NCBI RefSeq assembly: GCF_900116555.1
Contig: NZ_FPAT01000002.1
Location: 310,001 to 374,000 of the forward strand
DNA length: 64,000 bases
DNA from: Actinopolyspora lacussalsi subsp. righensis
GTDB lineage: Bacteria; Actinomycetota; Actinomycetes; Mycobacteriales; Pseudonocardiaceae
Direction of reading: 5' to 3'
A program made the position numbers and the translations under genes. Position 1 is the stretch's first letter, and each line of letters begins with the position of its first letter. Below are positions 1 to 64,000 of the stretch, in pieces. The notes below the pieces were generated by a model, which was given only the letters and a program-made list of their open reading frames with translations, was not told where the DNA came from and made no database searches.

Positions 1-2
1 GT

Positions 3-416
3 TGCTCCGATCAGGGGGTCGTCGAGGAAGTCGCCCAGGACACTTTCCTGGGGGTGTGGCGTTACGCCAAGCGGTACGAGCGGGGAAACATCGGTGGCTG
101 GATCTGGACCATCGCTGCTCGGCGTCTCATCGACGCCCAGCGGGCACGGGGTGCCAGACCCGAACAGGCGAGCGAAGTAATCGACACCGCCCGTACGACT
201 CCATCGGCCGAGCAGCACGCACTCAGCGGTGTCGAACACGGTGAACTGGGCGCGGCGCTGTACGGCTTGTCGCCGGAACTCCGGGACGTCGTGCGGGCCA
301 CGATCATCGACGGCATGAGCATGGCGGATGCGGCCACCGTGCTCGGAATTCCGGAGGGAACCGTCAAGACCCGCGTCCGACGCGCCCGAGTTCTGCTGCG
401 GGAGGCCCTGGCATGA
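3..416 (+). CDS. ECF-type RNA polymerase sigma factor, 5' end outside window
   Basis: The reading frame is open from the window edge, so the start lies upstream. The first residues (VVEEVAQDTFLGVWRYA) are a sigma-70 region 2 core, followed by GWIWTIAARRLID (region 2.4). The C-terminal part LSPELRDVVRATIIDGMSMADAATVLGIPEGTVKTRVRRAR is a region 4 helix-turn-helix, written here in family terms as the -35 recognition helix. About 137 codons are visible; whole ECF factors are near 170-200. The stop overlaps the start of the anti-sigma gene by 4 bases (ATGA), so the two are almost certainly translated together. Target promoters cannot be told from this fragment. Confidence 0.9.
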   Translation, partial: CSDQGVVEEVAQDTFLGVWRYAKRYERGNIGGWIWTIAARRLIDAQRARGARPEQASEVIDTARTTPSAEQHALSGVEHGELGAALYGLSPELRDVVRATIIDGMSMADAATVLGIPEGTVKTRVRRARVLLREALA

Positions 417-1255
417 CGTACCCGAGGAAGATTGATATGGACTGGCACGTTCCCGAGGATCAGCTGGACGCGTATGTCTCCGGGGAGAGCGGAGAGACCC
501 AGGCCTGGTCCGTGGAATCACATCTCGTCGAGTGCGCGAGGTGTTCCGATCGGGTCGCTCGGGCCGTGGCGAACACCGAACTGGCACCGCCGGTCGAGAG
601 CGTGCGCGAACGAGTACTCGGCCACATCAACGATGAAGCACACCCTCGAACAGCGTTTTCCCGGTCACGCATCCGGCGGCTCCTCGCCGCGGCCCCCGCC
701 CTGCGCTTGCCCTGGTTGGTGGCAGCGGTGTTCGTCGTCGCGTGTGCCGCCGCGTTGAGCCTGCTCAGCAGTGGGCCGGAACAAGCGGGGTCCGTGCTGC
801 TCCTCAACGCACCACTGCTGCCCCTGGCCGGAGTGGCGCTGAGCTATGGGCCTGGGATGGATCCCGCATACGAACTCACGCTGACGACTCCGTACTCGGG
901 GCTGCGGTTGTTGCTGTTTCGCACGATCGGTGTGTTGGCAGTGACGATTCCGTTGCTACTGGGCACGAGCTTCGTTTTCCCCACAGGGGGGATGTCCGCC
1001 GTTGCCTGGTTGCTGCCCTGCCTAGCGCTCGTACTGGTGACACTGCTGCTGGGAAGCTGGATCGAACACCGTCTCGCCGCGGTGCTCGTCGGTGCGGCGT
1101 GGAGCGCTGCGGTGCTCGTGCCCCGGTTTCTGCTCGTGGTCGATGTGTCACGGGTGTTCGATCCGTTGTTCCAGTTGACCTGGGGTGGAGTGGTTGTGCT
1201 CAGCGCGGTGACGCTGATCGGGCGACGCTCGGCTTTCGACAGGATGGGCAGTTGA
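413..1255 (+). CDS. zinc-finger anti-sigma factor with about six membrane helices
   Basis: The N-terminal 45 residues hold a zf-HC2 type anti-sigma motif, HxxxCxxC at H37, C41 and C44, which in this family binds zinc and clamps the partner sigma factor. After a cytoplasmic linker come about six hydrophobic segments (starting near LPWLVAAVFVVACAAAL and ending near WGGVVVLSAVTLIG), so the protein is a polytopic membrane sensor rather than the usual single-pass RskA type. The start overlaps the sigma stop (ATGA). Its likely role is to hold the upstream ECF factor inactive until an envelope signal arrives; the signal is unknown. 280 aa. Confidence 0.8.
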   Translation: MTYPRKIDMDWHVPEDQLDAYVSGESGETQAWSVESHLVECARCSDRVARAVANTELAPPVESVRERVLGHINDEAHPRTAFSRSRIRRLLAAAPALRLPWLVAAVFVVACAAALSLLSSGPEQAGSVLLLNAPLLPLAGVALSYGPGMDPAYELTLTTPYSGLRLLLFRTIGVLAVTIPLLLGTSFVFPTGGMSAVAWLLPCLALVLVTLLLGSWIEHRLAAVLVGAAWSAAVLVPRFLLVVDVSRVFDPLFQLTWGGVVVLSAVTLIGRRSAFDRMGS

Positions 1256-1273
1256 TATGTCCGGGTCCCTGTG

Positions 1274-1297
1274 GATTTCGCGAGAAATTGACGCGCC
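1274..1297 (+). repeat. dispersed GCGA-loop hairpin repeat, copy 1
   Basis: Contains GATTTCGCGAGAAATTGACG, the core shared by six intergenic sites in this window. ATTTC pairs with GAAAT around a GCGA tetraloop. This copy lies 18 bases after the anti-sigma stop and has lost the left GGCG arm found in the other copies, so it is the most degenerate. Confidence 0.75.
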
Positions 1298-1314
1298 CCT
1301 GGCCGGGTACAGCC

Positions 1315-1914
1315 TCAGCCACCCGCCTCCTCCCGGAGCAGCCGGAGCGCCGCCCGGTGGGCCCGGTGCAGCGGGGTGGCGTCCTTGCGCAGCGTCGCGC
1401 GCACCACGGCTCCCTCCAGCAGCAGGAACCACTCCTCGGCCACGTCGGACGGATCGGGGCACCCGGCCGCCTCGGCGATCTCCGCCAGCCACGTGCGGAT
1501 CCCTTCCTTGTTCCGCTCGATGATCTCGCGCCCGGGGTGCTCGGGGTCGGTCAGCTCCACTCCGGCGTTGACGAATCCGCACCCCCGGAATCCGTCCGCC
1601 ACGGTCCACTCCTCGTAACCGTCGAACACCGCCGACAGCCGCTGCTCGGTCGTCTCGCTACCCGCGGACACGCGTTCCAGGGTTTCCCGCCAGCGCCGGT
1701 CCCGCTCGGCCAGGTGCTCGGCCACCAGCCCGTCCTTCGAGCCGAAGTGCGCGTACAGCGTCACCTTGGTCACCCCGGCACGCGCCGCGAGCGTGTTGAC
1801 CCCCACCGCCCGGATGCCGGACTCGTAGAACAGCCGCGATGCCGTTCGCAGGATGCGTTGCCTTGCCGAACCGGGTTCGCTCGTCACCGACCCACTGTGC
1901 TTCGTATCCACCAT
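1315..1914 (-). CDS. TetR/AcrR family transcriptional regulator
   Basis: 199 aa. The N-terminal helix-turn-helix reads RILRTASRLFYESGIRAVGVNTLAARAGVTKVTLYAHFGSKDGL (residues about 20-63), the classic TetR DNA-binding fold. The C-terminal half carries the conserved GCGFVNAGVEL segment seen in small TetR repressors of the YxaF/LmrA kind. It is divergent from the haloacid dehalogenase gene, with a near-perfect palindrome between them. The simplest reading is a repressor of itself and of the dehalogenase. The ligand is unknown. Confidence 0.88.
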   Translation of the reverse strand: MVDTKHSGSVTSEPGSARQRILRTASRLFYESGIRAVGVNTLAARAGVTKVTLYAHFGSKDGLVAEHLAERDRRWRETLERVSAGSETTEQRLSAVFDGYEEWTVADGFRGCGFVNAGVELTDPEHPGREIIERNKEGIRTWLAEIAEAAGCPDPSDVAEEWFLLLEGAVVRATLRKDATPLHRAHRAALRLLREEAGG

Positions 1915-1926
1915 CGGTTGCCACTA

Positions 1927-1942
1927 TACAAACCGGTATGTA
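1927..1942. promoter_or_regulatory. probable TetR operator
   Basis: TACAAACCGGTATGTA is a 16-bp inverted repeat with one mismatched pair, centred on CCGG. It lies in the 78-bp divergent gap between the TetR gene and the dehalogenase gene, about 12 bases upstream of the TetR start codon, a normal place for an autoregulatory operator. Confidence 0.6.
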
Positions 1943-1992
1943 GGGTACGGCTGCCGGTGTCCCCGGCGGCATTTCGAGACGGAGGTAGTTCG

Positions 1993-2670
1993 ATGAGCAC
2001 CACCAAGCCCGTGGCAGTCGCGTTCGACGTGCTGGAGACCCTGCTGGACCTGCGCGCGCTGCGCACCCGCTTCACCGACATCGGCCAGCCGGCCGAGATG
2101 CTGCACCCCTGGTTCCTGCGGTTCCAGCGCGACGCGATGGCGCTGTCGCTGTCCGGTGAGTTCGGCTCGTTCCCCGCTGTGGCCCGCCAGGCGCTGCGCA
2201 CCGAGAGCGAGCACACCGCGAGCGAGTCCGACATCGACCACGTGCTCGACGGATTCGCCCACCTGCCCGCCCACCCGGACGCGGAGCCCGCGCTGCGCGA
2301 GCTCTCCGAGGCCGGGGTGCGCGTGGGGTGCCTGACCGTCGGCAGTCCGGAGAACACCGCGAGGTTCCTGGAAAACGCCGGTCTGGCGCGGCACGTCGAT
2401 CAAGTGGTCACCGCCGAGCAGGCGGGCATCTGGAAGCCCTCGCCCACCGTCTACCGGGCCACCGCCTATCAGCTGGAAGTGGCACCCCGCGACATGGCGC
2501 TGGTCGCGGTGCACGCCTGGGACTGCCACGGTGCCAAGCGCGCGGGCTGCACCTCGGGCTGGTGCTCCCGGTTGGAGGGCGAACCGGGTGACGTCTTCGA
2601 CGCCCCCGACGTGACCGGCGACGACCTCGTCACCATCGCGGACCGGTTGCTCGCGCTGCCCACCCGGTGA
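1993..2670 (+). CDS. haloacid dehalogenase type II (HAD superfamily)
   Basis: 225 aa, the usual size for L-2-haloacid dehalogenases, which hydrolyse the carbon-halogen bond of short 2-haloacids. Visible motifs are the nucleophile region AFDVLETLLD (Asp12, Thr16), the lysine motif IWKPSPTVYRA, and the signature VAVHAWDCHGAKRAG. The ATG is preceded by GGAGGTAG with normal spacing; the reading frame is open far upstream but without homology. It is divergent from a TetR gene that probably controls it. A phosphatase or other HAD hydrolase role is possible, but the HAWD motif favours dehalogenase. Confidence 0.85.
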   Translation: MSTTKPVAVAFDVLETLLDLRALRTRFTDIGQPAEMLHPWFLRFQRDAMALSLSGEFGSFPAVARQALRTESEHTASESDIDHVLDGFAHLPAHPDAEPALRELSEAGVRVGCLTVGSPENTARFLENAGLARHVDQVVTAEQAGIWKPSPTVYRATAYQLEVAPRDMALVAVHAWDCHGAKRAGCTSGWCSRLEGEPGDVFDAPDVTGDDLVTIADRLLALPTR

Positions 2671-2770
2671 CCCGGCGAGTCCACGGACAACTCCTCGTCA
2701 CCGTCGAACGCATCCCCCAATAGGATGCTGGTGTTCGACACGAATCCGCAGCCAGGCGAGGAGGGGGCGA

Positions 2771-3646
2771 ATGTCGGCAGGCGAAGACTCGGAAGCCACG
2801 GCGTTTCCCGGGGCACCCACGGAGTCTCACCGGGCGCTCACGGCGTTTCACGGGCGCGCGGGCGACCACAACGATCGTGCCATGGCCGGGGCGCGGGTCC
2901 TGGGCACCGAACTCGCCCGCTACATGCGAGCCGGGCTGACGCGGATCGGCCAGTCGCGTCCGGCGCTGAACGCGGGCTGGGAAACCGAACTCACCGCCGC
3001 GTTACCGGAGTTGCGCAGGCTCGCCGACCGGTACGAGACCCTGCTGGCGGCGGGCGCCAGGCCGGTCACCGCGTTGAACAGGTGCGCGGTGGCGCTGGCG
3101 ACGTTGCCGGTGGTCGCCCGGCACCGGCCCGACGCCTGCGTAGTCTGGCTGGACGCGCACCCCGACCTGCACACTCCGGCGACCTCGGACAGTGGCTACC
3201 TGGGCGGCATGGTGCTGGCAGGTGCCAGCGGGATGTGGGAGTCCGGGCTCGGTGGGAATCTCTCGACGGGCAACATCGTGCTCGGCGGTGTGCGCGACAT
3301 CGACGAGGCGGAACAGCGGTTGCTTTCCGAAGGCACCATCAGCGCCGTGTCCGCGGGTGAGGACATGGTGGACAACCTCCGCACCGCGATCGCGGGCAGG
3401 CCGGTGTACTTCCACCTCGACTGCGACGTGCTCGAACCGGGGCTGCTGGGCACCGACTACCGGGTGCCGGGCGGGCTCACGCTCGAAGGGCTGCGTGCGG
3501 TGGCCGGGATGCTCGCCGAGCACGAGACGGTCGGTGTGGAGCTCGGCGAGTTCGAGACGATCCAGCCCACCGGGGAGACCGACACGCAGGCGGCACAGCG
3601 GTTGATCGAGGCGGTCTCGCCGCTGCTGGACAACACGCGCGGCTGA
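2771..3646 (+). CDS. ureohydrolase (arginase/agmatinase) family protein with altered metal site
   Basis: 291 aa. The motif DAHPD (D128, H130, D132) and the motif LDCDVLEP (D217, D219) are the second and third metal-binding motifs of arginases and agmatinases, which hydrolyse guanidino compounds to urea through two manganese ions. The first motif, normally GGDHS, is replaced by ALNRCAV (N103, R104, C105), so the histidine that usually binds the first manganese is absent. E rather than D precedes P in the third motif. A strong GAGGAGGGGG ribosome site lies 2 bases before the ATG region. Either a diverged or one-metal enzyme, or a non-catalytic homologue; the substrate cannot be named. Confidence 0.8.
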   Translation: MSAGEDSEATAFPGAPTESHRALTAFHGRAGDHNDRAMAGARVLGTELARYMRAGLTRIGQSRPALNAGWETELTAALPELRRLADRYETLLAAGARPVTALNRCAVALATLPVVARHRPDACVVWLDAHPDLHTPATSDSGYLGGMVLAGASGMWESGLGGNLSTGNIVLGGVRDIDEAEQRLLSEGTISAVSAGEDMVDNLRTAIAGRPVYFHLDCDVLEPGLLGTDYRVPGGLTLEGLRAVAGMLAEHETVGVELGEFETIQPTGETDTQAAQRLIEAVSPLLDNTRG

Positions 3647-3692
3647 CCCCGAGGTCCTCCCGACCGCCCCGAGCGATCGGGAGGACCGGTCT

Positions 3693-3735
3693 CCGCCCCG
3701 TGCGGAACACCGTGGTGGTGTTCGGCACGGGGCGG
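3693..3735. terminator. bidirectional terminator hairpin
   Basis: A 19-base arm beginning CCGCCCCGTGC pairs with GCACGGGGCGG at the right end, with one mismatch and a 5-base loop. It sits between two convergent genes (the ureohydrolase homologue and the alcohol dehydrogenase), so it probably stops transcription from both sides. Confidence 0.75.
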
Positions 3736-3795
3736 TCGGTGAGCGCCGTTCGGGGAGCGGCAGTTCGTTCCCGGCCGGTGCGGGTCACCCGGCTG

Positions 3796-4842
3796 TCACG
3801 GGCGGACCAGCACCTTGAGCGCCTCGCGCTCGTGCATGGCGCGGTAGCCGTCGGCCACGTCGTCGAGCCCGACCGCCTTGTCGAACACCAGGCCGGGCTG
3901 GAGCCTGCCCTCCAGCACGTCGGGCAGCAGCTCCGGGATGTAGTTGCGTGCCGGTGCGACTCCGCCGCTGATGGTGACGTTGCGGAAGAACGCCTCGGCC
4001 GACTGCGGGATGCTCGCGTAGGTCGGCGCGCCGACCCTGCCGATCGCTCCGCCGTCGCGCACCACGCCCACGGCGGTGGCCAGCGAGTCGTCCGTGCCGA
4101 CGCACTCCAGCACGTGCGGGGCGCCGTGCCCGCCGGTGAGCTCGCGCACCCGTTCGATGCCCTCGGCGCCGCGTTCCGGCACCACGTCGGTGGCGCCGAA
4201 CCGCCTGGCCAGGTCGGTGCGCGGAGTGTGCCTGCCCATGATGACGATCCGGTCGGCGCCGAGGCGGGCGGAGGCGAGCACACCGGACAGCCCGACCGCG
4301 CCGTCGCCGACCACGACCACTGTGGAGCCCCGTTTCACCGAGGCGGAGACGGCGGCGTGGTGGCCGGTGCTGAACACGTCGGAGAGGGTGAGCAGCGAGG
4401 CGCTCAGCGCCTCGTCGGAACCACCGGGCAGCCGGACCAGGGTTCCTTCCGCTTGCGGCACGCGCACGGCCTCGCCCTGGCCGCCGTCCACTCCGTCGGA
4501 GCCCCACATCCCGCCGTTGACGCAGGAGGTGTGCAGCCCGTCGTCGCAGAACTCGCAGTTGCCGTCGGAGAAGGTGAACGGCGAGACCACTACTTCGCCG
4601 CGTTGCGGCGAGTTCACGTCGGAGCCGGTCTCCTCGACCACGCCGAGGAACTCGTGCCCGATGCGCTGGGGCTCAGCGGGGCCGTCGCCGTCCAGTCCGA
4701 CTCCCCGGTAGGGCCACAGGTCGCTGCCGCAGATGCAGGCGTGGGTCACCCGCACGATCGCGTCGGTGCTCTCCCGCAGCGTGGGGTCGGGGACCTCGCC
4801 GACGCGGATGTCCTTCGGGCCGTGGAGCAGTGTTGCCTTCAA
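3796..4842 (-). CDS. zinc-dependent alcohol dehydrogenase (MDR superfamily)
   Basis: 348 aa, full length. Visible are the catalytic zinc region CICGSDLWPYRG, the GHEFLGVVEETG motif, a cysteine-containing lobe (CEFCDDGLHTSC) in the structural-zinc position, and the Rossmann motif VVVVGDGAVGLSGVLAS for NAD(P). The family oxidises alcohols or reduces aldehydes and ketones. A second MDR gene lies just upstream on the same strand, 61 bases away, so the two may be co-transcribed from the promoter near 5.99 kb. The substrate is unknown. Confidence 0.85.
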   Translation of the reverse strand: MKATLLHGPKDIRVGEVPDPTLRESTDAIVRVTHACICGSDLWPYRGVGLDGDGPAEPQRIGHEFLGVVEETGSDVNSPQRGEVVVSPFTFSDGNCEFCDDGLHTSCVNGGMWGSDGVDGGQGEAVRVPQAEGTLVRLPGGSDEALSASLLTLSDVFSTGHHAAVSASVKRGSTVVVVGDGAVGLSGVLASARLGADRIVIMGRHTPRTDLARRFGATDVVPERGAEGIERVRELTGGHGAPHVLECVGTDDSLATAVGVVRDGGAIGRVGAPTYASIPQSAEAFFRNVTISGGVAPARNYIPELLPDVLEGRLQPGLVFDKAVGLDDVADGYRAMHEREALKVLVRP

Positions 4843-4903
4843 GTGTGCGAACTCCGGATGAGGTGGGTTGTCGATTTCACGATTCGTCGGTGAGCGGGTG
4901 TGC

Positions 4904-5917
4904 TCAGCGCAGGTCGACCAGCATCTTGCCGGTGTTCTCGCCGCGCATCATGCCGAGGAACGCCTCGGGTGCTCTGTCCAGACCGTGCAGCACGGTCTCC
5001 TCGTAGCGGATGCGTCCCTGGCGCAGCCAGCCGCCGACCTCGGTCATGAACTCCGGGTACTTGTCGAAGTGGTCGATGACGATGAAGCCGCGCGCGGTGA
5101 GCCGTTTGCTGACCATCTGGAACATGCCGCGCGGTCCCGGCTGCGCGTCGACCTCGTTGTACTGCGAGATCGCGCCGCACATCGCGATGCGGCCGAAGTC
5201 GTTCATGGTGTGGATCGCGGCTTCCAGGTGGTCGCCGCCGACGTTGTCGAAGTAGACGTCGATCCCGTCGGGGGCGGCTTCGGCCAGCTGCTGGTGAACC
5301 GGTCCCCGCTTGTAGTTGAAGGCCGCGTCGAATCCGAGGTCCTCGGTGAGGTGTCGGACTTTCTCGTCCGATCCGGCGCTGCCGACGACCCGGCGTGCCC
5401 CGTGCAGCTTGGCGAGCTGTCCGGCGATGGAGCCGACCGCGCCGGCCGCCCCGGAGATGAACACGACGTCGGTCTCGCGCAGCCCGGTGATCTCGAACAG
5501 TCCGGTGTAGGCGGTCAGTCCGGGTGCGCCGAGTACGCCGAGGAACGCGTTGGGTTCGGCCAGCTCCGGGTCCAACCGCCTCGCGGCCCCGGCGTCGAGC
5601 ACGGCGTACTCGCGCCAGCCGAGCACGTGCATCACGAGGTCGCCGGGCTGAAAGCCCTCGGCCTCGGAGGCGACCACCTCGCCGACCGCCGCGCCGGTCA
5701 GCGGTTCACCGACCTGGAAGGGGGCCACGTAGGAGGGGCGGTCGTCCATCTGACCGCGCATGGCCGGGTCGACGCTCATCACCAGGTTGCGCACCAGCAG
5801 TTGCCCGGCCGCCGGTTCGCTCACCGGCACGGTGGCGGTCTCGAAGGTCCTGTCGGTGGGCCACCCGCTGGGGCGTTCGGCGAGCCGTACTTCTCGTGCT
5901 GTCTCGGGCAGTGACAA
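4904..5917 (-). CDS. NADP-dependent oxidoreductase, leukotriene B4 12-hydroxydehydrogenase/CurA-like
   Basis: The sequence REVRLAERPSGWPT, then MSVDPAMRGQMDD, GAAGAVGSIAGQLAK and YFDNVGGDHLEA, marks the zinc-free MDR group that reduces alpha,beta-unsaturated ketones and aldehydes with NADPH. I chose a TTG start at 5915-5917, giving MSLPETAREVRL (337 aa), because GGGAG lies 9 bases upstream and family members start here. The ATG at 5999-6001 would add 28 non-homologous residues and overlap a palindromic operator. It is divergent from an aldo/keto reductase and probably controlled by the MarR protein encoded downstream. Confidence 0.82.
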   Translation of the reverse strand: MSLPETAREVRLAERPSGWPTDRTFETATVPVSEPAAGQLLVRNLVMSVDPAMRGQMDDRPSYVAPFQVGEPLTGAAVGEVVASEAEGFQPGDLVMHVLGWREYAVLDAGAARRLDPELAEPNAFLGVLGAPGLTAYTGLFEITGLRETDVVFISGAAGAVGSIAGQLAKLHGARRVVGSAGSDEKVRHLTEDLGFDAAFNYKRGPVHQQLAEAAPDGIDVYFDNVGGDHLEAAIHTMNDFGRIAMCGAISQYNEVDAQPGPRGMFQMVSKRLTARGFIVIDHFDKYPEFMTEVGGWLRQGRIRYEETVLHGLDRAPEAFLGMMRGENTGKMLVDLR

Positions 5918-5991
5918 CTGCTTGTTCTCCCGGGGTCGTGGTTCGGTTCGGGATCTCGTCCGCTTCGTCCCGCGGGCGAGACCAATTTTCA

Positions 5992-6031
5992 TTGTACACA
6001 ACTTAACTTTCTAAGTTTGTGTTGTGCGCAA
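5992..6031. promoter_or_regulatory. paired MarR-type operators in a divergent promoter
   Basis: TTGTACACAA (5992-6001) and TTGTGCGCAA (6022-6031) each differ by one base from TTGTGCACAA, the exact palindrome in front of the MarR gene at 8160-8169. Their centres are 30 bp apart, about three helical turns, and they flank an inverted repeat AACTTA-ACTTTC-TAAGTT. The stretch is unusually AT-rich for this genome. It lies between the divergent MDR and aldo/keto reductase genes, which suggests joint control by the MarR protein. Confidence 0.6.
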
Positions 6032-6261
6032 TTGATATTGTGGTCCGGCGGTCGGGGAGAACGACTCACGGGGCACGAGGCTTCCGTGGGAAGGGTTGTC
6101 GTGATCGGCTGGAGTGCTACCGGCTCGTCGGGCCGTGCCGTTGCGGCCCGTCGGTGTTCGCCACCGAGCGGGGCCGCACGATCGGCCGCGACACGCACGA
6201 ACCGTTGGTGAGCACCGGCAGAACCGACCGGAACGAGCGATGACAGGAGAGGACCGCACCC

Positions 6262-7290
6262 GTGGACCACGTTTCACTCGGCAGGACCGGAGTCAAGGTC
6301 AGCCCGCTGTGCCTGGGCGCCATGAACTTCGGTGCCTGGGGCAACCCCGATCACGACGACTCGATTCGAATCATCCACCGCGCGCTGGACGCGGGCATCA
6401 ACTTCATCGACACCGCCGATGTGTACTCGCACGGCGAGTCGGAGGAGATCGTCGGCAAGGCCCTCGCCGACGGGCGCAGGGACGACGTCGTGCTGGCAAC
6501 CAAGGCGCACGCCCCGATGGGCGAGGACCCCAACCGGCGCGGCAACTCGCGCCGCTGGATCGTCCGCGAGGTGGAGAACAGCCTGCGCAGGCTGGGTACC
6601 GACCACATCGATCTCTACCAGATCCACCGGCCCGACCCCGACACCCACATCGACGAGACGCTGGGTGCGCTGACCGACCTGATCCGGGACGGCAAGATCC
6701 GCTACGCGGGCTGTTCCACGTTCCCCGCTCACCGGATCGTGGAATCCCACTGGGTGGCCGAGCAGCGCGTGCGGGAGCGGTTCGTCACCGAGCAGCCGCC
6801 CTACTCGATCCTTACCAGGGGAATCGAGGCCGACGTGCTGCCAGTGGCCCGCGAGTACGGCATGGGGGTGCTCCCGTGGAGCCCGCTGTCCGGTGGTTGG
6901 CTCTCCGGCAAGTACCGACGGGGACAGGACGCGCCGAACACCCACCGGGCCAACTTCATGCCCGACCGGTTCGACCCGAGCAAGCCCGACAACGTGCGCA
7001 AGCTCGACGCCGTCGAGGAGCTGGCGCGACTGGCCGCCGACTCCGGGATCACGCTGGTGGACCTGGCGCTGGCGTTCGTGCTCAGCCACCCCGCGGTGAC
7101 CGCGCCGATCATCGGCCCGCGCACCAAGGAGCAGCTGGAGTCCCAGCTCGGCGCGGCGGACATCCGCCTCGACACGGCGACACTGGACCGCATCGACGAG
7201 ATCGTGCCGCCCGGGGCCACGCTCAACCCGGCCGATGTCGGCTGGACCCCGCCGGATCTGGAGCGCAAGGAGCTGCGCCGTAGGCGTTGA
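6262..7290 (+). CDS. aldo/keto reductase
   Basis: 342 aa with a TIM-barrel AKR pattern: GLGAMNFG-type start (LCLGAMNFGAWG), FIDTADVYSHGESEE with catalytic Asp and Tyr, the lysine in LATKAHAP, and the histidine in YQIHRPD. The C-terminal IIGPRTKEQLESQL segment is the NADPH-binding signature. The GTG start at 6262 follows AGGAGAGG with good spacing. These enzymes reduce carbonyls. It shares a divergent promoter region with the MDR reductase and is followed by the MarR gene on the opposite strand, so a carbonyl or oxidant stress unit is likely. Confidence 0.87.
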   Translation: MDHVSLGRTGVKVSPLCLGAMNFGAWGNPDHDDSIRIIHRALDAGINFIDTADVYSHGESEEIVGKALADGRRDDVVLATKAHAPMGEDPNRRGNSRRWIVREVENSLRRLGTDHIDLYQIHRPDPDTHIDETLGALTDLIRDGKIRYAGCSTFPAHRIVESHWVAEQRVRERFVTEQPPYSILTRGIEADVLPVAREYGMGVLPWSPLSGGWLSGKYRRGQDAPNTHRANFMPDRFDPSKPDNVRKLDAVEELARLAADSGITLVDLALAFVLSHPAVTAPIIGPRTKEQLESQLGAADIRLDTATLDRIDEIVPPGATLNPADVGWTPPDLERKELRRRR

Positions 7291-7310
7291 CAACCCTTGG
7301 CAGGAGCGGC

Positions 7311-7500
7311 TCGGGTGGCGGAACCTCTCGCGGGCTCTCGCTGCGGATGCCCCGACATCGGGTAGGTACTACACAACGTCGGGGCCGTCCTCGCGAGAGC
7401 ACCACGAGAGAACTCGCGGCGGCGCCGGTCGCGGGCGTGGTGGGAGCTCGGTTTTGGGAGCCCTACAGGGGCGGCGATTTCGCGAGAAATTGACGCCGCC
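7311..7500 (+). repeat. composite dispersed repeat, copy A (ends in hairpin repeat copy 2)
   Basis: The segment starting GGTGGCGGAACCTC is repeated in diverged form at about 24.04 kb. It contains the inverted repeat GCCCCGAC (7349-7356) with GTCGGGGC (7378-7385) and the nested CCCGACATCGGG. The last 31 bases (7470-7500) are the second copy of the GCGA-loop hairpin repeat, with GGCGGCG and CGCCGCC arms. No open frame with family resemblance lies here. It fills most of the 336-bp gap between the aldo/keto reductase and the MarR gene. Confidence 0.7.
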
Positions 7501-7558
7501 ACGAAGTCGGGGACGGAAAACCCCTCGCGGGGGCGTCGACTGCCGGTGCGGATCGGAA

Positions 7559-7623
7559 CGGTGGAAAGTCGTGGACCGGCGGAAAGTCGTGGAACGGCGG
7601 AAAGCCTCGGACCGGTGGGAGTC
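7559..7623. repeat. 18-bp tandem repeat, about 3.6 copies
   Basis: Units at 7559-7576, 7577-7594 and 7595-7612 follow the pattern CGGYGGAAAGTCGTGGAM, and a fourth partial unit follows. The array ends 4 bases before the MarR stop codon, so it is the 3' flank of that gene. Confidence 0.75.
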
Positions 7624-7626
7624 CGC

Positions 7627-8139
7627 TCAATCCTGCCGGTCGATCTCCTCGGCGGCTCGGTCCAGTGCCGAGGTGACGCTGTTCAGCGCGCTGTGCAGCT
7701 CGCCGAGCTGCTGTTCGTCCAGCCCCGTGGCGCTGAGAATCCGTCGTGGAATGTCACCGGCCCGCTCGCGCAGCGCGATGCCCTCCTCGGTGGGCCGCAC
7801 CACCACCGAGCGTTCGTCGTCCGGACTGCGCTCCCGCCGTACGAACCCCGCCTTCTCCAGCCGCTTGAGCAGCGGGGAAAGTGTTCCGGAGTCCAGCCGC
7901 AGTGATCGCCCCAGCTCCTTGACGCTGCGTTCGCCGTGTTCCCAAACCGCGAGCATCACCAGGTACTGCGGATAGGTCAGTCCGAGCTCCGCCAGCACCG
8001 GCCGGTACAGCGTGTCGAACGCGCGGGAGGTGGCGTGCAGCACGAAGCACAGCTGACGTTCCAACCGCAGCAGCTGTTCGGAATCCGCGGGAGGTGATTC
8101 GCCGCCGGATTCCCACGCTTCGTCCGTTCGGTCCGACAC
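7627..8139 (-). CDS. MarR family regulator, OhrR-like with conserved N-terminal cysteine
   Basis: 170 aa from the GTG at 8137-8139. The segment LERQLCFVLHATSRA places Cys31 where OhrR-type peroxide sensors have their reactive cysteine (Cys15 in Bacillus OhrR). LGLTYPQYLVMLAVWE and the wing region FVRRERSPDDERSVVVRPTEEG complete the winged helix. OhrR proteins release DNA when that cysteine is oxidised by organic peroxide. A perfect 14-bp palindrome lies just upstream, and two near copies of it sit between the divergent reductase genes. I infer a redox-responsive repressor of itself and those reductases. No ohr peroxidase gene is adjacent. Confidence 0.85.
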   Translation of the reverse strand: MSDRTDEAWESGGESPPADSEQLLRLERQLCFVLHATSRAFDTLYRPVLAELGLTYPQYLVMLAVWEHGERSVKELGRSLRLDSGTLSPLLKRLEKAGFVRRERSPDDERSVVVRPTEEGIALRERAGDIPRRILSATGLDEQQLGELHSALNSVTSALDRAAEEIDRQD

Positions 8140-8157
8140 GTACGCAGCATAACAGTC

Positions 8158-8171
8158 GGTTGTGCACAACC
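8158..8171. promoter_or_regulatory. MarR autoregulatory operator
   Basis: GGTTGTGCACAACC is a perfect 14-bp palindrome located 19 bases upstream of the MarR start codon. The inner 10 bases recur with one change each at 5992-6001 and 6022-6031. Confidence 0.7.
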
Positions 8172-8264
8172 AAGTGACGCGACGTCGGGACCGAGAGTGC
8201 TCGGCCCCGAGCCGGGAGTGGGTTCCGCCGAGCCACACCCCCGGAAAGTCGAGCCGAGCGTGAC

Positions 8265-8852
8265 CTAACGACGTCCGCTCGCCAAGCCGAGCAGCAGCAG
8301 TGCCCATACCTCCTCGAACTCCGCGTCGAGCTCCGGTTCGTCCCACTCCGAGGCGTGTGCGGGATTGTGGAACCGCGTGGTGGCCGTCAGCACCGCCCGC
8401 GCGGCGCGGTGCGGCTCCTCGACCTCGAACTCGCCGCGGGAAACGCCGTCGGAGATGATTCGCGCGACCATCCCGGCCAGCGTCTCCAGGTGCACCCTGA
8501 TCACCTCCCGCGACTCCGTGGCCAGCGCGTGGTAGGTCGCGAACAGCTCCGGGTCCTCCCGCGCCATGCGGCGTTTGGTCTTGCTCAGCTGTTCCAGCCA
8601 GCTCCGGAGCCGTTCGGTGGCGGGACCCTCCGCCGTGGTCAGCGGTCGCAGCGGCGTGTTGACCCGCTCTAGCCAGCGCTCGGCCACGGCGTCGCGCAGC
8701 GCGGCCTTCGTCGGGAAGTGCCGGTACACGCTGCCGTGGCTGACACCCAGGGCGCGGGCCACGTCCACCACGGTCGTCTTGCCGGGTCCGAAGCGGCGGA
8801 GGGTCTCCTCAGCCGCTTCGAGGATCCGTTCGGCGGTGAGTGCTTCGCTCAC
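8265..8852 (-). CDS. TetR family regulator
   Basis: 195 aa. The helix-turn-helix is in ILEAAEETLRRFGPGKTTVVDVARALGVSHGSVYRHFPTKAALRDAVAERW (residues about 9-60). The GTG start overlaps the stop of the preceding aldo/keto reductase by 4 bases (GTGA), so it is translated as the second gene of that operon. A perfect 8-bp inverted repeat upstream of the reductase is the likely operator. No ligand can be inferred. Confidence 0.87.
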   Translation of the reverse strand: MSEALTAERILEAAEETLRRFGPGKTTVVDVARALGVSHGSVYRHFPTKAALRDAVAERWLERVNTPLRPLTTAEGPATERLRSWLEQLSKTKRRMAREDPELFATYHALATESREVIRVHLETLAGMVARIISDGVSRGEFEVEEPHRAARAVLTATTRFHNPAHASEWDEPELDAEFEEVWALLLLGLASGRR

Positions 8853-9859
8853 GAGGAGCCGTACCCGGAGTCCCGCTCGCTGTCGAGCAGTGCCATGCCC
8901 CCCTCGTCGTAACGCTGTCCGGCCACGGCCTCCGGCGGTACCGCGCGCTCGATCGCGGCCAGCTCGTCGGCGGAGAGCTCGAGGTCCAGGGCACCCAGTG
9001 CCTCGGTGAGCCGGTCGCGGCGACGGGCGCCGATCAGCGGCACGATGTCCGAGCCCTGTGCCAGCACCCAGGCGATCGCCACCTGCGCGACCTCGACGCC
9101 CTTCTCCCGCGCGATCGAGCGCAGCTGCTCGACGAGTTCCAGGTTGCGCTCCAGGTTCTCGCCCTGGAACCGGGGGTAGTGGCTGCGTGCGTCCTCCTGC
9201 TGGGTGTCCCTGCTCCAGTGCCCGGAGATCAGCCCCCGCGAGAGCACGCCGTAGGCGGTGATGCCGATGCCGAGTTCCCGGCAGGTCGGCAGGATCGACC
9301 GCTCGATGCTTCGCGAGATAAGCGAGTACTCGATCTGCAGGTCCACGATCGGGTGTACCGCGGCGGCCCGGCGGATGGTCTCGGGGCCCATCTCGGACAG
9401 GCCGATGTGGCGGACGTAGCCCGCCTCGACCATCTCCGAGATCGCACCGATGGTGTCCTCGATCGGAACACGGGGGTCGAGCCTGGCCGGGCGGTAGATG
9501 TCGACGTGGTCGGTACCCAGCCGTTGCAGGGTCTGGGCCAGCGAGTTCTTCACCCCGGCGGGACTGCCGTCGAATCCGACGATCCCGCCGTCCGGGTCCC
9601 GCATCGCCCCGAACTTGACGCTGATCTCCAGCGAGTCGCGGTCGTGCCGCCGCAGCGCCTCGCGCAGCAGCAGTTCGTTGTGCCCGCTGCCGTAGAAGTC
9701 GCCGGTGTCCAGCAGGTTGATGCCCGTCTCGACGGCGGCGTCGATGGTGGCGTGGCTCTCTTGTGTGTCGGCGGGTCCGTAGAAGTCGGACATGCCCATC
9801 AGGCCGAGGCCGACCGTCGATACCTCGGGGCCGGTGTTGCCGAGTGCGTGTCGTTGCAT
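8849..9859 (-). CDS. aldo/keto reductase (AKR13-like)
   Basis: 336 aa from ATG 9857-9859. Motifs: VGLGLMGMSDFYG at the start, LLDTGDFYGSGHNE (Asp and Tyr), SVKFGAM (Lys); the position usually held by the catalytic histidine reads YRPARLDP, so the His appears replaced by an Ala or Arg region, as in some AKR13 sequences. LIGARRRDRLTEAL near the end matches the cofactor site. An upstream in-frame ATG at 9893-9895 would run through the operator and is unlikely. Co-transcribed with a TetR gene that follows it. Confidence 0.82.
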   Translation of the reverse strand: MQRHALGNTGPEVSTVGLGLMGMSDFYGPADTQESHATIDAAVETGINLLDTGDFYGSGHNELLLREALRRHDRDSLEISVKFGAMRDPDGGIVGFDGSPAGVKNSLAQTLQRLGTDHVDIYRPARLDPRVPIEDTIGAISEMVEAGYVRHIGLSEMGPETIRRAAAVHPIVDLQIEYSLISRSIERSILPTCRELGIGITAYGVLSRGLISGHWSRDTQQEDARSHYPRFQGENLERNLELVEQLRSIAREKGVEVAQVAIAWVLAQGSDIVPLIGARRRDRLTEALGALDLELSADELAAIERAVPPEAVAGQRYDEGGMALLDSERDSGYGSS

Positions 9860-9882
9860 ACCTTCGACTGTCAACCATGCAA

Positions 9883-9904
9883 TGACAGATGTCAATATCT
9901 GTCA
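9883..9904. promoter_or_regulatory. TetR operator candidate
   Basis: TGACAGAT-GTCAAT-ATCTGTCA is a perfect inverted repeat with 8-bp arms, 24 bases upstream of the reductase start. Its position before the reductase-TetR operon fits an autoregulatory site. Confidence 0.65.
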
Positions 9905-10189
9905 GTAAGGTAGTCTGGGGTTGCTCGTGTCAGTGGGGGTGCGGTGGAGCTGCGGACGAGTCCTTCGAAAGCGGCTCTCGCTGCTTCGGCGGCGGTGCCG
10001 GGACGTCGTCACGGCTCGGTCGGCACCACCGGTCCGTCCTTGGTTCCTCGCGAGGTCGAAATTCCCCCTTCGGGGGATCGACATTCGTTCTCGATATTTT
10101 GTGTTCGTGCGATCGAGTGATCCGAGAAAATGAATTTTATACTGATTCTTTCGAGGGGGCTGTATTTCTCACTCGGCGAGGTGACTTTA

Positions 10190-10218
10190 TTGACTTCGTC
10201 ACGGGTCGTGTCTAATCT
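10190..10218 (+). promoter_or_regulatory. promoter of the lasso-peptide precursor gene
   Basis: TTGACT (10190-10195) and TAATCT (10213-10218) are spaced by 17 bases, a housekeeping-sigma arrangement, 41 bases upstream of the precursor start. The 100 bases before it are markedly AT-rich compared with the surroundings (for example GAAAATGAATTTTATACTGA). The rest of the 355-bp gap from the reductase gene holds no gene I can recognise. Confidence 0.55.
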
Positions 10219-10259
10219 CTGTGTTGTCGGGTTTTTGTTCCGCGACAAGGAGGATGGAA

Positions 10260-10427
10260 ATGATGGAAGAACTCGGCCGTAAGGAAGGAATCGGTGTCGA
10301 GGATCGTTGCTACGAACCGCCCCGAATGGTCGAGGTCGGCTCGTTCAACGAGCTGACCAGAATCAAGACAGCGGGTAACTATGTCGACAGTCCGTACGGT
10401 GTTTGGTGTATCGGTGACTGTGGCTAG
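10260..10427 (+). CDS. lasso peptide precursor (A protein)
   Basis: 55 aa. AAGGAGG at 10247-10253 fixes the start at ATG 10260 (6-base gap); ATG 10263 is the alternative. Residues 18-33 match the actinobacterial lasso leader pattern YxxPxLxxxGxFxxxT exactly (Y18, P21, M23 for L, G27, F29, T33). Thr33 is then the conserved penultimate leader residue, so the predicted core is residues 35-55: ring segment I35 to D43 (IKTAGNYVD), giving a nine-residue macrolactam between the Ile35 amine and the Asp43 side chain, then a 12-residue tail with Cys50 and Cys54. A Cys50-Cys54 disulfide in the tail only would be the class IV arrangement known from LP2006. Cleavage one or two residues later (rings of 8 or 7) cannot be excluded. 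Confidence 0.9.
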   Translation: MMEELGRKEGIGVEDRCYEPPRMVEVGSFNELTRIKTAGNYVDSPYGVWCIGDCG

Positions 10428-10431
10428 AGGT

Positions 10432-10443
10432 GCCCTTTCGGGC
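10432..10443 (+). terminator. short hairpin between precursor and cyclase genes
   Basis: GCCC-TTTC-GGGC directly follows the precursor stop. It has no U tract. In lasso clusters a weak hairpin here often limits read-through so that precursor outnumbers enzymes; that role is inferred. The remaining 190 bases up to the cyclase gene show no gene. Confidence 0.4.
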
Positions 10444-10639
10444 GGCGCGTTCGGTGAGTTCGCTCGGCCCGTTCCGCCCCGCCCCGACACGACGCCGAGC
10501 GGTCGACCGCTCGTACGGTAGTCCGGATCATCCGGCCGAGCCGTTTCGCGAGGATTTGTCAACCGCCGGATTGTAGCCTGGTCGGCCGATTCCCGGGATG
10601 TCGGCCGGCCGGCATTATTTCGGACCGAACAGGAGTGTC

Positions 10640-12457
10640 TTGGAATTTGTGGTTTTTCCGGATCACCCGGATGCTGTGTCACTCGTTTCCGAATTGGACT
10701 GGCAGGACGCGCGAGTGCTGCGACACGTTTCCGGACGTCCCTGGATTGTCGGCCGGTGGAGTGACGAAACGTTTCTTCATGTCTCCGCCGGGGCCGATCA
10801 GGTGATTCTGCTCGGACGTGCCCTTGCCGACGCGGAAACGCTGCGGAAACAGGTGTCCAGGATTCGGGATGTCGAGACTCTGGACGGTGTGCTGCGCGCG
10901 ATCCCTGGGTGCTTCCACGCCGTTTGTTCCCTCGATGGCGTGCTGCGCGTCCAGGGCAACCTGTCCGGAATCCTTCGGGTGTTCCACACGAACGTTTCGG
11001 GTGTGACGGTGGCCGCCGACCGGCCGGAGCGAATCGCCGAACTAGCCGGGGCCGGTATCGACGAACGAGCTCTCGCACTGCGGATGCTCGTCCCGTACGG
11101 ACCCCCGTGGCCGTTGAGCCAGGACTGTCTGTGGCAGGGCGTCCGCGAGATCACCGGCGGCGAGTACCTGCGGGTGGCCCCCGATGGTGCCGGACGAACC
11201 GTGCGGTGGTGGCGACCACCCGAGCCCGAGGTTCCGCTGGAAGAGGGGAGCGAGACGATCCGTGAGGCGCTCTCCGAGGCCGTGCTCTCCTGCGGCGGGC
11301 CGAACGGCTCCGTTCCGCTGAGCTTCGACCTGTCCGGGGGCATGGATTCGACCAGCCTGTGCTTCCTGGCTGACGAGGCCGGTCTCGAGTTCTCGACCGT
11401 CCATTACGAGGCCGCCGATCCGGCCAACGACGACAACGAGTGGGCCAGTCGATGCCGATCCCTGATCGGGGCGTCCGACCACCGCGTGCTTCCGCCGGGG
11501 TCCTGGTCGGGTTTCTACGGCGAAGTGTCCGAGCCCGACCGACACGGTCCCAGCCTGGAAGGTCCCTACAACCAGGTCAGCCGCTGCTTCGCCGAACACC
11601 TGGCCGGAGTGGCCGCGGAAACCGGAGCCATCCGACACGTCGGTGGACACGGTTCGGACGAGCTCTTCCGCACGGAGCTGACGTTCCTCAACGCCTTCCT
11701 CCGGGAACACCCGGTTCGTGCGATCCCGGCGTTGCGTCGAACGCGGGCGAACCGTCGGATGTCCCTCCTGCGAGCGCTGCGCTGTTTCCGAAGAGCTCCC
11801 GGATTCGCCGAATGGCTGCGGCGGGCGGGTGAGAACATCACGGAAGAGGTCGGTGCCCCCGAAGTGGGATGGGACCACGTGGCCAGGATGCCCGCCTGGG
11901 CCACCCGGGACGCCATCTCCCAGACACGCGAACGATTCGCCGCTGCCGCCGCCGAATGTCCCGAACCGTTCGGTGCCACGCCGCTGCGGCACGAGATGCT
12001 GATGCAGGCCCGTTCCAACGGGGAGACGGTTCGACAGTGCTCACGAATAGCCGAACCGTACGGGATCTCCTTCGAGGCCCCTTACATCGACGACCGCGTG
12101 ATCGAGGCGGCGATGTCCATCCGGTTGTCGGACCGCGCCAGCGGCGAGCGCAACAAACCGGTACTGGCCTCGGCGATGAGCGGGGTCGTGCCGCACGAGT
12201 TCCTGCACCGGGACTACAAGGGGGCGGGGAACCAGGACATGTATCGCAGCCTGCGCCGACATCGCGCCGCGATGGGCGATCTCTGCGACGACTCCCGGCT
12301 CGCCCGCCTCGGGCTAGTGGATCCGGAGCGGCTTCGCGACACGGTCTTCGGGCTGCACCCGAACCTGACCTCGGTCATTCCGCTGCAACCGACCCTGGCC
12401 TGCGAGATGTGGTTGCGCTCGCGAGCTGCCGAATCACGCCTGTGTCGGCCGAGCTGA
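10640..12457 (+). CDS. lasso peptide macrolactam synthetase (asparagine-synthetase-like C protein)
   Basis: About 605 aa. An N-terminal glutaminase-like fold lacking the catalytic Cys start is followed by an asparagine-synthetase ATP-pyrophosphatase domain with LSFDLSGGMDSTSLCFLAD (around residues 228-246), which adenylates the ring Asp or Glu so that the peptide N-terminus closes on it. I prefer the TTG at 10640 (protein starts MEFVVFPDHPDA, as in other actinobacterial C proteins; AGGAG lies 4 bases before). ATG 10598 would add 14 residues but has no ribosome site. Next to the precursor, RRE and peptidase genes, this is a lasso cyclase and not a metabolic asparagine synthetase. Confidence 0.9.
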   Translation: MEFVVFPDHPDAVSLVSELDWQDARVLRHVSGRPWIVGRWSDETFLHVSAGADQVILLGRALADAETLRKQVSRIRDVETLDGVLRAIPGCFHAVCSLDGVLRVQGNLSGILRVFHTNVSGVTVAADRPERIAELAGAGIDERALALRMLVPYGPPWPLSQDCLWQGVREITGGEYLRVAPDGAGRTVRWWRPPEPEVPLEEGSETIREALSEAVLSCGGPNGSVPLSFDLSGGMDSTSLCFLADEAGLEFSTVHYEAADPANDDNEWASRCRSLIGASDHRVLPPGSWSGFYGEVSEPDRHGPSLEGPYNQVSRCFAEHLAGVAAETGAIRHVGGHGSDELFRTELTFLNAFLREHPVRAIPALRRTRANRRMSLLRALRCFRRAPGFAEWLRRAGENITEEVGAPEVGWDHVARMPAWATRDAISQTRERFAAAAAECPEPFGATPLRHEMLMQARSNGETVRQCSRIAEPYGISFEAPYIDDRVIEAAMSIRLSDRASGERNKPVLASAMSGVVPHEFLHRDYKGAGNQDMYRSLRRHRAAMGDLCDDSRLARLGLVDPERLRDTVFGLHPNLTSVIPLQPTLACEMWLRSRAAESRLCRPS

Positions 12458-12475
12458 ACGAACGGAGAGGAAACG

Positions 12476-12733
12476 ATGGTCACGTTCGCTGCCCGCGTGA
12501 TCCTCACGGAAACCGAACACGGAACGGTGCTGCTGGACGAGCGCACCGGGCGCTACTGGATCACCAACGATACCGCGACGACCGTACTGCGCTCCTTCGC
12601 CGAGGGAGGGACGGTGCTGGACGCGGCCTCCGCGCTGTGCGAATCGAACCCCGGCCTGGACATGAACGACGCCGAGCGCGACGTGACCGCACTGCTCGAC
12701 CAACTGCGGCACGGTGGGCTGGTGTTGTCATGA
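12476..12733 (+). CDS. PqqD-like RiPP recognition element protein (lasso B1)
   Basis: 85 aa. The sequence VLLDERTGRYWITNDTATTVLRSFAEG, followed by DVTALLDQLRHGGLVL, is the winged-helix RRE (PqqD) pattern. In lasso systems B1 binds the leader through its YxxP segment and delivers the precursor to the peptidase and cyclase. GGAGAGG precedes the ATG. The stop overlaps the peptidase start by 4 bases (ATGA), the usual split B1/B2 arrangement of actinobacteria. Confidence 0.9.
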   Translation: MVTFAARVILTETEHGTVLLDERTGRYWITNDTATTVLRSFAEGGTVLDAASALCESNPGLDMNDAERDVTALLDQLRHGGLVLS

Positions 12734-13170
12734 ACGTCCGGGTGACAGGACTGAACCCCTCGGCCCCGGTGCCCTGGTGGATACGACCGCTCGCCCTGCT
12801 CGCCGTCGGCATCGCCAGGGTGCTGGGACGCGCCAGACCGGCGACGCTGCGCCCCACCTTGGAACTGCTGCGGCATGGTGCCGAACCGGCGACCGAGGAA
12901 CAGGCATCCCGAGCGCTCGACGCGGTGCTCAAGGTCAGCGTCCGCTGCGGTGGGGAGTGGTGTCTGCAACGCGCCATCGCCTGCGCCCTGACCTGCCGTA
13001 TGACCGGCACGTGGCCCGAATGGTGCACCGGCGTCCGGCTCCAGCCGTTCGAGGCCCACGCCTGGGTGGCGGTCGACGGGAAACCGGTGGGCGAGAACCC
13101 GCACACCATGCCGTACTTCCGCACGGTCTGGTCCGTTCCGCCGATCACCGCGTCCCGGGAGCGCCACTGA
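12730..13170 (+). CDS. lasso leader peptidase (transglutaminase-like B2 protein)
   Basis: 146 aa. The segment RCGGEWCLQRAIACAL places catalytic Cys78, and FEAHAWVAVDGKPV supplies His110 and the nearby Asp116, the Cys-His-Asp triad of the bacterial transglutaminase-like fold used by lasso B2 proteins. It cleaves the leader after the residue following Thr33, exposing the core amine for cyclisation. It overlaps B1 by 4 bases and its stop shares one base with the ATPase start (TGATG), so all these genes are coupled. Confidence 0.9.
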   Translation: MNVRVTGLNPSAPVPWWIRPLALLAVGIARVLGRARPATLRPTLELLRHGAEPATEEQASRALDAVLKVSVRCGGEWCLQRAIACALTCRMTGTWPEWCTGVRLQPFEAHAWVAVDGKPVGENPHTMPYFRTVWSVPPITASRERH

Positions 13171-14087
13171 TGACGGCGGTGGTCTGCGAGAACCTTCGCA
13201 AGCGATTCGGTGACTCCGACGCCGTCGCGGGGATCGACTTCAAGGTCGAGGAAGGCGACAAGTTCGCCTTCCTCGGTCCGAACGGTGCCGGCAAGACCAC
13301 GACCGTGGGTATCCTGTCCACGTTGCTACGCCCGACCGAGGGACGCGCCACCGTCGCCGGTTTCGACGTCGTCCGCAACCCCGACCGGGTGCGTGACCGG
13401 ATCGGCCTCGTGTTCCAGGAGCAGGTCAGCGACGGCGATCTGACAGCGGAGGAGAACCTCATGCTGCACTCCGTGCTCTACGGGGTGCCCCGAGCCGAAG
13501 CACGTAAGCGGATGGTTTCGTTGCTCGAACTGATGGGGCTCGCCGACCGACGTCATCACAGGGTGACGACCCTGTCCGGTGGCATGCGGCGTCGTCTGGA
13601 GATCGCGCGGTGCCTGATGCACGATCCGCGACTGCTGTTTCTGGACGAACCCACGGCCGGACTGGATCCGCACGCGCGGGTAATGGTGTGGGAGTTGCTG
13701 GACAGGCTCCGCGAGGAGCGGGGCATCACACTGTTCCTGACCACGCATTACCTGGCCGAGGCCGAACGGTGCGACCGGGTGGCCATCCTGGACCGGGGAA
13801 CGCTGGTCGCCGACGGGACGCCGCAAGGACTGGAAGCCACCGTCGGCGCCGATTCGATCCAGCTGCGCACCAGCGACGACGCGCTGGCCGCGAGGAATGC
13901 CCGAAGCGCTCTCGGGTTGGAAGTCTCCGATCACCCCGAGGGAATACGGATACACGCGGCGAACGGGCCGGAACTGGTACCCAGACTCTGCTCCGAGCTG
14001 GGGGTCACAGTGGACTCGGTATCGGTGTCCCGCCCGAGCCTCGAGGACGTTTTCATGCACTACACCGGCCACGCTTTCCAGGAATAG
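13170..14087 (+). CDS. ABC transporter ATPase (DrrA type), probable lasso peptide exporter
   Basis: 305 aa. Walker A GPNGAGKTTTVGIL, signature TLSGGMRRRLEIARCL, Walker B LLFLDEPTAGLDPHAR and the H-loop in LTTHYLAEAERCD are all intact. The C-terminal extension ending VDSVSVSRPSLEDVFMHYTG is typical of daunorubicin-type (DrrA) ATPases. Located in the lasso operon with its permease 9 bases downstream, it most likely powers export of, and self-immunity to, the mature peptide. Confidence 0.88.
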   Translation: MTAVVCENLRKRFGDSDAVAGIDFKVEEGDKFAFLGPNGAGKTTTVGILSTLLRPTEGRATVAGFDVVRNPDRVRDRIGLVFQEQVSDGDLTAEENLMLHSVLYGVPRAEARKRMVSLLELMGLADRRHHRVTTLSGGMRRRLEIARCLMHDPRLLFLDEPTAGLDPHARVMVWELLDRLREERGITLFLTTHYLAEAERCDRVAILDRGTLVADGTPQGLEATVGADSIQLRTSDDALAARNARSALGLEVSDHPEGIRIHAANGPELVPRLCSELGVTVDSVSVSRPSLEDVFMHYTGHAFQE

Positions 14088-14096
14088 GGACGGGCG

Positions 14097-14957
14097 ATGC
14101 AGCACGCGCACCTCGATGTGGAACGGATTTACAGCCGGAGCGGAATCCGTCGAGGGGCCCGCCACGAGCTGCGCAGCGTACTCGCGCTTTGGCAGCGTGA
14201 GCTGGTCCGCATGCTGCGCAACCGCGCACAGTTGATCTTTACGCTGATAAGTCCCCTGCTGTTTCTCGTGGTGATCGGCACCGGAGTGGACACGATCGCA
14301 GGCCGGACGGGTGGCACCGACATGTACCTGACCTTCCTGTTCCCGGGGATACTCGTGTTCGCCGTACAAGCCACGTCCATCTCCGCCGGTCTCTCGCTGG
14401 TGCGCGACCGCGAGTCCGGACTGCTGCGGGGAATGCTGGTAGCCCCGGTACACCGGGCCACCCTGGTGGCGGGGAAGTGCCTCGGCGGCGCCACGGCGGC
14501 GGCCGTGCAGGGGGCGCTGCTGCTGGCCCTGGCCGGTTTCGTCGGACTGTCCTACGACCCACGCGTTCTGATCCTGCTGTTCCTGGTGCTCACACTGATC
14601 TCCGTGTCCATTACCGCTGTGGGTGCTCTCGGGGCCGTTACCGTCAAACGGGCGGAAGCCTTCCAATCCATGGTCGCCGTCATGCTGATGCCGATGTACC
14701 TGCTGTCCGGCGCCATGTTCTCCGTCCGGATGCTGCCCGACTGGCTGGCCCCGCTGGTGCTGCTGAACCCGCTGACCTACGCGGTGGACGCACTGCGCCG
14801 GACCGCCATGTTGGGAGTGGATGCCGGGCGGTCGGAGACCACTTTCGTGAACTGGGGCGGTTGGGTTCCGCCCGTCGGGCTGGAGATAGTCGCCATGTGT
14901 TTGCTGAGCCTGTCGGCACTGGCACTGGCCACCCGCAGGTTCGCGCGCGTCGAATGA
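14097..14957 (+). CDS. ABC-2 type permease (DrrB type), probable lasso peptide exporter
   Basis: 286 aa with about six membrane helices (AQLIFTLISPLLFLVVIGTG to LEIVAMCLLSLSALALA) and the ABC-2 signature region FLFPGILVFAVQATSISAGLSLVRDRESGLLRGMLVAPV. LPDWLAPLVLLNPLTYAVDALR is the conserved C-terminal loop. It is the last gene of the lasso operon, 14 bases from the convergent MOSC gene; I see no clear terminator between them. Confidence 0.87.
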   Translation: MQHAHLDVERIYSRSGIRRGARHELRSVLALWQRELVRMLRNRAQLIFTLISPLLFLVVIGTGVDTIAGRTGGTDMYLTFLFPGILVFAVQATSISAGLSLVRDRESGLLRGMLVAPVHRATLVAGKCLGGATAAAVQGALLLALAGFVGLSYDPRVLILLFLVLTLISVSITAVGALGAVTVKRAEAFQSMVAVMLMPMYLLSGAMFSVRMLPDWLAPLVLLNPLTYAVDALRRTAMLGVDAGRSETTFVNWGGWVPPVGLEIVAMCLLSLSALALATRRFARVE

Positions 14958-14971
14958 TCTCCGCGGGGAGG

Positions 14972-15802
14972 TTACAGCTCCGATTCGCCCCACACGTCGA
15001 CGAGGACCTCGTCACCCAGCGAGAGCTTCCCCGTGCGCAGCACCGCGAACTTGCTTCCCAGGAACACGCCGGTTCGGGTGGCGGAGGTCCGGTACTCGGC
15101 CAGTGTCCTTATCGGTTCGGGACCCCTCTTGACGCCGGACCGCTGATCGACCCTGGTGACCCCGCAACGTTTCGCTGGTTTGGCGTAACCCAGTTCGGTC
15201 TCGCCGATGGTGACCCGTCGTGCCAGGTCCTCCGTGTGGGGCCGTCGCCAACCGGAGATCACGATGTTCGGTCGGAACCGGTCCATCGGCAGCCCTGACT
15301 CGCCCCTCGCTGCCAGCCTGCCGTTCAGTTCCTCCAGAGTGGACTCCGACAGCACCAGCAGCGGGCAGCTGTCGGCGTAGGCGGAGGTACCCGGGGTGAG
15401 CCCGTCGGTGGTGCGCTCGTGCTCCGGAGGAACGCACACCAGTCGACAGTGGGCACCGATCACCTCGGAGAACCACTCCGCCGCTTCCTCGCCCTGGTCG
15501 ATCCCCCGGTAGCTCATCCCGTGCAGCGTCACCTCACGGCGCGGCGGTTCGGTGTCCACTCCGAGGATCAGCTCCTCGACCCCCTCGCCGCGAAGCGTGA
15601 GCAGTCCGCCGTCGTGGTCGATCTCGGGACGGACCCTCGCCAGCGCCGGACTCCCGCGCTGCGTCCGGAACACCCCGTTCTCGTCGGTGACCATGAACGC
15701 GCGGTCGTGACGCGGCCCGCTCGGCGTCAGGTCGACACCGCTCAACGAGTTACCGGCACATCCCTTGATCGGATACCGGACCAGCTTCGAAACCCGGGGC
15801 AT
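14972..15802 (-). CDS. MOSC domain protein (YcbX-like)
   Basis: 276 aa from ATG 15800-15802, chosen because MPRVSKLVRYPIKGCAGNSL is the usual family start. An N-terminal MOSC beta-barrel domain (to about residue 120) precedes the MOSC domain with FRPNIVISGW and AKRCGVTRVD, whose Cys is the conserved molybdenum-cofactor sulfur or ligand residue. Related proteins reduce N-hydroxylated compounds or handle Mo-cofactor sulfur. It is convergent with the lasso exporter and probably unrelated to it. Confidence 0.82.
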   Translation of the reverse strand: MPRVSKLVRYPIKGCAGNSLSGVDLTPSGPRHDRAFMVTDENGVFRTQRGSPALARVRPEIDHDGGLLTLRGEGVEELILGVDTEPPRREVTLHGMSYRGIDQGEEAAEWFSEVIGAHCRLVCVPPEHERTTDGLTPGTSAYADSCPLLVLSESTLEELNGRLAARGESGLPMDRFRPNIVISGWRRPHTEDLARRVTIGETELGYAKPAKRCGVTRVDQRSGVKRGPEPIRTLAEYRTSATRTGVFLGSKFAVLRTGKLSLGDEVLVDVWGESEL

Positions 15803-15845
15803 CGCGCCGAGTCTAGGGTCGGCGGCACCGAGCCACAACTCCCAG

Positions 15846-16553
15846 TCAGCCCGATCGCCCCGATCCGTCCAGGCGACGCCTGGCGATGTCCGGTCGCTGC
15901 TCGGCATCGGGCGGTGGCACGACGGTGATTCCGGCCTCGGTGAGCATGCTCAGGTCCAACCGCCACTCGCGGGTGGAACGCCGGTGCCACAGCTCGAACA
16001 TCCCGGCGATGTGCTCCTCGGCGTCGTCGCGGCTCCACCCGTTGACGGCACACAGGTGTTCCAGCGCGCTCTCCGCCAGACCACGTATGCGCGCCAGTCC
16101 GAAGTGGGTGACGGTGTGGCAGGCGTCGCACAGGCAGATCAACCGCCGCAGTGCCTGCACCGCTTCGTTCTCGTCGTAGGCCCACCGCTCGTGCGCCTCC
16201 AACCGGCGGGGGATCGAACGGTCCTCCGGCGCTCCGCAGATCTCGCACGCGGCCCCGGCGCGGCGCACGATCATCCGCCGCAGCCTTTCCCAGTCCCCGG
16301 TGGTGACGCACGAACGCACGTTGGTGAACCAGCAGGACGAGGGAACGAGGTCCACGAACAGGCCGGTGCCGAATTCCCTGTCCTCACCGGGAAGCAGCTC
16401 CGGCACCTCCGGCAGCGCCTCCCAGCGGCGCAGCGCCGACATCCCCTCCCGGGGCGCGTACCAGCGTTTCGCACGCGGGTCCCAACGAGCGCCCAGCGCC
16501 TTGGCCTCGTCCTTCTCGGCGAACGGCACGTCCAGCCATTGACGTTCCGGCAT
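15846..16553 (-). CDS. DUF5710 protein with zinc-binding HNH-like cysteines
   Basis: 235 aa. The N-terminus WLDVPFAEKDEAKALGARWDPRAKRWYAP is a DUF5710 domain, found at the start of DNA-processing proteins. The middle has paired cysteines CEICGAPED and CLCDACHTVTH, spaced like a treble-clef or HNH zinc site, but a clear HNH catalytic set is not obvious. A GTG at 16557-16559, in frame and overlapping the stop of the upstream exonuclease (GTGA), is an alternative start. Adjacent and coupled to a DnaQ-type exonuclease gene, which suggests a DNA metabolism role. Exact function unknown. Confidence 0.72.
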   Translation of the reverse strand: MPERQWLDVPFAEKDEAKALGARWDPRAKRWYAPREGMSALRRWEALPEVPELLPGEDREFGTGLFVDLVPSSCWFTNVRSCVTTGDWERLRRMIVRRAGAACEICGAPEDRSIPRRLEAHERWAYDENEAVQALRRLICLCDACHTVTHFGLARIRGLAESALEHLCAVNGWSRDDAEEHIAGMFELWHRRSTREWRLDLSMLTEAGITVVPPPDAEQRPDIARRRLDGSGRSG

Positions 16554-16555
16554 GC

Positions 16556-17338
16556 TCACGCCCCTGAGACGGTGCTCGGTTCCGGACGTGCGCGCACGGG
16601 CCAGGAGTCCGCGTCCTCGCGAACCCGCGCCGCGCGCTGCCGCAGTCTTTCCGCCTCGGCGGCTTCCGAGGCCTTGCCCGCCTGTCTGTCCAGGTAGTCC
16701 GCGAAGTTCCTGGTCTGTGCCCGGTACCAGCCGACCTGGTTGTCGTGCAGTCGTTCCAGGGGGAGCTCGCCGACCTGCTCGGGGTAGCTCTTGGCCAGCC
16801 GCCAGGCCAGCCTCGCCGCGGCGAGCGCGTCCCCGTCGGAGGTGTGCGCACCGTCGGCGCGCACTCCGTGGTGCTCGCACAACGCACCGAGGGTCCGCTT
16901 GCCCTTGCGGTACCGGTCGAGCTGCCGGTCGATGCAGAACGGGTCGACAACCGGTCCGGCGACCGGCAACTCACGGCCGTGGTGCCTGCGCAGCTCCGCG
17001 TGCAGCACGGAGAGGTCGAAGCTCGCGTTGAACGCGATCAGCGGGGTGCTCGGTCCCCACGACTCCGACAGCGTGGTAGCCAACTCGTCCACCACCGCTG
17101 CCGCGGGCCTGCCGTGGCTGCGCGCGTGCTCGGTGGTGATGCCGTGCACCTCGCTGGACTCCTCCGGGATCTCGATGCCGGGGTCCGCGAGCCAGTTGCT
17201 GGACACGGGATCGCGCCCCGGAACGATCGAGATCAGCGTCGCGGTCACGATGCGGTCCGTGTCCGTATCGACGCCCGTGGTCTCCAGATCGAAGGCGAGC
17301 AGCGGGCCGTCGGCCCAGCAAACACCGGAATCGTCCAT
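16556..17338 (-). CDS. DnaQ-like 3'-5' exonuclease
   Basis: 260 aa from ATG 17336-17338. The DEDDh motifs are visible: LLAFDLETTGVDT (Exo I, Asp and Glu), FNASFDLSVL (Exo II Asp) and the C-terminal HTSDGDALAAARL with the His and Asp of Exo III. Such stand-alone proofreading-type nucleases act in DNA repair or RNA turnover. Longer upstream starts lack family similarity. It is coupled by overlap to the DUF5710 gene. Confidence 0.85.
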   Translation of the reverse strand: MDDSGVCWADGPLLAFDLETTGVDTDTDRIVTATLISIVPGRDPVSSNWLADPGIEIPEESSEVHGITTEHARSHGRPAAAVVDELATTLSESWGPSTPLIAFNASFDLSVLHAELRRHHGRELPVAGPVVDPFCIDRQLDRYRKGKRTLGALCEHHGVRADGAHTSDGDALAAARLAWRLAKSYPEQVGELPLERLHDNQVGWYRAQTRNFADYLDRQAGKASEAAEAERLRQRAARVREDADSWPVRARPEPSTVSGA

Positions 17339-17419
17339 GATTCGAAAGTACCCGCCCTGCCACGTGGTGTGTCCAGCCGTGGGTGTCCGGCCGCGGCGAA
17401 AGGCCCGATCACACGTGAA

Positions 17420-17453
17420 GGTGCCGCGCACGGCGTGGGCCGTGCGCGGCACC
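17420..17453. terminator. strong terminator hairpin
   Basis: GGTGCCGCGCACGG pairs perfectly with CCGTGCGCGGCACC (14-bp arms, loop CGTGGG). It lies downstream of the lipase gene stop and upstream of the exonuclease start, so it probably ends the lipase transcript. Confidence 0.75.
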
Positions 17454-17582
17454 GGTGGAGCTTTCGGCGTGTCCGGAGAACCCGTCGTCACCCTCGGTGC
17501 GGGGGTGGGCACATCGGTCGACGGCGGGATTCCTCGGCGCCGGGTCGGGCCGATCCCGGAGGATCACCCGTTACCGGTTTCC

Positions 17583-18248
17583 TCACTCCTCGAAGAAGTC
17601 GATGACCTCACCGAGCACGCTGGTGTCGGTCAGGAAACCGAGGTGGGTCTGGCCGACTACGTGGTTGTTGTCCGCACCCAGCACCCTGGTGTTGGTGTAG
17701 GGGATGATGACTCCGTCGGCGGGGGAGTACCAGGTGGCGTAGTCGGATTCGCCGGGAGTCCAGTCACCGGAGTTGAGCCGCTCCTCGAAGTCCGAACCGG
17801 GCGTCATCTCCCGGCAGGAGGCGTAGATCAGGCACGTGCTCGCTGTGGTGGTGCCCTGGTTCGCCCCGGCCAGCGAGGCCCAGTTCGCCACGTCGGTGTG
17901 GCCGCCGAGCTCCTTCATGTACCAGCGGGTGACGAGGCCGCCCATCGAGTGGTTGACGATGTCGACCTTGTTCGCACCGGTCTCGGCGAGCACGTTGTCC
18001 ACGTACGAGGCGAGCTCGGCCGCGCTCCGCTTGTTCGACTGGGTCCAGTCGTACTCGAAGGCGTGCAACTCGGAGCTGGAGTAGCCGCTCAGCCTGAACT
18101 GCGTCTCGGCGGTGGTCCAGTTGGAGGCGCTGCCGCTGTAGCCGTGCACGAACACCACCGGATTCGGACCGGCCGCGTTGGCCACCCCGAAGGAACCGAA
18201 CGCCGCCATCGCGGCAGTCGCCAGCAGTACGCCGAGTATCCTGCGCAT
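17583..18248 (-). CDS. secreted lipase/esterase (alpha/beta hydrolase, lipase class 2)
   Basis: 221 aa with a Sec signal peptide (MRRILGVLLATAAMAAFGSF, cleavage near ANAA). The mature part begins PNPVVFVHGYSGSASNW (oxyanion-hole HG motif) and has the nucleophile elbow VDIVNHSMGGLVTRW, with Ser in NHSMG. LGADNNHVVGQTHLGFL contains the likely catalytic His. The size and motifs match EstA/LipA-type secreted lipases of actinomycetes. GAGGAGGA precedes the ATG by 4 bases. Two cysteine pairs (CLIYASC) may form a disulfide. Confidence 0.85.
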   Translation of the reverse strand: MRRILGVLLATAAMAAFGSFGVANAAGPNPVVFVHGYSGSASNWTTAETQFRLSGYSSSELHAFEYDWTQSNKRSAAELASYVDNVLAETGANKVDIVNHSMGGLVTRWYMKELGGHTDVANWASLAGANQGTTTASTCLIYASCREMTPGSDFEERLNSGDWTPGESDYATWYSPADGVIIPYTNTRVLGADNNHVVGQTHLGFLTDTSVLGEVIDFFEE

Positions 18249-18436
18249 GAGTCCTCCTCTGCGATCTCGGACAGGACGCGACGAGTCTGTGACGGACGGC
18301 GGGGTGGACACATCGGTGAAATCACCAGTGTTCCGGCGAGCGCCTTCGAGAACCGTCTTCCCGGACGCGGACGATGTTGTCGATTTTCGTCCTGTTGCGT
18401 CTTTTCGTGGTGTTACTCACGGTTCACACTGTGGCC

Positions 18437-21181
18437 ATGTCGGTCGGGATCACCGCGGAGACCGGGTCACCGATCCGGTTGCAGAGCCGTAGCTCAGTGC
18501 TGGCCGCGCTGCGCCGCACGGCCGATCGGCGGGCGCGCGGCGGAGCCGCGATGGTGGTCGAAGGTGCTTACGGCAGCGGCAAATCGGTGCTGCTCGAACA
18601 GTTGTCCGTCGAGACGGGACTGCCGACGTTGGACCTGACCGGTGTCGGTGCGGAGCGCGACATCCCGTTCGCCGGGCTGAACCGGATCTCCCCGCCGCAC
18701 GGCAGCCCGCCCCTTCCCGAGTTCCCGATCGACGAGACCGAACCCGTGGCGTGGCAACGGCTCTGGCGGGAACTGGGGCGGCTGCTCGATCACGGCCCGC
18801 TGCTGTTGCGGGTGGACGATGCTCACCTGCTCGACACTCCCTCGCTGCGGGTGCTCGCGCTGCTGGCGCGCAGGATCGAACGACTGTCGGCGCTGCTGGT
18901 GCTGACCGCCGAGCCCGTCCACGAGGCCCCGGGGCAACCGCTGGACGGGATACCCCGTTCGCGGCTGGCGCCCCTGGACTTCTCCGATGGCATGCGGCTG
19001 TTGTACGGGCAAGCCCGGTTCCCGCCGTCGCCCGAGGTGGCCGAGGAGGTCGTCGCGAGCTCCGAGGGAAATCCGCTCGCCCTGGTGGAGTTCGCGCGCG
19101 CCCTCACCGCGCGACAGTCGATCGGGCTCGCCCCGCCACCTCTCGTACCACCGCACGACGGAAGGTTCCGCGGCGAGACACGGCGTCGACTGTGGAGCCT
19201 GCCCGATTCCGCGCGTGAACTGGTCATGCTGACCGTGGTCCACGACAGGCTCGACCACGAGGACGTGCTCGCCGCCGCACCGCTCGCCGCGGCGGATCCG
19301 CACGCGTGGTCGACCGTCGTGGGGTCGGGCCTGGTCGAGTTGGGGGAGGGTGGGCCGCGACCGGCCGGTGAACTCAGGCGACGCTGCCTGGAAACCGACG
19401 CCTGTCCCGGTGAGTTGCGGCGTGCCCGGTTGTCCCTCGCACGGGAGCTCGAAGGCACCCGGGGGTTCGAAGGCGGCGGTTACCGCACCCCCGCGCCGCG
19501 ACACCGCGCCGAGGTGAGCGCGGACTCCCCGGAACGGCTCGCGACCGAGCTGGAACGCACCGCCCACGAGGCCGAGAGCGACGGCGAGCACGACAGGGCT
19601 TCGCGGCTGTACGAGCGAGCGGCCGCGTTGAGCCACCACGACGAGTCGAAGGGGCTCCGGATCCTCGCGGCGGGGTACGACGCCTGGACCGGGGGCGAGC
19701 CGCGACGTGCCCTGGTGATGACCCGCCGAGCCAGAACGCTCGTTCGCTCGAGCGGGGCGCGCGGCATGCGCGATCTGCTGCACGGCGGTGTCGAGCTGTG
19801 CGACGGCAAACCGGCCACGGCGGTACGCGAACTCACCGAGGCGTCGAGCGCGCTGCTCGACACCGACCGCGAACTCGCGATCACCGCGTTGATGCTGGCG
19901 GGAGACGCCTGCTGCGTGACGGGCGACTACCGCGAGTACTACGAACTCGCCTCCCGAGCCGAGTGGTTGCGAAGACCCGACGATTCCCCAAACACCGCGC
20001 TGGTACTGCGCAACTTCACCGCGATGTCGGCCACCTTCCAGGGGCGGCACGAGGTCGCCGCCCCGGCGCTGCGGGAGGTGATCCGACTCGCTGATCGGGC
20101 CACCGAACCCGCTCCGCTCGTCCTCGCGGGGAACGCGGCGTTCACCCTGGGCGACCCGGCCGTCTCCCACCGGTTGGCCACCCGTGCGCAGCGCACCGCC
20201 GAGGAGCGGGGCGAAACGGTTCAGCTGCCCTGGGCCTCGGTCTACGTCTCGCTGTCGGCGCTGTTGCTGGAGCGCTACTCCGAGGCCGAGAGCAGCGCGC
20301 TGGAAGGAGTGCGGATCTCCCGCGCACTGGGCCAACGCAACCGGATGATCGACCACCTGGCGCTGCTGGCGCTGGTGGCGGCGCTGCGCGGCGAACCGGA
20401 GACCGTGGAGATCCGACTCAAGCAGGCCACCGAACACGGTCTGCTCAGCCGGGGACTGGGCAGGCCCGATGCCTTCTGCTCCTGGGCCGCGGCGTGCGCC
20501 GAGCTCGCGCACGGTCGTCCGGTGCGGGCCGTTCACCGGCTGCGGCTGATGGATTCCGGTATCGGCGGCTTCAACCCGGCGGTGCGGGTGTTGGCGGCTC
20601 CGCACTTCGTGGAGGCCGCCGTCTCCTGCGGTGAACCCGACGACGCCGTGCGGCTGCTCGGCGCCTTCGACCACTGGGTGAGTTCCACCCGCAGCACCAC
20701 GCGAATGGCGCTGTCCCACCGCTGCCACGCACTGCTGGCAGAGCGGCCCGCCGACGCCGACGAGCGGTTCCGCGCCGCCATCGAGTCGCATCGCGAGAGC
20801 GGCGGGACGCTCGAACTGGCGCGGACGGAACTGCTCTACGCGGGCAGGCTGCGACGTGCGCGCAAACCCGCGGCGGCACGCGAGCTGCTCGACGAGGCGG
20901 GAGCCATCTTCGACGAGTACGGTGCCGAACCCTGGTCCCGGCGGGCGCGTGCCGAGCTGCGCGCCACCGGGCGCTCGGTGCCCACGCGCTCATCGGGGGC
21001 GGTGAACGAACTCACCGCGCGGCAGGCCGAGATCTCCCGGCTCGTGGCGGAGGGTGCGACGAACCGGGAGATAGCCGAGCTGCTCTACGTCAGCGACCGC
21101 ACCGTCGAACACCACCTGCGCAACGTCTTCGCCAATCTCGGAGTGCGTTCGCGGACGGAGCTGGCCAAGCTGTTGCGGTGA
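18437..21181 (+). CDS. LuxR family regulator with AAA ATPase domain (LAL type)
   Basis: 914 aa. Walker A is GAYGSGKS at residues 43-50, with a Walker B-like LLLRVDDAHLLD around residue 130. The long middle is helical and TPR-like. The C-terminus, from NELTARQAEISRLVAEGATNREIAELL, is a GerE/LuxR helix-turn-helix. LAL regulators are ATP-binding activators, often of secondary metabolism or catabolism. The start is not firm; GTG 18431 and an upstream ATG at 18374 are in frame, but homology begins near MSVGITAETG. It is divergent from the lipase gene; no target can be assigned. Confidence 0.82.
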   Translation: MSVGITAETGSPIRLQSRSSVLAALRRTADRRARGGAAMVVEGAYGSGKSVLLEQLSVETGLPTLDLTGVGAERDIPFAGLNRISPPHGSPPLPEFPIDETEPVAWQRLWRELGRLLDHGPLLLRVDDAHLLDTPSLRVLALLARRIERLSALLVLTAEPVHEAPGQPLDGIPRSRLAPLDFSDGMRLLYGQARFPPSPEVAEEVVASSEGNPLALVEFARALTARQSIGLAPPPLVPPHDGRFRGETRRRLWSLPDSARELVMLTVVHDRLDHEDVLAAAPLAAADPHAWSTVVGSGLVELGEGGPRPAGELRRRCLETDACPGELRRARLSLARELEGTRGFEGGGYRTPAPRHRAEVSADSPERLATELERTAHEAESDGEHDRASRLYERAAALSHHDESKGLRILAAGYDAWTGGEPRRALVMTRRARTLVRSSGARGMRDLLHGGVELCDGKPATAVRELTEASSALLDTDRELAITALMLAGDACCVTGDYREYYELASRAEWLRRPDDSPNTALVLRNFTAMSATFQGRHEVAAPALREVIRLADRATEPAPLVLAGNAAFTLGDPAVSHRLATRAQRTAEERGETVQLPWASVYVSLSALLLERYSEAESSALEGVRISRALGQRNRMIDHLALLALVAALRGEPETVEIRLKQATEHGLLSRGLGRPDAFCSWAAACAELAHGRPVRAVHRLRLMDSGIGGFNPAVRVLAAPHFVEAAVSCGEPDDAVRLLGAFDHWVSSTRSTTRMALSHRCHALLAERPADADERFRAAIESHRESGGTLELARTELLYAGRLRRARKPAAARELLDEAGAIFDEYGAEPWSRRARAELRATGRSVPTRSSGAVNELTARQAEISRLVAEGATNREIAELLYVSDRTVEHHLRNVFANLGVRSRTELAKLLR

Positions 21182-21328
21182 CCTGTCGCCGTCGCGGTGA
21201 CCTGTCGAGGGTTCGAGTCCGGCGAGCACGCGTGCCCCGAGCGGCTGTCGGTTCGAACTTCGGGTTTCTCGGCGAGCTGTTCGGGTACCGGTCTGGAGGA
21301 CGCGCACCAGCGAACCCCTCGGAGAGTC

Positions 21329-22174
21329 ATGGCTGAACGAGAGTCGGAAGAGGAACAGTCCCGGACGGACAGCAAGGGCCGCCACGCCCCGCTGCGGGAG
21401 GACGAGGTCGAGCGCGCCTTCGACACCATCGTCGCCCGGGGCAGGCCGAGACTGTTCCGGACCATGCCCGAGCTGCTGGCGAGCGGCACCATCGCCGGAG
21501 TCGAGATCTCGCTCGGGGTGCTCGCCTTCCTCTACGTCGAACAGGCCACCGGCAGCGAACTGTTGGCCGGGCTCGCCTTCGGGGTCGGTTTCATCGCGCT
21601 GCTGCTGGGCAACAGCGAGCTCTTCACCGAGGGCTTCCTGGTGCCCATCGCCGTGGTGCTCGCCCGCGAGGCGGGCTGGTGGCGGCTGGCCCGGTTCTGG
21701 CTGGCGACGCTGGTGGGCAACCTCCTGGGGGGTTGGGTGAGCATGTGGATGGTGGTGGTCGCCTTCCCCGGGTCGCACTCGGTGGCGATCGAGACCGGCG
21801 AGAAGTTCGCCGAATCCGGTTTCGACCTGCGCACCTTCCTGCTCGCGGTACTGGCGGGCAGCACGATGACGCTGTTGACCAGGATGCGTATCGGCACCGG
21901 TGACGACGTCGCACGGGTGCTGGCCTCGCTGGCCACGGCGTTCCTGGTGGCGGGCCTGGGCATGTACCACTCCGTGCTGGACACGCTTTTCATCTTCGGC
22001 GGCATTCACGCCGGTGCCGGGTACGGCTACGGCTCCTGGATCGCGTTCTTCGGCTGGACCGTCCTCGGCAACGCGGTCGGCGGGATAGGGCTGACGACCT
22101 TTCTGCGACTGGTCCGCAGTCACGAGCGGCTCTACGAGTGGCGCCGCGCCGCCCCCGCCAGCCGCCGTCCGTGA
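21329..22174 (+). CDS. formate/nitrite transporter family protein
   Basis: 281 aa with six predicted helices. GNSELFTEGFLVPIAVV and LGNLLGG-type segments (VGNLLGGWVSMWMV) are the FNT channel motifs; a charged N-terminal tail of about 50 residues precedes the first helix. FNT proteins move small monovalent anions such as formate or nitrite. GGAGAG lies just before the ATG. The gene follows the LuxR gene by 147 bases; no metabolic partner is nearby, so the substrate is unassigned. Confidence 0.83.
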   Translation: MAERESEEEQSRTDSKGRHAPLREDEVERAFDTIVARGRPRLFRTMPELLASGTIAGVEISLGVLAFLYVEQATGSELLAGLAFGVGFIALLLGNSELFTEGFLVPIAVVLAREAGWWRLARFWLATLVGNLLGGWVSMWMVVVAFPGSHSVAIETGEKFAESGFDLRTFLLAVLAGSTMTLLTRMRIGTGDDVARVLASLATAFLVAGLGMYHSVLDTLFIFGGIHAGAGYGYGSWIAFFGWTVLGNAVGGIGLTTFLRLVRSHERLYEWRRAAPASRRP

Positions 22175-22276
22175 TCGGTGCATGGAGTGGTACGGCCGTG
22201 GAACGTTCCCGGTCGAGGTGTCTCATGGTCGTTTTTGGTACATGGAAAGATTTAACATGACGATTAAGATGAACTC

Positions 22277-22549
22277 ATGACAAGTGTGAGTGTGAAACTC
22301 ACCCCGCAGGGAAGAGTGTCAATCATCTCCCAGCTGCGGCGCGAACTCGGCTGGGGTCCGGAAACGGATCTGGTCGAGTACAGCGAAGGAAGCAGAGTCA
22401 TCATAGAGCCACGCGCTGACATGGTGCGACGCGTTCAGGACATGGCACTCGGTGCACGAACGGAATCGGATTCGGTGGTCGACGATCTGCTCGCCACCCG
22501 CCGTTCCGAGGCGGCGGTCGAGCTCCACGAGATCGAGGACGGGCACTGA
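22277..22549 (+). CDS. AbrB/VapB-type antitoxin
   Basis: 90 aa. VSVKLTPQGRVSIISQLRRELGWGPETDLVEY is a swapped-hairpin AbrB-like DNA-binding fold, and the C-terminal half (SVVDDLLATRRSEAAVELHEI) is the part that usually wraps the toxin. The stop overlaps the start of the PIN-domain gene (TGATGG), the standard antitoxin-toxin layout. An AT-rich promoter stretch (GATTTAACATGACGATTAAGATG) precedes it. Confidence 0.8.
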   Translation: MTSVSVKLTPQGRVSIISQLRRELGWGPETDLVEYSEGSRVIIEPRADMVRRVQDMALGARTESDSVVDDLLATRRSEAAVELHEIEDGH

Positions 22550-22893
22550 TGGTCGTCCTCGACGCGTCGGCGCTGTTGGCGCTGACCTACCGTGAAGACG
22601 GCCACGAACACGTGACGGAGCAGTCGGCCGCGGGCGCCGTGATCTCGGCGGTGAATTGGTCGGAGGTCTCGCAAAAGCTCACAGTACAGAGCGGGGACGC
22701 CGAGCGGATCGGCGAGATGCTCCTGGCCACGGGATCGCGGATCGAACCGTTCGGCGCCGACGAGGCGCGCGAACCCGCTACGTTCCTCGCTCGGTGTCCG
22801 AATCGCGTCCGGACTGTTCCTCCGACTCGGCCTGTTCCTGCCGTTCTTCCTGCGCCGCCCTTTCTTCCCGGTCGGCTTGTGCTTCCTGGTTAG
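22549..22893 (+). pseudogene. VapC-like PIN toxin, C-terminally broken
   Basis: Residues 1-80 (MVVLDASALLALTYREDGHE, later SAVNWSEVSQKL and IEPFGADEAREPATFLARC) are the first two thirds of a PIN-domain ribonuclease, with the first acidic residue (D5) and the conserved E of NWSEV. The part carrying the last catalytic Asp residues (usually near LSLADRACLALA) is missing; after about residue 83 the frame reads low-complexity proline-rich sequence that is the antisense of the next gene. It therefore looks truncated, probably by a deletion that fused it against the convergent membrane protein gene. The antitoxin remains intact. Confidence 0.7.
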
Positions 22894-23986
22894 TCCGTGC
22901 TTCCTGTTCCTCTTGTTCCTCTTGTGCCTGCTGCTGGTTCGCCCGGCGCCGCGCCTCCCGGTAGCCGTAGGCGGCGCGACGCACCGTGGCGTCGTCCTCC
23001 AGCCCGGAGCCGAGCGCACCCGCCGCGACCCCCATCGAGGTGGCAGCCAACGCCAGCCCCACGTAGTTGCCGGCCCCGATGCTTCCGCCGAGGCTGCTGC
23101 TCAACAGTTCGGGGTCGATCAGGAACAGGCTCCCCGCCAGATTGGCCGCGAACAACACCACGTACAGACAACCCACCCCGGTCAGGATCGTCAGCACGGT
23201 GGAGGAGTTGTACAACATCCGCTGTTCCCGGTCGGCGGTGTAGCGCGGTTTCTCCCAGAGCTTGTGCGTGACGATCAGCCACGTCGCCATCAGCGCCACC
23301 GCCAGCACCACGAGCACGCCCCGGCGGAACGGCCCCAGCATGTCGGCGATCTGCCAGACCGTGCTCGAGGTCAGCCCGAACACGGAAGTGGCCAGTGCGG
23401 CGGCCAGCGCTCCGGACATGCCCAGCACCAGCCGCCACGGTGTGTTGCTGCGCACCATCCCGGACAACAGCCGTGCCCTGCCGCGTCGTCTCGTGGAGCG
23501 GTACCGCACCGCGATCGAGTCACTGGAGGCGCGTTCCCGTCGGATGGGAGCCAGCAACTCGGTGGGTGGACTGTACAGGCCGTTGTCGGTCCGATCATTG
23601 TTCCCGGTCAGCTCGGCGAGAACGCTGACCAACAGCTGCCTCGCCCTGCGCTGCGGTTGGAACCCGCCGAGGGCGGGAAGCGAGATCACCCCGACCCGCT
23701 CGTGCTCTTGTCCGATGTCGGCCAGTACCGGTCGTTTCTCCCGCCGCAACGGCAGATCGGTCACCCCGACCGCGTAGTCCCAGCCGTGCAGCCGCCGCTG
23801 CCGTTCTGTCGCGTCGAGGATCTCCTTGCCGCTGCTGCGGCCCGCGGCGACCGGGTCGCGGACGACCTCGATCGACCATTCGGCCTCGTCGAGGCGTTCC
23901 GTCAGATACCCTGGCAGGCTTTCGGCCAGCGAGTCGGCGATATGGCTGGGGAAATCCGGATCGCTGACCAACCCCAGTGAAACCAC
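22778..23986 (-). CDS. membrane protein of unknown function with charged coiled-coil tail
   Basis: 402 aa from GTG 23984-23986. About 190 N-terminal soluble residues are followed by four or five hydrophobic segments (LVLGMSGALAAALATSVFGL, VLVVLAVALMATWLIV, VLTILTGVGCLYVVLFAANL, YVGLALAATSMGVAAGAL), then a Glu/Gln/Arg-rich helical tail of about 60 residues. GAAGGGA precedes the start. I do not recognise a catalytic motif. Its 3' end overlaps the broken toxin gene by 116 bases on the opposite strand. Confidence 0.7.
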   Translation of the reverse strand: MVSLGLVSDPDFPSHIADSLAESLPGYLTERLDEAEWSIEVVRDPVAAGRSSGKEILDATERQRRLHGWDYAVGVTDLPLRREKRPVLADIGQEHERVGVISLPALGGFQPQRRARQLLVSVLAELTGNNDRTDNGLYSPPTELLAPIRRERASSDSIAVRYRSTRRRGRARLLSGMVRSNTPWRLVLGMSGALAAALATSVFGLTSSTVWQIADMLGPFRRGVLVVLAVALMATWLIVTHKLWEKPRYTADREQRMLYNSSTVLTILTGVGCLYVVLFAANLAGSLFLIDPELLSSSLGGSIGAGNYVGLALAATSMGVAAGALGSGLEDDATVRRAAYGYREARRRANQQQAQEEQEEQEARTNQEAQADREERAAQEERQEQAESEEQSGRDSDTERGT

Positions 23987-24039
23987 TGCACATCCCTTCG
24001 CGGCGATGATGAGAGTTCCTCGGCTCGCGTGGCGGTGCT

Positions 24040-24283
24040 GGTGGCGGAACCTCCCGCACGTCTCGTGAGCGGGTGCCCCGACATCGGGTGGCGACTGCAC
24101 AACGTCGGGGCCGTCCTAGCGAGAGCCGCACGGGAGAACCCGCGGCGGTGCCGATGGCGAGGGCGGTGGAAGTTCGGCCCGCGGGAGTGCTGGGAGTGCT
24201 GCACCGGGGACACCCGCTGCGACCCGCATGGCCGCGTCCCTACAGCGGTCCCGGCGGCGTCGATTTCGCGAGAAATCGGCGCC
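24040..24283 (+). repeat. composite dispersed repeat, copy B (ends in hairpin repeat copy 3)
   Basis: Starts GGTGGCGGAACCTCCCG and aligns with copy A at 7.3 kb through the inverted repeat GCCCCGAC (24075-24082) and GTCGGGGC (24114-24121) and the following GCCGTCCT. It has about 50 extra bases before the shared CCCTACAG segment. It ends with the GCGA-loop hairpin repeat at 24253-24283 (GGCGGCGTCGATTTCGCGAG, then AAATCGGCGCC). It occupies most of the 359-bp gap between two minus-strand genes. Confidence 0.68.
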
Positions 24284-24345
24284 CCCGGTGCGGGGCCGCC
24301 GCGCGTGCCGGTTACGCGACCACGGACCACGGCTGTTCGCTTCAC

Positions 24346-24681
24346 TCAGTCGTGTTCGATGCCCTTGCCGGTCGTCGATCGGGTACCGTGCGCGGTCGGC
24401 CGTCCCTTGCCGCGGGGTGGCTCCGGGGTCACCTCCGAACCCGAACGGCTGTGGCCCGGCACGTCGGAGGGCTCCTCCTCGGGTCCCGGAGTGGGCTCCG
24501 CGCCCTGCCGCAGCTCGTTCAGCCTGCCGGTCAGCTGCTCGATCACCGGAACACGAGCCGCGTGTGTCCGCTCGTACTCCAGCAGGGTGTTCAGCTCGTC
24601 CTCGGTCAGGGAGCGGATGCGATGCCCCAGGGTGGAGAGCGGCATCTCGTCGTAGTCCGGTATCGGTAGTTGTGCCGTCAC
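24346..24681 (-). CDS. DUF8129-like small protein
   Basis: 111 aa from GTG 24679-24681, supported by GGAAGGAG with good spacing. The N-terminal half IPDYDEMPLSTLGHRIRSLTEDELNTLLEYERTHAARVPVIEQL is a short helical domain also seen in actinobacterial envelope or lipid-droplet-associated proteins (DUF8129). The C-terminal half is proline, glutamate and glycine rich and probably disordered. Function unknown. Confidence 0.68.
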   Translation of the reverse strand: MTAQLPIPDYDEMPLSTLGHRIRSLTEDELNTLLEYERTHAARVPVIEQLTGRLNELRQGAEPTPGPEEEPSDVPGHSRSGSEVTPEPPRGKGRPTAHGTRSTTGKGIEHD

Positions 24682-24728
24682 TGGATCTCCTTCCCGCACG
24701 CTCGTGCGGCCGAATCGGGGGTACGTGT

Positions 24729-24947
24729 TCAGGCGGGTACGACCGGTGCCACCCAACCGTCGTCGGCGGTGGTCCAGTCCGCGCTGCGCGACCAGCCCGC
24801 GGCGAGCAGCTCGTCGTCGGCCTCTACCGGTCCCGAGACCGTCGGTGGCAGTTCCAGCTCGGTCACCTCGGCTCCTCGGTCGTCGCGCACCGTCAGGACG
24901 GGGTTGTCGTCCTCGGTCGCCGTGATGAAGTGAGCGGTGTTGGCCAT
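24729..24947 (-). CDS. small acidic protein of unknown function
   Basis: 72 aa: starts MANTAHFITATEDDNPVLTV and ends GWVAPVVPA, with 18 acidic residues. GGGAGGAACGGGA gives a clear ribosome site. It lies 47 bases upstream of the DUF8129-like gene on the same strand, so the two are probably co-transcribed. I do not recognise a family. Confidence 0.6.
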   Translation of the reverse strand: MANTAHFITATEDDNPVLTVRDDRGAEVTELELPPTVSGPVEADDELLAAGWSRSADWTTADDGWVAPVVPA

Positions 24948-25043
24948 TCCCGTTCCTCCCGGTGTCGCCTCGCGGGTCGTGGTGGAGGTTTACCCCGTGG
25001 GCGCTTCGGCTACGCATCCGAGAAGTCGGTGATGATCCCCAGC

Positions 25044-25103
25044 GGCGGGACGCCCGCGACAGTGGCGGGATGTCCGCGACAGTGGCGGGACGCCCGCGAA
25101 CGG
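25044..25103. repeat. 20-bp tandem repeat, 3 copies
   Basis: GGCGGGACGCCCGCGACAGT is repeated at 25044-25063, 25064-25083 and 25084-25103, with two and three changes in the later copies. Each unit contains the self-complementary CGGGACGCCCG. It lies in the divergent gap upstream of the antiporter gene. Confidence 0.75.
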
Positions 25104-25199
25104 TCCGGGATCGGGCGAGCGGGATCCTCTTCCGCGTGCGAGCTGCCGGTGCTTGGCGTAAGCAGGGCTTTCCGGCCGGAAGGAATCGAGGTGGGGCGA

Positions 25200-27179
25200 A
25201 TGGTGCTCGCTGCCGGGGAGACGACCGGCTATCTGGGGCCGATCGTGGCGCTGCTGTGCGCCGCGGGACTGATCGGTTACCTCAGCATCCGGCTGCGGAT
25301 CGTGCCCATCGTGGGGTTCCTGCTGGCCGGGGTGCTGATCGGGCCGCATCAACTCGGACTGGTCTCGGATTCCGAAGTGGTCCGCGCGGCGGCCGACATC
25401 GGTGTGATGCTGCTGCTGTTCACCATCGGCATCGAGTTCTCGCTCGACCGCATGGCCTCGATCCGGCGTTACGTGCTGCTGGGCGGTGGGCTGCAGGTCG
25501 TGCTCACCGTCGGGCTCACCACGGCGGTGTCGCTGCTCTTCGGCGTCGAGTTGCGTCCCGCGCTGCTCACGGGGCTGCTCGTGGCGCTGTCCTCCACCGC
25601 GATCGTGCTCAAGGTGTTGTCCTCGTCGGGACGCACCACCACGACGGTGGGCGGGACCTCGATCGCGACGTTGATCTTTCAGGACCTGGCCGTGGTGGTC
25701 ATGGTGCTGCTCGTGCCGCTGCTCGGCAGGGGCTCCGGCGGCGGGGTGCTCGAGCTGCTGCGTGCGTTGGGAACCGCGCTCGTGGTGCTGGTGGTGGTGC
25801 TCGTGGTGGCGCGCAAGGTGATGCCACCACTGCTGGAACGCGTGGCGCGGACCTGCTCGCCCGAGGTCTTCCTGCTGGCCGTGGTGGCCATCGGCCTCGG
25901 AACGGCCTGGCTGACCTCGCTGGCCGGGGTGAGCGTGGCGCTCGGTGCCTTCCTGGCGGGGCTCGTGGTCAGCGAGTCCAAGCACAGTTCACACGCGCTC
26001 GGCGAGGTGCTGCCGCTGCAGATCCTGTTCAGCGCCACGTTCTTCGTCTCCATCGGGATGCTGGTGGACCTGCGCGCCGTGCTGCGGATGTGGTGGCTGA
26101 TCCTGCTGCTGGCCTGCGCGGTCGTGCTGCTCAAGGTGATCACCGGCGGAGTCGCGTTGTTGGCGCTGCGGGTCGGGCTGCCCACGGCGGTGGCGGGTGG
26201 CTTCCTGCTCGCCCAGGTCGGTGAGTTCTCGTTCGTGCTGCAGAGCGCGGGGCGCGCGGCCGGAGTGGAGCCGTTGGGTATGGGAGCCGACGGCGAACAG
26301 GTACTGGTGGCCGTGACGGTGACGCTGATGATTCTGACCCCCGTGCTGGCCGCGCTCGGCGAGCGGTTCGCCGAGGCACTGCGGCGGCGCCGTCCCATCG
26401 GGGAAACGGCGGCGGTGGAACCGGAGGGCGCCGTGGGAGGACATGTGATCGTCTCCGGGTGGGGAGAGGTCGCCGCCGCGCTGACCACCGAGCTGCGTGC
26501 GCGGGACATTCCGGTGGTGGTGATCACGCTCGGCCCCGAGCTGGCCGCGGACGCCGAGCAGCGTGCCGACCGGGTGGTGCGGGGTGATTCCACGCACGGC
26601 AACGTGCTGCACGAGGCCGGGCTGGCGACGGCGCGGTTGGTGGTCATCTGCGAGAACTCGGGGGAACAGGCCGCCCGAATCGCCGCCGTGGTCGCGCGGT
26701 TCGCGCCGGAGACGTCGATCGTGGTGCGTCCGACCGATCGCGCCGGTGCGGAGGAACTCGTGCCTGCCGGGGTCGATCGGATCGTCGACACCGTCGGCGC
26801 CGTGGCCCACCCGCTGACCGATACCGTGCTGCGGCGTCTCGGGCGGCTCGATTCCGCCGGTTACCCGGACCCGAACACCCCGGTGGACTTCCGATTCGAT
26901 CCGGCCACCGCCTGTCCGCACACCACCGAGATCGAGCCGGTGCTGCCGTCCTCGGCGGGCTGTACCGAGTGCCTGCGGCTCGGCGAGCGCGACTGGGTTC
27001 ACCTGCGGACGTGTCTGCACTGCGGCAACGTGGGGTGCTGCGATTCTTCGCCGCACCGGCACGCCAGTGCGCACGCGGACACGTGCACGCATCCGATCGT
27101 GGCCTCGGCGGAACCGGACGAGGACTGGGCGTGGTGCTACTTCGACCTGGTCAGACTGGAGCGTTCCCCGACGCGGTGA
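25200..27179 (+). CDS. CPA2 cation/proton antiporter with TrkA-N domain and C-terminal UBP-type zinc finger
   Basis: 659 aa. About 12-13 membrane helices (residues 1-390) show the KefB/CPA2 pattern, including IGVMLLLFTIGIEFSLDRM and TSIATLIFQDLAVVVMVLL. Residues about 410-540 are a Rossmann TrkA-N domain (GGHVIVSGWGEVAAALTTEL, VVRGDSTHGNVLHEAGL). The last 95 residues contain ACPHTTEIEP, GCTECLRLGERDWVHLRTCL, HCGNVGCCDSSPHRHASAH, which is a ubiquitin-hydrolase-type (zf-UBP) zinc finger. Such a fusion occurs in actinobacteria, where no ubiquitin system like the eukaryotic one exists, so the finger may sense a small ligand. The protein likely exchanges Na+ or K+ for protons. Confidence 0.87.
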   Translation: MVLAAGETTGYLGPIVALLCAAGLIGYLSIRLRIVPIVGFLLAGVLIGPHQLGLVSDSEVVRAAADIGVMLLLFTIGIEFSLDRMASIRRYVLLGGGLQVVLTVGLTTAVSLLFGVELRPALLTGLLVALSSTAIVLKVLSSSGRTTTTVGGTSIATLIFQDLAVVVMVLLVPLLGRGSGGGVLELLRALGTALVVLVVVLVVARKVMPPLLERVARTCSPEVFLLAVVAIGLGTAWLTSLAGVSVALGAFLAGLVVSESKHSSHALGEVLPLQILFSATFFVSIGMLVDLRAVLRMWWLILLLACAVVLLKVITGGVALLALRVGLPTAVAGGFLLAQVGEFSFVLQSAGRAAGVEPLGMGADGEQVLVAVTVTLMILTPVLAALGERFAEALRRRRPIGETAAVEPEGAVGGHVIVSGWGEVAAALTTELRARDIPVVVITLGPELAADAEQRADRVVRGDSTHGNVLHEAGLATARLVVICENSGEQAARIAAVVARFAPETSIVVRPTDRAGAEELVPAGVDRIVDTVGAVAHPLTDTVLRRLGRLDSAGYPDPNTPVDFRFDPATACPHTTEIEPVLPSSAGCTECLRLGERDWVHLRTCLHCGNVGCCDSSPHRHASAHADTCTHPIVASAEPDEDWAWCYFDLVRLERSPTR

Positions 27180-27229
27180 TTCGTCCCCGGTCGCCGGACT
27201 CCCGCCCCGGCTGCCGTGGGACCTCGGGC

Positions 27230-27307
27230 AGTGCACGCTCGGGAAGCACCCGGGTAGTGCACACTCGGGGAACACCCGGGCGGTGCTCACTCGGGTGTGC
27301 AACCCGT
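27230..27307. repeat. 26-bp tandem repeat, 3 copies
   Basis: Units at 27230-27255, 27256-27281 and 27282-27307 follow AGTGCACRCTCGGGRAACAC then CCGGGY; the third is the most diverged. The array sits 50 bases after the antiporter stop and 120 bases before the siderophore synthetase gene. I see no iron-box-like palindrome in this 251-bp gap. Confidence 0.7.
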
Positions 27308-27430
27308 TCGGTCGACCCGCTCCGCGTGCCCGGCGTCCCGCCGTGTGGCTGTGGTTCACACCGCTACGCGAAGCGGGTGAGTTTGCGCCGGGCTGTTGCT
27401 CTCGATCCGGTGAGTGATCACGCTGAGGGG

Positions 27431-29422
27431 GTGAGCGCAGATCGTGCGGAGGCGGTGACGTCCGCCCCGGATGCGGCGCCCCGGCGCGGCGCCGGCCGCC
27501 GGGACGGCACCGCACCGCCCGCCACCGACTACCGTGCTCCGGGTGTCGTGTCCGCCCGACCGATCGTGCTGGCGCGGCTGGTGTCCGCGCTCGTTCGGGA
27601 AGGGCTGCTCGATCCCGAGCACGCCGCCCGGTGCGGACTCCGGATCCCGTTGTGCCGGGTGACCGCCACGGGCAGACTCGCTCCCACCGGGCCGATCACG
27701 TTGTCGGAGGGCACGGCACAGCCACGCACGCTGCGCGATCCAGCGGAACTGCTCGATGCGCTGCTGCGGCTGGGGCTGCTCGCGGGGGCCCCGGACGCAT
27801 GGCAGCGGCTTCGCGCCGATGTCGTGGAGAGCGTGGCGGCGCTGGCGCGTGCGCTGCGTGCCGAACGAGCACGTGCCCGCGGGCTCCGCGACTCGGCTTC
27901 CGCCGTGGACGTCCGACGCCGACCGTTCACCGCGCTCCTCGGGGCGCTGCGCACGAGGCACGGCTCCGAGGATTCACTGCTGAGCTCCTTCGAGCAGTGG
28001 GTGATCGACGGGCACCCGATGCAGCCCGTGGCCAAGGTCAGGTCCGGTCTCGGTGCGGCCGACGAGCACCGGTACGCTCCCGAGTTCGAGGTCGGGCTCG
28101 ACATGCGGCTGGTGGCGGTGGCCCGGCACGCGGTATCCGGCGCCGACCACACCGGTGAGCTCGACGGTGCCGGGGCGATGTGGCGCGAGCTGCGCGCCGC
28201 CTTTCCGCGAGCGACCGAGGCAGCCGAGTCGGAGCTGCTCGACCGGGGGATTTCCCCCGCGTCGTACACGTTGATCCCGGTGCACCCGCACCAGCTGCGG
28301 TTCGCGATTCCGGAACTGCACGGGGAGGCCCTCGCTGCCGGAACCGCTGTGGTGCTCGACGCCACCGTCCCGGCGCGCCCGCTGATGTCGCTGCGCACGC
28401 TGGAGGCCCGGGAACCCGGCCGCCCACCGGGGTTGCAGGTCAAAACCGCCGTCGAGATACGGCTGACCGGCGCGGTGCGCGGGGTCTCACCGGGGGCGGT
28501 GCACAACGGCCCCGAGCTGTCCGCGCTGTTCGACCGCATCGTGTCGCGGGACCCCGACCTGTCACCTGTGGACGAGCAGGGCCGACCGCGTTTCGCGGTG
28601 TGCCGGGAACTCGCCGCCGTCGGACACCGGCCTACCGGCTCGACGGGGGACGCGGATCGTGACAGGGCGCGTGCCCGTTCACTGGCGGCGGTGCTGCGTG
28701 AGCACCCGGGAGCGTCGATGGCCGGCGGTGAGGTGGCGCTGCCGGTGGCGGCGCTGCTCGCCCGTTCCCCGCTGACCGGAAACAACGTGCTCGCCGATGT
28801 GCTGGCCGAACTGAACCCCGGCCTACGGAACGGCCGGGGGAACGGAGCGGAATCCGCTCTCGACACCGCGCGTCGCTGGCTGCGGCTGTACCTGGGGCTG
28901 GGGATGTTCCCGCTGCTCGCGCTGCTGGTGCGCTACGGCATCGCGCTGGAACCGCATCCGCAGAACACCGTGCTGGTGCTGCGCGACGGCCTGCCGCACC
29001 GGCTGTTCGTGCGGGACATCGGCGGGGTTCGGGTGCTGTCCGAGCGGCTGCGACGGCGCGGTCACGAGTTCGCCCCGCACCGGGATTCCGCGCTGACGGG
29101 CACCGATGCCGCGGCGTTGCGCGACAAGCTGTACTTCCCGCTGTTCGGCAATCAGCTCGGCGAGCTCGTGGCCGCCGCTGCCGCGGCCACCGGCTGTTCG
29201 GAACAACCGTTGTGGCGGGTGGTGCGGGGGAGCGCCGCGGGCGTCTTCGAGCGGTTGCGAACCACGGCCGCCGACGAGGACGAGGTCGCGGACTGCGACT
29301 CCGACGCCGAGGCGTTGCTGGACCGGCCGTGGCGACTCAAGACCATGCTGGGGATGCGGCTGGCCGGGCTGGTCACCGAGCAGCGCTACGTTTCCGCGCC
29401 GAACCCGCTGTCGGCGACATGA
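27431..29422 (+). CDS. NIS siderophore synthetase (IucA/IucC family), first of pair
   Basis: About 663 aa; the start is uncertain (GTG 27431 or 27455). The IucA/IucC pattern includes FEQWVIDGHPMQPVAKVRSGL, TLIPVHPHQLRF, LMSLRTLEAREPGRPPGLQVKTAVEIRLTG, and the ATP-site motif ALEPHPQNTVLVL, followed by the FhuF/ferric-reductase-like tail region. These enzymes join citrate or succinate with amines by adenylation. The usual GHPxHPxxKxR is GHPMQPVAKVR here, so the second histidine is Gln. It overlaps the second synthetase gene (ATGA). No siderophore transporter or decarboxylase gene is adjacent, although an Orn/Lys/Arg decarboxylase is encoded 12 kb away. Confidence 0.88.
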   Translation: MSADRAEAVTSAPDAAPRRGAGRRDGTAPPATDYRAPGVVSARPIVLARLVSALVREGLLDPEHAARCGLRIPLCRVTATGRLAPTGPITLSEGTAQPRTLRDPAELLDALLRLGLLAGAPDAWQRLRADVVESVAALARALRAERARARGLRDSASAVDVRRRPFTALLGALRTRHGSEDSLLSSFEQWVIDGHPMQPVAKVRSGLGAADEHRYAPEFEVGLDMRLVAVARHAVSGADHTGELDGAGAMWRELRAAFPRATEAAESELLDRGISPASYTLIPVHPHQLRFAIPELHGEALAAGTAVVLDATVPARPLMSLRTLEAREPGRPPGLQVKTAVEIRLTGAVRGVSPGAVHNGPELSALFDRIVSRDPDLSPVDEQGRPRFAVCRELAAVGHRPTGSTGDADRDRARARSLAAVLREHPGASMAGGEVALPVAALLARSPLTGNNVLADVLAELNPGLRNGRGNGAESALDTARRWLRLYLGLGMFPLLALLVRYGIALEPHPQNTVLVLRDGLPHRLFVRDIGGVRVLSERLRRRGHEFAPHRDSALTGTDAAALRDKLYFPLFGNQLGELVAAAAAATGCSEQPLWRVVRGSAAGVFERLRTTAADEDEVADCDSDAEALLDRPWRLKTMLGMRLAGLVTEQRYVSAPNPLSAT

Positions 29423-31515
29423 CCCGCGAGGTCGCGTTCACCGGTGAGACCCCCCTCCCGGGGGATTCGGGCTCGTTCGACGCCGATGAGCGAGCGATGC
29501 TGCGCGAGCTACGTGCCGAGGACGCCGAGTTGGCCGAGGACTGGGTGGCGGAACTGCCGGCAGCGCGGCGGGACACCGCCCACCACGCCCTCGCCGCGCT
29601 GTTGCGCGAACAACTGCTGCCCGGTGCTGTGGAGATTCTCCGAGTCCCTCTTTCCAGCGACGACGATGCCTCGAACGAGGCGGTGGTACACCGCCTGGGG
29701 TTGTCCGGCGGTGCCGTCGGGGAACTGCGGATCCGGTGGTGCTCTCGCGAGGGCGAGTTGGTGCTGGTTCGGCTGAACGGCGGCACGCTCGTGACGGTGT
29801 GCTCGGTGGATTCCCCGTTCGGGCTGTACCGGGTCCACGGGCCGGTGCTGTTCGACGACGGTGCCGCGCCCGTCGAACTGGAACGGCCGGGACAGCTGAT
29901 CGACGTGCTGCGACCCGGGACCGAGGCCGACGACCGGCGCGGGCTGCGGAACGAACTCGCCGATTCCGCCCGGAATCTGGCGCTGTCCCGTGCGACGGTT
30001 CGACGCGGGGCGACGGCCGTGGCTCGTCGGGCCACCGGTCTCGGCACCACCGGTCTGCTGCCCACGCTGGCGTCCCGGCACTCCGCCAGTGAGGTCACGC
30101 TCGAGCTGGACGCGTTGACGGTCGAGGGGCACAACACGCATCCCTGCGGCAAGGTGCGGGGCGGATTCTCCGCCGCCGATTCCACGCGCTATACCGCCGA
30201 AGCAGGGCGGGTGGTCGAGCTGCGCTTCGTGGCGGTGCGGCGCGGTTTCGTGCGGTCCACACCGGACGAGTCCGGGCGTTCGCTCGGCGAGCTGCTCGCC
30301 GAGCACTTTCCGGAGTTGGCGGCCGGAACGCACCGGGAGTTGCTCCGACGGGGTGCTGATCCGTCGGATTACCTGCTGGTTCCGGTGCATCCCTGGCAGG
30401 CGCGCGACATCGTGCCGCGCGAGTACTCCGCCGAGCTCTCCTCGGGCGCGTTGCTACTGCTCGACGAGCCGCGGCTGCCGTGCAGACCCACTCTCTCGGT
30501 GCGAACCCTGGTGACCGATCGTCCCGGCAGGCACGGCCGACGGGTGACCGTCAAAACGGCACTGGACGTGCTGTTGACCTCGGCCAGGCGCACCATCGCA
30601 CCGGAGAGCACCCGGGACGGCCCCGTGGTCGGCACGTTGTTGCGGAAACTGTTCGCCGCGGATCGGGTTCTGTCGAGTGGCGCGGGGATCGTCCCCGACC
30701 TCGCCGGGATCGCCTTCGAACCGCCGGAAGGCGGTTCGGCCTCGCCCGGTCGGAGGCGTGGCCTGTCCGCGTTGCTGCGCGAGGACCCCGCTGATTCGCT
30801 CCACGAGGGTGAGCAGGTCGTTACCGCCGCCGCCCTACTGGCACTCTCGCCGGTCTCGGGGGAGCCGTTGCTGGTGGAGCTGGTGGACACCGTGGCGCTG
30901 CGCGGTCGCGTCACACGCGTCGAAGCGGGCCGGTGGTTCCTGCGGGACTACGCGGAATCGCTGCTCGCCGCCACGTTGCCGCTGCTGTCGTGCTACGGCA
31001 TCGCCGTGGAAGCACATCTGCAGAACACCCTGGTCGTGGTGCGGCGTTCCCGCCCGGTCCGGCTGCTGCTGCGTGATTTCGCCGGTGTGCGGGTGCATCC
31101 GGACCGGCTGCGGGCGGCGGGCCACGAGGTGCCGACGACGCGGCCGGGAGTCACGACCACCGGGGATCCGGCGGTGCTGCGTGCCAAGATGTGCCACGCC
31201 ACGTTGCAGGCGAACCTGGCCGAGGTGGTGCTGCTGCTGCAGCGTTCGTGCGCCCTGCCGGGAGCGGTGGCGTGGCGGATCGCACGCGAGGCGGTTTCGG
31301 CAGTGGCCGCACGGGTCGGGCAACGGGGCGGCGCGGCGCTCGCCGCGGATCTCGCGGCGCTGTCCGCTCCCGAGTTGCCGCAGAAGGCGCTGGCCACCAT
31401 GCGGCTGCGCCCCGACGAGGGGGATATCTACCTGCCGCAGCCCAACCCGATGTCCGGCCCGTTGCCCGAGTGGGACTCCGTTCAAGCCGAGGGGCTCAGT
31501 GCTCCACCTTCTTGA
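29419..31515 (+). CDS. NIS siderophore synthetase (IucA/IucC family), second of pair
   Basis: 698 aa. Motifs: LTVEGHNTHPCGKVRGGFSAADSTRY (here the HP pair is kept), YLLVPVHPWQARDIVPREY, PTLSVRTLVTDRPGRHGRRVTVKTALDVLLTSARR and AVEAHLQNTLVVV. It starts inside the stop of the first synthetase, so the two are co-translated and probably act one after the other on the same siderophore scaffold. The last 20 bases overlap the convergent glycosyltransferase-like gene. The product cannot be predicted from sequence. Confidence 0.88.
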   Translation: MTREVAFTGETPLPGDSGSFDADERAMLRELRAEDAELAEDWVAELPAARRDTAHHALAALLREQLLPGAVEILRVPLSSDDDASNEAVVHRLGLSGGAVGELRIRWCSREGELVLVRLNGGTLVTVCSVDSPFGLYRVHGPVLFDDGAAPVELERPGQLIDVLRPGTEADDRRGLRNELADSARNLALSRATVRRGATAVARRATGLGTTGLLPTLASRHSASEVTLELDALTVEGHNTHPCGKVRGGFSAADSTRYTAEAGRVVELRFVAVRRGFVRSTPDESGRSLGELLAEHFPELAAGTHRELLRRGADPSDYLLVPVHPWQARDIVPREYSAELSSGALLLLDEPRLPCRPTLSVRTLVTDRPGRHGRRVTVKTALDVLLTSARRTIAPESTRDGPVVGTLLRKLFAADRVLSSGAGIVPDLAGIAFEPPEGGSASPGRRRGLSALLREDPADSLHEGEQVVTAAALLALSPVSGEPLLVELVDTVALRGRVTRVEAGRWFLRDYAESLLAATLPLLSCYGIAVEAHLQNTLVVVRRSRPVRLLLRDFAGVRVHPDRLRAAGHEVPTTRPGVTTTGDPAVLRAKMCHATLQANLAEVVLLLQRSCALPGAVAWRIAREAVSAVAARVGQRGGAALAADLAALSAPELPQKALATMRLRPDEGDIYLPQPNPMSGPLPEWDSVQAEGLSAPPS

Positions 31516-33043
31516 GCACGAGATGTGCGGGCTCGGTCCACGGTGAGTCGATGTTCCAGGCCGGAGCGGGTCCACGGCCCATGACCCTGGTCAGGACGTA
31601 GTCCACCTCTCGCGGTTCCACGGGGGCGAAGTTCCGGTAGTTCGCACGGAGCAGGGTTCCGGTAACCGGTCCGGCCTCCGCGATGCGTTTGTTGATGTCG
31701 GGAGTCAGGATGCCACGGTCGGACAGCCCATCCACTATGGAGCATTCGCAGAAGTACGCCAGGGTCCCTATCTCGCCGGGGCTGCGTACCGTGGCGTCGC
31801 CGATCCGCTGTTCCAGCAGATTCCCGATCCTGGCGTAGTCCGCCGGTGTCGCCCAGTTGGTCGTGATCGTGGCGCGCTGCCAGGGCATCCCGGTTTCCAC
31901 CGCCACCCTGGCCTGGTTGGCGAACATCGCGGTTCCCAGGGCCACCGCCACAGTCGCGGCCAGCACCGGAATTCGCCGCCGGTCTCGGGCGGCCACCGCC
32001 GTAACGGCCCCGATCACGCCGGCGAGGAACATCGTGAGCCCGAGCATGCTCGGAACGTAGTACCAGTGGTACGGCGGAACCCCGAGCGTGGTGTAGGCGT
32101 AGAAGTGCGCGACGCCGCCCACTCCCATGAGTGCCCAGGGGTGCAGCCTGTTCGCCGCGGTGTTGCGCAGCAGTCGTGTCACCAGCCATACCGGCAGCGC
32201 GAGCGCTCCGAGGGCCACCGTGCTCAGCGCAGCGATGGTCGCGGCGGGATACATCTCGTAGTACAGCCGCAGTCCGTTGCCGAAGCTCCAGCTGCCCCAG
32301 GTTTCCTGCATCTGCTTGAGCACCAGCGTGTCGGGCACGGCCGAGCCGAACGCGAACCAGCTGAAGCCGAACCACGGCAGTGAGACGAGGCAGGCGGGCA
32401 CCAGCCAGCGCCAGAATTTCCGCCACAGCGCGGGGCGCCCCAACAGCAGCACCACGACGAAGACGCCCAGGTCCAGCCTGGTCAACGCGAGCAGTCCGGC
32501 CGCTACGCCGAACAACACCCGGTTGTGTGTGGTGGCCCCCAGCAGCAGCAGTCCCAGCAGCGCGGAGGCCAGCGTCATCTCCAGCCCGATCGAGGAGAGC
32601 AGGAACGGGTTGGTCAGCACGAGCAGTGTGCCGAGGACCACGGTCAGGCGCGAAAGACCGCTGTGCCGCGCGGAGCGGTGCAGTGCCACGGCCAGGACCG
32701 CGTTGGCGAGTACGAAGAGGGCGCCCAGTGCCAGCACGGGCTGCCGCAGCAGGAAGGTCAGTGTCGCCAGTACCAGCACGTTCAGTGGCGAGGTGGCGGT
32801 GTTGGAGAATTCCTGCTGGATCATTCCCCAGTGGCCGTGAAAGGCCAGGTTGCGTGCGAAGTCGACGGTGATGTAGGCGTCGTCCGTGAGTCCGCCTCGC
32901 ACGAGCATGAACACGAGTCCGGCGAGCAGTGCCGCACTACCGGCCACCAACGCTGTTTCCCGTTTTCCCGATTGGTTCGGTGATGCACTGCTGGAGAATG
33001 AAGGTGAGGATTTTTCGTCCCGCGTTACTTCGGTGACCGCCAC
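31496..33043 (-). CDS. polytopic membrane protein, glycosyltransferase-like (GT-C fold)
   Basis: 515 aa from GTG 33041-33043, chosen because GAGAGGGG lies 5 bases upstream; ATG 33058 adds 5 residues. About 10-12 helices alternate with loops. An early luminal loop has GGLTDDAYITVDFARNLAFHGHWG, whose DDAYI matches the catalytic-loop aspartates of GT-C mannosyl- and arabinosyltransferases. A soluble C-terminal domain of about 110 residues follows. It probably transfers a sugar from a lipid donor at the outer face of the membrane. The acceptor is unknown. Confidence 0.75.
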   Translation of the reverse strand: MAVTEVTRDEKSSPSFSSSASPNQSGKRETALVAGSAALLAGLVFMLVRGGLTDDAYITVDFARNLAFHGHWGMIQQEFSNTATSPLNVLVLATLTFLLRQPVLALGALFVLANAVLAVALHRSARHSGLSRLTVVLGTLLVLTNPFLLSSIGLEMTLASALLGLLLLGATTHNRVLFGVAAGLLALTRLDLGVFVVVLLLGRPALWRKFWRWLVPACLVSLPWFGFSWFAFGSAVPDTLVLKQMQETWGSWSFGNGLRLYYEMYPAATIAALSTVALGALALPVWLVTRLLRNTAANRLHPWALMGVGGVAHFYAYTTLGVPPYHWYYVPSMLGLTMFLAGVIGAVTAVAARDRRRIPVLAATVAVALGTAMFANQARVAVETGMPWQRATITTNWATPADYARIGNLLEQRIGDATVRSPGEIGTLAYFCECSIVDGLSDRGILTPDINKRIAEAGPVTGTLLRANYRNFAPVEPREVDYVLTRVMGRGPAPAWNIDSPWTEPAHLVLKKVEH

Positions 33044-33157
33044 TGTTTCCCCTCTCACCGCAAGAACAGTGTGAGTAGTCGCGTTTGGTACCGTTTCGGG
33101 TTCTACAGTCGGCGTTTCCGCTCAGTGCCGTTCTCGGCTGGTGTCAAGCACCATAGC

Positions 33158-33176
33158 GCGTGTCGTTCCGACACGC
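33158..33176. terminator. hairpin in gap upstream of the GT-C gene
   Basis: GCGTGTCG-TTC-CGACACGC is a perfect 8-bp inverted repeat. The 359-bp gap between the GT-C gene and the TetR gene is AT-rich from 33200 to 33340 and contains no gene I recognise. The hairpin may end TetR transcription or be an operator for the GT-C gene. Confidence 0.4.
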
Positions 33177-33402
33177 TCGATCGTTTTCCGGTGTCACCGC
33201 GCGGCGGTCATTTCTTTTTCGATGAGTACCGACCGCCGGAAAATATTGTTCATCAACCAGTGGATGCGCTCGTGCGAGATCACGCCTGAACCGATGTTTT
33301 CGGTTTTGCCGCGATGTAAAGTGAATTCGGTTCCATGATTTCGGGGAACCGCTCGAATGTGAGTATGGGGCGGTCGCGGCCAGGGTGGTGGAGCGGTATG
33401 AG

Positions 33403-34068
33403 TCAGCCGAGCTCGTTCGGACGCAGTCCTTGCCGCAGTCGTTCGAAGGTCTCGTCGAGGTAGTGCCGCAGGCTCTCGTCGGATTCGGAGTCCTGCCAGC
33501 TCTGCACCGAGACCCGGAGCGTGGTGATCGTCGTGGCGGACAGCAGCCGCACGTACACGTCCTCGGCGGTCCTGCCGAGTCGCGCGGCGAAGCCCTCGGC
33601 CAGCGAGGCCTCCAACGTGCGGAACGAGGTCACGATTTTTTCGATCAGTTCGGGGTGGTGTCGAAGCACGACGGCCTGATCACGCCAGGTGGGACCGCTC
33701 ATCGCCGTGCCGATGGCCTCGCCGAGCACCGCTCGGGCCACTTCGAGCGGTTCCTCCTCGGGAGGGCGTTCCAGGACGCGTGTCGAGGTGTTGTCGATGG
33801 TGTCCCGATCCCACGGGACGAGTACTTCCTCCTTGGAAGTGAAGTAGTTGAAGAACGTTCGTGGGGAGACATCGGCGCTGGCACAGATGTCCTCCACCGT
33901 GACCGCGCCGGGACCGTGCTCGCGGAACAGTCGGACGGCCGCCTGTTGCAGGGCCTGGCGGGTGGCGCGTTTCTTGCGCTCGCGCAGGCCACCGGAACCA
34001 GCTTCACCCGCGTCGGAGGCCGGAGCGGTTCCAGCTGTGCCGGACGCGGTGTGCGCTGATCTGGACAT
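33403..34068 (-). CDS. TetR family regulator
   Basis: 221 aa. After a flexible 28-residue N-terminus the helix-turn-helix runs RKKRATRQALQQAAVRLFREHGPGAVTVEDICASADVSPRTFFNYFTSKEEVLV. SPRTFFNYF is typical of the subgroup that controls drug exporters. It is divergent from the YhgE-like permease gene, which is its most likely target. Confidence 0.87.
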   Translation of the reverse strand: MSRSAHTASGTAGTAPASDAGEAGSGGLRERKKRATRQALQQAAVRLFREHGPGAVTVEDICASADVSPRTFFNYFTSKEEVLVPWDRDTIDNTSTRVLERPPEEEPLEVARAVLGEAIGTAMSGPTWRDQAVVLRHHPELIEKIVTSFRTLEASLAEGFAARLGRTAEDVYVRLLSATTITTLRVSVQSWQDSESDESLRHYLDETFERLRQGLRPNELG

Positions 34069-34137
34069 GTGCCCTCTCCCTGGCTGCTGCGATACCGCCG
34101 CTGCTGAGCTGGGGCTTCATCGTAGTGGGGCCGTCAT

Positions 34138-34177
34138 TGCTCGGACAAACCGGGCGCTGCTCGGACAAACCGGGCGT
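34138..34177. promoter_or_regulatory. 20-bp tandem direct repeat in divergent promoter region
   Basis: TGCTCGGACAAACCGGGCGC at 34138-34157 is repeated with one change at 34158-34177. It lies 70 bases upstream of the TetR start. Next to it (34195-34245) is an AT-rich stretch with TGCA-TTTT-TGCA. The 367-bp gap probably holds both divergent promoters; the repeat could be the TetR binding site or a simple duplication. Confidence 0.5.
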
Positions 34178-34435
34178 GTGGGGCTGATCACCATAAACAT
34201 GCGTAGATGCATTTTTGCAGTCGCTGCACTGATCTGTTAAAGTGCCGTACGGCGTCGGGAGCAGTGCTGTCTCACGGCCAGCGGTTCGTGGCCCCCGCCC
34301 CTGGCCGGGCCGAGTGTCGATCGGATCGTGAGTGGTTCCCGGACGTCCCGTCGCGTCGGTGATCGGCCAGTGGCTCCACGGCCCACCGTTCGCAACCGCT
34401 CGCAATCTTTTCCGCGATCATGGCGAGGAGCCGGT

Positions 34436-35848
34436 GTGCCGAAGGAAGAGCTGAAGTCGTTGGCTCGCAAGCTGCTGTCGACGCTGTGGTTCCCGATGTT
34501 CTTCGTCGTCGGGTTCATGGTGTTCTACCTGATCCCGTTCCACGCGCCCGCACCGCACAACGTGCCGGTAGCCGTGGTCGGTGAGCAGGCCGCGGCCGGT
34601 ATCGAGATCTCGTTCGACAGCTCGGTTCCGGACGGTTACGACATATCCGCCGTATCCAGTGAACAGGCCGCGCGACAGGCGGTACTGGACCGGGATGTGG
34701 TCGCCGCCTACGACCCGGCCGACGGCGAGATGTTCTACGCCAGTGCCAACGGCAGGATGGCCGTGCAGATGCTGCGGCAGTCCTTCGCCCCGGTGGCTGC
34801 CCAGGCGGGACAGCAGCTGAGCACGACCGATCTGGCCGCCACCGCTCCCGGGGACGTGATGGGGACCGGGCTGTTCTACTGCCTGATGGCCCTGAACATC
34901 GCCCCCTACGTGGTGGTGATGATGCTGCTGCGGGCACAGTTGACCGCCCGGCAGAAACTGGGATCGATGGTCGGCTTCGGGGTGGTCTCGACACTGATCT
35001 GCTACTTCACCGCGCTCTCGCTGGACGTCATCTACAACGACCCGTTGCTGCTGCTGGTCGGCTTCCTGCTCACGCAGGGAATCGCATGGACCGCCTACGG
35101 GTTGGTGCCGATCGTCAAGCAGTTCATACCCGGCGTGGCCATCGGGCTCTTCGTGCTGCTGAGCCTGCCCTCCAGCGGCGGTGCGATCCCGCTGCACTTC
35201 GTGCACCCGATCTTCCAGTTCCTGCACCACATCATGCCGCTGGGCAATGCCGTGGACGCGATGCGCGGCGTTCTCTACTTCGACGGTGCCGGGGCGGTGC
35301 GGGGCACGCTCGTGCTGTGCGCCTGGGTAGTGCTCGGTGTGGCGTTGGTCGTGTTCAATCATTTCCACGCCGAGCGGCTCGCGGCGCGGGCCACCGAGCA
35401 GCAGGCCTCCGAGCAGCGGGATGACGAGCGGCGGGAGCGGTCCGGTGAGTCGGCCGGGCGTATCTCCGGCGAGGAGCACGAGCACGAGAGCGGTGTCACC
35501 GTCGACCCGGCTTTGGAGGCTCCCGTACCGGCGCACCACCGCACACTCGCCGGCTCGGTGACCGACGGTTCCGGGGCTGCCGTGCCGGGCGCCAGTGTCA
35601 CCGTGACGGATGGACGTGGTGTCCAGATCGCGAGGATGCTGACCTCCCCGGAAGGGGAGTACCGGGTACACGAGCTTCCCGCGGAGTCGGTCACAGTGGT
35701 GGCCTCCGCCGCGGGGCTGGAACCCGCCGTGGACAGGCTGCGAGCTCGTCAGGGGCGTGTCGAGCGGTGCGACTTCCTGCTGGACGGCGAATCCGTCAGT
35801 CGCAGCGTCCGGCCGGTCGGTGCGAGCGGTGCCGGGGTTGGTTCCTGA
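34436..35848 (+). CDS. YhgE/Pip-like ABC-2 permease with C-terminal carboxypeptidase-regulatory-like domain
   Basis: 470 aa from GTG 34436 (GAGGAG 6 bases upstream). One N-terminal helix (STLWFPMFFVVGFMVFYLIPF), a large extracytoplasmic loop, then five helices up to about residue 305 match YhgE/Pip ABC-2-like membrane proteins. A charged linker leads to about 85 residues, LAGSVTDGSGAAVPGASVTV then SPEGEYRVHELPAESVTVVA, which is the beta-sandwich CarboxypepD_reg fold. This tail on a permease is unusual. It is divergent from a TetR gene, so inducible export or envelope function is likely. Confidence 0.75.
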   Translation: MPKEELKSLARKLLSTLWFPMFFVVGFMVFYLIPFHAPAPHNVPVAVVGEQAAAGIEISFDSSVPDGYDISAVSSEQAARQAVLDRDVVAAYDPADGEMFYASANGRMAVQMLRQSFAPVAAQAGQQLSTTDLAATAPGDVMGTGLFYCLMALNIAPYVVVMMLLRAQLTARQKLGSMVGFGVVSTLICYFTALSLDVIYNDPLLLLVGFLLTQGIAWTAYGLVPIVKQFIPGVAIGLFVLLSLPSSGGAIPLHFVHPIFQFLHHIMPLGNAVDAMRGVLYFDGAGAVRGTLVLCAWVVLGVALVVFNHFHAERLAARATEQQASEQRDDERRERSGESAGRISGEEHEHESGVTVDPALEAPVPAHHRTLAGSVTDGSGAAVPGASVTVTDGRGVQIARMLTSPEGEYRVHELPAESVTVVASAAGLEPAVDRLRARQGRVERCDFLLDGESVSRSVRPVGASGAGVGS

Positions 35849-35898
35849 GCGCCGACCTGGCGTCCGCTCGATGACGGGCATCCGGCCGCGCCGGTTGC

Positions 35899-35916
35899 TG
35901 AGTGAGTACTCACTCA
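35899..35916. promoter_or_regulatory. TetR operator, perfect palindrome
   Basis: TGAGTGAGTACTCACTCA is a perfect 18-bp palindrome ending 13 bases before the TetR start at 35930. TGAGTGA-type sites are common operators of TetR repressors of drug transporters. It probably autoregulates the TetR-DrrAB-MGT cassette. Confidence 0.75.
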
Positions 35917-35929
35917 TTATGATGGGGGT

Positions 35930-36550
35930 GTGAGCGCACAGGAGTCCCGCCGCCGTGCTCCGGCGATGAGTTCGGAACAGCGGCGAACCGAAATCGTCCG
36001 GGCCACGTTGCCCCTGCTCGCCGAGCAGGGCGCGAACGTGACCACCCGGGCCATCGCCCAGGCGGCGGATGTGGCGGAAGGGACGGTCTTCCGGGTCTTC
36101 ACGGACAAGGGTGAGCTGCTCCGTGCCTGTCTCGCGGAGGCGTTCCGCACCGACGAGCTGTGTGCTCGAATAAGGGAGATATCAACGACCCAGTCCATCG
36201 ACGCCAGACTGACCGAAGGGGCGGCGCTGGTGCTCGACCACTTCGACAGGCTGGGTGAGCTGAAGCGCAATCTGGCCGCCTCCGACTACGATCTGCACCA
36301 CCGCGAGACCCACGATGCGAAGCAGGCCGCGCGGCACGAGCCGCCACGTTTCGTGCTCGAACTGACCGATGCCTTCGCCGCGCTGATAGCTCCCGACGAG
36401 CAACGGCTGCGGGTCCCCGTCGAAGACGTCGCGGCCATGTTGCTCGGCCTGTTGCTGAGCGCGCGGTTCGTCGGAAACTCCGACGACGAGGCGCGCGCCA
36501 AACTGGCCCCGCGCATCGATGTGCTGCTGCGCGGTGCGCTGGCGGCCTAG
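35930..36550 (+). CDS. TetR family regulator of a DrrAB-type exporter
   Basis: 206 aa from GTG 35930. Helix-turn-helix: EIVRATLPLLAEQGANVTTRAIAQAADVAEGTVFRVFTDKGELL. It is followed 57 bases later by an ABC ATPase gene and then a permease and a glycosyltransferase on the same strand. The perfect palindrome upstream indicates self-repression relieved by a drug-like ligand. Confidence 0.88.
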   Translation: MSAQESRRRAPAMSSEQRRTEIVRATLPLLAEQGANVTTRAIAQAADVAEGTVFRVFTDKGELLRACLAEAFRTDELCARIREISTTQSIDARLTEGAALVLDHFDRLGELKRNLAASDYDLHHRETHDAKQAARHEPPRFVLELTDAFAALIAPDEQRLRVPVEDVAAMLLGLLLSARFVGNSDDEARAKLAPRIDVLLRGALAA

Positions 36551-36607
36551 CGCCCCCGAGATCTCAAGCCCCGATATCGACCGGCCCGAACCGGTGAGAG
36601 GGAAACA

Positions 36608-37555
36608 ATGGCAAGACCGCCCATCGAGGTCGAAAACGTAACCAAGGACTTCGGAAAGTTCAAGGCTCTCGACGACGTGAGCCTGCGAGTTCCCCAGGGC
36701 AACGTCCTGGGGCTGCTGGGGCACAACGGCGCGGGCAAGACCACGCTGGTCAACATCCTCAGCACCCTGTTACCACCGACCACCGGAACGGCACGCGTCG
36801 CGGGCTACGACGTCGTGCGGCAGAGCAGGCAGGTCTGCGCCCGCATCGGGTTGACCGGCCAGTTCGCCGCCGTCGACGAGCAGTTGTCCGGACTGGACAA
36901 TCTGGTGCTGATCGCCAGGCTCCTGGGAGCGACCAAACGCGCCGCCAAGCAGCGGGCGGAGGAGCTGCTGACCCTGTTCGAGCTGACCGAGGCGGCCAAG
37001 CGGCCCGCCCGGACGTACTCCGGCGGTATGCGGCGCAGGTTGGACCTGGCGGCCAGCCTCGTCGGTCATCCGGACGTGATCTTCCTCGACGAGCCGACCA
37101 CCGGGCTGGACCCGACCAGCCGGATGGGGCTGTGGCAGATCGTGGAGAACCTGGTCGACGACGGCACCACGGTGCTGCTGACCACGCAGTACCTCGACGA
37201 GGCCGACCGGCTCGCCGACTCCATCACCGTGCTCTCCAGCGGCAAGGTCGTCGCTTCCGGAACAGCCGAGGAGCTGAAGGCCGAGGTGGGGCAGCGGACC
37301 GCCACCGCCACGCTCGCCGACGCCGCCGATTCCGCTCGTGCCCTCGAAGCGCTCGGCCGTGCCGGGCTCAGCCCGGTGCACGACGAACAGCGCAACGCCA
37401 TCACCGCCCCGGTCAACGCCTCGCACGAACTCGCGGTCGTGGTCCGCGCGTTGGACGAGGCCGGAATCGAGGTCAGCGGACTCGGCCTCGGCGAGCCCAC
37501 GCTGGACGACGTCTACCTGAACCTTGCCCACCACTCCGCCGAACCGGCCGCCTGA
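36608..37555 (+). CDS. daunorubicin-resistance-type ABC ATPase (DrrA family)
   Basis: 315 aa. Walker A GHNGAGKTTLVNIL, signature TYSGGMRRRLDLAASL, Walker B VIFLDEPTTGLDPTSR, H-loop TTQYLDEADRLAD (Gln replaces the more common His) and the DrrA-type C-terminal end LGEPTLDDVYLNLAHH. GAGAGGGAAACA precedes the ATG. With the next gene it forms an exporter for a hydrophobic drug or metabolite; the substrate is unknown. Confidence 0.88.
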   Translation: MARPPIEVENVTKDFGKFKALDDVSLRVPQGNVLGLLGHNGAGKTTLVNILSTLLPPTTGTARVAGYDVVRQSRQVCARIGLTGQFAAVDEQLSGLDNLVLIARLLGATKRAAKQRAEELLTLFELTEAAKRPARTYSGGMRRRLDLAASLVGHPDVIFLDEPTTGLDPTSRMGLWQIVENLVDDGTTVLLTTQYLDEADRLADSITVLSSGKVVASGTAEELKAEVGQRTATATLADAADSARALEALGRAGLSPVHDEQRNAITAPVNASHELAVVVRALDEAGIEVSGLGLGEPTLDDVYLNLAHHSAEPAA

Positions 37556-37571
37556 GCGACGGGAAGTCCAG

Positions 37572-38408
37572 ATGACCAGTACACTCACCGCTCCGCGAAC
37601 CGGAGCGCAACAGTCCGCGCCGGACCGCACCAACTGGCACGGCGCCGGGGTGTGGACCCAGATCGTGGTTCTGACCGGCAGATCCTTACGCGCGGTTCTG
37701 AAAGATCCCCGAATAGTCGTCTTCAGCCTGCTGCAGCCGCTGATCATGCTGACACTGTTCAGCCAGGTCTTCGGCAAGGCGTTGATGTCGAGCATCCAGA
37801 CCGGTAGCTACATCAACTACCTGATGCCCGCCATCCTGGTCACCACCGGTATCGGTGCCTCGCTGCAGTCCGGGGTGGGGCTGATCACCGACATGAAGAA
37901 CGGTGTGCTCGGCAGATTCCGTTCACTGCCCATCCGGATGGGCTCGGTGCTGCTGGCACGCAGCCTCGCCGACCTGTTCCGGACGGCGGTGCAACTGGTG
38001 ATCCTGCTGGGGGCCGCCGCCGTGCTGTTCGGTTTCTCCCCGAAGGGCGGATTTCTCGGCACCTTCAGCGCGTGGTTGCTCGCGCTGCTGGTGAGCTGGT
38101 CGTTGACCTGGGTCTTCCTCGCGATCGCCTCGTGGGTCCGCAAGGAGGAGGTCATGCAGAGCGTCGGCTTCCTGGCCATGTTCCCGCTGATGTTCGCGTC
38201 CAGCGCGTTCGTCCCGCTGGACGCGCTGCCCGACTGGTTGAGCATCGTCGCGCGCATCAACCCGCTGACCTACGCGGTCGACGCTTCCCGGGACCTGTCG
38301 CTGGCGATGCCGGTGGGAACCGGTGTGCTGTCCGCAGTGGGTACCAGCGCGGTGCTGCTGGTGGTCGGTGCCTTCTTCGCGGTGAAGGGGTTCCGCCGCC
38401 CGCTGTGA
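37572..38408 (+). CDS. ABC-2 type permease (DrrB family)
   Basis: 278 aa with six helices; INYLMPAILVTTGIGASLQSGVGLITDMKNGVLGRFRSLPI is the ABC-2 signature. DWLSIVARINPLTYAVDASRDL matches the conserved C-terminal loop. It starts 16 bases after the ATPase stop, and its own stop overlaps the glycosyltransferase start (GTGA), so export and glycosylation are translated together. Confidence 0.87.
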   Translation: MTSTLTAPRTGAQQSAPDRTNWHGAGVWTQIVVLTGRSLRAVLKDPRIVVFSLLQPLIMLTLFSQVFGKALMSSIQTGSYINYLMPAILVTTGIGASLQSGVGLITDMKNGVLGRFRSLPIRMGSVLLARSLADLFRTAVQLVILLGAAAVLFGFSPKGGFLGTFSAWLLALLVSWSLTWVFLAIASWVRKEEVMQSVGFLAMFPLMFASSAFVPLDALPDWLSIVARINPLTYAVDASRDLSLAMPVGTGVLSAVGTSAVLLVVGAFFAVKGFRRPL

Positions 38409-39640
38409 CACTCCGAACCACACGCGACGAAGCGAGCAGGCACTTCGCGTTCGTCGGTCTCCCCGCGCCCGGACACGTCAATCCGACGCTCGCGCTGGTG
38501 GAGGAGCTGGTCGGACGTGGCCACCGGGTCAGCTATGTGACCGGCCCCGAAGCGGTGCCCGCCGTTCGAGCGGCGGGTGCCGAGCCCGTCTCGGTCTCGC
38601 TGCGGCTACCCGACCCGCCGCCGACCGACGCCTCGACGGCGCCGGTGGCGGCGGTGTCGCGAATGGAGCGTTTCCTCGCCGACGTGCGGCAGAGCTTCCC
38701 GGCAATGCTGGAGCGGTTCGACGGGGACGTTCCCGACGTGGTGTGCTCCGACGCCGCCACTTCGATCGGACGCATGCTCGCCGAGAAGCTCCGGGTCGTC
38801 CACACCGCGCTGCTGCCCGGTTTCGCGAGCAACGAACGGTTCTCACTGCGCGACCTGTTCACCGAGCAGCTGCCGAGCGCGTTCGATCCGAACAATCCCT
38901 TACTGCGTGACTTCGGGCAACGCATGCGGGCGTTCGCCGAGCGCTACGGGGTGAGCTTCGACTTCCACTCGATGATGTCCGACGCCGGTGATCCGCTGAA
39001 CCTCGTCTTCCTCCCCAAGGAGTTCCAGATCGAGGCGGACGGCTTCGACGAGCGGTTCGTCTTCCTCGGCCCCATGATCGGAGATCGTGCGGCGAGGGAA
39101 CGGTGGCGGCCCGCCGATCCGGACAAGCCCCTGCTGTTCGTCTCGCTGGGGACTCTCGGCCACGAACGGGTGGATTTCTACCGCAGGTGCCTCGAAGCCT
39201 TCGGGGACGGTACCTGGCAGGTGGCGATGTCCATCGGTGATCGCGTCGATCCGGCCGAGCTGGGAGAAGTACCCGACAACTTCGAGGTGCGGCCCGGTTT
39301 TCCGCAGACCGCGGTGCTGCGTGCGTCCAACGTGTTTCTGACGCACGCCGGGATGAACTCCACGATGGAGGCGCTGTACTACGGAGTTCCCATGGTGACC
39401 GTCCCGCGGCTGCTCGAGCAGGAGCTCAACGCCGAGCGCGTGACGCGGCTGGACGCGGGCCGTCGGCTCGATCCGAACGCCTCGCCCCGACTGCTCCGCG
39501 AAACGGTCGACGAGGTCGCCGGGGACGACACCGTGCTGGTGGGAGTGCGTGGGTTGCGTGCCCTGGTGCGCGGTTACGGCGGTGCCGCGGCCGGTGCCGA
39601 CGCGTTGCGGGACCTGCTCGCGGAGCGGGACTCCGGCTGA
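38405..39640 (+). CDS. macrolide-type UDP-glycosyltransferase (MGT family, GT1)
   Basis: 411 aa from GTG 38405. FVGLPAPGHVNPTLALVEELVGRGHRVSYVTG is the acceptor-domain start of MGT enzymes, and FLTHAGMNSTMEALYYGVPMVTVP is the sugar-nucleotide motif with the conserved His and Glu. Family members such as OleD add glucose to macrolides and phenolics and inactivate them. The position after TetR and DrrAB suggests a resistance or self-protection unit; no polyketide genes are in the window. Confidence 0.83.
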   Translation: MTLRTTRDEASRHFAFVGLPAPGHVNPTLALVEELVGRGHRVSYVTGPEAVPAVRAAGAEPVSVSLRLPDPPPTDASTAPVAAVSRMERFLADVRQSFPAMLERFDGDVPDVVCSDAATSIGRMLAEKLRVVHTALLPGFASNERFSLRDLFTEQLPSAFDPNNPLLRDFGQRMRAFAERYGVSFDFHSMMSDAGDPLNLVFLPKEFQIEADGFDERFVFLGPMIGDRAARERWRPADPDKPLLFVSLGTLGHERVDFYRRCLEAFGDGTWQVAMSIGDRVDPAELGEVPDNFEVRPGFPQTAVLRASNVFLTHAGMNSTMEALYYGVPMVTVPRLLEQELNAERVTRLDAGRRLDPNASPRLLRETVDEVAGDDTVLVGVRGLRALVRGYGGAAAGADALRDLLAERDSG

Positions 39641-39651
39641 GGCCGGAACGT

Positions 39652-39689
39652 GAGCACCCGCCCGGAACTGGCGCTCCGAGCGGGTGCTC
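39652..39689. terminator. bidirectional terminator hairpin
   Basis: GAGCACCCGC (39652-39661) pairs with GCGGGTGCTC (39680-39689), 10-bp perfect arms, between the convergent glycosyltransferase and glucanase genes. Confidence 0.7.
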
Positions 39690-39721
39690 GATCCGTCTTC
39701 ACGGTTATCGGAACGGCTGCC

Positions 39722-40885
39722 TCACATCGGGGTGAGCGTCAGCGTGGCGGAACTCGCCCGCGTGTCCTGGATGTAGGACGCGAAACCGGCCACGTCGTCG
39801 AAGGCGAAGCCGTACGCCTTGCCGTCGACCGTGTTGGCGTGCATCGCCTTCGCGTAGTGGTTCGTCACCGAGTGGTTGTAGAAGTCCGCCGGATCAGCGG
39901 CGGGCTGCGAGGTGACGCTGTGCAGGTTGGACCGGTTGAGCCCGGCGGCCAGGATCGCCGCCACCGGACCTCTCGGGGCCGCACCCGCCGCGAGCGCACC
40001 GTCGCAGAACAGCACGTCACGGGTGCTCGGCCGGTCGAACGCCCCGACATCGCCGTCGAAGACGAACCGGTCACCGGAGACCGAGCCGTGGTAGACACCG
40101 GTGCCGATGTCCACGGTCATCGTGCTCGAACGGTACTTCTCCCACACCTGGTCGATGTAGGAGTCGAAGTAGGTGCCGGAGAAGTTGCCCAGGTCGAGTG
40201 CGTGGCCGGGAGCGACGATCCGGTAGTCGCCCTGCCGCAGGTTCTCGAAACCGGGGGTGGAGGTGACGCTGGAGAAGATCCGATCGCGGCCACCCGCTTC
40301 GAGCGTCCCGGTGGTCTGGTCCGAGGCACCCACCAGCCGGATGGAGGAGGGCACGCTGAACATGTCCACCATCGTGGTGTTGCAGTACATGCCGGTGTCG
40401 TTGAGCGTGAACTCGAAGGTGTCGTGCAGCACCGTGTTGCTCGGATCGCTGGGCACCCAGCCCGCCGGGTACTGCAGCGCCGGTTGGCCGGTGCCGCTCT
40501 CGACCACCTTGAACTTGAGCTCGCCGCCCAGTGCGAAATAGATGCGTCCCGACATGGCGGGCAGATTGATCGTGGTGTCGCCGCTGTTGTTCAGCGGAAT
40601 TCCGTAGTGGGCGTAACCGTCCGAACCGTTGTCGGAGAACGAGATCGGCACTCTCCGGCCGTCGGGGGTCACCCGAACCTGCTGGCCCGACTGGTCGACT
40701 CCGACGATGTAGAGCGAGATCGAGGTGTTGGCGAAGTCGCCGGTGTGGTTGGCGATCGTCAGTGGCAGCGGCACGGCGGCGGCGGTGGTTCGTGGCCGTG
40801 CCGCCGCGATGGCGCCGCTGCCCAGTACCGGTGCCGCCAGCGCCGCAGTGGAAAGTCCCCCCAGGAATGTTCTCCTGCTGAACAA
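39722..40885 (-). CDS. secreted GH64 beta-1,3-glucanase
   Basis: 387 aa from a TTG start at 40883-40885: AAAGGAGG lies 4 bases upstream and no other start gives the signal peptide. The N-terminus SRRTFLGGLSTAALAAP is a twin-arginine signal (SRRTF). The mature part has the thaumatin-like fold of glycoside hydrolase family 64, with GRIYFALGGELKF, VDMFSVPSSIRLVG, DQVWEKYRS and VFCDGAL-type segments (DVLFCDGALAAG). GH64 enzymes cut laminarin and fungal beta-1,3-glucan, usually releasing laminaripentaose. Exported folded by Tat. Confidence 0.85.
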   Translation of the reverse strand: MFSRRTFLGGLSTAALAAPVLGSGAIAAARPRTTAAAVPLPLTIANHTGDFANTSISLYIVGVDQSGQQVRVTPDGRRVPISFSDNGSDGYAHYGIPLNNSGDTTINLPAMSGRIYFALGGELKFKVVESGTGQPALQYPAGWVPSDPSNTVLHDTFEFTLNDTGMYCNTTMVDMFSVPSSIRLVGASDQTTGTLEAGGRDRIFSSVTSTPGFENLRQGDYRIVAPGHALDLGNFSGTYFDSYIDQVWEKYRSSTMTVDIGTGVYHGSVSGDRFVFDGDVGAFDRPSTRDVLFCDGALAAGAAPRGPVAAILAAGLNRSNLHSVTSQPAADPADFYNHSVTNHYAKAMHANTVDGKAYGFAFDDVAGFASYIQDTRASSATLTLTPM

Positions 40886-41207
40886 GGTGCCTCCTTTGGT
40901 CGGGCCGCGGTAACGGCCCTCATGCGGTCCAGACCAGTGTGCTGCCGCCGGAACCGATCCAGCATTACGTCGATCCGGCGCTGTCGATGGCACGTCCGGC
41001 AGAGGCGAAAAGTGCCACCCGAACGTTCCCGAGGGGCCAGTGGCCTCCGGCAGCTGCTGCTTTCCCCGAAAGTCGTGCCGTTCGGGTCCGCCGTCTCGGC
41101 GGCCAACCACGCCCGATCGTGGCGGAAGATTTCGCGGGGCGGCCATCCGGTCATCGCCTTCGACGCCGCTTCGCGATCATGCCCCCGGGGCCTTTCCTTG
41201 ACGCCGC

Positions 41208-41236
41208 GCGGCGATTTCGCGAGAAATCGACGCCGC
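41208..41236 (+). repeat. dispersed GCGA-loop hairpin repeat, copy 4
   Basis: GCGGCGATTTCGCGAGAAAT followed by CGACGCCGC. Arms GCGGCG/CGCCGC and ATTTC/GAAAT pair around GCGA, leaving CGA as a 3-base bulge on the right. It lies in the 539-bp divergent gap between glucanase and decarboxylase genes. Confidence 0.8.
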
Positions 41237-41290
41237 CGTCCGGTCGTGCTCCCCTGCTCCTGTCAGCGCAGTGTCAGCGTCGAATCAAGC

Positions 41291-41311
41291 CGCGTTGTTA
41301 AACACAACGCG
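41291..41311. promoter_or_regulatory. inverted repeat upstream of decarboxylase gene
   Basis: CGCGTTGT-TAAAC-ACAACGCG has perfect 8-bp arms and lies 113 bases upstream of the decarboxylase start. It could be a regulator site or a terminator; no downstream T tract is present, which favours an operator. The rest of the gap shows nothing more than repeat copy 4. Confidence 0.5.
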
Positions 41312-41424
41312 TAATCCCTGAATCGGAGGGTAGTACCGCATTCCTCCGTGTGGGGGCCCTCTCATCTGATCGCGTCCGGGACGGTCCAGCCGACGTTTCC
41401 CGCCCCGGACCGGAGGAAATCCGA

Positions 41425-43398
41425 ATGACACGTAACACGGTTCTGCTCGTGGCGGGCGAACGGCTGACCGGATTCTCGGAGCGGATCGATCGGCTCGTGG
41501 CGGAACTGGCCGAGCGAGGTCACGAGGTCCGCCTGTGGTATCCGACTTCGGAACCCACCTACGCCGGACAGCCGGTGGTGCGGCCGACGTTCTTCGACGC
41601 CCTGCGTGACTACGGGCGTTCCGGCGCCGAATCCTGGCACAGCCCGGCACACTCCGGTGGGCGTGCCTTCACCAGGACGGAGCTCGGTGCCGAGTTCGCC
41701 GACTACCTCGGCTCGGAGGTGCCACGCACCGATCTTTCGGTCTCGGTCCCGCGCTTCGGCTCGTTGCTGGACTCCACCGGACCGATCGGTGATGCCGAGC
41801 GAACCGCGGCGCGTGTTTTCGGGGCCGACGAGACGTTCTTCGTGCTGAACGGGAGTTCCGGAGCCAACCGCACCATCATGCACAGCTGCCTGGCCCGTGG
41901 GGACCGGGCGCTGCTCGACCGCAACTGCCACAAGTGCGTCTGCGACGGCGCCACGCTGACCGGAGCTCTGCCGGTTTACCTGCCCGCCCAACGCAACGGT
42001 TACGGCCTCAGCGGGCCGATTCCACCGGAGGCACTGCGGCGCCATGCTGTCTCGGGCGAGGCGGCGTACGCCGTAGTAACGAACTCCACCTACGACGGGA
42101 TCTGCTACGACACCACCCGAGTGGCCGAGCTGCTCGGCGATTCGGTCGACGACCTCCACTTCGACGAGGCGTGGTTCGCACACGCCGCGTTCCACCCGGT
42201 CTACCGCGATCGCTACGCCATGGCCCTCGCGGGCAAGGTCGGTGTGCCACGCGTGTACGCGGCGCAGTCGACTCACAAAATGCTCGCGGCGCTGTCCCAG
42301 AGCGCGATGATCCACGTCGGTGTTCCGGAGGGTGAGGCTCCGGACAGCCACCGCTTCAACCTCACCTACGCCATGCACGCCTCCACCTCACCGTCCTACC
42401 CCATGATCGCCGGACTCGACGTCGCCTCGGCCATGCTGGACGGCGGTTCCGGTTCCGCCATGCTGGACGAGGTGCTCGACGAGGCGATCGGTTTCCGCCA
42501 GGAAGTGGCCGGGTACGCCGCCGACTCCGCCGAGAGTGGGACGGGGTGGTTCTTCGGCGTGTGGCAGCCACCAACAGTGGAGGCTTCCGACTCCGGGCAG
42601 CTGGTTCCGCTGCACCGCGCCTCTCCGGAACTGTTGCGCTCCGAACCCCGGTGCTGGTCACTGGAACCGGGGGCCGAGTGGCACGGTTTCACCGAACTCG
42701 AAGAGGGTTACGCGCTGCTCGACCCCTGCAAGGTGACCCTGCTGTCTCCCGGCTGCGATCAACGGGGTCGGTTCGAGGAGATCGGACTGCCCGCCAAGAT
42801 CGTGGCGCGCTGTCTCGCCGAGCGAGGCATCGTCGTCGAGAAAACCGGGCACTACACGTTGCTGTTGCTGTTCACCCTGGGCACCACGGTCGAGAAACGA
42901 CAGCGTCTCTCCGGGGCGCTATGGGACGTCAAACTCGCCTACGACACCGATGCGCCGCTGTCCGAAGTGCTGCCCACTCTGGTGGACGAGCACCCCGAAC
43001 GCTACGGCGGCGAAACCCTGCGCGGACTGGCGCACGGGATGCACGAGCGGCTGCGGAGCCACGGGTTACCCGAACTGCTGGAACGGGCCTACACCAACCT
43101 GCCGCGCCGATCCCGCACCCCCGCCGACGCGCACGACGAGATCGTCCGCGGGCGTACCGCACAGGTACCGCTGGGGCGGTTGGACGGCCACATCGCCGCG
43201 AACATGGTGGTTCCCGTCCCACCCGGTGTCCCGATCCTGATGCCGGGTGAGGAGACCGGGGACTCCGAGGGCGACTTCCTGCGCTACCTGGCGGCACTGC
43301 GGGATTTCGACCGCGCCTTTCCCGGATTCGAGCACGACATCCACGGCATCGACCGCGACGATTCCGGCGAGTACCACGTCGACTGCCTCCTCCCGTAA
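41425..43398 (+). CDS. Orn/Lys/Arg decarboxylase family protein (PLP fold type I)
   Basis: 657 aa. RWHSPAHSGGRAFTRTELG-like opening (SPAHSGGRAF for the usual TPGHKGG), then FFVLNGSSGANRTIM, ALLDRNCHKCVCDGATLTGA, NSTYDGICYD, DDLHFDEAWFAHAAFHP and the PLP lysine in AAQSTHKMLAALSQSAMIHV follow the basic amino-acid decarboxylase order. A short N-terminal wing domain precedes it. GGAGG lies 8 bases before the ATG. It probably makes a diamine or agmatine; which amino acid is used cannot be told. Diamines are NIS siderophore substrates, but a link to the 27-31 kb genes is only speculation. Confidence 0.82.
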   Translation: MTRNTVLLVAGERLTGFSERIDRLVAELAERGHEVRLWYPTSEPTYAGQPVVRPTFFDALRDYGRSGAESWHSPAHSGGRAFTRTELGAEFADYLGSEVPRTDLSVSVPRFGSLLDSTGPIGDAERTAARVFGADETFFVLNGSSGANRTIMHSCLARGDRALLDRNCHKCVCDGATLTGALPVYLPAQRNGYGLSGPIPPEALRRHAVSGEAAYAVVTNSTYDGICYDTTRVAELLGDSVDDLHFDEAWFAHAAFHPVYRDRYAMALAGKVGVPRVYAAQSTHKMLAALSQSAMIHVGVPEGEAPDSHRFNLTYAMHASTSPSYPMIAGLDVASAMLDGGSGSAMLDEVLDEAIGFRQEVAGYAADSAESGTGWFFGVWQPPTVEASDSGQLVPLHRASPELLRSEPRCWSLEPGAEWHGFTELEEGYALLDPCKVTLLSPGCDQRGRFEEIGLPAKIVARCLAERGIVVEKTGHYTLLLLFTLGTTVEKRQRLSGALWDVKLAYDTDAPLSEVLPTLVDEHPERYGGETLRGLAHGMHERLRSHGLPELLERAYTNLPRRSRTPADAHDEIVRGRTAQVPLGRLDGHIAANMVVPVPPGVPILMPGEETGDSEGDFLRYLAALRDFDRAFPGFEHDIHGIDRDDSGEYHVDCLLP

Positions 43399-43404
43399 CC
43401 CGGC

Positions 43405-43433
43405 GCGGCGATTTCGCGAGAAATTGACGCCGC
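43405..43433 (+). repeat. dispersed GCGA-loop hairpin repeat, copy 5
   Basis: GCGGCGATTTCGCGAGAAAT followed by TGACGCCGC, starting only 6 bases after the decarboxylase stop, in a position where it could act as its 3' hairpin. The next 150 bases up to the F420-type enzyme gene hold nothing else recognisable. Confidence 0.8.
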
Positions 43434-43583
43434 CGTTCTCAACAGCTCGCGGGGCACGCGCCCTACTCGGAGATCGCCGCGCGGCGTGCTCCGGCGGCCG
43501 CGGCCGGCTGAAAGGCCGCCGCGCGAATCCGGCGCCACCCCGATCGGATGAGCCCTCCGGGCGGGTTTCACCGCACTGGGGAT

Positions 43584-44048
43584 TCAGGACTCCGCGAGGT
43601 GAGGTGGGAAACCGCCGGTGGCGATCGGACCCCACTCCTCGATCTCGATGCGGAGCAGCGACTTGTTCTGCCGGGCCATGGCTTCGCGGTACTCGTCCCA
43701 GTCCGGGTGTTCCCCGGAGATACAGCGGAAGTAGTCGACGAGACCGTCCAGCGCCTCGGGCATGTCCAGCACCCGCGCGCGGCCGTCGACTTGCACGTGC
43801 GGCCCGTCCCACTCGTCGGAGAGGACGCAGATCGACACTCGTGGGTCGCGGCGCGCGTTCCTGGCCTTCGCGCGGTCCGGGTAGGTGGAGACCACGATCC
43901 GGTCCTGTGGGTCGACGCCGCAGGCCACCGGAGACATCTGTGGGCGACCTCCGGCGCGGGTGGTCGACAGCAGACCGCGATGCCGCGGCCGGAGGAATTC
44001 CAGCAGTGCTTCCCGTTCGACGTGGTCGGCCGTGGCGATGCGTGGCAT
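43584..44048 (-). CDS. PPOX-class F420-dependent oxidoreductase
   Basis: 154 aa split-barrel flavin/deazaflavin fold: LLEFLRPRHRGLLSTTRAGGRPQMSPVAC, then RIVVSTYPDRAKARNARRDPRVSICVLSD and HVQVDGRARVLDM. This is the actinobacterial F420-dependent TIGR03618-like group, which reduces heterocycles or biliverdin-like substrates. The gap of 268 bases to the next gene shows no further gene. Confidence 0.83.
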   Translation of the reverse strand: MPRIATADHVEREALLEFLRPRHRGLLSTTRAGGRPQMSPVACGVDPQDRIVVSTYPDRAKARNARRDPRVSICVLSDEWDGPHVQVDGRARVLDMPEALDGLVDYFRCISGEHPDWDEYREAMARQNKSLLRIEIEEWGPIATGGFPPHLAES

Positions 44049-44316
44049 GAGTCCAGCATCTCACGCTGGCGTCTCGCCCCAGACTGTCCTTTTCGGACCG
44101 AGCAGGGCTCTGCTGCTCGCCTGATCGGACGGGAACGGGTTTGACGAGATTGCTCGCCTGCTCGTGGCCGCGCTGTCGAGGATCAACGGGAACCGAACGC
44201 ATTACTTGGCTGTTACCCGGTCCAGCGCGTGACCAACTCATGTCCCAGGAGCGGCTCGATCCGCTGCGCTCACATCCGATGTCGCTGTGACCAGCACACG
44301 CCACTAAGCTTGACCG

Positions 44317-44751
44317 ATGGCATCGGTAAGGCAGTTCCAAGTCACCTTCGACTGTGCGGAGCCTGAACGCGTCGCTCGTTTCTGGTGCGAGGCACTGGGG
44401 TACGTTGTGCCACCGCCGCCCGAGGGGTTCGCCACCTGGAACGATTTCAACCGTTCGCTGCCGCCTGAGCGGCAGGGCTCGGCATTCGCCTGCATTGATC
44501 CCTCCGGTACGGGGCCGCGGCTGTTCTTCCAGCGCGTTCCCGAAGGCAAGGTTGTCAAGAATCGAGTACATCTCGATGTGCGGGTCGGCACCGGGCTCGT
44601 GGGGGAAGAGCGTCTCGCCACGCTTGAGGCGGAGTGCGCACGACTGATCGCGCTCGGCGCGACGCGTGTGCGACTGCTGCCCGCCGATGGAAACGACGAG
44701 TCGTGCATCGTGATGCAGGACATCGAGGGCAACGAGTTCTGTCTCGACTGA
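44317..44751 (+). CDS. VOC (glyoxalase-like) family protein
   Basis: 144 aa. QVTFDCAEPERVARFWCEALGYVV opens a vicinal-oxygen-chelate fold; RLFFQRVPEGKVVKNRVHLDVRV and the terminal CIVMQDIEGNEFCLD complete the two beta-alpha-beta units. Metal ligands could be His or Glu residues in HLDV and EGNEF. Many members of this Glyoxalase_6 group have no assigned reaction. Confidence 0.8.
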   Translation: MASVRQFQVTFDCAEPERVARFWCEALGYVVPPPPEGFATWNDFNRSLPPERQGSAFACIDPSGTGPRLFFQRVPEGKVVKNRVHLDVRVGTGLVGEERLATLEAECARLIALGATRVRLLPADGNDESCIVMQDIEGNEFCLD

Positions 44752-44879
44752 AGCCCCTCCTCGCGGGTGAGCCCGACCACTCGATCGGGGTTTCGGTTGC
44801 CCGGCGGTAGGTGCGATGTACTTCGACTGCGAGTGGTGACGAAGTGGGGACCGTTCTTGGTCGAGATCCCTGCTTTTCC

Positions 44880-44936
44880 TGTGCGCTGGGCTGATGCGCC
44901 CTCGGTAGGATTCGAACCTGCGACACCCGTTGTAGG
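44880..44936 (-). other. partial tRNA-Arg 3' end and flank; left boundary repeat of an island
   Basis: 57 bases match 47961-48017 with four differences, in the same orientation. Bases 44897-44936 correspond to the 3' 40 bases of the intact tRNA-Arg(CCT), from discriminator to anticodon loop, including the T arm. Weaker similarity continues left to about 44839. This is the arrangement left when an element integrates in a tRNA 3' end. Bases 44752-44879 and 44937-45305 contain no gene I recognise; the minus strand just inside the repeat reads RPPNWPQTP, too short to call an integrase remnant. Confidence 0.65.
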
Positions 44937-45305
44937 CGATCTGGCGACCACAGACGGCCACCTTGACGGATGCGGGAGTTTGGGGCCAATTGGGGGGTCT
45001 GAGTAGTAGCGATACAGGATTTGGTGCTAGGCACGGTTTCGGCTGATGATCGAGGTGTCGACACACAGCTGTGGAGCGGCTGGAACGGTCCCGACTCCCT
45101 GTTCCCGCTGCTGTAACCAGGAAGGAAGATCGCCACCGGAGGATCCTGCACGCCTACTGCTCAGACCCCGGAAGGATTGAACGATGCTGCTGGTCAGCAG
45201 ACTGATTCAGCTTGCTTCGGATGTCGGTCGAGTACTGATCTCCGACGCTGTGAGCAGCATCGATACTCGCTGGCGTTTAATCTGTCATGACTGTTCCCCA
45301 GACCT

Positions 45306-46559
45306 TTACTCCGGGCGGAGGGCCATGCCACGCAACTGATGCGGCCCTTCGAGAAGAACAGACATACCCGGTAGGCTCGTGTGCATGAGGCTCTCTCCGG
45401 TGCTCTGGTCGTAGATCCGTAGCTCTGGTTCGTTCCCGTCCGAGGTCTGTGTAATCAGGGCCAAGCGGTTGTCGCGGACGGTCGCGCTGACCTCGCTGTT
45501 GCGCGGCACGATCTCGTCTTCGAGAGGGAACTCTTCGACCGTCTTTCCCGTGTCGATGTCGGTCCGCATGAACGCCTGGCGATCGAGCGAAGCCCACAAA
45601 AAGCTCTGGCCGTCGTCCGAGAGAACTGTACTGTCGAGGGCGGCGAGGCCGTAAGAGCTGTTCGGCCGAACGCTCTCTCCGTTCGCATCAGTGAGCGGCG
45701 TCTCGACCACCTCACCAGTGGAGACGTCCCAGGCTCGAAGGACAACCGGCCGCTCAGGATTCCCGCTGTCATCGGCAACCGCGGCCAAGTGATACATCGT
45801 CCCCTCTCGACAGGGCGCATCATGGTTCTGCTGTGCGGAACCCGAGACCGGCGCCATCCCGATGAGTCGCTCGTTCTGGCCGACAGCATCCGCGTCGGGC
45901 AAGTCCGATGAGCTGGAATCGTCACCGGAGAGACGAGTCAGCATGAACGACCCCGGCCCATGGGTGCCCCGGGTTTCGAGTCCCTGTTTGGCGGCCACCC
46001 GCTGATAGTCTCCGGAGGGCTGAGCCAGACCGTAGATCTCACCGCCGCAGGAGCCGGCTACTTGGTAGTAGCCCTCGACATTCTTCCGGCTCGATGCGCC
46101 GTCAGCATGGGTCACCAGCTGCTCGGTATAGCCGACTCCTGTGGTTCCTTTGTTGAACAGGCCGATGAAGCCGCCGTCGTTCGTCGGGAACAGCGCGTGC
46201 TGTGATGGGGCCTTGGGGCTGTCGGTGGTACGCAGTCGTTCATCGGTGAGCTGATAGTCCTGCTCAGTGTCGGAGAAGAACAGCCCGTCCTCCGACCACC
46301 CGATCGCCGCGGTATCCATGCCGGAGGTTTCGACGACGCTGATCTCTCCCGCCTCGCCGACCAGGACGAGGTGTCCCGCGGACGAATCCCCGGCGTCCTG
46401 CGCCGGAGGACTGATGTAGGCGGCAGCCCGAACGCCGTCCAAGGTCACATCCTGCGGCTCCTCGACATCCGCCACAGGACCAAAGCATGCCGACGTGGTC
46501 AGCAGGACCATGGCGAGCCCAACCGTTGCGCGTGCAGAAGAGAACGAAGATCGAGTCAT
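45306..46559 (-). CDS. putative lipoprotein, unknown function
   Basis: 417 aa from ATG 46557-46559 (GGGAG 7 bases upstream). The N-terminus MTRSSFSSARATVGLAMVLL ends in TTSACFG, a lipobox-like site with Cys25. The mature protein has repeated beta-strand segments (HLVLVGEAGEISVVE, AIGWSEDGLFFSD, VVLRAWDVSTGEVVETPL, QAFMRTDIDTGKTVEEF, LRIYDQSTGESLMH), like a beta-propeller surface protein. It lies inside the tRNA-bounded island and its base composition is less GC-rich than the flanks, in line with transfer. Confidence 0.7.
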   Translation of the reverse strand: MTRSSFSSARATVGLAMVLLTTSACFGPVADVEEPQDVTLDGVRAAAYISPPAQDAGDSSAGHLVLVGEAGEISVVETSGMDTAAIGWSEDGLFFSDTEQDYQLTDERLRTTDSPKAPSQHALFPTNDGGFIGLFNKGTTGVGYTEQLVTHADGASSRKNVEGYYQVAGSCGGEIYGLAQPSGDYQRVAAKQGLETRGTHGPGSFMLTRLSGDDSSSSDLPDADAVGQNERLIGMAPVSGSAQQNHDAPCREGTMYHLAAVADDSGNPERPVVLRAWDVSTGEVVETPLTDANGESVRPNSSYGLAALDSTVLSDDGQSFLWASLDRQAFMRTDIDTGKTVEEFPLEDEIVPRNSEVSATVRDNRLALITQTSDGNEPELRIYDQSTGESLMHTSLPGMSVLLEGPHQLRGMALRPE

Positions 46560-46786
46560 AAGGCTCCCGAAATATACGAAGCTGCGGTAGAGCATCATCC
46601 GCAATTTCGCGGATGATACCCCACCGCATGGAATACCTGTTTCCCATTATCGGGCGAGCTGCGTCGATCAGAGTGTCTGATAAGTGACGGTGAAGACGTC
46701 ATCCCGGATGTTTCCTGGGTATACACCGGGTCCGCCATTGCTGTCGAGATCGATACGGAAGTCTACTATAGGCCGCCCAGACAAAA

Positions 46787-47665
46787 TGAAGGTTATGCAG
46801 GTGTGGTGATCAGTGGGGATAGACACAAAGAAGCAACGGTCTTCCCGGTATCATGCTGTTCGACCAAAAACAAGCAGTACGCCAAGGAAGGACCGTTGCG
46901 TTACGCGGATACCACAGGGTTGAGTGAGGACCAGCTATGCTGGTTGGCTGAGCGGATCAGTGGGTTGATTCGATGGGACCCGAGGAGCACTGTCGGTGTT
47001 CATGGCTCTCATGGTGACGTTGGAGTCCTATCGGACGAATCTGACCCAGAAACAATTGGCGGCGTTCCGAAATGTGAGCCAGTCGACGATTTCGCGGTTG
47101 GCGCGTCGGATGAGCCCGTCCTGGCTGACACGTTGGACGAGGCACACGCCACGCTTGAGGAGTTCCACGGACGAGTCACCCTCGTGGATGGTGTACTCAT
47201 CCCCACTGGGAATCGTCGTTACCAGGGAAAACTGTATTCCGGAAAGCATCGACGCTACGGCGTTCGTCTACAACTGATCACCGATCTTCGAGGGAAACTT
47301 CTCGCATGTTCGGAGATATTTCCCGGGGCGCCCATGACCTCACGGTGTTCCGGCACTCATCGCTGCACGAGACGCTCAATCATGCCAACACCATCGGGGG
47401 TCTCGGTTATCTGGGAAATGCTATCACTCAACCCAGCAAAACACCAAAGAACGGAAAACTCGACCTCGACAGAGAAAAAGCCAATACTAGGATAGCTTTC
47501 CTGAGCTACCCGGTCGAACGCGCCATCGCCTACCTGAGATATTGGAATATCCTGGCCACTCGATACCGCCGGCCACTCGTTCATCTTCGACGAATACTCC
47601 ACATCATCACTGGACTCCGGCGACTCCTAGAGACCTGGTAAACAGTTCAGTGCATAACCTTCAAT
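46787..47665. mobile_element. decayed IS5-like insertion sequence, 879 bp
   Basis: Perfect 13-bp terminal inverted repeats: TGAAGGTTATGCA at 46787-46799 and TGCATAACCTTCA at 47653-47665. The interior is one transposase gene broken by frameshifts. Length and gene plan match small IS5-group elements of actinomycetes. I could not identify a target-site duplication with confidence. Confidence 0.8.
46896..47641 (+). pseudogene. IS5-family DDE transposase, frameshifted
   Basis: Reading with three frame changes restores the family order: DTTGLSEDQLCWLAERISGL, then (frame change near 46.99 kb) SYRTNLTQKQLAAFRNVSQSTISRLARRM, the helix-turn-helix part; then (back near 47.1 kb) VTLVDGVLIPTG and GKLYSGKHRRYGVRLQLITDLRGKLL, with the DDE Asp; then (near 47.31 kb) GAHDLTVFR, GGLGYLGNAITQP and VERAIAYLRYWNILATRYRRPL, to the end LRRLLETW. 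It cannot make an intact enzyme. Confidence 0.8.
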
Positions 47666-47960
47666 GCAGGATATAAAGGTAGATCGGATTCAATGGTATG
47701 AATGGCTTGCCTTCGTTTGCTCTGAGGAGCCCAGCTGGGTGGCTACGTCGCGGGCGCGGTGGCTCGCCCGTAGGAACTGGCCGTGTGAGGGCGTCCGTGG
47801 TGGGACGGAACTTCGCGGGAGCAGGTGCCCAACCGGCCACGGTGCCAGGTCGAACCGGTGTGAGTGGTGAGTTTCCTCGGCGGCCAGAGCCCTGGCCGAC
47901 CTGCACGGGAAGACTGAGCGAAAGTGGGGATCGATCTTGGTGGTGATCCCTGCTCGCCCG

Positions 47961-48017
47961 TGTGCGCTGGGCTGATGCGCCCTCGGCAGGATTCGAACCT
48001 GCGACACCCGCTTTAGG
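47961..48017 (-). other. right boundary repeat of the island (3' end of tRNA-Arg plus flank)
   Basis: Direct-repeat partner of 44880-44936, 3,081 bp apart. It includes the 3' 40 bases of the intact tRNA-Arg gene and 17 bases beyond its 3' end. Bases 47666-47960, between the IS element and this repeat, show no gene. Confidence 0.6.
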
Positions 48018-48050
48018 AGAGCGGTGCTCTATCCCCTGAGCTACGAGGGC
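47978..48050 (-). tRNA. tRNA-Arg (anticodon CCT)
   Basis: 73 nt cloverleaf: acceptor GCCCTCG with CGAGGGC, D arm GCTC-AGGGGATA-GAGC, anticodon arm CCGCT-CTCCTAA-AGCGG with anticodon CCT, variable GTGTC, T arm GCAGG-TTCGAAT-CCTGC, discriminator G. CCA is not encoded. Decodes AGG, a rare codon in GC-rich actinomycetes. Its 3' end is duplicated at 44.9 kb. Confidence 0.95.
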
Positions 48051-48239
48051 CTGTTCGGTTGTCAGCCGGGTCGGTACGTGCCGATCCGCACCAAAGGATA
48101 CCGGCCCGGTGGGTGTCCTCGACACCGGCCCCGGCAGTGGCTGTGCTCCGGGCGAACGGCACCCGCCGCTGATCTTTTCGGAACCGGCACACGCGTATGG
48201 TCGACTTGCCGCTACCGTGTGCGATAGGACGGCACTGGG

Positions 48240-50369
48240 GTGACCATGACGAACGAGTACCACGGCGACGCCCGCAGCGTGACGCAGGCCGGGCGGGTCG
48301 ATCGTTTCGAGCAGCACCTGCACTTCCACGGAACCGACGCTCGCCCTCCGGAACGCCCGATGAGCATCCCGGCCGAGCCGACACTGCTGGTCGACCGGCG
48401 GGACGAGCACCACACGCTGCACGATGTCCTTGACCGCTCCTCCGCCGCGAACGGCTCGTCCGGCTCCGGGGCGGGAGCTGTCCTGATCGCGCTGTGCGGT
48501 CTCAGCGGTATCGGCAAGAGCACGCTCGCGCGGAGTTTCGCCTGGCAGGTGCACGAGCGTTTCGAGGACGGCTTCTGCTACACCGACTGGCACGGCCACC
48601 CGGTATCCGGCTCCGCCGAGCTGGCACGCTCGTGCCTGCGCAAGCTGGGCACGGCCGAACACGAGCTACCCGCCGCCGACCGGGACGCGTTGCAGCTGCT
48701 GCGTGACCGCACCCGTGGCCGCAGGATGGGGTTCGTCTTCGACGGACTGGTGCACCCGCGACAGCTGCTCGACCTGCGGCTCGCGGCCCCGGAGAGCATG
48801 ATCCTGTTCACCAGCCAACACGCTGCCTCGGAGTTCTCCTCCGACGGGGTGAGCTCGATCGACCTCGAACCACTTTCCCGGCACCACGCGATCGAACTGC
48901 TCGCGCGAATCACCGGCACGGATCCGGTCGTGACGGACCCGGATGTCGGGCGACTCGTCGAGCTCTGCGGCTACACTCCGTTGGCGCTGGAGTTCGTGGG
49001 TAGAAAGATCAGGCGACTCAAACACTGGACACCGCGCCGCGCGGCCGACTGGCTCGCCGGTTCCGCCCACCGTGGCGAGATGCTGCGTGACAATCCCGAA
49101 GTGCGGGACACCCTGGAACTCGCGGTCACCGACCTTCCGGCCGAGCAGGCCGAGCTCTATCGGCTGCTCGGCGCGACTCCCTGCCGCACTTTCGACACCG
49201 CCACGGTCGCCGAGCTGCTCGACGCCGACCCCGCCGACGCGGAGGACCTGCTCTACGAACTGCACGCGGCCAATCTGGTGCTCGAGTCCGAGCCGGGGCG
49301 CTTCCACCTGCACGATCTGGTGCGGATCCACGCGATCGAACACGCCGGAAAGCTCGAACCGGGGGACTCCGAGCGGGCGCACCACCGCCTGGTCACGCGG
49401 TACCGCCGGATGGGCGCCCACGCCGACCGGGCGGTGATGGAACCGAGCAGGTTGCGGGTGGCGGGCGACGAGCACCTGGTGGCATCCGAGGAGAACCCCT
49501 TCACCAAACCGACCGCGCTGCGCTGGCTGGAGACCGAGTTCGCGAACATCGTCGCGCTGGTCCACCACGCGAGCGGACGCGGCGACCACGAAACCGTGCT
49601 CGCGCTCTGTGATGGTGCACTGTGGACACTGCACAACCATCACAAGCACTACGAAGGGACGCTGCGAGCCTTCGAGCTGGCGATCGGGGCGGCCGATGGA
49701 CGGGACGATCCGTTGGCGGGGGCGAGGATGCGGATCCTGCGCACCAGGCTGCTCATGGAGTGCCGGCGGTTCGCCGAGGCGCACGAGCAGGCCCTCGAAG
49801 CGCGGGAGAAAGCCGCGAGCACCGGGCACCGCCAAGTGCTCGCCTCGGCCTACGAGTTCCACGGTCGGGTTTACCTGGAGCAGGAGCACTACGAGCCCGC
49901 CCTCGAACTGTTCCGCGCCGCGTGGGAGATCAGCGAGCGACTGGGGAAGCCACGGGGAATGGCCCTGGTGGAGCACTTCGCGGCGCGGGCGCACAGTGGA
50001 CTCGGAGACCAGAGGAAGGCCCTGGAGTACCTGGAGAGCGCGGCGGCACGGTTGGCGGACTTCCCGAACGACCGGCGCACCTCCGCCAAGGTGAGGCTGA
50101 CCACCGGAGTCGTCCTGCGGCGCATGGGACGGCACCGGCAGGCCGTGGAGCAGCTGGAGCGAGCCGTTGTCGAACTGAGCTCCCACCGCTCCGCCGAGGA
50201 CGACGAGAAGCTGCTGTTCGAGCTGGCCGCGCCGTTCGAGGAGATGGCCGCTTCGCTGCGCGAGATCGGTGAGCGGGACCGGGCCGAGGAGTGCCTGCGG
50301 GAGGCCGTCGCGATCTACGAACGCGCGGGAAGTCCGAGGGCCGAGAGACTGCGATCCGGAACGGGATGA
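48240..50369 (+). CDS. STAND NTPase with NB-ARC core and TPR-like repeats
   Basis: 709 aa from GTG 48240 (ATG 48246 is an alternative). A short N-terminal segment NEYHGDARSVTQAGRVDRFE precedes an NB-ARC ATPase with P-loop GLSGIGKST (87-95), a Walker B-like MGFVFDGLV, and ELCGYTPLALEFVGRKIR (the GLPLA-type motif). From about residue 430 to the end are TPR-like helical pairs (AYEFHGRVYLEQEHYEPALELFRAAWEISERLGK and others). No DNA-binding or nuclease effector domain is visible. Such proteins are signalling switches, used in regulation or anti-phage defence. It begins 190 bases beyond the tRNA that borders the island. Confidence 0.82.
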   Translation: MTMTNEYHGDARSVTQAGRVDRFEQHLHFHGTDARPPERPMSIPAEPTLLVDRRDEHHTLHDVLDRSSAANGSSGSGAGAVLIALCGLSGIGKSTLARSFAWQVHERFEDGFCYTDWHGHPVSGSAELARSCLRKLGTAEHELPAADRDALQLLRDRTRGRRMGFVFDGLVHPRQLLDLRLAAPESMILFTSQHAASEFSSDGVSSIDLEPLSRHHAIELLARITGTDPVVTDPDVGRLVELCGYTPLALEFVGRKIRRLKHWTPRRAADWLAGSAHRGEMLRDNPEVRDTLELAVTDLPAEQAELYRLLGATPCRTFDTATVAELLDADPADAEDLLYELHAANLVLESEPGRFHLHDLVRIHAIEHAGKLEPGDSERAHHRLVTRYRRMGAHADRAVMEPSRLRVAGDEHLVASEENPFTKPTALRWLETEFANIVALVHHASGRGDHETVLALCDGALWTLHNHHKHYEGTLRAFELAIGAADGRDDPLAGARMRILRTRLLMECRRFAEAHEQALEAREKAASTGHRQVLASAYEFHGRVYLEQEHYEPALELFRAAWEISERLGKPRGMALVEHFAARAHSGLGDQRKALEYLESAAARLADFPNDRRTSAKVRLTTGVVLRRMGRHRQAVEQLERAVVELSSHRSAEDDEKLLFELAAPFEEMAASLREIGERDRAEECLREAVAIYERAGSPRAERLRSGTG

Positions 50370-50455
50370 TCGGAGGTTCCGTTCTTCTCCGGTGGCGTGT
50401 TCCCGGACGGGCGACCACGAGGTGAACGGAGCACCCCGCCGCATCTCCGGCCGAC

Positions 50456-51628
50456 TCACTCGGGGACGAACGGATCCACCGGCGGAGCGGTTGCCCGCCA
50501 CGACGGTTCGGGAAGATCCAGCAGTTCGTAGACGACGCGTCGCAACTCGCCCGCCGCTCGGTCGTGGTTGGCGAAGGTGTCGGCTGCCAGTCTCTCGTGT
50601 CCGGGAACCGGGGCCGCCGCCGTGATCTGCTCCTTCAGCTCCGCCGTGCCCGTCAGATGGCAAGCTCGTTTCCCGAGTTCGTACCTCGGGGTGTTCGCGA
50701 CGATCTCCCGAGCTCCGAAACTGCCCAGCAGCAGCCGCTTGCCCAGGGCCGCCGCGTAGAGCCCCAGGGAACCGTGATCGGCGACCACGGTGTCCGCCGC
50801 GACCAGGGTGGCCTTCCAGCCCCGGTCCGGCGGTACCAGCACCAGCCCGGCGTCCCTGGCTCGCCGGGTCCACTGTTCGATCTGCCAGGGACCGTGCAGG
50901 TCCCAGACGTTCGGGTGCAGCACCAGCGCGATCGTGTGGGTCTCGGCGGGCAGTGCCCCCACCAGCTCCGCCGCAAGCTCGGGGCGGCGGGCGAACAGTG
51001 CTCGTTCGCCCCAGGTGGAGGTGAGCACGACGAGCTCACGATCGCCGATGCCCAGCGCATTCCGGTAACGCTCCCGAGCCGGGAGGCTGGCCCGGAGTCG
51101 GTCGAAGCAGGGATCGCCGACCACACCGACCCGTTCCCGCAACCGCGGGTTGTGCCGACCGAGCAGGGACAGCTGGTCCTGGTGCGTCAGGCAGACCGCG
51201 GCGGGAACCGGCTCGCCGTGCCGCAGCAGTTGATCGCGGGACAGTCCGGCCACCTCCGAGGTGAATCCGGTCGCGGCAGGGCGGTGCTTGTGGTGGCCCG
51301 CCCCGTGCGAGAGCGTGAGCACCGGCATGTCGAGTTCGTGCAGCGCACCGTTGCCGCTGGGGGAGATCGCCAGATCGAACTCCGCGGCGCTCGCCCGCTG
51401 CCACGGGACCACGCGCATCCCGGCCCGCCGGAAGTGGTCGGACAGGTCAGTGTCGAACGCCGACCCCTCGGCACGGGTGAACCGGGTCTCCACCCGGAAG
51501 TCGTCTGCGAGAACGGGCAGCACGTCACCGAGCCGGTCCAACGCCGTCAGGTTGCGTACGACCCCCAGCACCCGGCGCCGTACCGGAACGGTGCCCCACG
51601 GCTCCCGGCTCCCGGCTCCCGGCTCCAT
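50456..51628 (-). CDS. CDP-glycerol glycerophosphotransferase/glycosyltransferase-like protein
   Basis: 390 aa from ATG 51626-51628. RRRVLGVVRNLTALDRLGDVLPVLADDFRVE opens a GT-B-like N-domain. The later motifs LTLSHGAGHHKHR, VGVVGDPCFDRL, VLTSTWGERALF, LVLHPNVWDLHGPW and TVVADHGSLGLYAAALGKRLLLG follow the pattern of teichoic-acid CDP-glycerol transferases (HG...K, and D-H-G-S). The substrate in an actinomycete is unknown; a cell-surface polymer is plausible. Confidence 0.65.
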   Translation of the reverse strand: MEPGAGSREPWGTVPVRRRVLGVVRNLTALDRLGDVLPVLADDFRVETRFTRAEGSAFDTDLSDHFRRAGMRVVPWQRASAAEFDLAISPSGNGALHELDMPVLTLSHGAGHHKHRPAATGFTSEVAGLSRDQLLRHGEPVPAAVCLTHQDQLSLLGRHNPRLRERVGVVGDPCFDRLRASLPARERYRNALGIGDRELVVLTSTWGERALFARRPELAAELVGALPAETHTIALVLHPNVWDLHGPWQIEQWTRRARDAGLVLVPPDRGWKATLVAADTVVADHGSLGLYAAALGKRLLLGSFGAREIVANTPRYELGKRACHLTGTAELKEQITAAAPVPGHERLAADTFANHDRAAGELRRVVYELLDLPEPSWRATAPPVDPFVPE

Positions 51629-51756
51629 GCCCGGATTGTATCCGACGGCAGGCGGAACGAACCGTTCTCGCCGGAATGTTACGGGGCGCCGGTCACGACC
51701 GTGAGCCGCGATCCTGTCGCCGAGCGGCACGCCACGGGCGGTGCCCGGAGCGCCGC

Positions 51757-53250
51757 TCACTCGGCGGGCAGGGCCTCGCGGCGCTCCGGGCCGTCGACCT
51801 CCACGCGATTGCGCCCACCGTGCTTGGCGCGGTAGAGCGCGACGTCGGCAGCCGTGAACAGTTCTTCCAGTCTGGCCGGACCGGCCGCCGCGCCGATGCT
51901 CACCGTGGGAGGTTGCTCGACCTCGCCGAGAACCTGTCGCCAGTCGTGCCCGTCCACCGCTGCCCGGATGCGTTCGGCCACGGCCGGTCCCGCCGTGCGT
52001 GAATCCCCGGAGTAGGCGGCCAGCACCACCACGAACTCGTCACCCGCCCAGCGGCAGATCAGGTCCTCGGCGCGGCATTCGGCCCGCAGCAGCGACGCCA
52101 CCTCCCGCAGCGCGGCGTCGCCCATCGAGTGCCCCGCTCCGTCGTTGACGTCCTTGAACCAGTCCACGTCCAGCAACAGCAACCACGGAATGCCTCCCTG
52201 GGAGGCGCTGCGCTCCAGCAGTGCCGGTGCGTAGCGTTCCAGTCCCAACCGGTTGGCCAGTCCGGTGAGCGGGTCGCGCAGCGCCGCTGCCTCGGCCGCA
52301 TTGGCCTTGCGCTGGGCGTGCACCGCGATGCGGCGTTGTTCGAGTGCTTGACCGAGCCCCTCCTGCAGCACCTGGATGGTTTCGTTGGCCGCACGCACCG
52401 CTCGTCGCAGGGCCGTGGCCTCGCCCACGTGGTCGCCGAGGCGTTGGCACATTGACGACAGGTCGGTGGAGATACGGTTGATCAGCATGGTCTCCCTGAT
52501 CGTCTCCGCCTGGTACAGGGCACGACTCGCCAAGGTCCTCGCCTGATCCAGCAGGTTCTGTCGTCTGCGCACCTCGGCGAGCGTCCAGTTGGCGATGGAC
52601 TGCGCGTACATGTCCGAGGCTTCCTCGGCTTCCGCCAGTGCCGAGGTGGCGCGTCGCTGCGCGTCGTCGATCTCCTCCAGCGCCACCAGTACCCGACCGC
52701 TGCTGGCCAGCGCACGGCGATGCACCGCCCCCTGCGTTCCCAGCCGGAACACCTCGTCGAACCGCACCAGTGAGTCGGACAGGTAGCGTTCCACTGACAC
52801 ACCGGAGACGACCACTCGTGAGGCCAGTGTGGCCCCCTCCCGCAGCAGGCAGTGCGCGAGCGTGGCCGGGTCGCCCACCTCCCGTGCGATCCGTACCGCC
52901 CTGCTGAGCAGTTCGAGCGCGGGGGCGCTGTGCCCTTCGAGCAGGTAGCCGAGCATGCTCAGCGCGTGGGCGGTCTCCGCGTCGCGGTGCTTCTCCGCGT
53001 CGAGCTCGGTCCAGGCGTCCGCGGCGAGTTCGAGGGCCAGCGAGACCCGGCCCAACCGCCAGGCGAGGATCGCCCGGTTCACGAGTACGATGGGGCGGTT
53101 CCACTCACTGCCGACCAGGTTCGGCGCGCTGGCCACCGAATCGTCGAAGGCCGCCTCGCACTGCTCGATCAGGCCGGAGTCGAGCAACAGCCGTACCTGA
53201 CGGTCTTGCTCGGGTATCCGGCCCGCCAGCAGCGGATCGTCCTGTTCCAC
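51757..53250 (-). CDS. diguanylate cyclase (GGDEF domain, AGDEF variant) with TPR-like N-terminus
   Basis: 497 aa. The first 320 residues are helical, TPR-like repeats; a coiled linker ending AAEAAALRDPLTGLANRLGLERY leads to the GGDEF domain. The active site reads RWAGDEFVVVL, so the first Gly of GGDEF is Ala, a variant that is active in some cyclases. The inhibitory I-site RxxD is present as RAED, exactly five residues before. FKDVNDGAGHSMGDAALREVA is the conserved first half. It should make cyclic di-GMP, an inducer of developmental control in actinomycetes. Confidence 0.85.
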   Translation of the reverse strand: MEQDDPLLAGRIPEQDRQVRLLLDSGLIEQCEAAFDDSVASAPNLVGSEWNRPIVLVNRAILAWRLGRVSLALELAADAWTELDAEKHRDAETAHALSMLGYLLEGHSAPALELLSRAVRIAREVGDPATLAHCLLREGATLASRVVVSGVSVERYLSDSLVRFDEVFRLGTQGAVHRRALASSGRVLVALEEIDDAQRRATSALAEAEEASDMYAQSIANWTLAEVRRRQNLLDQARTLASRALYQAETIRETMLINRISTDLSSMCQRLGDHVGEATALRRAVRAANETIQVLQEGLGQALEQRRIAVHAQRKANAAEAAALRDPLTGLANRLGLERYAPALLERSASQGGIPWLLLLDVDWFKDVNDGAGHSMGDAALREVASLLRAECRAEDLICRWAGDEFVVVLAAYSGDSRTAGPAVAERIRAAVDGHDWRQVLGEVEQPPTVSIGAAAGPARLEELFTAADVALYRAKHGGRNRVEVDGPERREALPAE

Positions 53251-53355
53251 GGCGTCCTCGCACTCGCAGATCGCGGCGCTGCGGGTTCTCCCCGAGCCCG
53301 CGGGGGTCGGGCACCCGGAGTCTCCGCTTCGACTACCTGCTCTTCGAGCAACAGA

Positions 53356-54036
53356 TTACCGGGTGAAATCGTGCCGATACTTGCCGTCGTGTACAACATC
53401 CTCCAGCCGCAGCCTGCTGCGCCAGCCGTGGCGTTCCAGGTCAGGGGTTTCGGCGAGTTCGCGAACCGGCCCGACGCACAACCAAGCGACCGGCCGGACG
53501 CCCGACGGGATGTCCAGCAGTCTGCGCAGGAATTCCTCCCGGTAGAAGCTTACCCAGCCCACGCCGAGTCCTTCCGCCGTGGCCGCCAGCCACAGGTTCT
53601 GGATCGCCAGGCACACCGAGTACAGCCCGGCGTCGGCGATGGCGTGTCTGCCGAGCACGTCCGGTGAACCGCGTTCCGGGTCGTAGGTGACCGCTATGCC
53701 GAGCGAGGACTCCACGATGCCCTCGACCTTGATCTTGGAGAAGGTCTGGGCGCGTTCCCCGCTGAGCTCGGACGCGAACACGCTTCGTTCCGCCAGCACG
53801 TGTTCGCGGAAGGCGCGTCGAGTGGCCTCGTCGCGTACGAGTACGAAGTCCCACGGCTGGGAGAGTCCCACACTCGGGGCGCTGTGCGCGGCACCCAGCA
53901 CGCGGTACAGCACGTCGGGGTCGAGCGTCTCGCCGGTGAACTCGGAGCGTACGTCGCGCCGACGGTTGATCACGTCGTAGAGGTCGGATACCGGCTGTCG
54001 GGATTCGGAGCGGCCGGATCGGTCTGCCGTTGTCAT
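53356..54036 (-). CDS. bluB: 5,6-dimethylbenzimidazole synthase (BluB)
   Basis: 226 aa from ATG 54034-54036. VINRRRDVRSEFTGE, AAHSAPSVGLSQPWDFVLVRD, YDPERGSPDVLGRHAIADAGLYSVCLAIQNLWLAATAEGLGVGWVSFY are the BluB signature segments. BluB breaks down reduced FMN with oxygen to give the lower ligand of vitamin B12. It is a lone gene here, with no other cobalamin gene and no B12 riboswitch that I can see. Confidence 0.88.
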   Translation of the reverse strand: MTTADRSGRSESRQPVSDLYDVINRRRDVRSEFTGETLDPDVLYRVLGAAHSAPSVGLSQPWDFVLVRDEATRRAFREHVLAERSVFASELSGERAQTFSKIKVEGIVESSLGIAVTYDPERGSPDVLGRHAIADAGLYSVCLAIQNLWLAATAEGLGVGWVSFYREEFLRRLLDIPSGVRPVAWLCVGPVRELAETPDLERHGWRSRLRLEDVVHDGKYRHDFTR

Positions 54037-54214
54037 CCCGGCTATCCTGCCGTGCTCGCGGGTGTGATTCCCAGTGCCCCGCGACTGGAATGACTCCGCA
54101 CACCATCGCCGCCCGCCGTGTCGATCCGGCGTGCGGTGTCGTGGCCACCGTCGGCGGCACTCCGTTGTGACGCCCGCCATAAAATCCCGACTCGCCGGTG
54201 GCGACACCCCCACT

Positions 54215-54231
54215 TCTCAGTTCTCTCTCAG
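54215..54231 (+). promoter_or_regulatory. MprA box candidate upstream of mprA
   Basis: TCTCAG (54215-54220) and TCTCAG (54226-54231) form a direct repeat with an 11-bp period, 24 bases before the mprA start. The identical arrangement precedes the htrA gene at 58715-58731, which points to the response regulator as the binder. Confidence 0.65.
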
Positions 54232-54254
54232 GGGTTCGGGTAAGACTGGGGGAC

Positions 54255-54947
54255 ATGCGCATACTCGTCGTCGATGACGACCGTGCCGTTCGGGAGTCGT
54301 TGCGAAGATCTCTCGAATTCAACGGTTACCAGGTGGAACTGGCCTCGGACGGTCAGCAGGCCCTGGACTCGCTCACCGCCGCGCGACCGGACGCGATGGT
54401 CCTCGACGTCATGATGCCCAAGGTGGACGGTCTGGAGGTCGCACGCAGACTGCGGGGGACCGGTGACGACCTGCCGATCCTGGTGCTCACCGCGCGCGAG
54501 GCCGTTTCGGATCGTGTGGCGGGTCTGGACGCGGGGGCGGACGACTACCTGCCCAAACCCTTCGCGCTGGAGGAACTGCTCGCCCGACTGCGAGCGCTGT
54601 TGCGCAGGGCGAGTCCACCGGATCCCGAGGAGGGCATCCCGGAGTCGCTGCGGTTCGCCGACCTGGAGCTGGATCCCGGCACCCGCGAGGTGCGGCGGGG
54701 GAGTCGTGCCATCAGCCTGACGCGTACCGAGTTCGCGCTGCTCGAACTGCTCATGGCGCACCCCAAGCAGGTGCTCACTCGCAGCAGGCTGCTGGAGGAC
54801 GTCTGGGGCTACGATTTCCCGACGACGGGCAACGCCCTGGAGGTCTACGTCGGGTATCTGCGCCGCAAGACGGAGGCCTCGGGTGAACCGAGGTTGATTC
54901 ACACCGTCCGCGGTGTCGGCTACGTGCTTCGGGAGAATCCACCGTGA
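54255..54947 (+). CDS. mprA: OmpR-family response regulator, MprA-like
   Basis: 230 aa. Receiver domain with acidic pocket D7-D8, phospho-acceptor D51 in [19 protein letters not shown], and the lysine in [15 protein letters not shown]. The C-terminal winged helix ([49 protein letters not shown]) is OmpR type. The order with mprB, htrA and moaB matches Rv0981-Rv0984 of Mycobacterium tuberculosis, where the system responds to envelope stress. The stop overlaps the kinase start (GTGA). Probably autoregulated through the TCTCAG direct repeat. Confidence 0.9.
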
Positions 54948-56407
54948 CCACACCGGCCCCGCCACCTTCGGAACTGACCGGGTCGTCCCCCTCCGAGGGG
55001 CAGACCGGCAGATGGCAGCGGGCTTCGCTGCGCAACAGGGTGACCCTGCTGGCCGCCGCCTGCGTGGCGGGGGCCGTCGCGCTGGTCTCGGTCGGCGCTT
55101 TTCTGACGGTTCGGGACAGCCTCCACGAGCAGGTGGACCAGAACCTGCGGGAACGCGCCAGCCAGGCGGTCTCCGGTCCGCAGGTGCTGGAACCCAACCT
55201 GCGTTCGGTTCCCGCCGCCTTCTACGCGGCGGCCAACTTGCGAATCTGTCTGGTCACCGCCGACGGCAGGGCGCTGACCGGGCCCGGCAAGGCCCCACCG
55301 TGGGGGCACGCGGAGTTGGCGGTGGCGCGTGGTCTCACGGAGTCCTCGCTGCGGACCGACGACGCCACCAACAGCAGGGTGGTGGCGCTGCCCGCCGGGG
55401 ACGACCGTGCCCTGGTCATGTCGCAGTCACTGGCCTCGACCAAGGCCACGTTGGCCCAGCTCAGCGTGGTGCTCGTCGTGATCGGCGGTGCGGGCATCCT
55501 GCTCGCCGCCGCCGCGGGGACCGCGGTGGCTCGCACGGCGCTGCGACCGGTGCAACGACTCACCGCTGCCACCGAACGTATCGCTCGGACGGGCGACCTG
55601 CGTCCGATTCCGGTGAGCGGCGACGACGAGCTGGCACGGTTGACCACCAGCTTCAACAAGATGCTCGGGGCGCTGGCCGAGTCCCAGGAACAGCAGCGAA
55701 GGCTGGTCGCCGATGCCGGGCACGAACTGCGCACCCCGCTGACCTCGTTGCGCACGAACCTCGAACTGCTCATCGCCTCAGACCGGCCGGGCAGTCCCCA
55801 ACTGTCCGACGAGGACCGTGCCGAGATGCTCGGTGACGTGCAGGCGCAGATCACCGAGCTGTCCGCGCTGGTGGGAGATCTCGTGGAGCTGGCTCGGGAG
55901 GACGCGCCGAACGCGGTGCACGAGCCGCTCGAACTGGTAGACGTCGTGGAGCGGGCGCTGAGCCGGGCCAGGCGGCGTGCCTCCGAGGTGGAGTTCGATG
56001 TTCGGCTGGGGCAGTGGTCGATGCTCGGCGACGCCACCGCGTTGGAACGTGCGGTGCTGAACCTGCTGGACAACGCGGCCAAGTGGAGCCCCGCAGGGGG
56101 GATCGTGCGGGTGGAGTGCCGGCAGCTCGACGCGGGATTCGCGGTCTTCGAGGTCGCCGACAGTGGGCCGGGCATCCCGGAGGAGGACCGCAGGCACGTC
56201 TTCGAGCGGTTCTACCGTTCCACCGAGGCGAGGCCGTTGCGCGGATCAGGACTGGGACTGGCGATCGTCAAGCAGGTGGCCGAGCGGCACGGCGGAAGCG
56301 TGGCAGCGGGCGAGGCGCCGGAGGGCGGAGCGATGATCTCGATGTATCTGCCCGGCCGCGCCGATCCCGAGCAGGACGCCCCACAGCAGCCCGCACGTCC
56401 GACCTGA
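54944..56407 (+). CDS. mprB: sensor histidine kinase, MprB-like
   Basis: 487 aa from GTG 54944. Two helices ([22 protein letters not shown] and [23 protein letters not shown]) flank an extracytoplasmic sensor loop of about 120 residues. HAMP follows ([20 protein letters not shown]), then HisKA with phospho-acceptor His260 in [14 protein letters not shown] and an ATPase domain with [31 protein letters not shown] and [11 protein letters not shown]. In mycobacteria MprB is held inactive by DnaK and released on envelope damage. Bases 56408-56720 downstream hold no gene. Confidence 0.9.
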
Positions 56408-56625
56408 GGCGGTCCCGCCGTTCCTCCGGGCCGGACGGTTCCGCCACGCTGCCCGGTGCGGCTCGCGGACGGCGGGTGCACCCGCGAGCTCTCCCGCTGC
56501 GGGCACTGTTCCGGTTTCCCGGATCGCCGGACGGGCTGTTTCCCACGTCTGCAGCACACCTGGCGGAGTGGTGCTGGCTTTGTGTGGTTTCTATGCTGCT
56601 TCGTGTAGGGTATTGTTGGTTTGTG

Positions 56626-56642
56626 TTTACTTGACGAGTAAA
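56626..56642. promoter_or_regulatory. DeoR operator candidate
   Basis: TTTACT-TGACG-AGTAAA is a perfect inverted repeat with 6-bp arms in an AT-rich stretch (56580-56660), 79 bases upstream of the deoR-type gene. The rich T content contrasts with the GC-rich flanks and probably marks the promoter of the deoR-galT pair. Confidence 0.55.
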
Positions 56643-56720
56643 GTTCGCGTGGTTTCGTGATGACTTCGATCGCGACACTCGCGTCGGATTCGCGGCGAAC
56701 ACGGCGGGGTTGGAGTGGTG

Positions 56721-57560
56721 ATGCTGGCACGTCAGCGTCAGGACATGATACTGGACGAAGTTCGTAGAACCGGCGCTGTGCAGGTGAGCGACCTCGTGCA
56801 GCGCCTCGGCGTGTCCGATATGACCATCCGCAGGGATCTCGACGCCTTGGCGGCACGCGGGGCGGTCGAGAAGGTCTACGGCGGCGCCACCTCCGTGCTG
56901 GACCGCAGCACCGACGAGCCCGGTTTCGAAGCCAAGTCGGTGTACCAACCCGCGGAGAAGGAAGCCATAGCCGAGCGGGCCGCGCGGCTCGTCCGCCCGG
57001 GGTCGGCCATCGGGCTCTCGGCGGGCACCACCACCTGGACGCTGGCACGGCACCTCGACGACGTCGCCGATCTGACCGTGGTGACCAATTCCGTGCGCAT
57101 CGCCGATGTGCTCCAGCAGCGCGGCCGTGCCGACCGCACCGTGATCCTGACCGGTGGGGTGCGTACCCCATCCGACGCGCTCGTCGGTCCGGTGGCCGTG
57201 CGCGCGCTGCACTCGCTGCACCTGGATCTGGTCTTCCTGGGGGTGCACGGGATGAGCACCCGCGCCGGTTTCACCACACCCAATCTCGACGAGAGCGAGA
57301 CCAACCGCGCGCTCGCGCGGGCGGCCAACCGGCTGGTCGTGATAGCGGATCACGCCAAGTGGTCCACGGTCGGTATCTCCACCATCGTCGGCCTCGAGGA
57401 GGCCGACGTGCTGATCAGTGATGACGGATTGCCCGAGGAAGCGCGTCGGGTGCTCGGGGAGCGGATCGCGGAGCTGTCGATCGCTCCCGTCTCCGGTGAG
57501 CGGGGCGAATCGGCCGATTCCACGTATGAGGACACTATGCGGGCGGAGAGTGAGCAGTGA
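56721..57560 (+). CDS. DeoR-family transcriptional regulator
   Basis: 279 aa from ATG 56721 (GGAG 6 bases upstream; GTG 56715 is in frame). RQRQDMILDEVRRTGAVQVSDLVQRLGVSDMTIRRDLDALAARGAVEKVYGGA is the DeoR helix-turn-helix signature, and the C-terminal sugar-phosphate sensor has LSAGTTTWTLARHL, VTNSVRIADVL and HGMSTRAGFTTPNLDESETN. The stop overlaps the galT start (GTGA), so it probably controls galactose use in response to a phosphosugar. Confidence 0.9.
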   Translation: MLARQRQDMILDEVRRTGAVQVSDLVQRLGVSDMTIRRDLDALAARGAVEKVYGGATSVLDRSTDEPGFEAKSVYQPAEKEAIAERAARLVRPGSAIGLSAGTTTWTLARHLDDVADLTVVTNSVRIADVLQQRGRADRTVILTGGVRTPSDALVGPVAVRALHSLHLDLVFLGVHGMSTRAGFTTPNLDESETNRALARAANRLVVIADHAKWSTVGISTIVGLEEADVLISDDGLPEEARRVLGERIAELSIAPVSGERGESADSTYEDTMRAESEQ

Positions 57561-58654
57561 GGCGAACCGCGCGGCAGCTGGCCGACGGGCGGGAAATCAT
57601 CTACTTCGACTCGGAGGCCACGGCGCCGGAACGAACCGCCGAGGACCTCCGTGAGCTCGACGGGCCACCCACGGCACCGGAGATGCGGCGTGACCCGTTG
57701 ACCGGCGAGTGGATCGCCATGGCCGCACATCGGCAGAGCCGCACCTACAAGCCGCCGGCCGATCTTTGCCCGTTGTGTCCCAGCGAGCCGGGCAAACCCA
57801 GTGAGATCCCGGAGGGCGACTACGAGGTCGCCGTGTTCGAGAACCGGTTCCCCTCGTTCGCGGCGCCCGAGGAACCGTCCGCTTTTTCCGGCCCCGGAGT
57901 GCTGGACACGGATCCACTGGTCCGACGGGCTCCGGCCAGTGGCAGGTGTGAGGTCGTGTGCTTCACGTCCGAGCACCGCAGCTCGTTCGCCGCGCTGACC
58001 CCACGACACGCGCGCACCGTCGTGGACGCCTGGGCCGACCGCACGGCCGAACTCGCCGAGGTGAACGGGGTGGAACAGGTGTTCTGCTTCGAGAACCGGG
58101 GCGAGGAGATCGGGGTGACGCTGCATCATCCGCACGGCCAGATCTACGGGTATCCCTTCGTCACCCCCAAGACCGGCCAGCTGCTGCGAAACGCCGAGGA
58201 ACACCACCGAACCCACGGCAGCCACCTGCTCGGTGACGTGCTCGCCGCCGAGCGTTCCTCCGGGCAACGCGTGATCCGCGAATCCGAGCACTGGACGGTG
58301 TTCGTGCCACCCGCCGCCCGTTGGCCCGTGGAGCTCATGGTCGTCCCACACCGTCGGGCTCCCGACCTGGCCGCCCTCACCGCCGAGGAACGCGACGATC
58401 TCGCCGAGGTCTATCTCGACGCGCTGCGCAGACTGGACCGTCTCTACGGCAGGCCGCTGCCCTACATCGCGGCGTGGCAGCAGGCGCCCGTTCGGTTCGG
58501 CAGGGAACTGTCCTGGCTGCACCTGAACCTGTTCTCGGTGCTGCGCTCGCCGGACAAGCTCAAATACCTGGCCGGTTCGGAGTCCGGGATGGGAGTCTGG
58601 ATCAGTGATGTGACCCCGGAACAGGTCGCGGAGCGACTTCGCGAGGTGTTCTGA
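57557..58654 (+). CDS. galT: galactose-1-phosphate uridylyltransferase
   Basis: 365 aa from GTG 57557. Zinc site CPLCPSEP; VAVFENRFPSF; the catalytic HPHGQ motif within GVTLHHPHGQIYGYPF, whose middle His forms the UMP intermediate; and a second histidine region WLHLNLFSVLRSPDKLKYLAGSESGMG. It swaps UMP between UDP-glucose and galactose-1-phosphate (Leloir pathway). galK and galE are not in the window. The probable galU at the right edge supplies UDP-glucose. Confidence 0.92.
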   Translation: MRRTARQLADGREIIYFDSEATAPERTAEDLRELDGPPTAPEMRRDPLTGEWIAMAAHRQSRTYKPPADLCPLCPSEPGKPSEIPEGDYEVAVFENRFPSFAAPEEPSAFSGPGVLDTDPLVRRAPASGRCEVVCFTSEHRSSFAALTPRHARTVVDAWADRTAELAEVNGVEQVFCFENRGEEIGVTLHHPHGQIYGYPFVTPKTGQLLRNAEEHHRTHGSHLLGDVLAAERSSGQRVIRESEHWTVFVPPAARWPVELMVVPHRRAPDLAALTAEERDDLAEVYLDALRRLDRLYGRPLPYIAAWQQAPVRFGRELSWLHLNLFSVLRSPDKLKYLAGSESGMGVWISDVTPEQVAERLREVF

Positions 58655-58714
58655 TCGGCCTGCCCGCCCGGCCCGGGGAGGCGGAACGGATTCATCGTTC
58701 GCTTCCAAGCCTGA

Positions 58715-58731
58715 TCTCAGGCGGCTCTCAG
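58715..58731 (+). promoter_or_regulatory. MprA box candidate upstream of htrA
   Basis: TCTCAG (58715-58720) and TCTCAG (58726-58731) repeat the spacing seen before mprA, ending 22 bases before the htrA start. This supports direct control of the protease gene by MprA, as known for pepD in mycobacteria. Confidence 0.65.
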
Positions 58732-58753
58732 CCGGATAGCGCAGAGTGGAGAC

Positions 58754-60556
58754 ATGAGCGAAAATCACCCTGGTTCTCCCGACGAAAGTCAGGATCGCCC
58801 CGACACACCGACCGAGTACGGTGCTCCTCGGCCGGAGTCCGGTGAACAAGGCGTCGCCGGTGCCGCTTCGACGGGACCCGCGGAGTCCGGAGAGGCTCGG
58901 GAAAGCTCCGAGGGGCCGCCGCCGGAGTCGACGCAGCGAGTCGACGCCTCCGGAGCCGCACCGGACAGCACCGAGGATTCGACCACGTGGCAACAGGGAG
59001 CTTCGCGGTCCGGAACCGACCACACCACCTCCACCGGTCCCACCACCGGCACGGAATCCACTCCCTCGTCCGACCCGTCCGAGGCCTCCGAGCAGCGACC
59101 GTGGAGCCCGCACTCCGGTACCGAGCCCCAGCAGCCGTACACCCCGCAGCAGTCCCAGCAGCCCCAGCAGCCCCACGGGTTGGGCAATCCGCCACAGCAG
59201 TACGCGGGCCAGCAGCAGTACCCGGGCCAGCAATACCCGGGCCAGCAATACCCGGGACAGCAGTACCCGGGACAGCCCGGGCAGCCGATGCAGCCGGGGC
59301 AGTATCCCGGCCAGTACGCGGGCCAGCCCGGTGCTGCCGCGGGTGGCCCGCAGCAGCCGGGGCAGTACGGCGCGCAGCAACTGCCACCACAGACCGATCC
59401 GCAATACCCCTACATGACCCAGCAGTACCCCCAGCCCCCGGTCGAGGAGCCACCGAGATCCGGGAGTGGCGGTGCTCGTGGGCGCCTGCTGGTCGGTATG
59501 ACCGCGTTAGCCCTGGTGGCCGGTCTGGTGGGAGGCGCTGGAGGCACCTACGCCGTTTACCAGGCCACCGGGGGCAGCGGCGTAGTCACCTCCTTCGACC
59601 AGCAGGCACCCTCCTCGGAGAACAGCAGCAGCGCGCCCTCGGGGTCGGTGCGATCCGTCGCCGACACGGTGCTGCCGAGCGTGGTGCAGATCCAGGTGCA
59701 AACCACCAGGGGTGCTTCGGGATCCGGCTCGGGAATCATCATCAGCGAGGACGGATACATCCTCACGAACAATCACGTCGTGGAGGGGGCCTCCCAGGCG
59801 GGCGGTGATCTCGTCGCGCGCTTCAACGACGGACAGGTCGGTCAGCTCAACGTGGTCGGTACCGCCCCGTGGTCCGATCTCGCCGTGGTCAAAGCCGATG
59901 TCACCGGTCTGACCCCGGCGAAGTTGGGCAACTCGGGAGAGCTGGATGTCGGCTCGGGAGTGGTCGCGATCGGATCCCCGTACGGGCTCTCCGGAACCGT
60001 GACCAGCGGTATCATCAGTGCCAAGGACCGTCCTGTCCGCGCGGGCGGCCAGAGCGGAACTCAGGCCACGGTGCTCAACGCGTTGCAGACCGACGCCGCG
60101 ATCAACCCCGGCAACTCGGGTGGGCCGCTCGTCGACATGAACGGCCGGGTGATCGGCATCAACTCCGCCATCTACAGCCCCAGTTCCTCCAGCGAACAGG
60201 CCGGATCGGTGGGACTCGGTTTCGCTATCCCGATCGACCACGCCCGTAGGATCGGCAAGCAGCTCATCGAGGACGGATCGGCCGCTCGTACCACGCTCGG
60301 TGTGCAGGTGCGGGTCGTCGGAAACGTCAACGGTGGTCTCGTCGTGGAGGTTCCCTCGGGTGGACCGGCGGCCGAGGCCGGTGTCAAGAGCGGTGACGTC
60401 ATCACCAAGGTGAACGATCGCACGATCACCAGCGGCGACGAGCTGATCGCGGCCATCCGCTCCTACGCGCCGGGCGATACCGTCACGCTGACCATCACCA
60501 ACGAGCAGGGTGGCAACAAGCACACGGTCGAAGCGACACTGACCGGCCGGGAGTAG
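58754..60556 (+). CDS. membrane-anchored HtrA-type serine protease (PepD-like)
   Basis: 600 aa. The first 235 residues are disordered and rich in Pro, Gln, Ser and Thr, including four QQYPG repeats (DNA 59213-59272, a 15-bp repeat). One helix GRLLVGMTALALVAGLVGGA anchors it with the protease outside. Catalytic triad: His in YILTNNHVVEGA, Asp in SDLAVVKAD, Ser in NPGNSGGPLVD. A C-terminal PDZ domain begins TLGVQVRVVGNVNGGLVVEV. It degrades or refolds damaged envelope proteins. It corresponds by position to Rv0983 (pepD). Confidence 0.9.
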   Translation: MSENHPGSPDESQDRPDTPTEYGAPRPESGEQGVAGAASTGPAESGEARESSEGPPPESTQRVDASGAAPDSTEDSTTWQQGASRSGTDHTTSTGPTTGTESTPSSDPSEASEQRPWSPHSGTEPQQPYTPQQSQQPQQPHGLGNPPQQYAGQQQYPGQQYPGQQYPGQQYPGQPGQPMQPGQYPGQYAGQPGAAAGGPQQPGQYGAQQLPPQTDPQYPYMTQQYPQPPVEEPPRSGSGGARGRLLVGMTALALVAGLVGGAGGTYAVYQATGGSGVVTSFDQQAPSSENSSSAPSGSVRSVADTVLPSVVQIQVQTTRGASGSGSGIIISEDGYILTNNHVVEGASQAGGDLVARFNDGQVGQLNVVGTAPWSDLAVVKADVTGLTPAKLGNSGELDVGSGVVAIGSPYGLSGTVTSGIISAKDRPVRAGGQSGTQATVLNALQTDAAINPGNSGGPLVDMNGRVIGINSAIYSPSSSSEQAGSVGLGFAIPIDHARRIGKQLIEDGSAARTTLGVQVRVVGNVNGGLVVEVPSGGPAAEAGVKSGDVITKVNDRTITSGDELIAAIRSYAPGDTVTLTITNEQGGNKHTVEATLTGRE

Positions 60557-60591
60557 TGAGACCTCCGGCGTTGGTGCCCTGCCCTTGAGTG

Positions 60592-60642
60592 CCCGGAGCT
60601 CTCGAATACCCGGAGCTCTCGAATACCCGAAGCCATCGAGCG
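60592..60642. repeat. 17-bp tandem repeat, 3 copies
   Basis: CCCGGAGCTCTCGAATA occurs twice exactly (60592-60608, 60609-60625), then a diverged third unit (60626-60642). It lies between the htrA stop and the moaB-like gene. Confidence 0.75.
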
Positions 60643-60695
60643 CCCGGATGGATCCGAGCACCACGCAGTACCCCCCCCGATGATCAGGAGCAGAC

Positions 60696-61301
60696 ATGGA
60701 CGGTCGATACGGCAGTGTCGTGGATCACCCGCTCCGCGAGGTGAAGACATCGGATCCACTGGATCCGGACGGTGATCCGTCGGCCGCTACGGTGAGCGAT
60801 ATGGAACGCAACGCGCAGCGGTTGGGACGAGCGCTGGTGGTCGTTGTCGACGACCGGGTCTCGCAGAGTGAGCAGGAGGACACCACCGGTCCGTTGGTGA
60901 CCGAGCTGTTGGAGGAGGCGGGATTCATCGTCGACGGCAGCGTCGCAGTCGCCGGTGAGACCGTGGAAATCAGGAACGCGTTGAACACAGCCGTGATCGG
61001 CGGCGTGGACATGGTCATCACCGTCGGCGGCACCGGGGTGTCGCCGCGCGACGTCACGCCGGACGCCACGTCCGGCGTGTTGGATCGACCGGTTCCCGGG
61101 ATCGCCGAGGCGCTGCGCGCCTCCGGACTGGCGGCGGGAGCCGTCGACGCGGGGGTTTCCCGTGGTCTGGTCGGCGTCTCCGGCAGCACGCTGGTTGTCA
61201 ACCTGGCCGGTTCGCGCGCGGCCATCCGGGACGGTATGGCCACGCTGACCCCGCTGGTGACGCACGTGATCGAGCAGCTTTCCGGCATCGACGGCATCTG
61301 A
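60696..61301 (+). CDS. MoaB/Mog-like molybdopterin-binding protein
   Basis: 201 aa from ATG 60696 (AGGAG 5 bases upstream); ATG 60801 would give 166 aa and cover just the domain. GRALVVVVDDRVSQSEQEDTTGPLVTELLEEAGF and VDMVITVGGTGVSPRDVTPDAT are the MoCF-binding fold, with the GGTG and D-x-T-P motifs. Mog-type proteins adenylate molybdopterin. In M. tuberculosis moaB2 sits directly after pepD, as here. Confidence 0.85.
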   Translation: MDGRYGSVVDHPLREVKTSDPLDPDGDPSAATVSDMERNAQRLGRALVVVVDDRVSQSEQEDTTGPLVTELLEEAGFIVDGSVAVAGETVEIRNALNTAVIGGVDMVITVGGTGVSPRDVTPDATSGVLDRPVPGIAEALRASGLAAGAVDAGVSRGLVGVSGSTLVVNLAGSRAAIRDGMATLTPLVTHVIEQLSGIDGI

Positions 61302-61437
61302 CGGCGGTGCCACGTCGCGGGCGCGGTGCGCGGCGAAACAGACCACCACCGGCCGTCACGGCGAACTGAGCACACTCCAGGAGCACCACGAGACCTCCCC
61401 GCTGTGGAGCACCGGAGGTGCGCACGGGGACGGCTCC

Positions 61438-61653
61438 GTGGCGACGGGCGAGAACGAGCGGGACAATGGCGTCGTGAACCAGCAGGAATATCAGGCCGGG
61501 CGACAACCGGCTTCGCGGCGCCGATCCCGTTCGATCGACGAGATTTTCGGCGATGTACTGCCGGAAACCACGGCGGACGAGCGTGACGGCTCCGAGAACG
61601 GGGGCTCGAACTCCTGGTACATCGAGAACAGACCGCCCCATCACGACTCCTGA
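61438..61653 (+). CDS. small conserved-looking hypothetical protein
   Basis: 71 aa from GTG 61438 (GTG 61474 also possible). Basic centre RQPASRRRSRSIDEIFGDVLPE and an acidic tail that ends with WYIENRPPHHDS. I have no named family for it; the compact ordered motifs at the end suggest it is real. Ends 50 bases before hairpin repeat copy 6. Confidence 0.55.
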   Translation: MATGENERDNGVVNQQEYQAGRQPASRRRSRSIDEIFGDVLPETTADERDGSENGGSNSWYIENRPPHHDS

Positions 61654-61702
61654 CCTTTCGAGTGAGGTCGGCGGCTCGGAGTGCGGTCTGCGTCGAAGCC
61701 GC

Positions 61703-61730
61703 GCGGCGATTTCGCGAGAAATCGACGCCG
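61703..61730 (+). repeat. dispersed GCGA-loop hairpin repeat, copy 6
   Basis: GCGGCGATTTCGCGAGAAAT followed by CGACGCCG. Pairing as in copy 4, with the same CGA bulge. Lies between a plus-strand small gene and the end of the SAF-domain gene. Confidence 0.8.
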
Positions 61731-61796
61731 TTCGAGCCGCGCGACAGTGGACGGTGAGAGCGATTCAGCGCGGGGTAGATCCAGGGCTGCTTCTAT

Positions 61797-62456
61797 TCAG
61801 CGCAGGGTCATCGTCACCGATTCGTGTAGCGTCGCCGCGGCCACGTCGGCGGCGCGACGGCGTTCGAGCCCGACGACCACAAGTGTGTCGCCTTCGGCGT
61901 CCCCCTCGGAGGGATGAACCGCTACGACGGTCGCTCGTTCGGCCAGTATCCGGGTGTTTCCGCTCCTGCCGCCGACTATGTCCACGCGCAGGCCGGGGTG
62001 AAGCAGTTCGGCCACCGCCTCGTCGGCGGGCCGGATCGCGACCGCGGCCTCGGTTTCGCCACCCGTGGTCAGCTCGGTGAGCGGATCGTCCAACAGGCTC
62101 AGGTCGGTCAGTGGTTCGCCGCGACGCGCCGCGCGTGCCAGGACCTCGCCGGTGACTCGTTCTCGCTGCCGCAGCGCTCGGTCCGGAACCAGCCGCTCCG
62201 GCATCCGGACCGTCGTGACGTCCCGCGGACCGACCCGGGTCCCCGGAGTCAGATCTCGGGACGCGGTCAGCACCGTCTTCGTTCTCGAAGCGGTCCCGGA
62301 GTGCGCGGGCAGTGCGTACCACCCCGCCATCAGCAGCAGCACGGCCGCCAGGGCACGACGGAGCAGCACGATTCGTCTGCCCCGCATCCGCATCGTCTCG
62401 CGCAGCCGTTCCCGCGCGCCTCGCCGTAGCCGTCGGTCAGCGGTGCTTTCCCGCAA
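61797..62456 (-). CDS. SAF-domain (CpaB/RcpC-like) membrane protein
   Basis: 219 aa from a TTG start at 62454-62456, supported by GGGAG 6 bases upstream. A basic N-terminus precedes one helix (LLRRALAAVLLLMAGWYAL). TVLTASRDLTPGTRVGPRDVTTVRMPERLVP and RGEPLTDLSLL form the SAF domain, and GLRVDIVGGRSGNTRILAERATVVAV the following RcpC-like part. CpaB proteins help assemble Flp/Tad pili, but no other pilus gene is here. Bases 62457-62761 between this gene and the next contain no gene. Confidence 0.72.
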   Translation of the reverse strand: MRESTADRRLRRGARERLRETMRMRGRRIVLLRRALAAVLLLMAGWYALPAHSGTASRTKTVLTASRDLTPGTRVGPRDVTTVRMPERLVPDRALRQRERVTGEVLARAARRGEPLTDLSLLDDPLTELTTGGETEAAVAIRPADEAVAELLHPGLRVDIVGGRSGNTRILAERATVVAVHPSEGDAEGDTLVVVGLERRRAADVAAATLHESVTMTLR

Positions 62457-62761
62457 TTCGATCTCCCGCTCGGTGCGTGGTGATTCTCGTCACCACGAGT
62501 CTGGAGCGGCGTCGGAGGTTCCGAACAAACTCGACCGGCTCCGCTGTGGAGCGTCGATCCGGATGTGGACGGCAGCGGGGGTGGCGGAACCGGGTCAGGA
62601 AGCCCGTGTCCCCGCGCGTCATCCTGCCGCGAGCCACCGTACGGCCGAGCCGCGGAACGGATGGGGTGCCGAACCGGGCCTGCCGGTGCGGTCTCCCGCT
62701 GTCCGCCCGTGGCTCGCCCGGACAGCGGACGTACCTCGGGATCCGCGAGGGAGCGGTTCTG

Positions 62762-63121
62762 TCAGTTCGTGGCCGCGGAGGTCTGCGTCTGGGCTCCGGA
62801 GGAGCTCGATTCCGAGGAACCACCGGAACTCCCACCCGACGACTCGGAACTCCCGGAGCTTCCCGAACCGGAGCTGTCGGAGGAGCCGTTGCCCGAGCCG
62901 GAGTTCGTCCCCGCCGAGGCCCCGGACTCGCTCGAGGAGTTCGACCCGCGGCTGTCGTTGCGGTAGAACCCGCTGCCCTTGAAGACGACACCCACCGCGT
63001 TGAACTTCTTCCGCAGCCTGCCCGAGCACTCCGGGCAGTCGGTGAGCGAGTCCTCACTCAACGACTGGAAGGTCTCAAAATCGTGCCCGCAGGCGGTGCA
63101 GGCGTACTGGTAAGTGGGCAC
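62762..63121 (-). CDS. FmdB-family zinc-ribbon protein, Rv0991c-type chaperone homologue
   Basis: 119 aa from GTG 63119-63121 (GGAGG 10 bases upstream). MPTYQYACTACGHDFETFQS with C8, C11, C29 and C32 forms the FmdB zinc ribbon; RLRKKFNAVGVVFKGSGFYRNDSRG completes the conserved core. The last 60 residues are almost only Ser, Gly, Glu and Thr, so disordered. By position (next to the cyclo-ligase and galU) it matches Rv0991c, described as an oxidation-activated chaperone that works with DnaK. A CIRCE-like operator lies 86 bases upstream. Confidence 0.85.
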   Translation of the reverse strand: MPTYQYACTACGHDFETFQSLSEDSLTDCPECSGRLRKKFNAVGVVFKGSGFYRNDSRGSNSSSESGASAGTNSGSGNGSSDSSGSGSSGSSESSGGSSGGSSESSSSGAQTQTSAATN

Positions 63122-63207
63122 GGGTCTCATACCTCCGGAATCGGACGGCGACGCATCGACGCGCCGCGCTCGGTGACACACGCGGTGCCGGTCCCCGGAC
63201 AACGACA

Positions 63208-63234
63208 TTGGCACTCGAACGGGACGAGTGCCAA
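63208..63234. promoter_or_regulatory. CIRCE-like HrcA operator
   Basis: TTGGCACTC-N9-GAGTGCCAA is a perfect inverted repeat with the exact 9-base spacing of CIRCE. Each arm differs from the consensus TTAGCACTC by one symmetric base. It lies in the promoter region of the FmdB-like gene (minus strand). HrcA binds CIRCE to repress groEL-type heat-shock genes. Confidence 0.8.
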
Positions 63235-63343
63235 TACGATAATGCTGCACGGCTGGACACCGACGCAATCGGGGCTGCGTCACAATGCGACGTCGATAAT
63301 GTCACGCGCCCGAAGGAGCTTCGGGGACCGCCCGTAACCGGAA

Positions 63344-63940
63344 TCACACCGGTAGGCGGGTGAATCCGGAAGCGGGGGTCACGACTCCGGTGACACGCAC
63401 GTCGTGTGCCTCGGCGGGCAGTTCCTCGACGAACTCCGAGTCCCGAACCACCGCCGCGAGCTCGGCCGAATCGTCGGCCAGCGGCAACGACCGGTCGTAG
63501 AAACCGGCACCCTTACCCAAGCGTACCCCTCGTCGGTCCACGGCCAGGGCGGGAACCAGCACCGCGCCCGCCTCCGAGATCGCACCCGCTCCCAGGTGGG
63601 GCGTGCTCGGTTCCAGCAGTCCGTAGGTCGCACGACGCAGCGAGTCCGGCCCCTCGTAGGCCGCCCACTCCAACGGGTTCCTGCCCGCCATGACGGGCAG
63701 CAACACGCGGTGGCCCCGTGCCACGAGGCTGTCGAGCAGTTCCGGTGATCCGGGTTCGGACCCCACCGGCACATAGGCGCAGACGGTTGTGATCCGTGTC
63801 TCGGACAACCATTCGATTATCGTCGTTCGCAGCGCACGGTTCTCCTCGGTACGGGTTCGTTCGGTGAGCGCGTCACGTTCCGAACCCAGCCTGCGTCGCC
63901 ACTGTTCTTTTCGGTTCAGTTCGTCTTCCGAGAGCGTCAC
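63344..63940 (-). CDS. 5-formyltetrahydrofolate cyclo-ligase
   Basis: 198 aa from GTG 63938-63940; ATG 63979 would add 13 residues that overlap the divergent promoter. KEQWRRRLGSERDALTE opens the fold; the signature GVRLGKGAGFYDRSL (GxGxGFYDR) binds ATP and the folate. It converts 5-formyl-THF to 5,10-methenyl-THF. The neighbours on both sides match Rv0991c and galU. Confidence 0.88.
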   Translation of the reverse strand: MTLSEDELNRKEQWRRRLGSERDALTERTRTEENRALRTTIIEWLSETRITTVCAYVPVGSEPGSPELLDSLVARGHRVLLPVMAGRNPLEWAAYEGPDSLRRATYGLLEPSTPHLGAGAISEAGAVLVPALAVDRRGVRLGKGAGFYDRSLPLADDSAELAAVVRDSEFVEELPAEAHDVRVTGVVTPASGFTRLPV

Positions 63941-63977
63941 GAGACGAAGGGTAGTCAATATCGCTAGGCTCGCGGTC

Positions 63978-64000
63978 ATGAGTAGCCTGACAAGCTCGCA
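63978..64000 (+). CDS. galU: probable start of galU (UTP-glucose-1-phosphate uridylyltransferase), cut by window edge
   Basis: ATG at 63978 opens a frame MSSLTSS that runs off the window, divergent from the cyclo-ligase gene. Only seven codons are visible, so the name rests on gene order (cyclo-ligase divergent from galU, as Rv0992c-Rv0993) and not on sequence. Confidence 0.4.

Follow-up and report, generated by a model that had tools for sequence, protein, structure and literature searches.

A predicted class IV-type lasso peptide with a nine-residue ring and a tail cysteine pair in Actinopolyspora lacussalsi subsp. righensis

Class IV lasso peptides carry one disulfide that lies entirely within the tail and serves as a plug, according to two reviews (PMC9266682, PMC7549694). 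A 64,000-nucleotide stretch of the A. lacussalsi subsp. righensis genome (the window) holds a six-gene lasso operon whose predicted core has two cysteines, both in the tail, which raises the questions of whether its product is of this type and whether its cysteine pair shares an origin with that of the known members. We consider it likely, from the sequence, that the product is an exported class IV-type lasso peptide with a nine-residue ring closed between Ile1 and Asp9, a threaded tail and an intramolecular Cys16-Cys20 disulfide in that tail.

The operon occupies positions 10190-14957 of the window, promoter-like region included, and consists of uninterrupted open reading frames in the order A-C-B1-B2-D1-D2, all on the + strand. 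Gene A (10260-10427) encodes a lasso precursor of 55 amino acids that matched the lasso leader profile NF033521 above its cut-off (33.7 bits, cut-off 19) and whose start aligns with the ATG of its orthologs; further in-frame ATGs are present at 10254 and 10263. Profile matches assigned the remaining genes to an asparagine-synthetase-like lasso cyclase (C, 10598-12457, 619 amino acids), a PqqD-like leader-binding protein or RRE (B1, 12476-12733), a transglutaminase-like leader peptidase (B2, 12730-13170), an ABC transporter ATPase of the DrrA type (D1, 13170-14087) and a DrrB-like ABC-2 permease (D2, 14097-14957). The cut-offs were exceeded by B1 (NF033530, 90 bits, cut-off 70), B2 (NF033537, 104 bits, cut-off 33) and D1 (drrA TIGR01188, 330 bits, cut-off 312). 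The cyclase fell short of the NF033561 cut-off (216.5 against 300 bits) but exceeded the Pfam cut-off for Asn_synthase (PF00733); likewise, D2 fell short of that for drrB TIGR01247 (163 against 223 bits) but exceeded the Pfam cut-off for ABC2_membrane (PF01061). Structure searches matched B1 to solved TfuB1 (6jx3_B, E 1.3e-12) and the precursor to one solved structure, the tricyclic peptide MS-271 (8itg, E 0.0016); no solved structure matched the cyclase at E 0.001. In the cyclase motif SGGMDS, G247, G248 and S251 are present in 42 of 42 aligned cyclases and D250 in 40 of 42. Among 44 aligned B2 sequences, Cys78 is found in 42 and His110 and Glu122 each in all, and by analogy with the family these three residues would form the catalytic triad. 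Open reading frames, profiles and alignments therefore agree with an earlier note on this DNA, which had described a complete six-gene lasso cluster in this order with an SGGMDS cyclase, an RRE and a Cys-His peptidase. The overlapping starts that it also mentioned apply to B1/B2 (4 nt) and B2/D1 (1 nt), and the other three of the five junctions are gaps (A-C, 170 nt; C-B1, 18 nt; D1-D2, 9 nt). Since the genome contains a single B2 match with PF13471, it holds one such lasso cluster by this test.

The core peptide, IKTAGNYVDSPYGVWCIGDCG, is encoded at 10362-10424 on the + strand, its boundary being placed by the Thr(-2) rule: leader Thr33 lies two residues before it and is invariant in seven aligned precursor rows. 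The leader motif YxxPxLxxxGxFxxxT named in the earlier note is present, reading YEPPRMVEVGSFNELT with Met at the place of Leu, and a leader cysteine at residue 17 is absent from the orthologs. The core comprises 21 residues and begins with Ile1; Asp9 (codon 10386-10388) is the sole Asp or Glu at positions 7-9. Its only cysteines, Cys16 (codon 10407-10409) and Cys20 (codon 10419-10421), show an i to i+4 (C-x3-C) spacing, and both lie C-terminal to the predicted ring, which has none, all as previously stated. The Thr(-2) rule and the sole acceptor Asp9 support the prediction of a nine-residue ring. The features expected of an actinobacterial lasso cluster with split B1 and B2 are thereby found together: a lasso leader with Thr(-2), genes for B1, B2 and C, and an acidic acceptor at position 7, 8 or 9.

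A precursor search identified the gene in three of ten genomes of the genus, namely that of the window, G208 and G104. The ortholog cores, RIKTAGNYIDSPYGVWCVGNCG and RVKTSGNYIDSPYGVWCVGNCG, retain Asp9, Cys16 and Cys20, again with both cysteines C-terminal to the ring and none inside it, and both cysteines are invariant across the three, in contrast to other core positions. Because Asp9 and both cysteines are kept in the orthologs of two of the nine other congeners, the class IV-like tail disulfide is a well-supported prediction, the evidence of conservation being drawn from three orthologs within one genus; the idea that the pair arose by chance in a single genome was dropped in view of its recurrence in two orthologs. 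Comparison of the window with G208 showed 9 identical, 9 silent and 3 replaced codons in the core (n=21; V-I, I-V and D-N, all conservative), and 18 identical, 4 silent and 12 replaced codons in the leader (n=34). A phylum-wide precursor-profile search of 396 genomes matched the window's genome alone.

Upstream of the precursor, a putative promoter was recognized by eye at 10190-10218 on the + strand (TTGACT at 10190-10195, a 17-nt spacer and TAATCT at 10213-10218), and alignment revealed a TTGAC-17 nt-TA.T.T pattern common to the window and both orthologs. A putative ribosome binding site, aaggagg, follows at 10247-10253 (+ strand), with AAGGAG kept in all three. A consensus promoter and terminator scan returned nothing on the + strand, so that the promoter seen by eye was not among its output. 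The start at 10190 given in the earlier note corresponds to the -35-like box, the precursor itself beginning at 10260. A hairpin attenuator after the precursor was rejected, as a 46-nt fold was no better than shuffles (z 0.19), and the length of the A-C gap differs between the window and the orthologs. Decay or silence of the cluster, with no product made, is highly improbable: an accessory operon found in three of ten congeneric genomes could be in such a state, but its six reading frames are intact, most codon changes between the orthologous cores are silent, and the promoter-like region and ribosome site have been retained.

The operon is accessory, being absent from this site in all eight congeners compared (G192 was left out), with both orthologs located elsewhere. 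It is flanked by an aldo/keto reductase gene and a MOSC gene, which adjoin each other without the cluster in all eight. In four of the eight (G369, G204, G196 and G062), a gene for a type I methionine aminopeptidase and a small open reading frame stand between them; in the other four the gap measures about 60-280 bp. The aminopeptidase assignment was tested for G369 (TIGR00500, 256 bits), a genome labelled as the same species, with flanks 95-98% identical to those of the window; the small frame has the look of a helix-turn-helix regulator by eye and no NCBIfam match. In the window, 36 bp left over from the 3' end of the aminopeptidase gene (10009-10044, - strand, 92% identical to G369) show where the acquired segment begins on its left side, and a 62-bp match to G062 (9983-10044, 87%) ends at the same position. 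Since this aminopeptidase end is still present, the operon (about 4.9 kb, 10045-14969) has replaced the aminopeptidase/small-frame pair. G208 and G104 both carry the operon at one other site; in G397 the flanks of that site are separated by 133-255 bp. Its DNA is 76-81% identical between the window and G208, which is inside the range of the native flanks (69-87%), and a recent transfer between the two is therefore not indicated. The searches made found no tRNA or repeat at the operon edges, a tRNA lying at 47977. Plasmid carriage was considered and rejected, every one of 19 plasmid records with a B2 relative falling below 60% identity.

Relatives came from three sources. Searching 397 genomes of the order with B2 gave 47 places in 40 genomes; 46 of these places lie outside the window's own genome, and extended stretches were taken for 40 of them. 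A precursor-profile search across 390 genomes of the family gave 51 places in 42 genomes, 30 of the 51 loci being used, and a scan of genome contigs added 3 further loci. A motif script run on all loci gave 58 distinct strings, or 57 cores after removal of a spurious one without acceptor (L044); it recognized no precursor in L056, L058, L066, L068, L074 and L117. These 57 distinct cores comprise 40 without cysteine, one with a single cysteine, two with a ring-plus-tail pair, two with four cysteines arranged as in class I, and 12 with a tail-tail pair. In nine of the latter, Cys13 and Cys17 follow an acceptor at position 8, and the three from the genus of the window have Cys16 and Cys20 after Asp9. 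The earlier note had proposed a rare class IV-like product; class IV-like remains the likeliest type, given the ring, the two tail cysteines, their i to i+4 spacing and their conservation in orthologs, but rarity does not fit a pattern carried by 12 of 57 distinct cores in this order's sample, which was picked by similarity to the window cluster and is too biased to estimate a frequency.

The spacing is C-x3-C in all 12 tail-pair cores. LP2006 and the felipeptins, for which the table of PMC12427821 gives a disulfide, have the same spacing. Together with the conservation of both cysteines among otherwise variable core sites, this argues against a lasso peptide whose tail cysteines stay reduced or bond between molecules, leaving it functionally class II. 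Such an outcome would be in keeping with the finding that no Pfam match to a thiol oxidoreductase occurred among 10 neighbouring open reading frames scanned, yet the known class IV clusters do without a shared additional gene, and we regard it as unlikely. According to PMC9266682, a flavin-dependent oxidoreductase gene is described in the felipeptin cluster, and the LP2006, pandonodin and felipeptin clusters have no extra gene in common, from which it follows that class IV disulfide formation is probably non-enzymatic; here, too, oxidation is probably not catalysed by any gene of the cluster.

In the class IV-type scheme that we prefer, B1 would bind the leader and B2 would cut after Thr33-Arg34. 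The cyclase would then close a lactam between the Ile1 amino group and the Asp9 side chain, encircling the threaded tail; cleavage guided by B1 and ring closure are as expected from the protein families. D1 and D2 would export the peptide. Conservation and spacing suggest a disulfide between Cys16 and Cys20 that lies wholly within the tail. The calculated neutral monoisotopic mass is 2196.961 for the lasso with its disulfide ([M+2H]2+ 1099.488), 2198.977 for the lasso lacking it and 2216.987 for the reduced linear core. By analogy with LP2006, the peptide probably acts in antagonism of other Gram-positive bacteria.

The closest comparison for the core is provided by cysteine-free precursors with nine-residue rings from L037 (ITNRGGYIDSPWGGWWL), L041 (LTNRGYWLDGPWGAWWF), L038 (LTSTGYWADGIWGYFWF) and L002 (Thermomonospora echinospora, ITDKGGYVDLFGGWWLD), which align in register with it, Gly5, Asp9 and Gly13 being invariant in seven rows. 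Their tails are about four residues shorter, and L037, L038 and L041 have Trp16 where the window has Cys16; when ITNRGGYIDSPWGGWWL and IKTAGNYVDSPYGVWCIGDCG are placed side by side, the frame is shared, Trp16 faces Cys16 and the window core runs on for four more residues. The disulfide probably acts as the lower plug against the tail slipping out, at the place where these three cousins have Trp16. A different geometry, with Cys16 above the ring in the loop, Cys20 below it and the bond crossing the ring plane, would not be class IV. It is suggested by the larger distance from ring to first cysteine (7 residues, against 5 in LP2006 and the felipeptins), but positions 15-16 of the cousins are aromatic, as expected of plugs at the ring, and on general grounds a five-residue disulfide loop is probably too tight around a ring strand, making this arrangement very unlikely.

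Whether the pair of the window arose separately was examined with a cyclase tree (n=42: the window and 41 of 43 relatives' loci, L068 and L074 having no usable cyclase). The window trio, the four cysteine-free cousins and L003 fall in one clade (support 100/99), and a second clade (99/96) unites LP2006-like clusters, felipeptin and L059 with cysteine-free L048. Grouping all seven tail-pair rows in a single clade was rejected (p-AU 1.5e-8), as was grouping the window trio with the LP2006/felipeptin-type clade, L048 included (p-AU 0.0002). In a careful tree, the cysteine-free cousins formed the sister group of the window trio (67/30), and the nine-row clade that of the LP2006/felipeptin-type clade (49/41), both without support; a topology joining L002 and L037 to the trio fitted equally well (p-AU 0.503). 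The tail pair requires three changes either way, as two gains and one loss (L048) or as a single early gain lost twice afterwards. The tree was therefore discarded as proof of independent gain, with branch order unsupported within and between both clades. A separate origin is nevertheless favoured, because ring size and cysteine positions differ and the core matches cysteine-free cousins in register. On a wider and more tentative reading, one that we find possible rather than probable, class IV arose more than once: a cysteine-free lineage with nine-residue rings would, within a single genus, have acquired a tail extension of the C-x3-C type, the disulfide replacing the Trp16 plug, and its product would be the first class IV type with a nine-residue ring and a residue other than Gly at position 1. 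The cysteine-free relatives and the present nine-residue-ring case form a natural pair for asking whether a tail disulfide can stand in for a bulky plug and whether one cyclase type accepts both cysteine-free and tail-pair cores, an incremental and testable point on lasso-peptide evolution that involves no new kind of system.

The core was absent from a literature text search, a weak result because felipeptin A1, printed with bond marks inside its sequence, was missed as well; the string used for the window stops short of Cys16, so that such marks could not interrupt it. The core was also absent, by eye, from the table of known lasso peptides in PMC12427821. Class IV is not confined to LP2006, since reviews list felipeptins A1 and A2 and pandonodin as well (PMC9266682, PMC12427821). 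Each of these, the only four characterised class IV peptides that we found in reviews, has Gly1 and Glu8 in the PMC12427821 table. LP2006 (Nocardiopsis alba) resembles the window core in its single tail pair, absence of ring cysteines and C-x3-C spacing, which had been correctly noted before (Cys13-Cys17 in Table 1 of PMC12427821), and differs in Gly1 and the eight-residue ring closed at Glu8. The LP2006-like clusters L040 and L051 have cyclases in a different clade, and both cyclase tree and core alignment disagree with the window peptide being an LP2006 homolog. Felipeptins A1 and A2, whose exact cores as listed in PMC12427821 are encoded by L043, are likewise actinobacterial with a tail C-x3-C pair but have Gly1, Glu8, Cys13-Cys17 and two precursors per cluster. 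Against this lineage, with its Gly1, Glu8 (or Asp8) and Cys13/Cys17, the window core presents Ile1, Asp9 and Cys16/Cys20. Pandonodin (Pandoraea) shares a first tail cysteine at position 16 but is a proteobacterial peptide of 33 residues with Gly1, Glu8 and its second cysteine at position 21 (C-x4-C), as given in the same table (PMC12427821).

At window positions 9908-14969, the lasso operon stands where four congeners (site loci L088, L089, L090 and L092) have a methionine aminopeptidase gene together with a small HTH-like ORF. The aminopeptidase encoded at this site in the four congeners is a second one, and a 36-bp relic of the gene is left at the operon site in the window. The window also holds a second DrrA/DrrB-like ABC transporter pair (36608-38408; drrA model TIGR01188, 347 bits), and the DNA similarity between this pair and the lasso D1/D2 transporter genes is weak.

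Among the lasso loci fetched from relatives, L105 (genome G551) carries two tandem precursors, ITDKGGYVDLLGGWFDF and DSDKGNYVDGLFYWFGF, of the type of the window's Cys-free cousins, the 9-residue-ring precursors that align in register with the window core. The precursor shared by L106 (G457:C49) and L003 is identical to that of an Amycolatopsis antarctica record.

Two further loci have predicted cores in which one cysteine lies in the ring and one in the tail, at C3 and C18 in L121 and at C2 and C16 in L052. This is the pattern of class III lasso peptides, of which very few examples have been described according to PMC9266682. An additional class IV-like candidate was observed in locus L059, whose predicted core, GNGGGGVDTFWECWFWCDRP, has Asp8 and the tail pair Cys13/Cys17 and differs in sequence from the known class IV lasso peptides LP2006 and the felipeptins.
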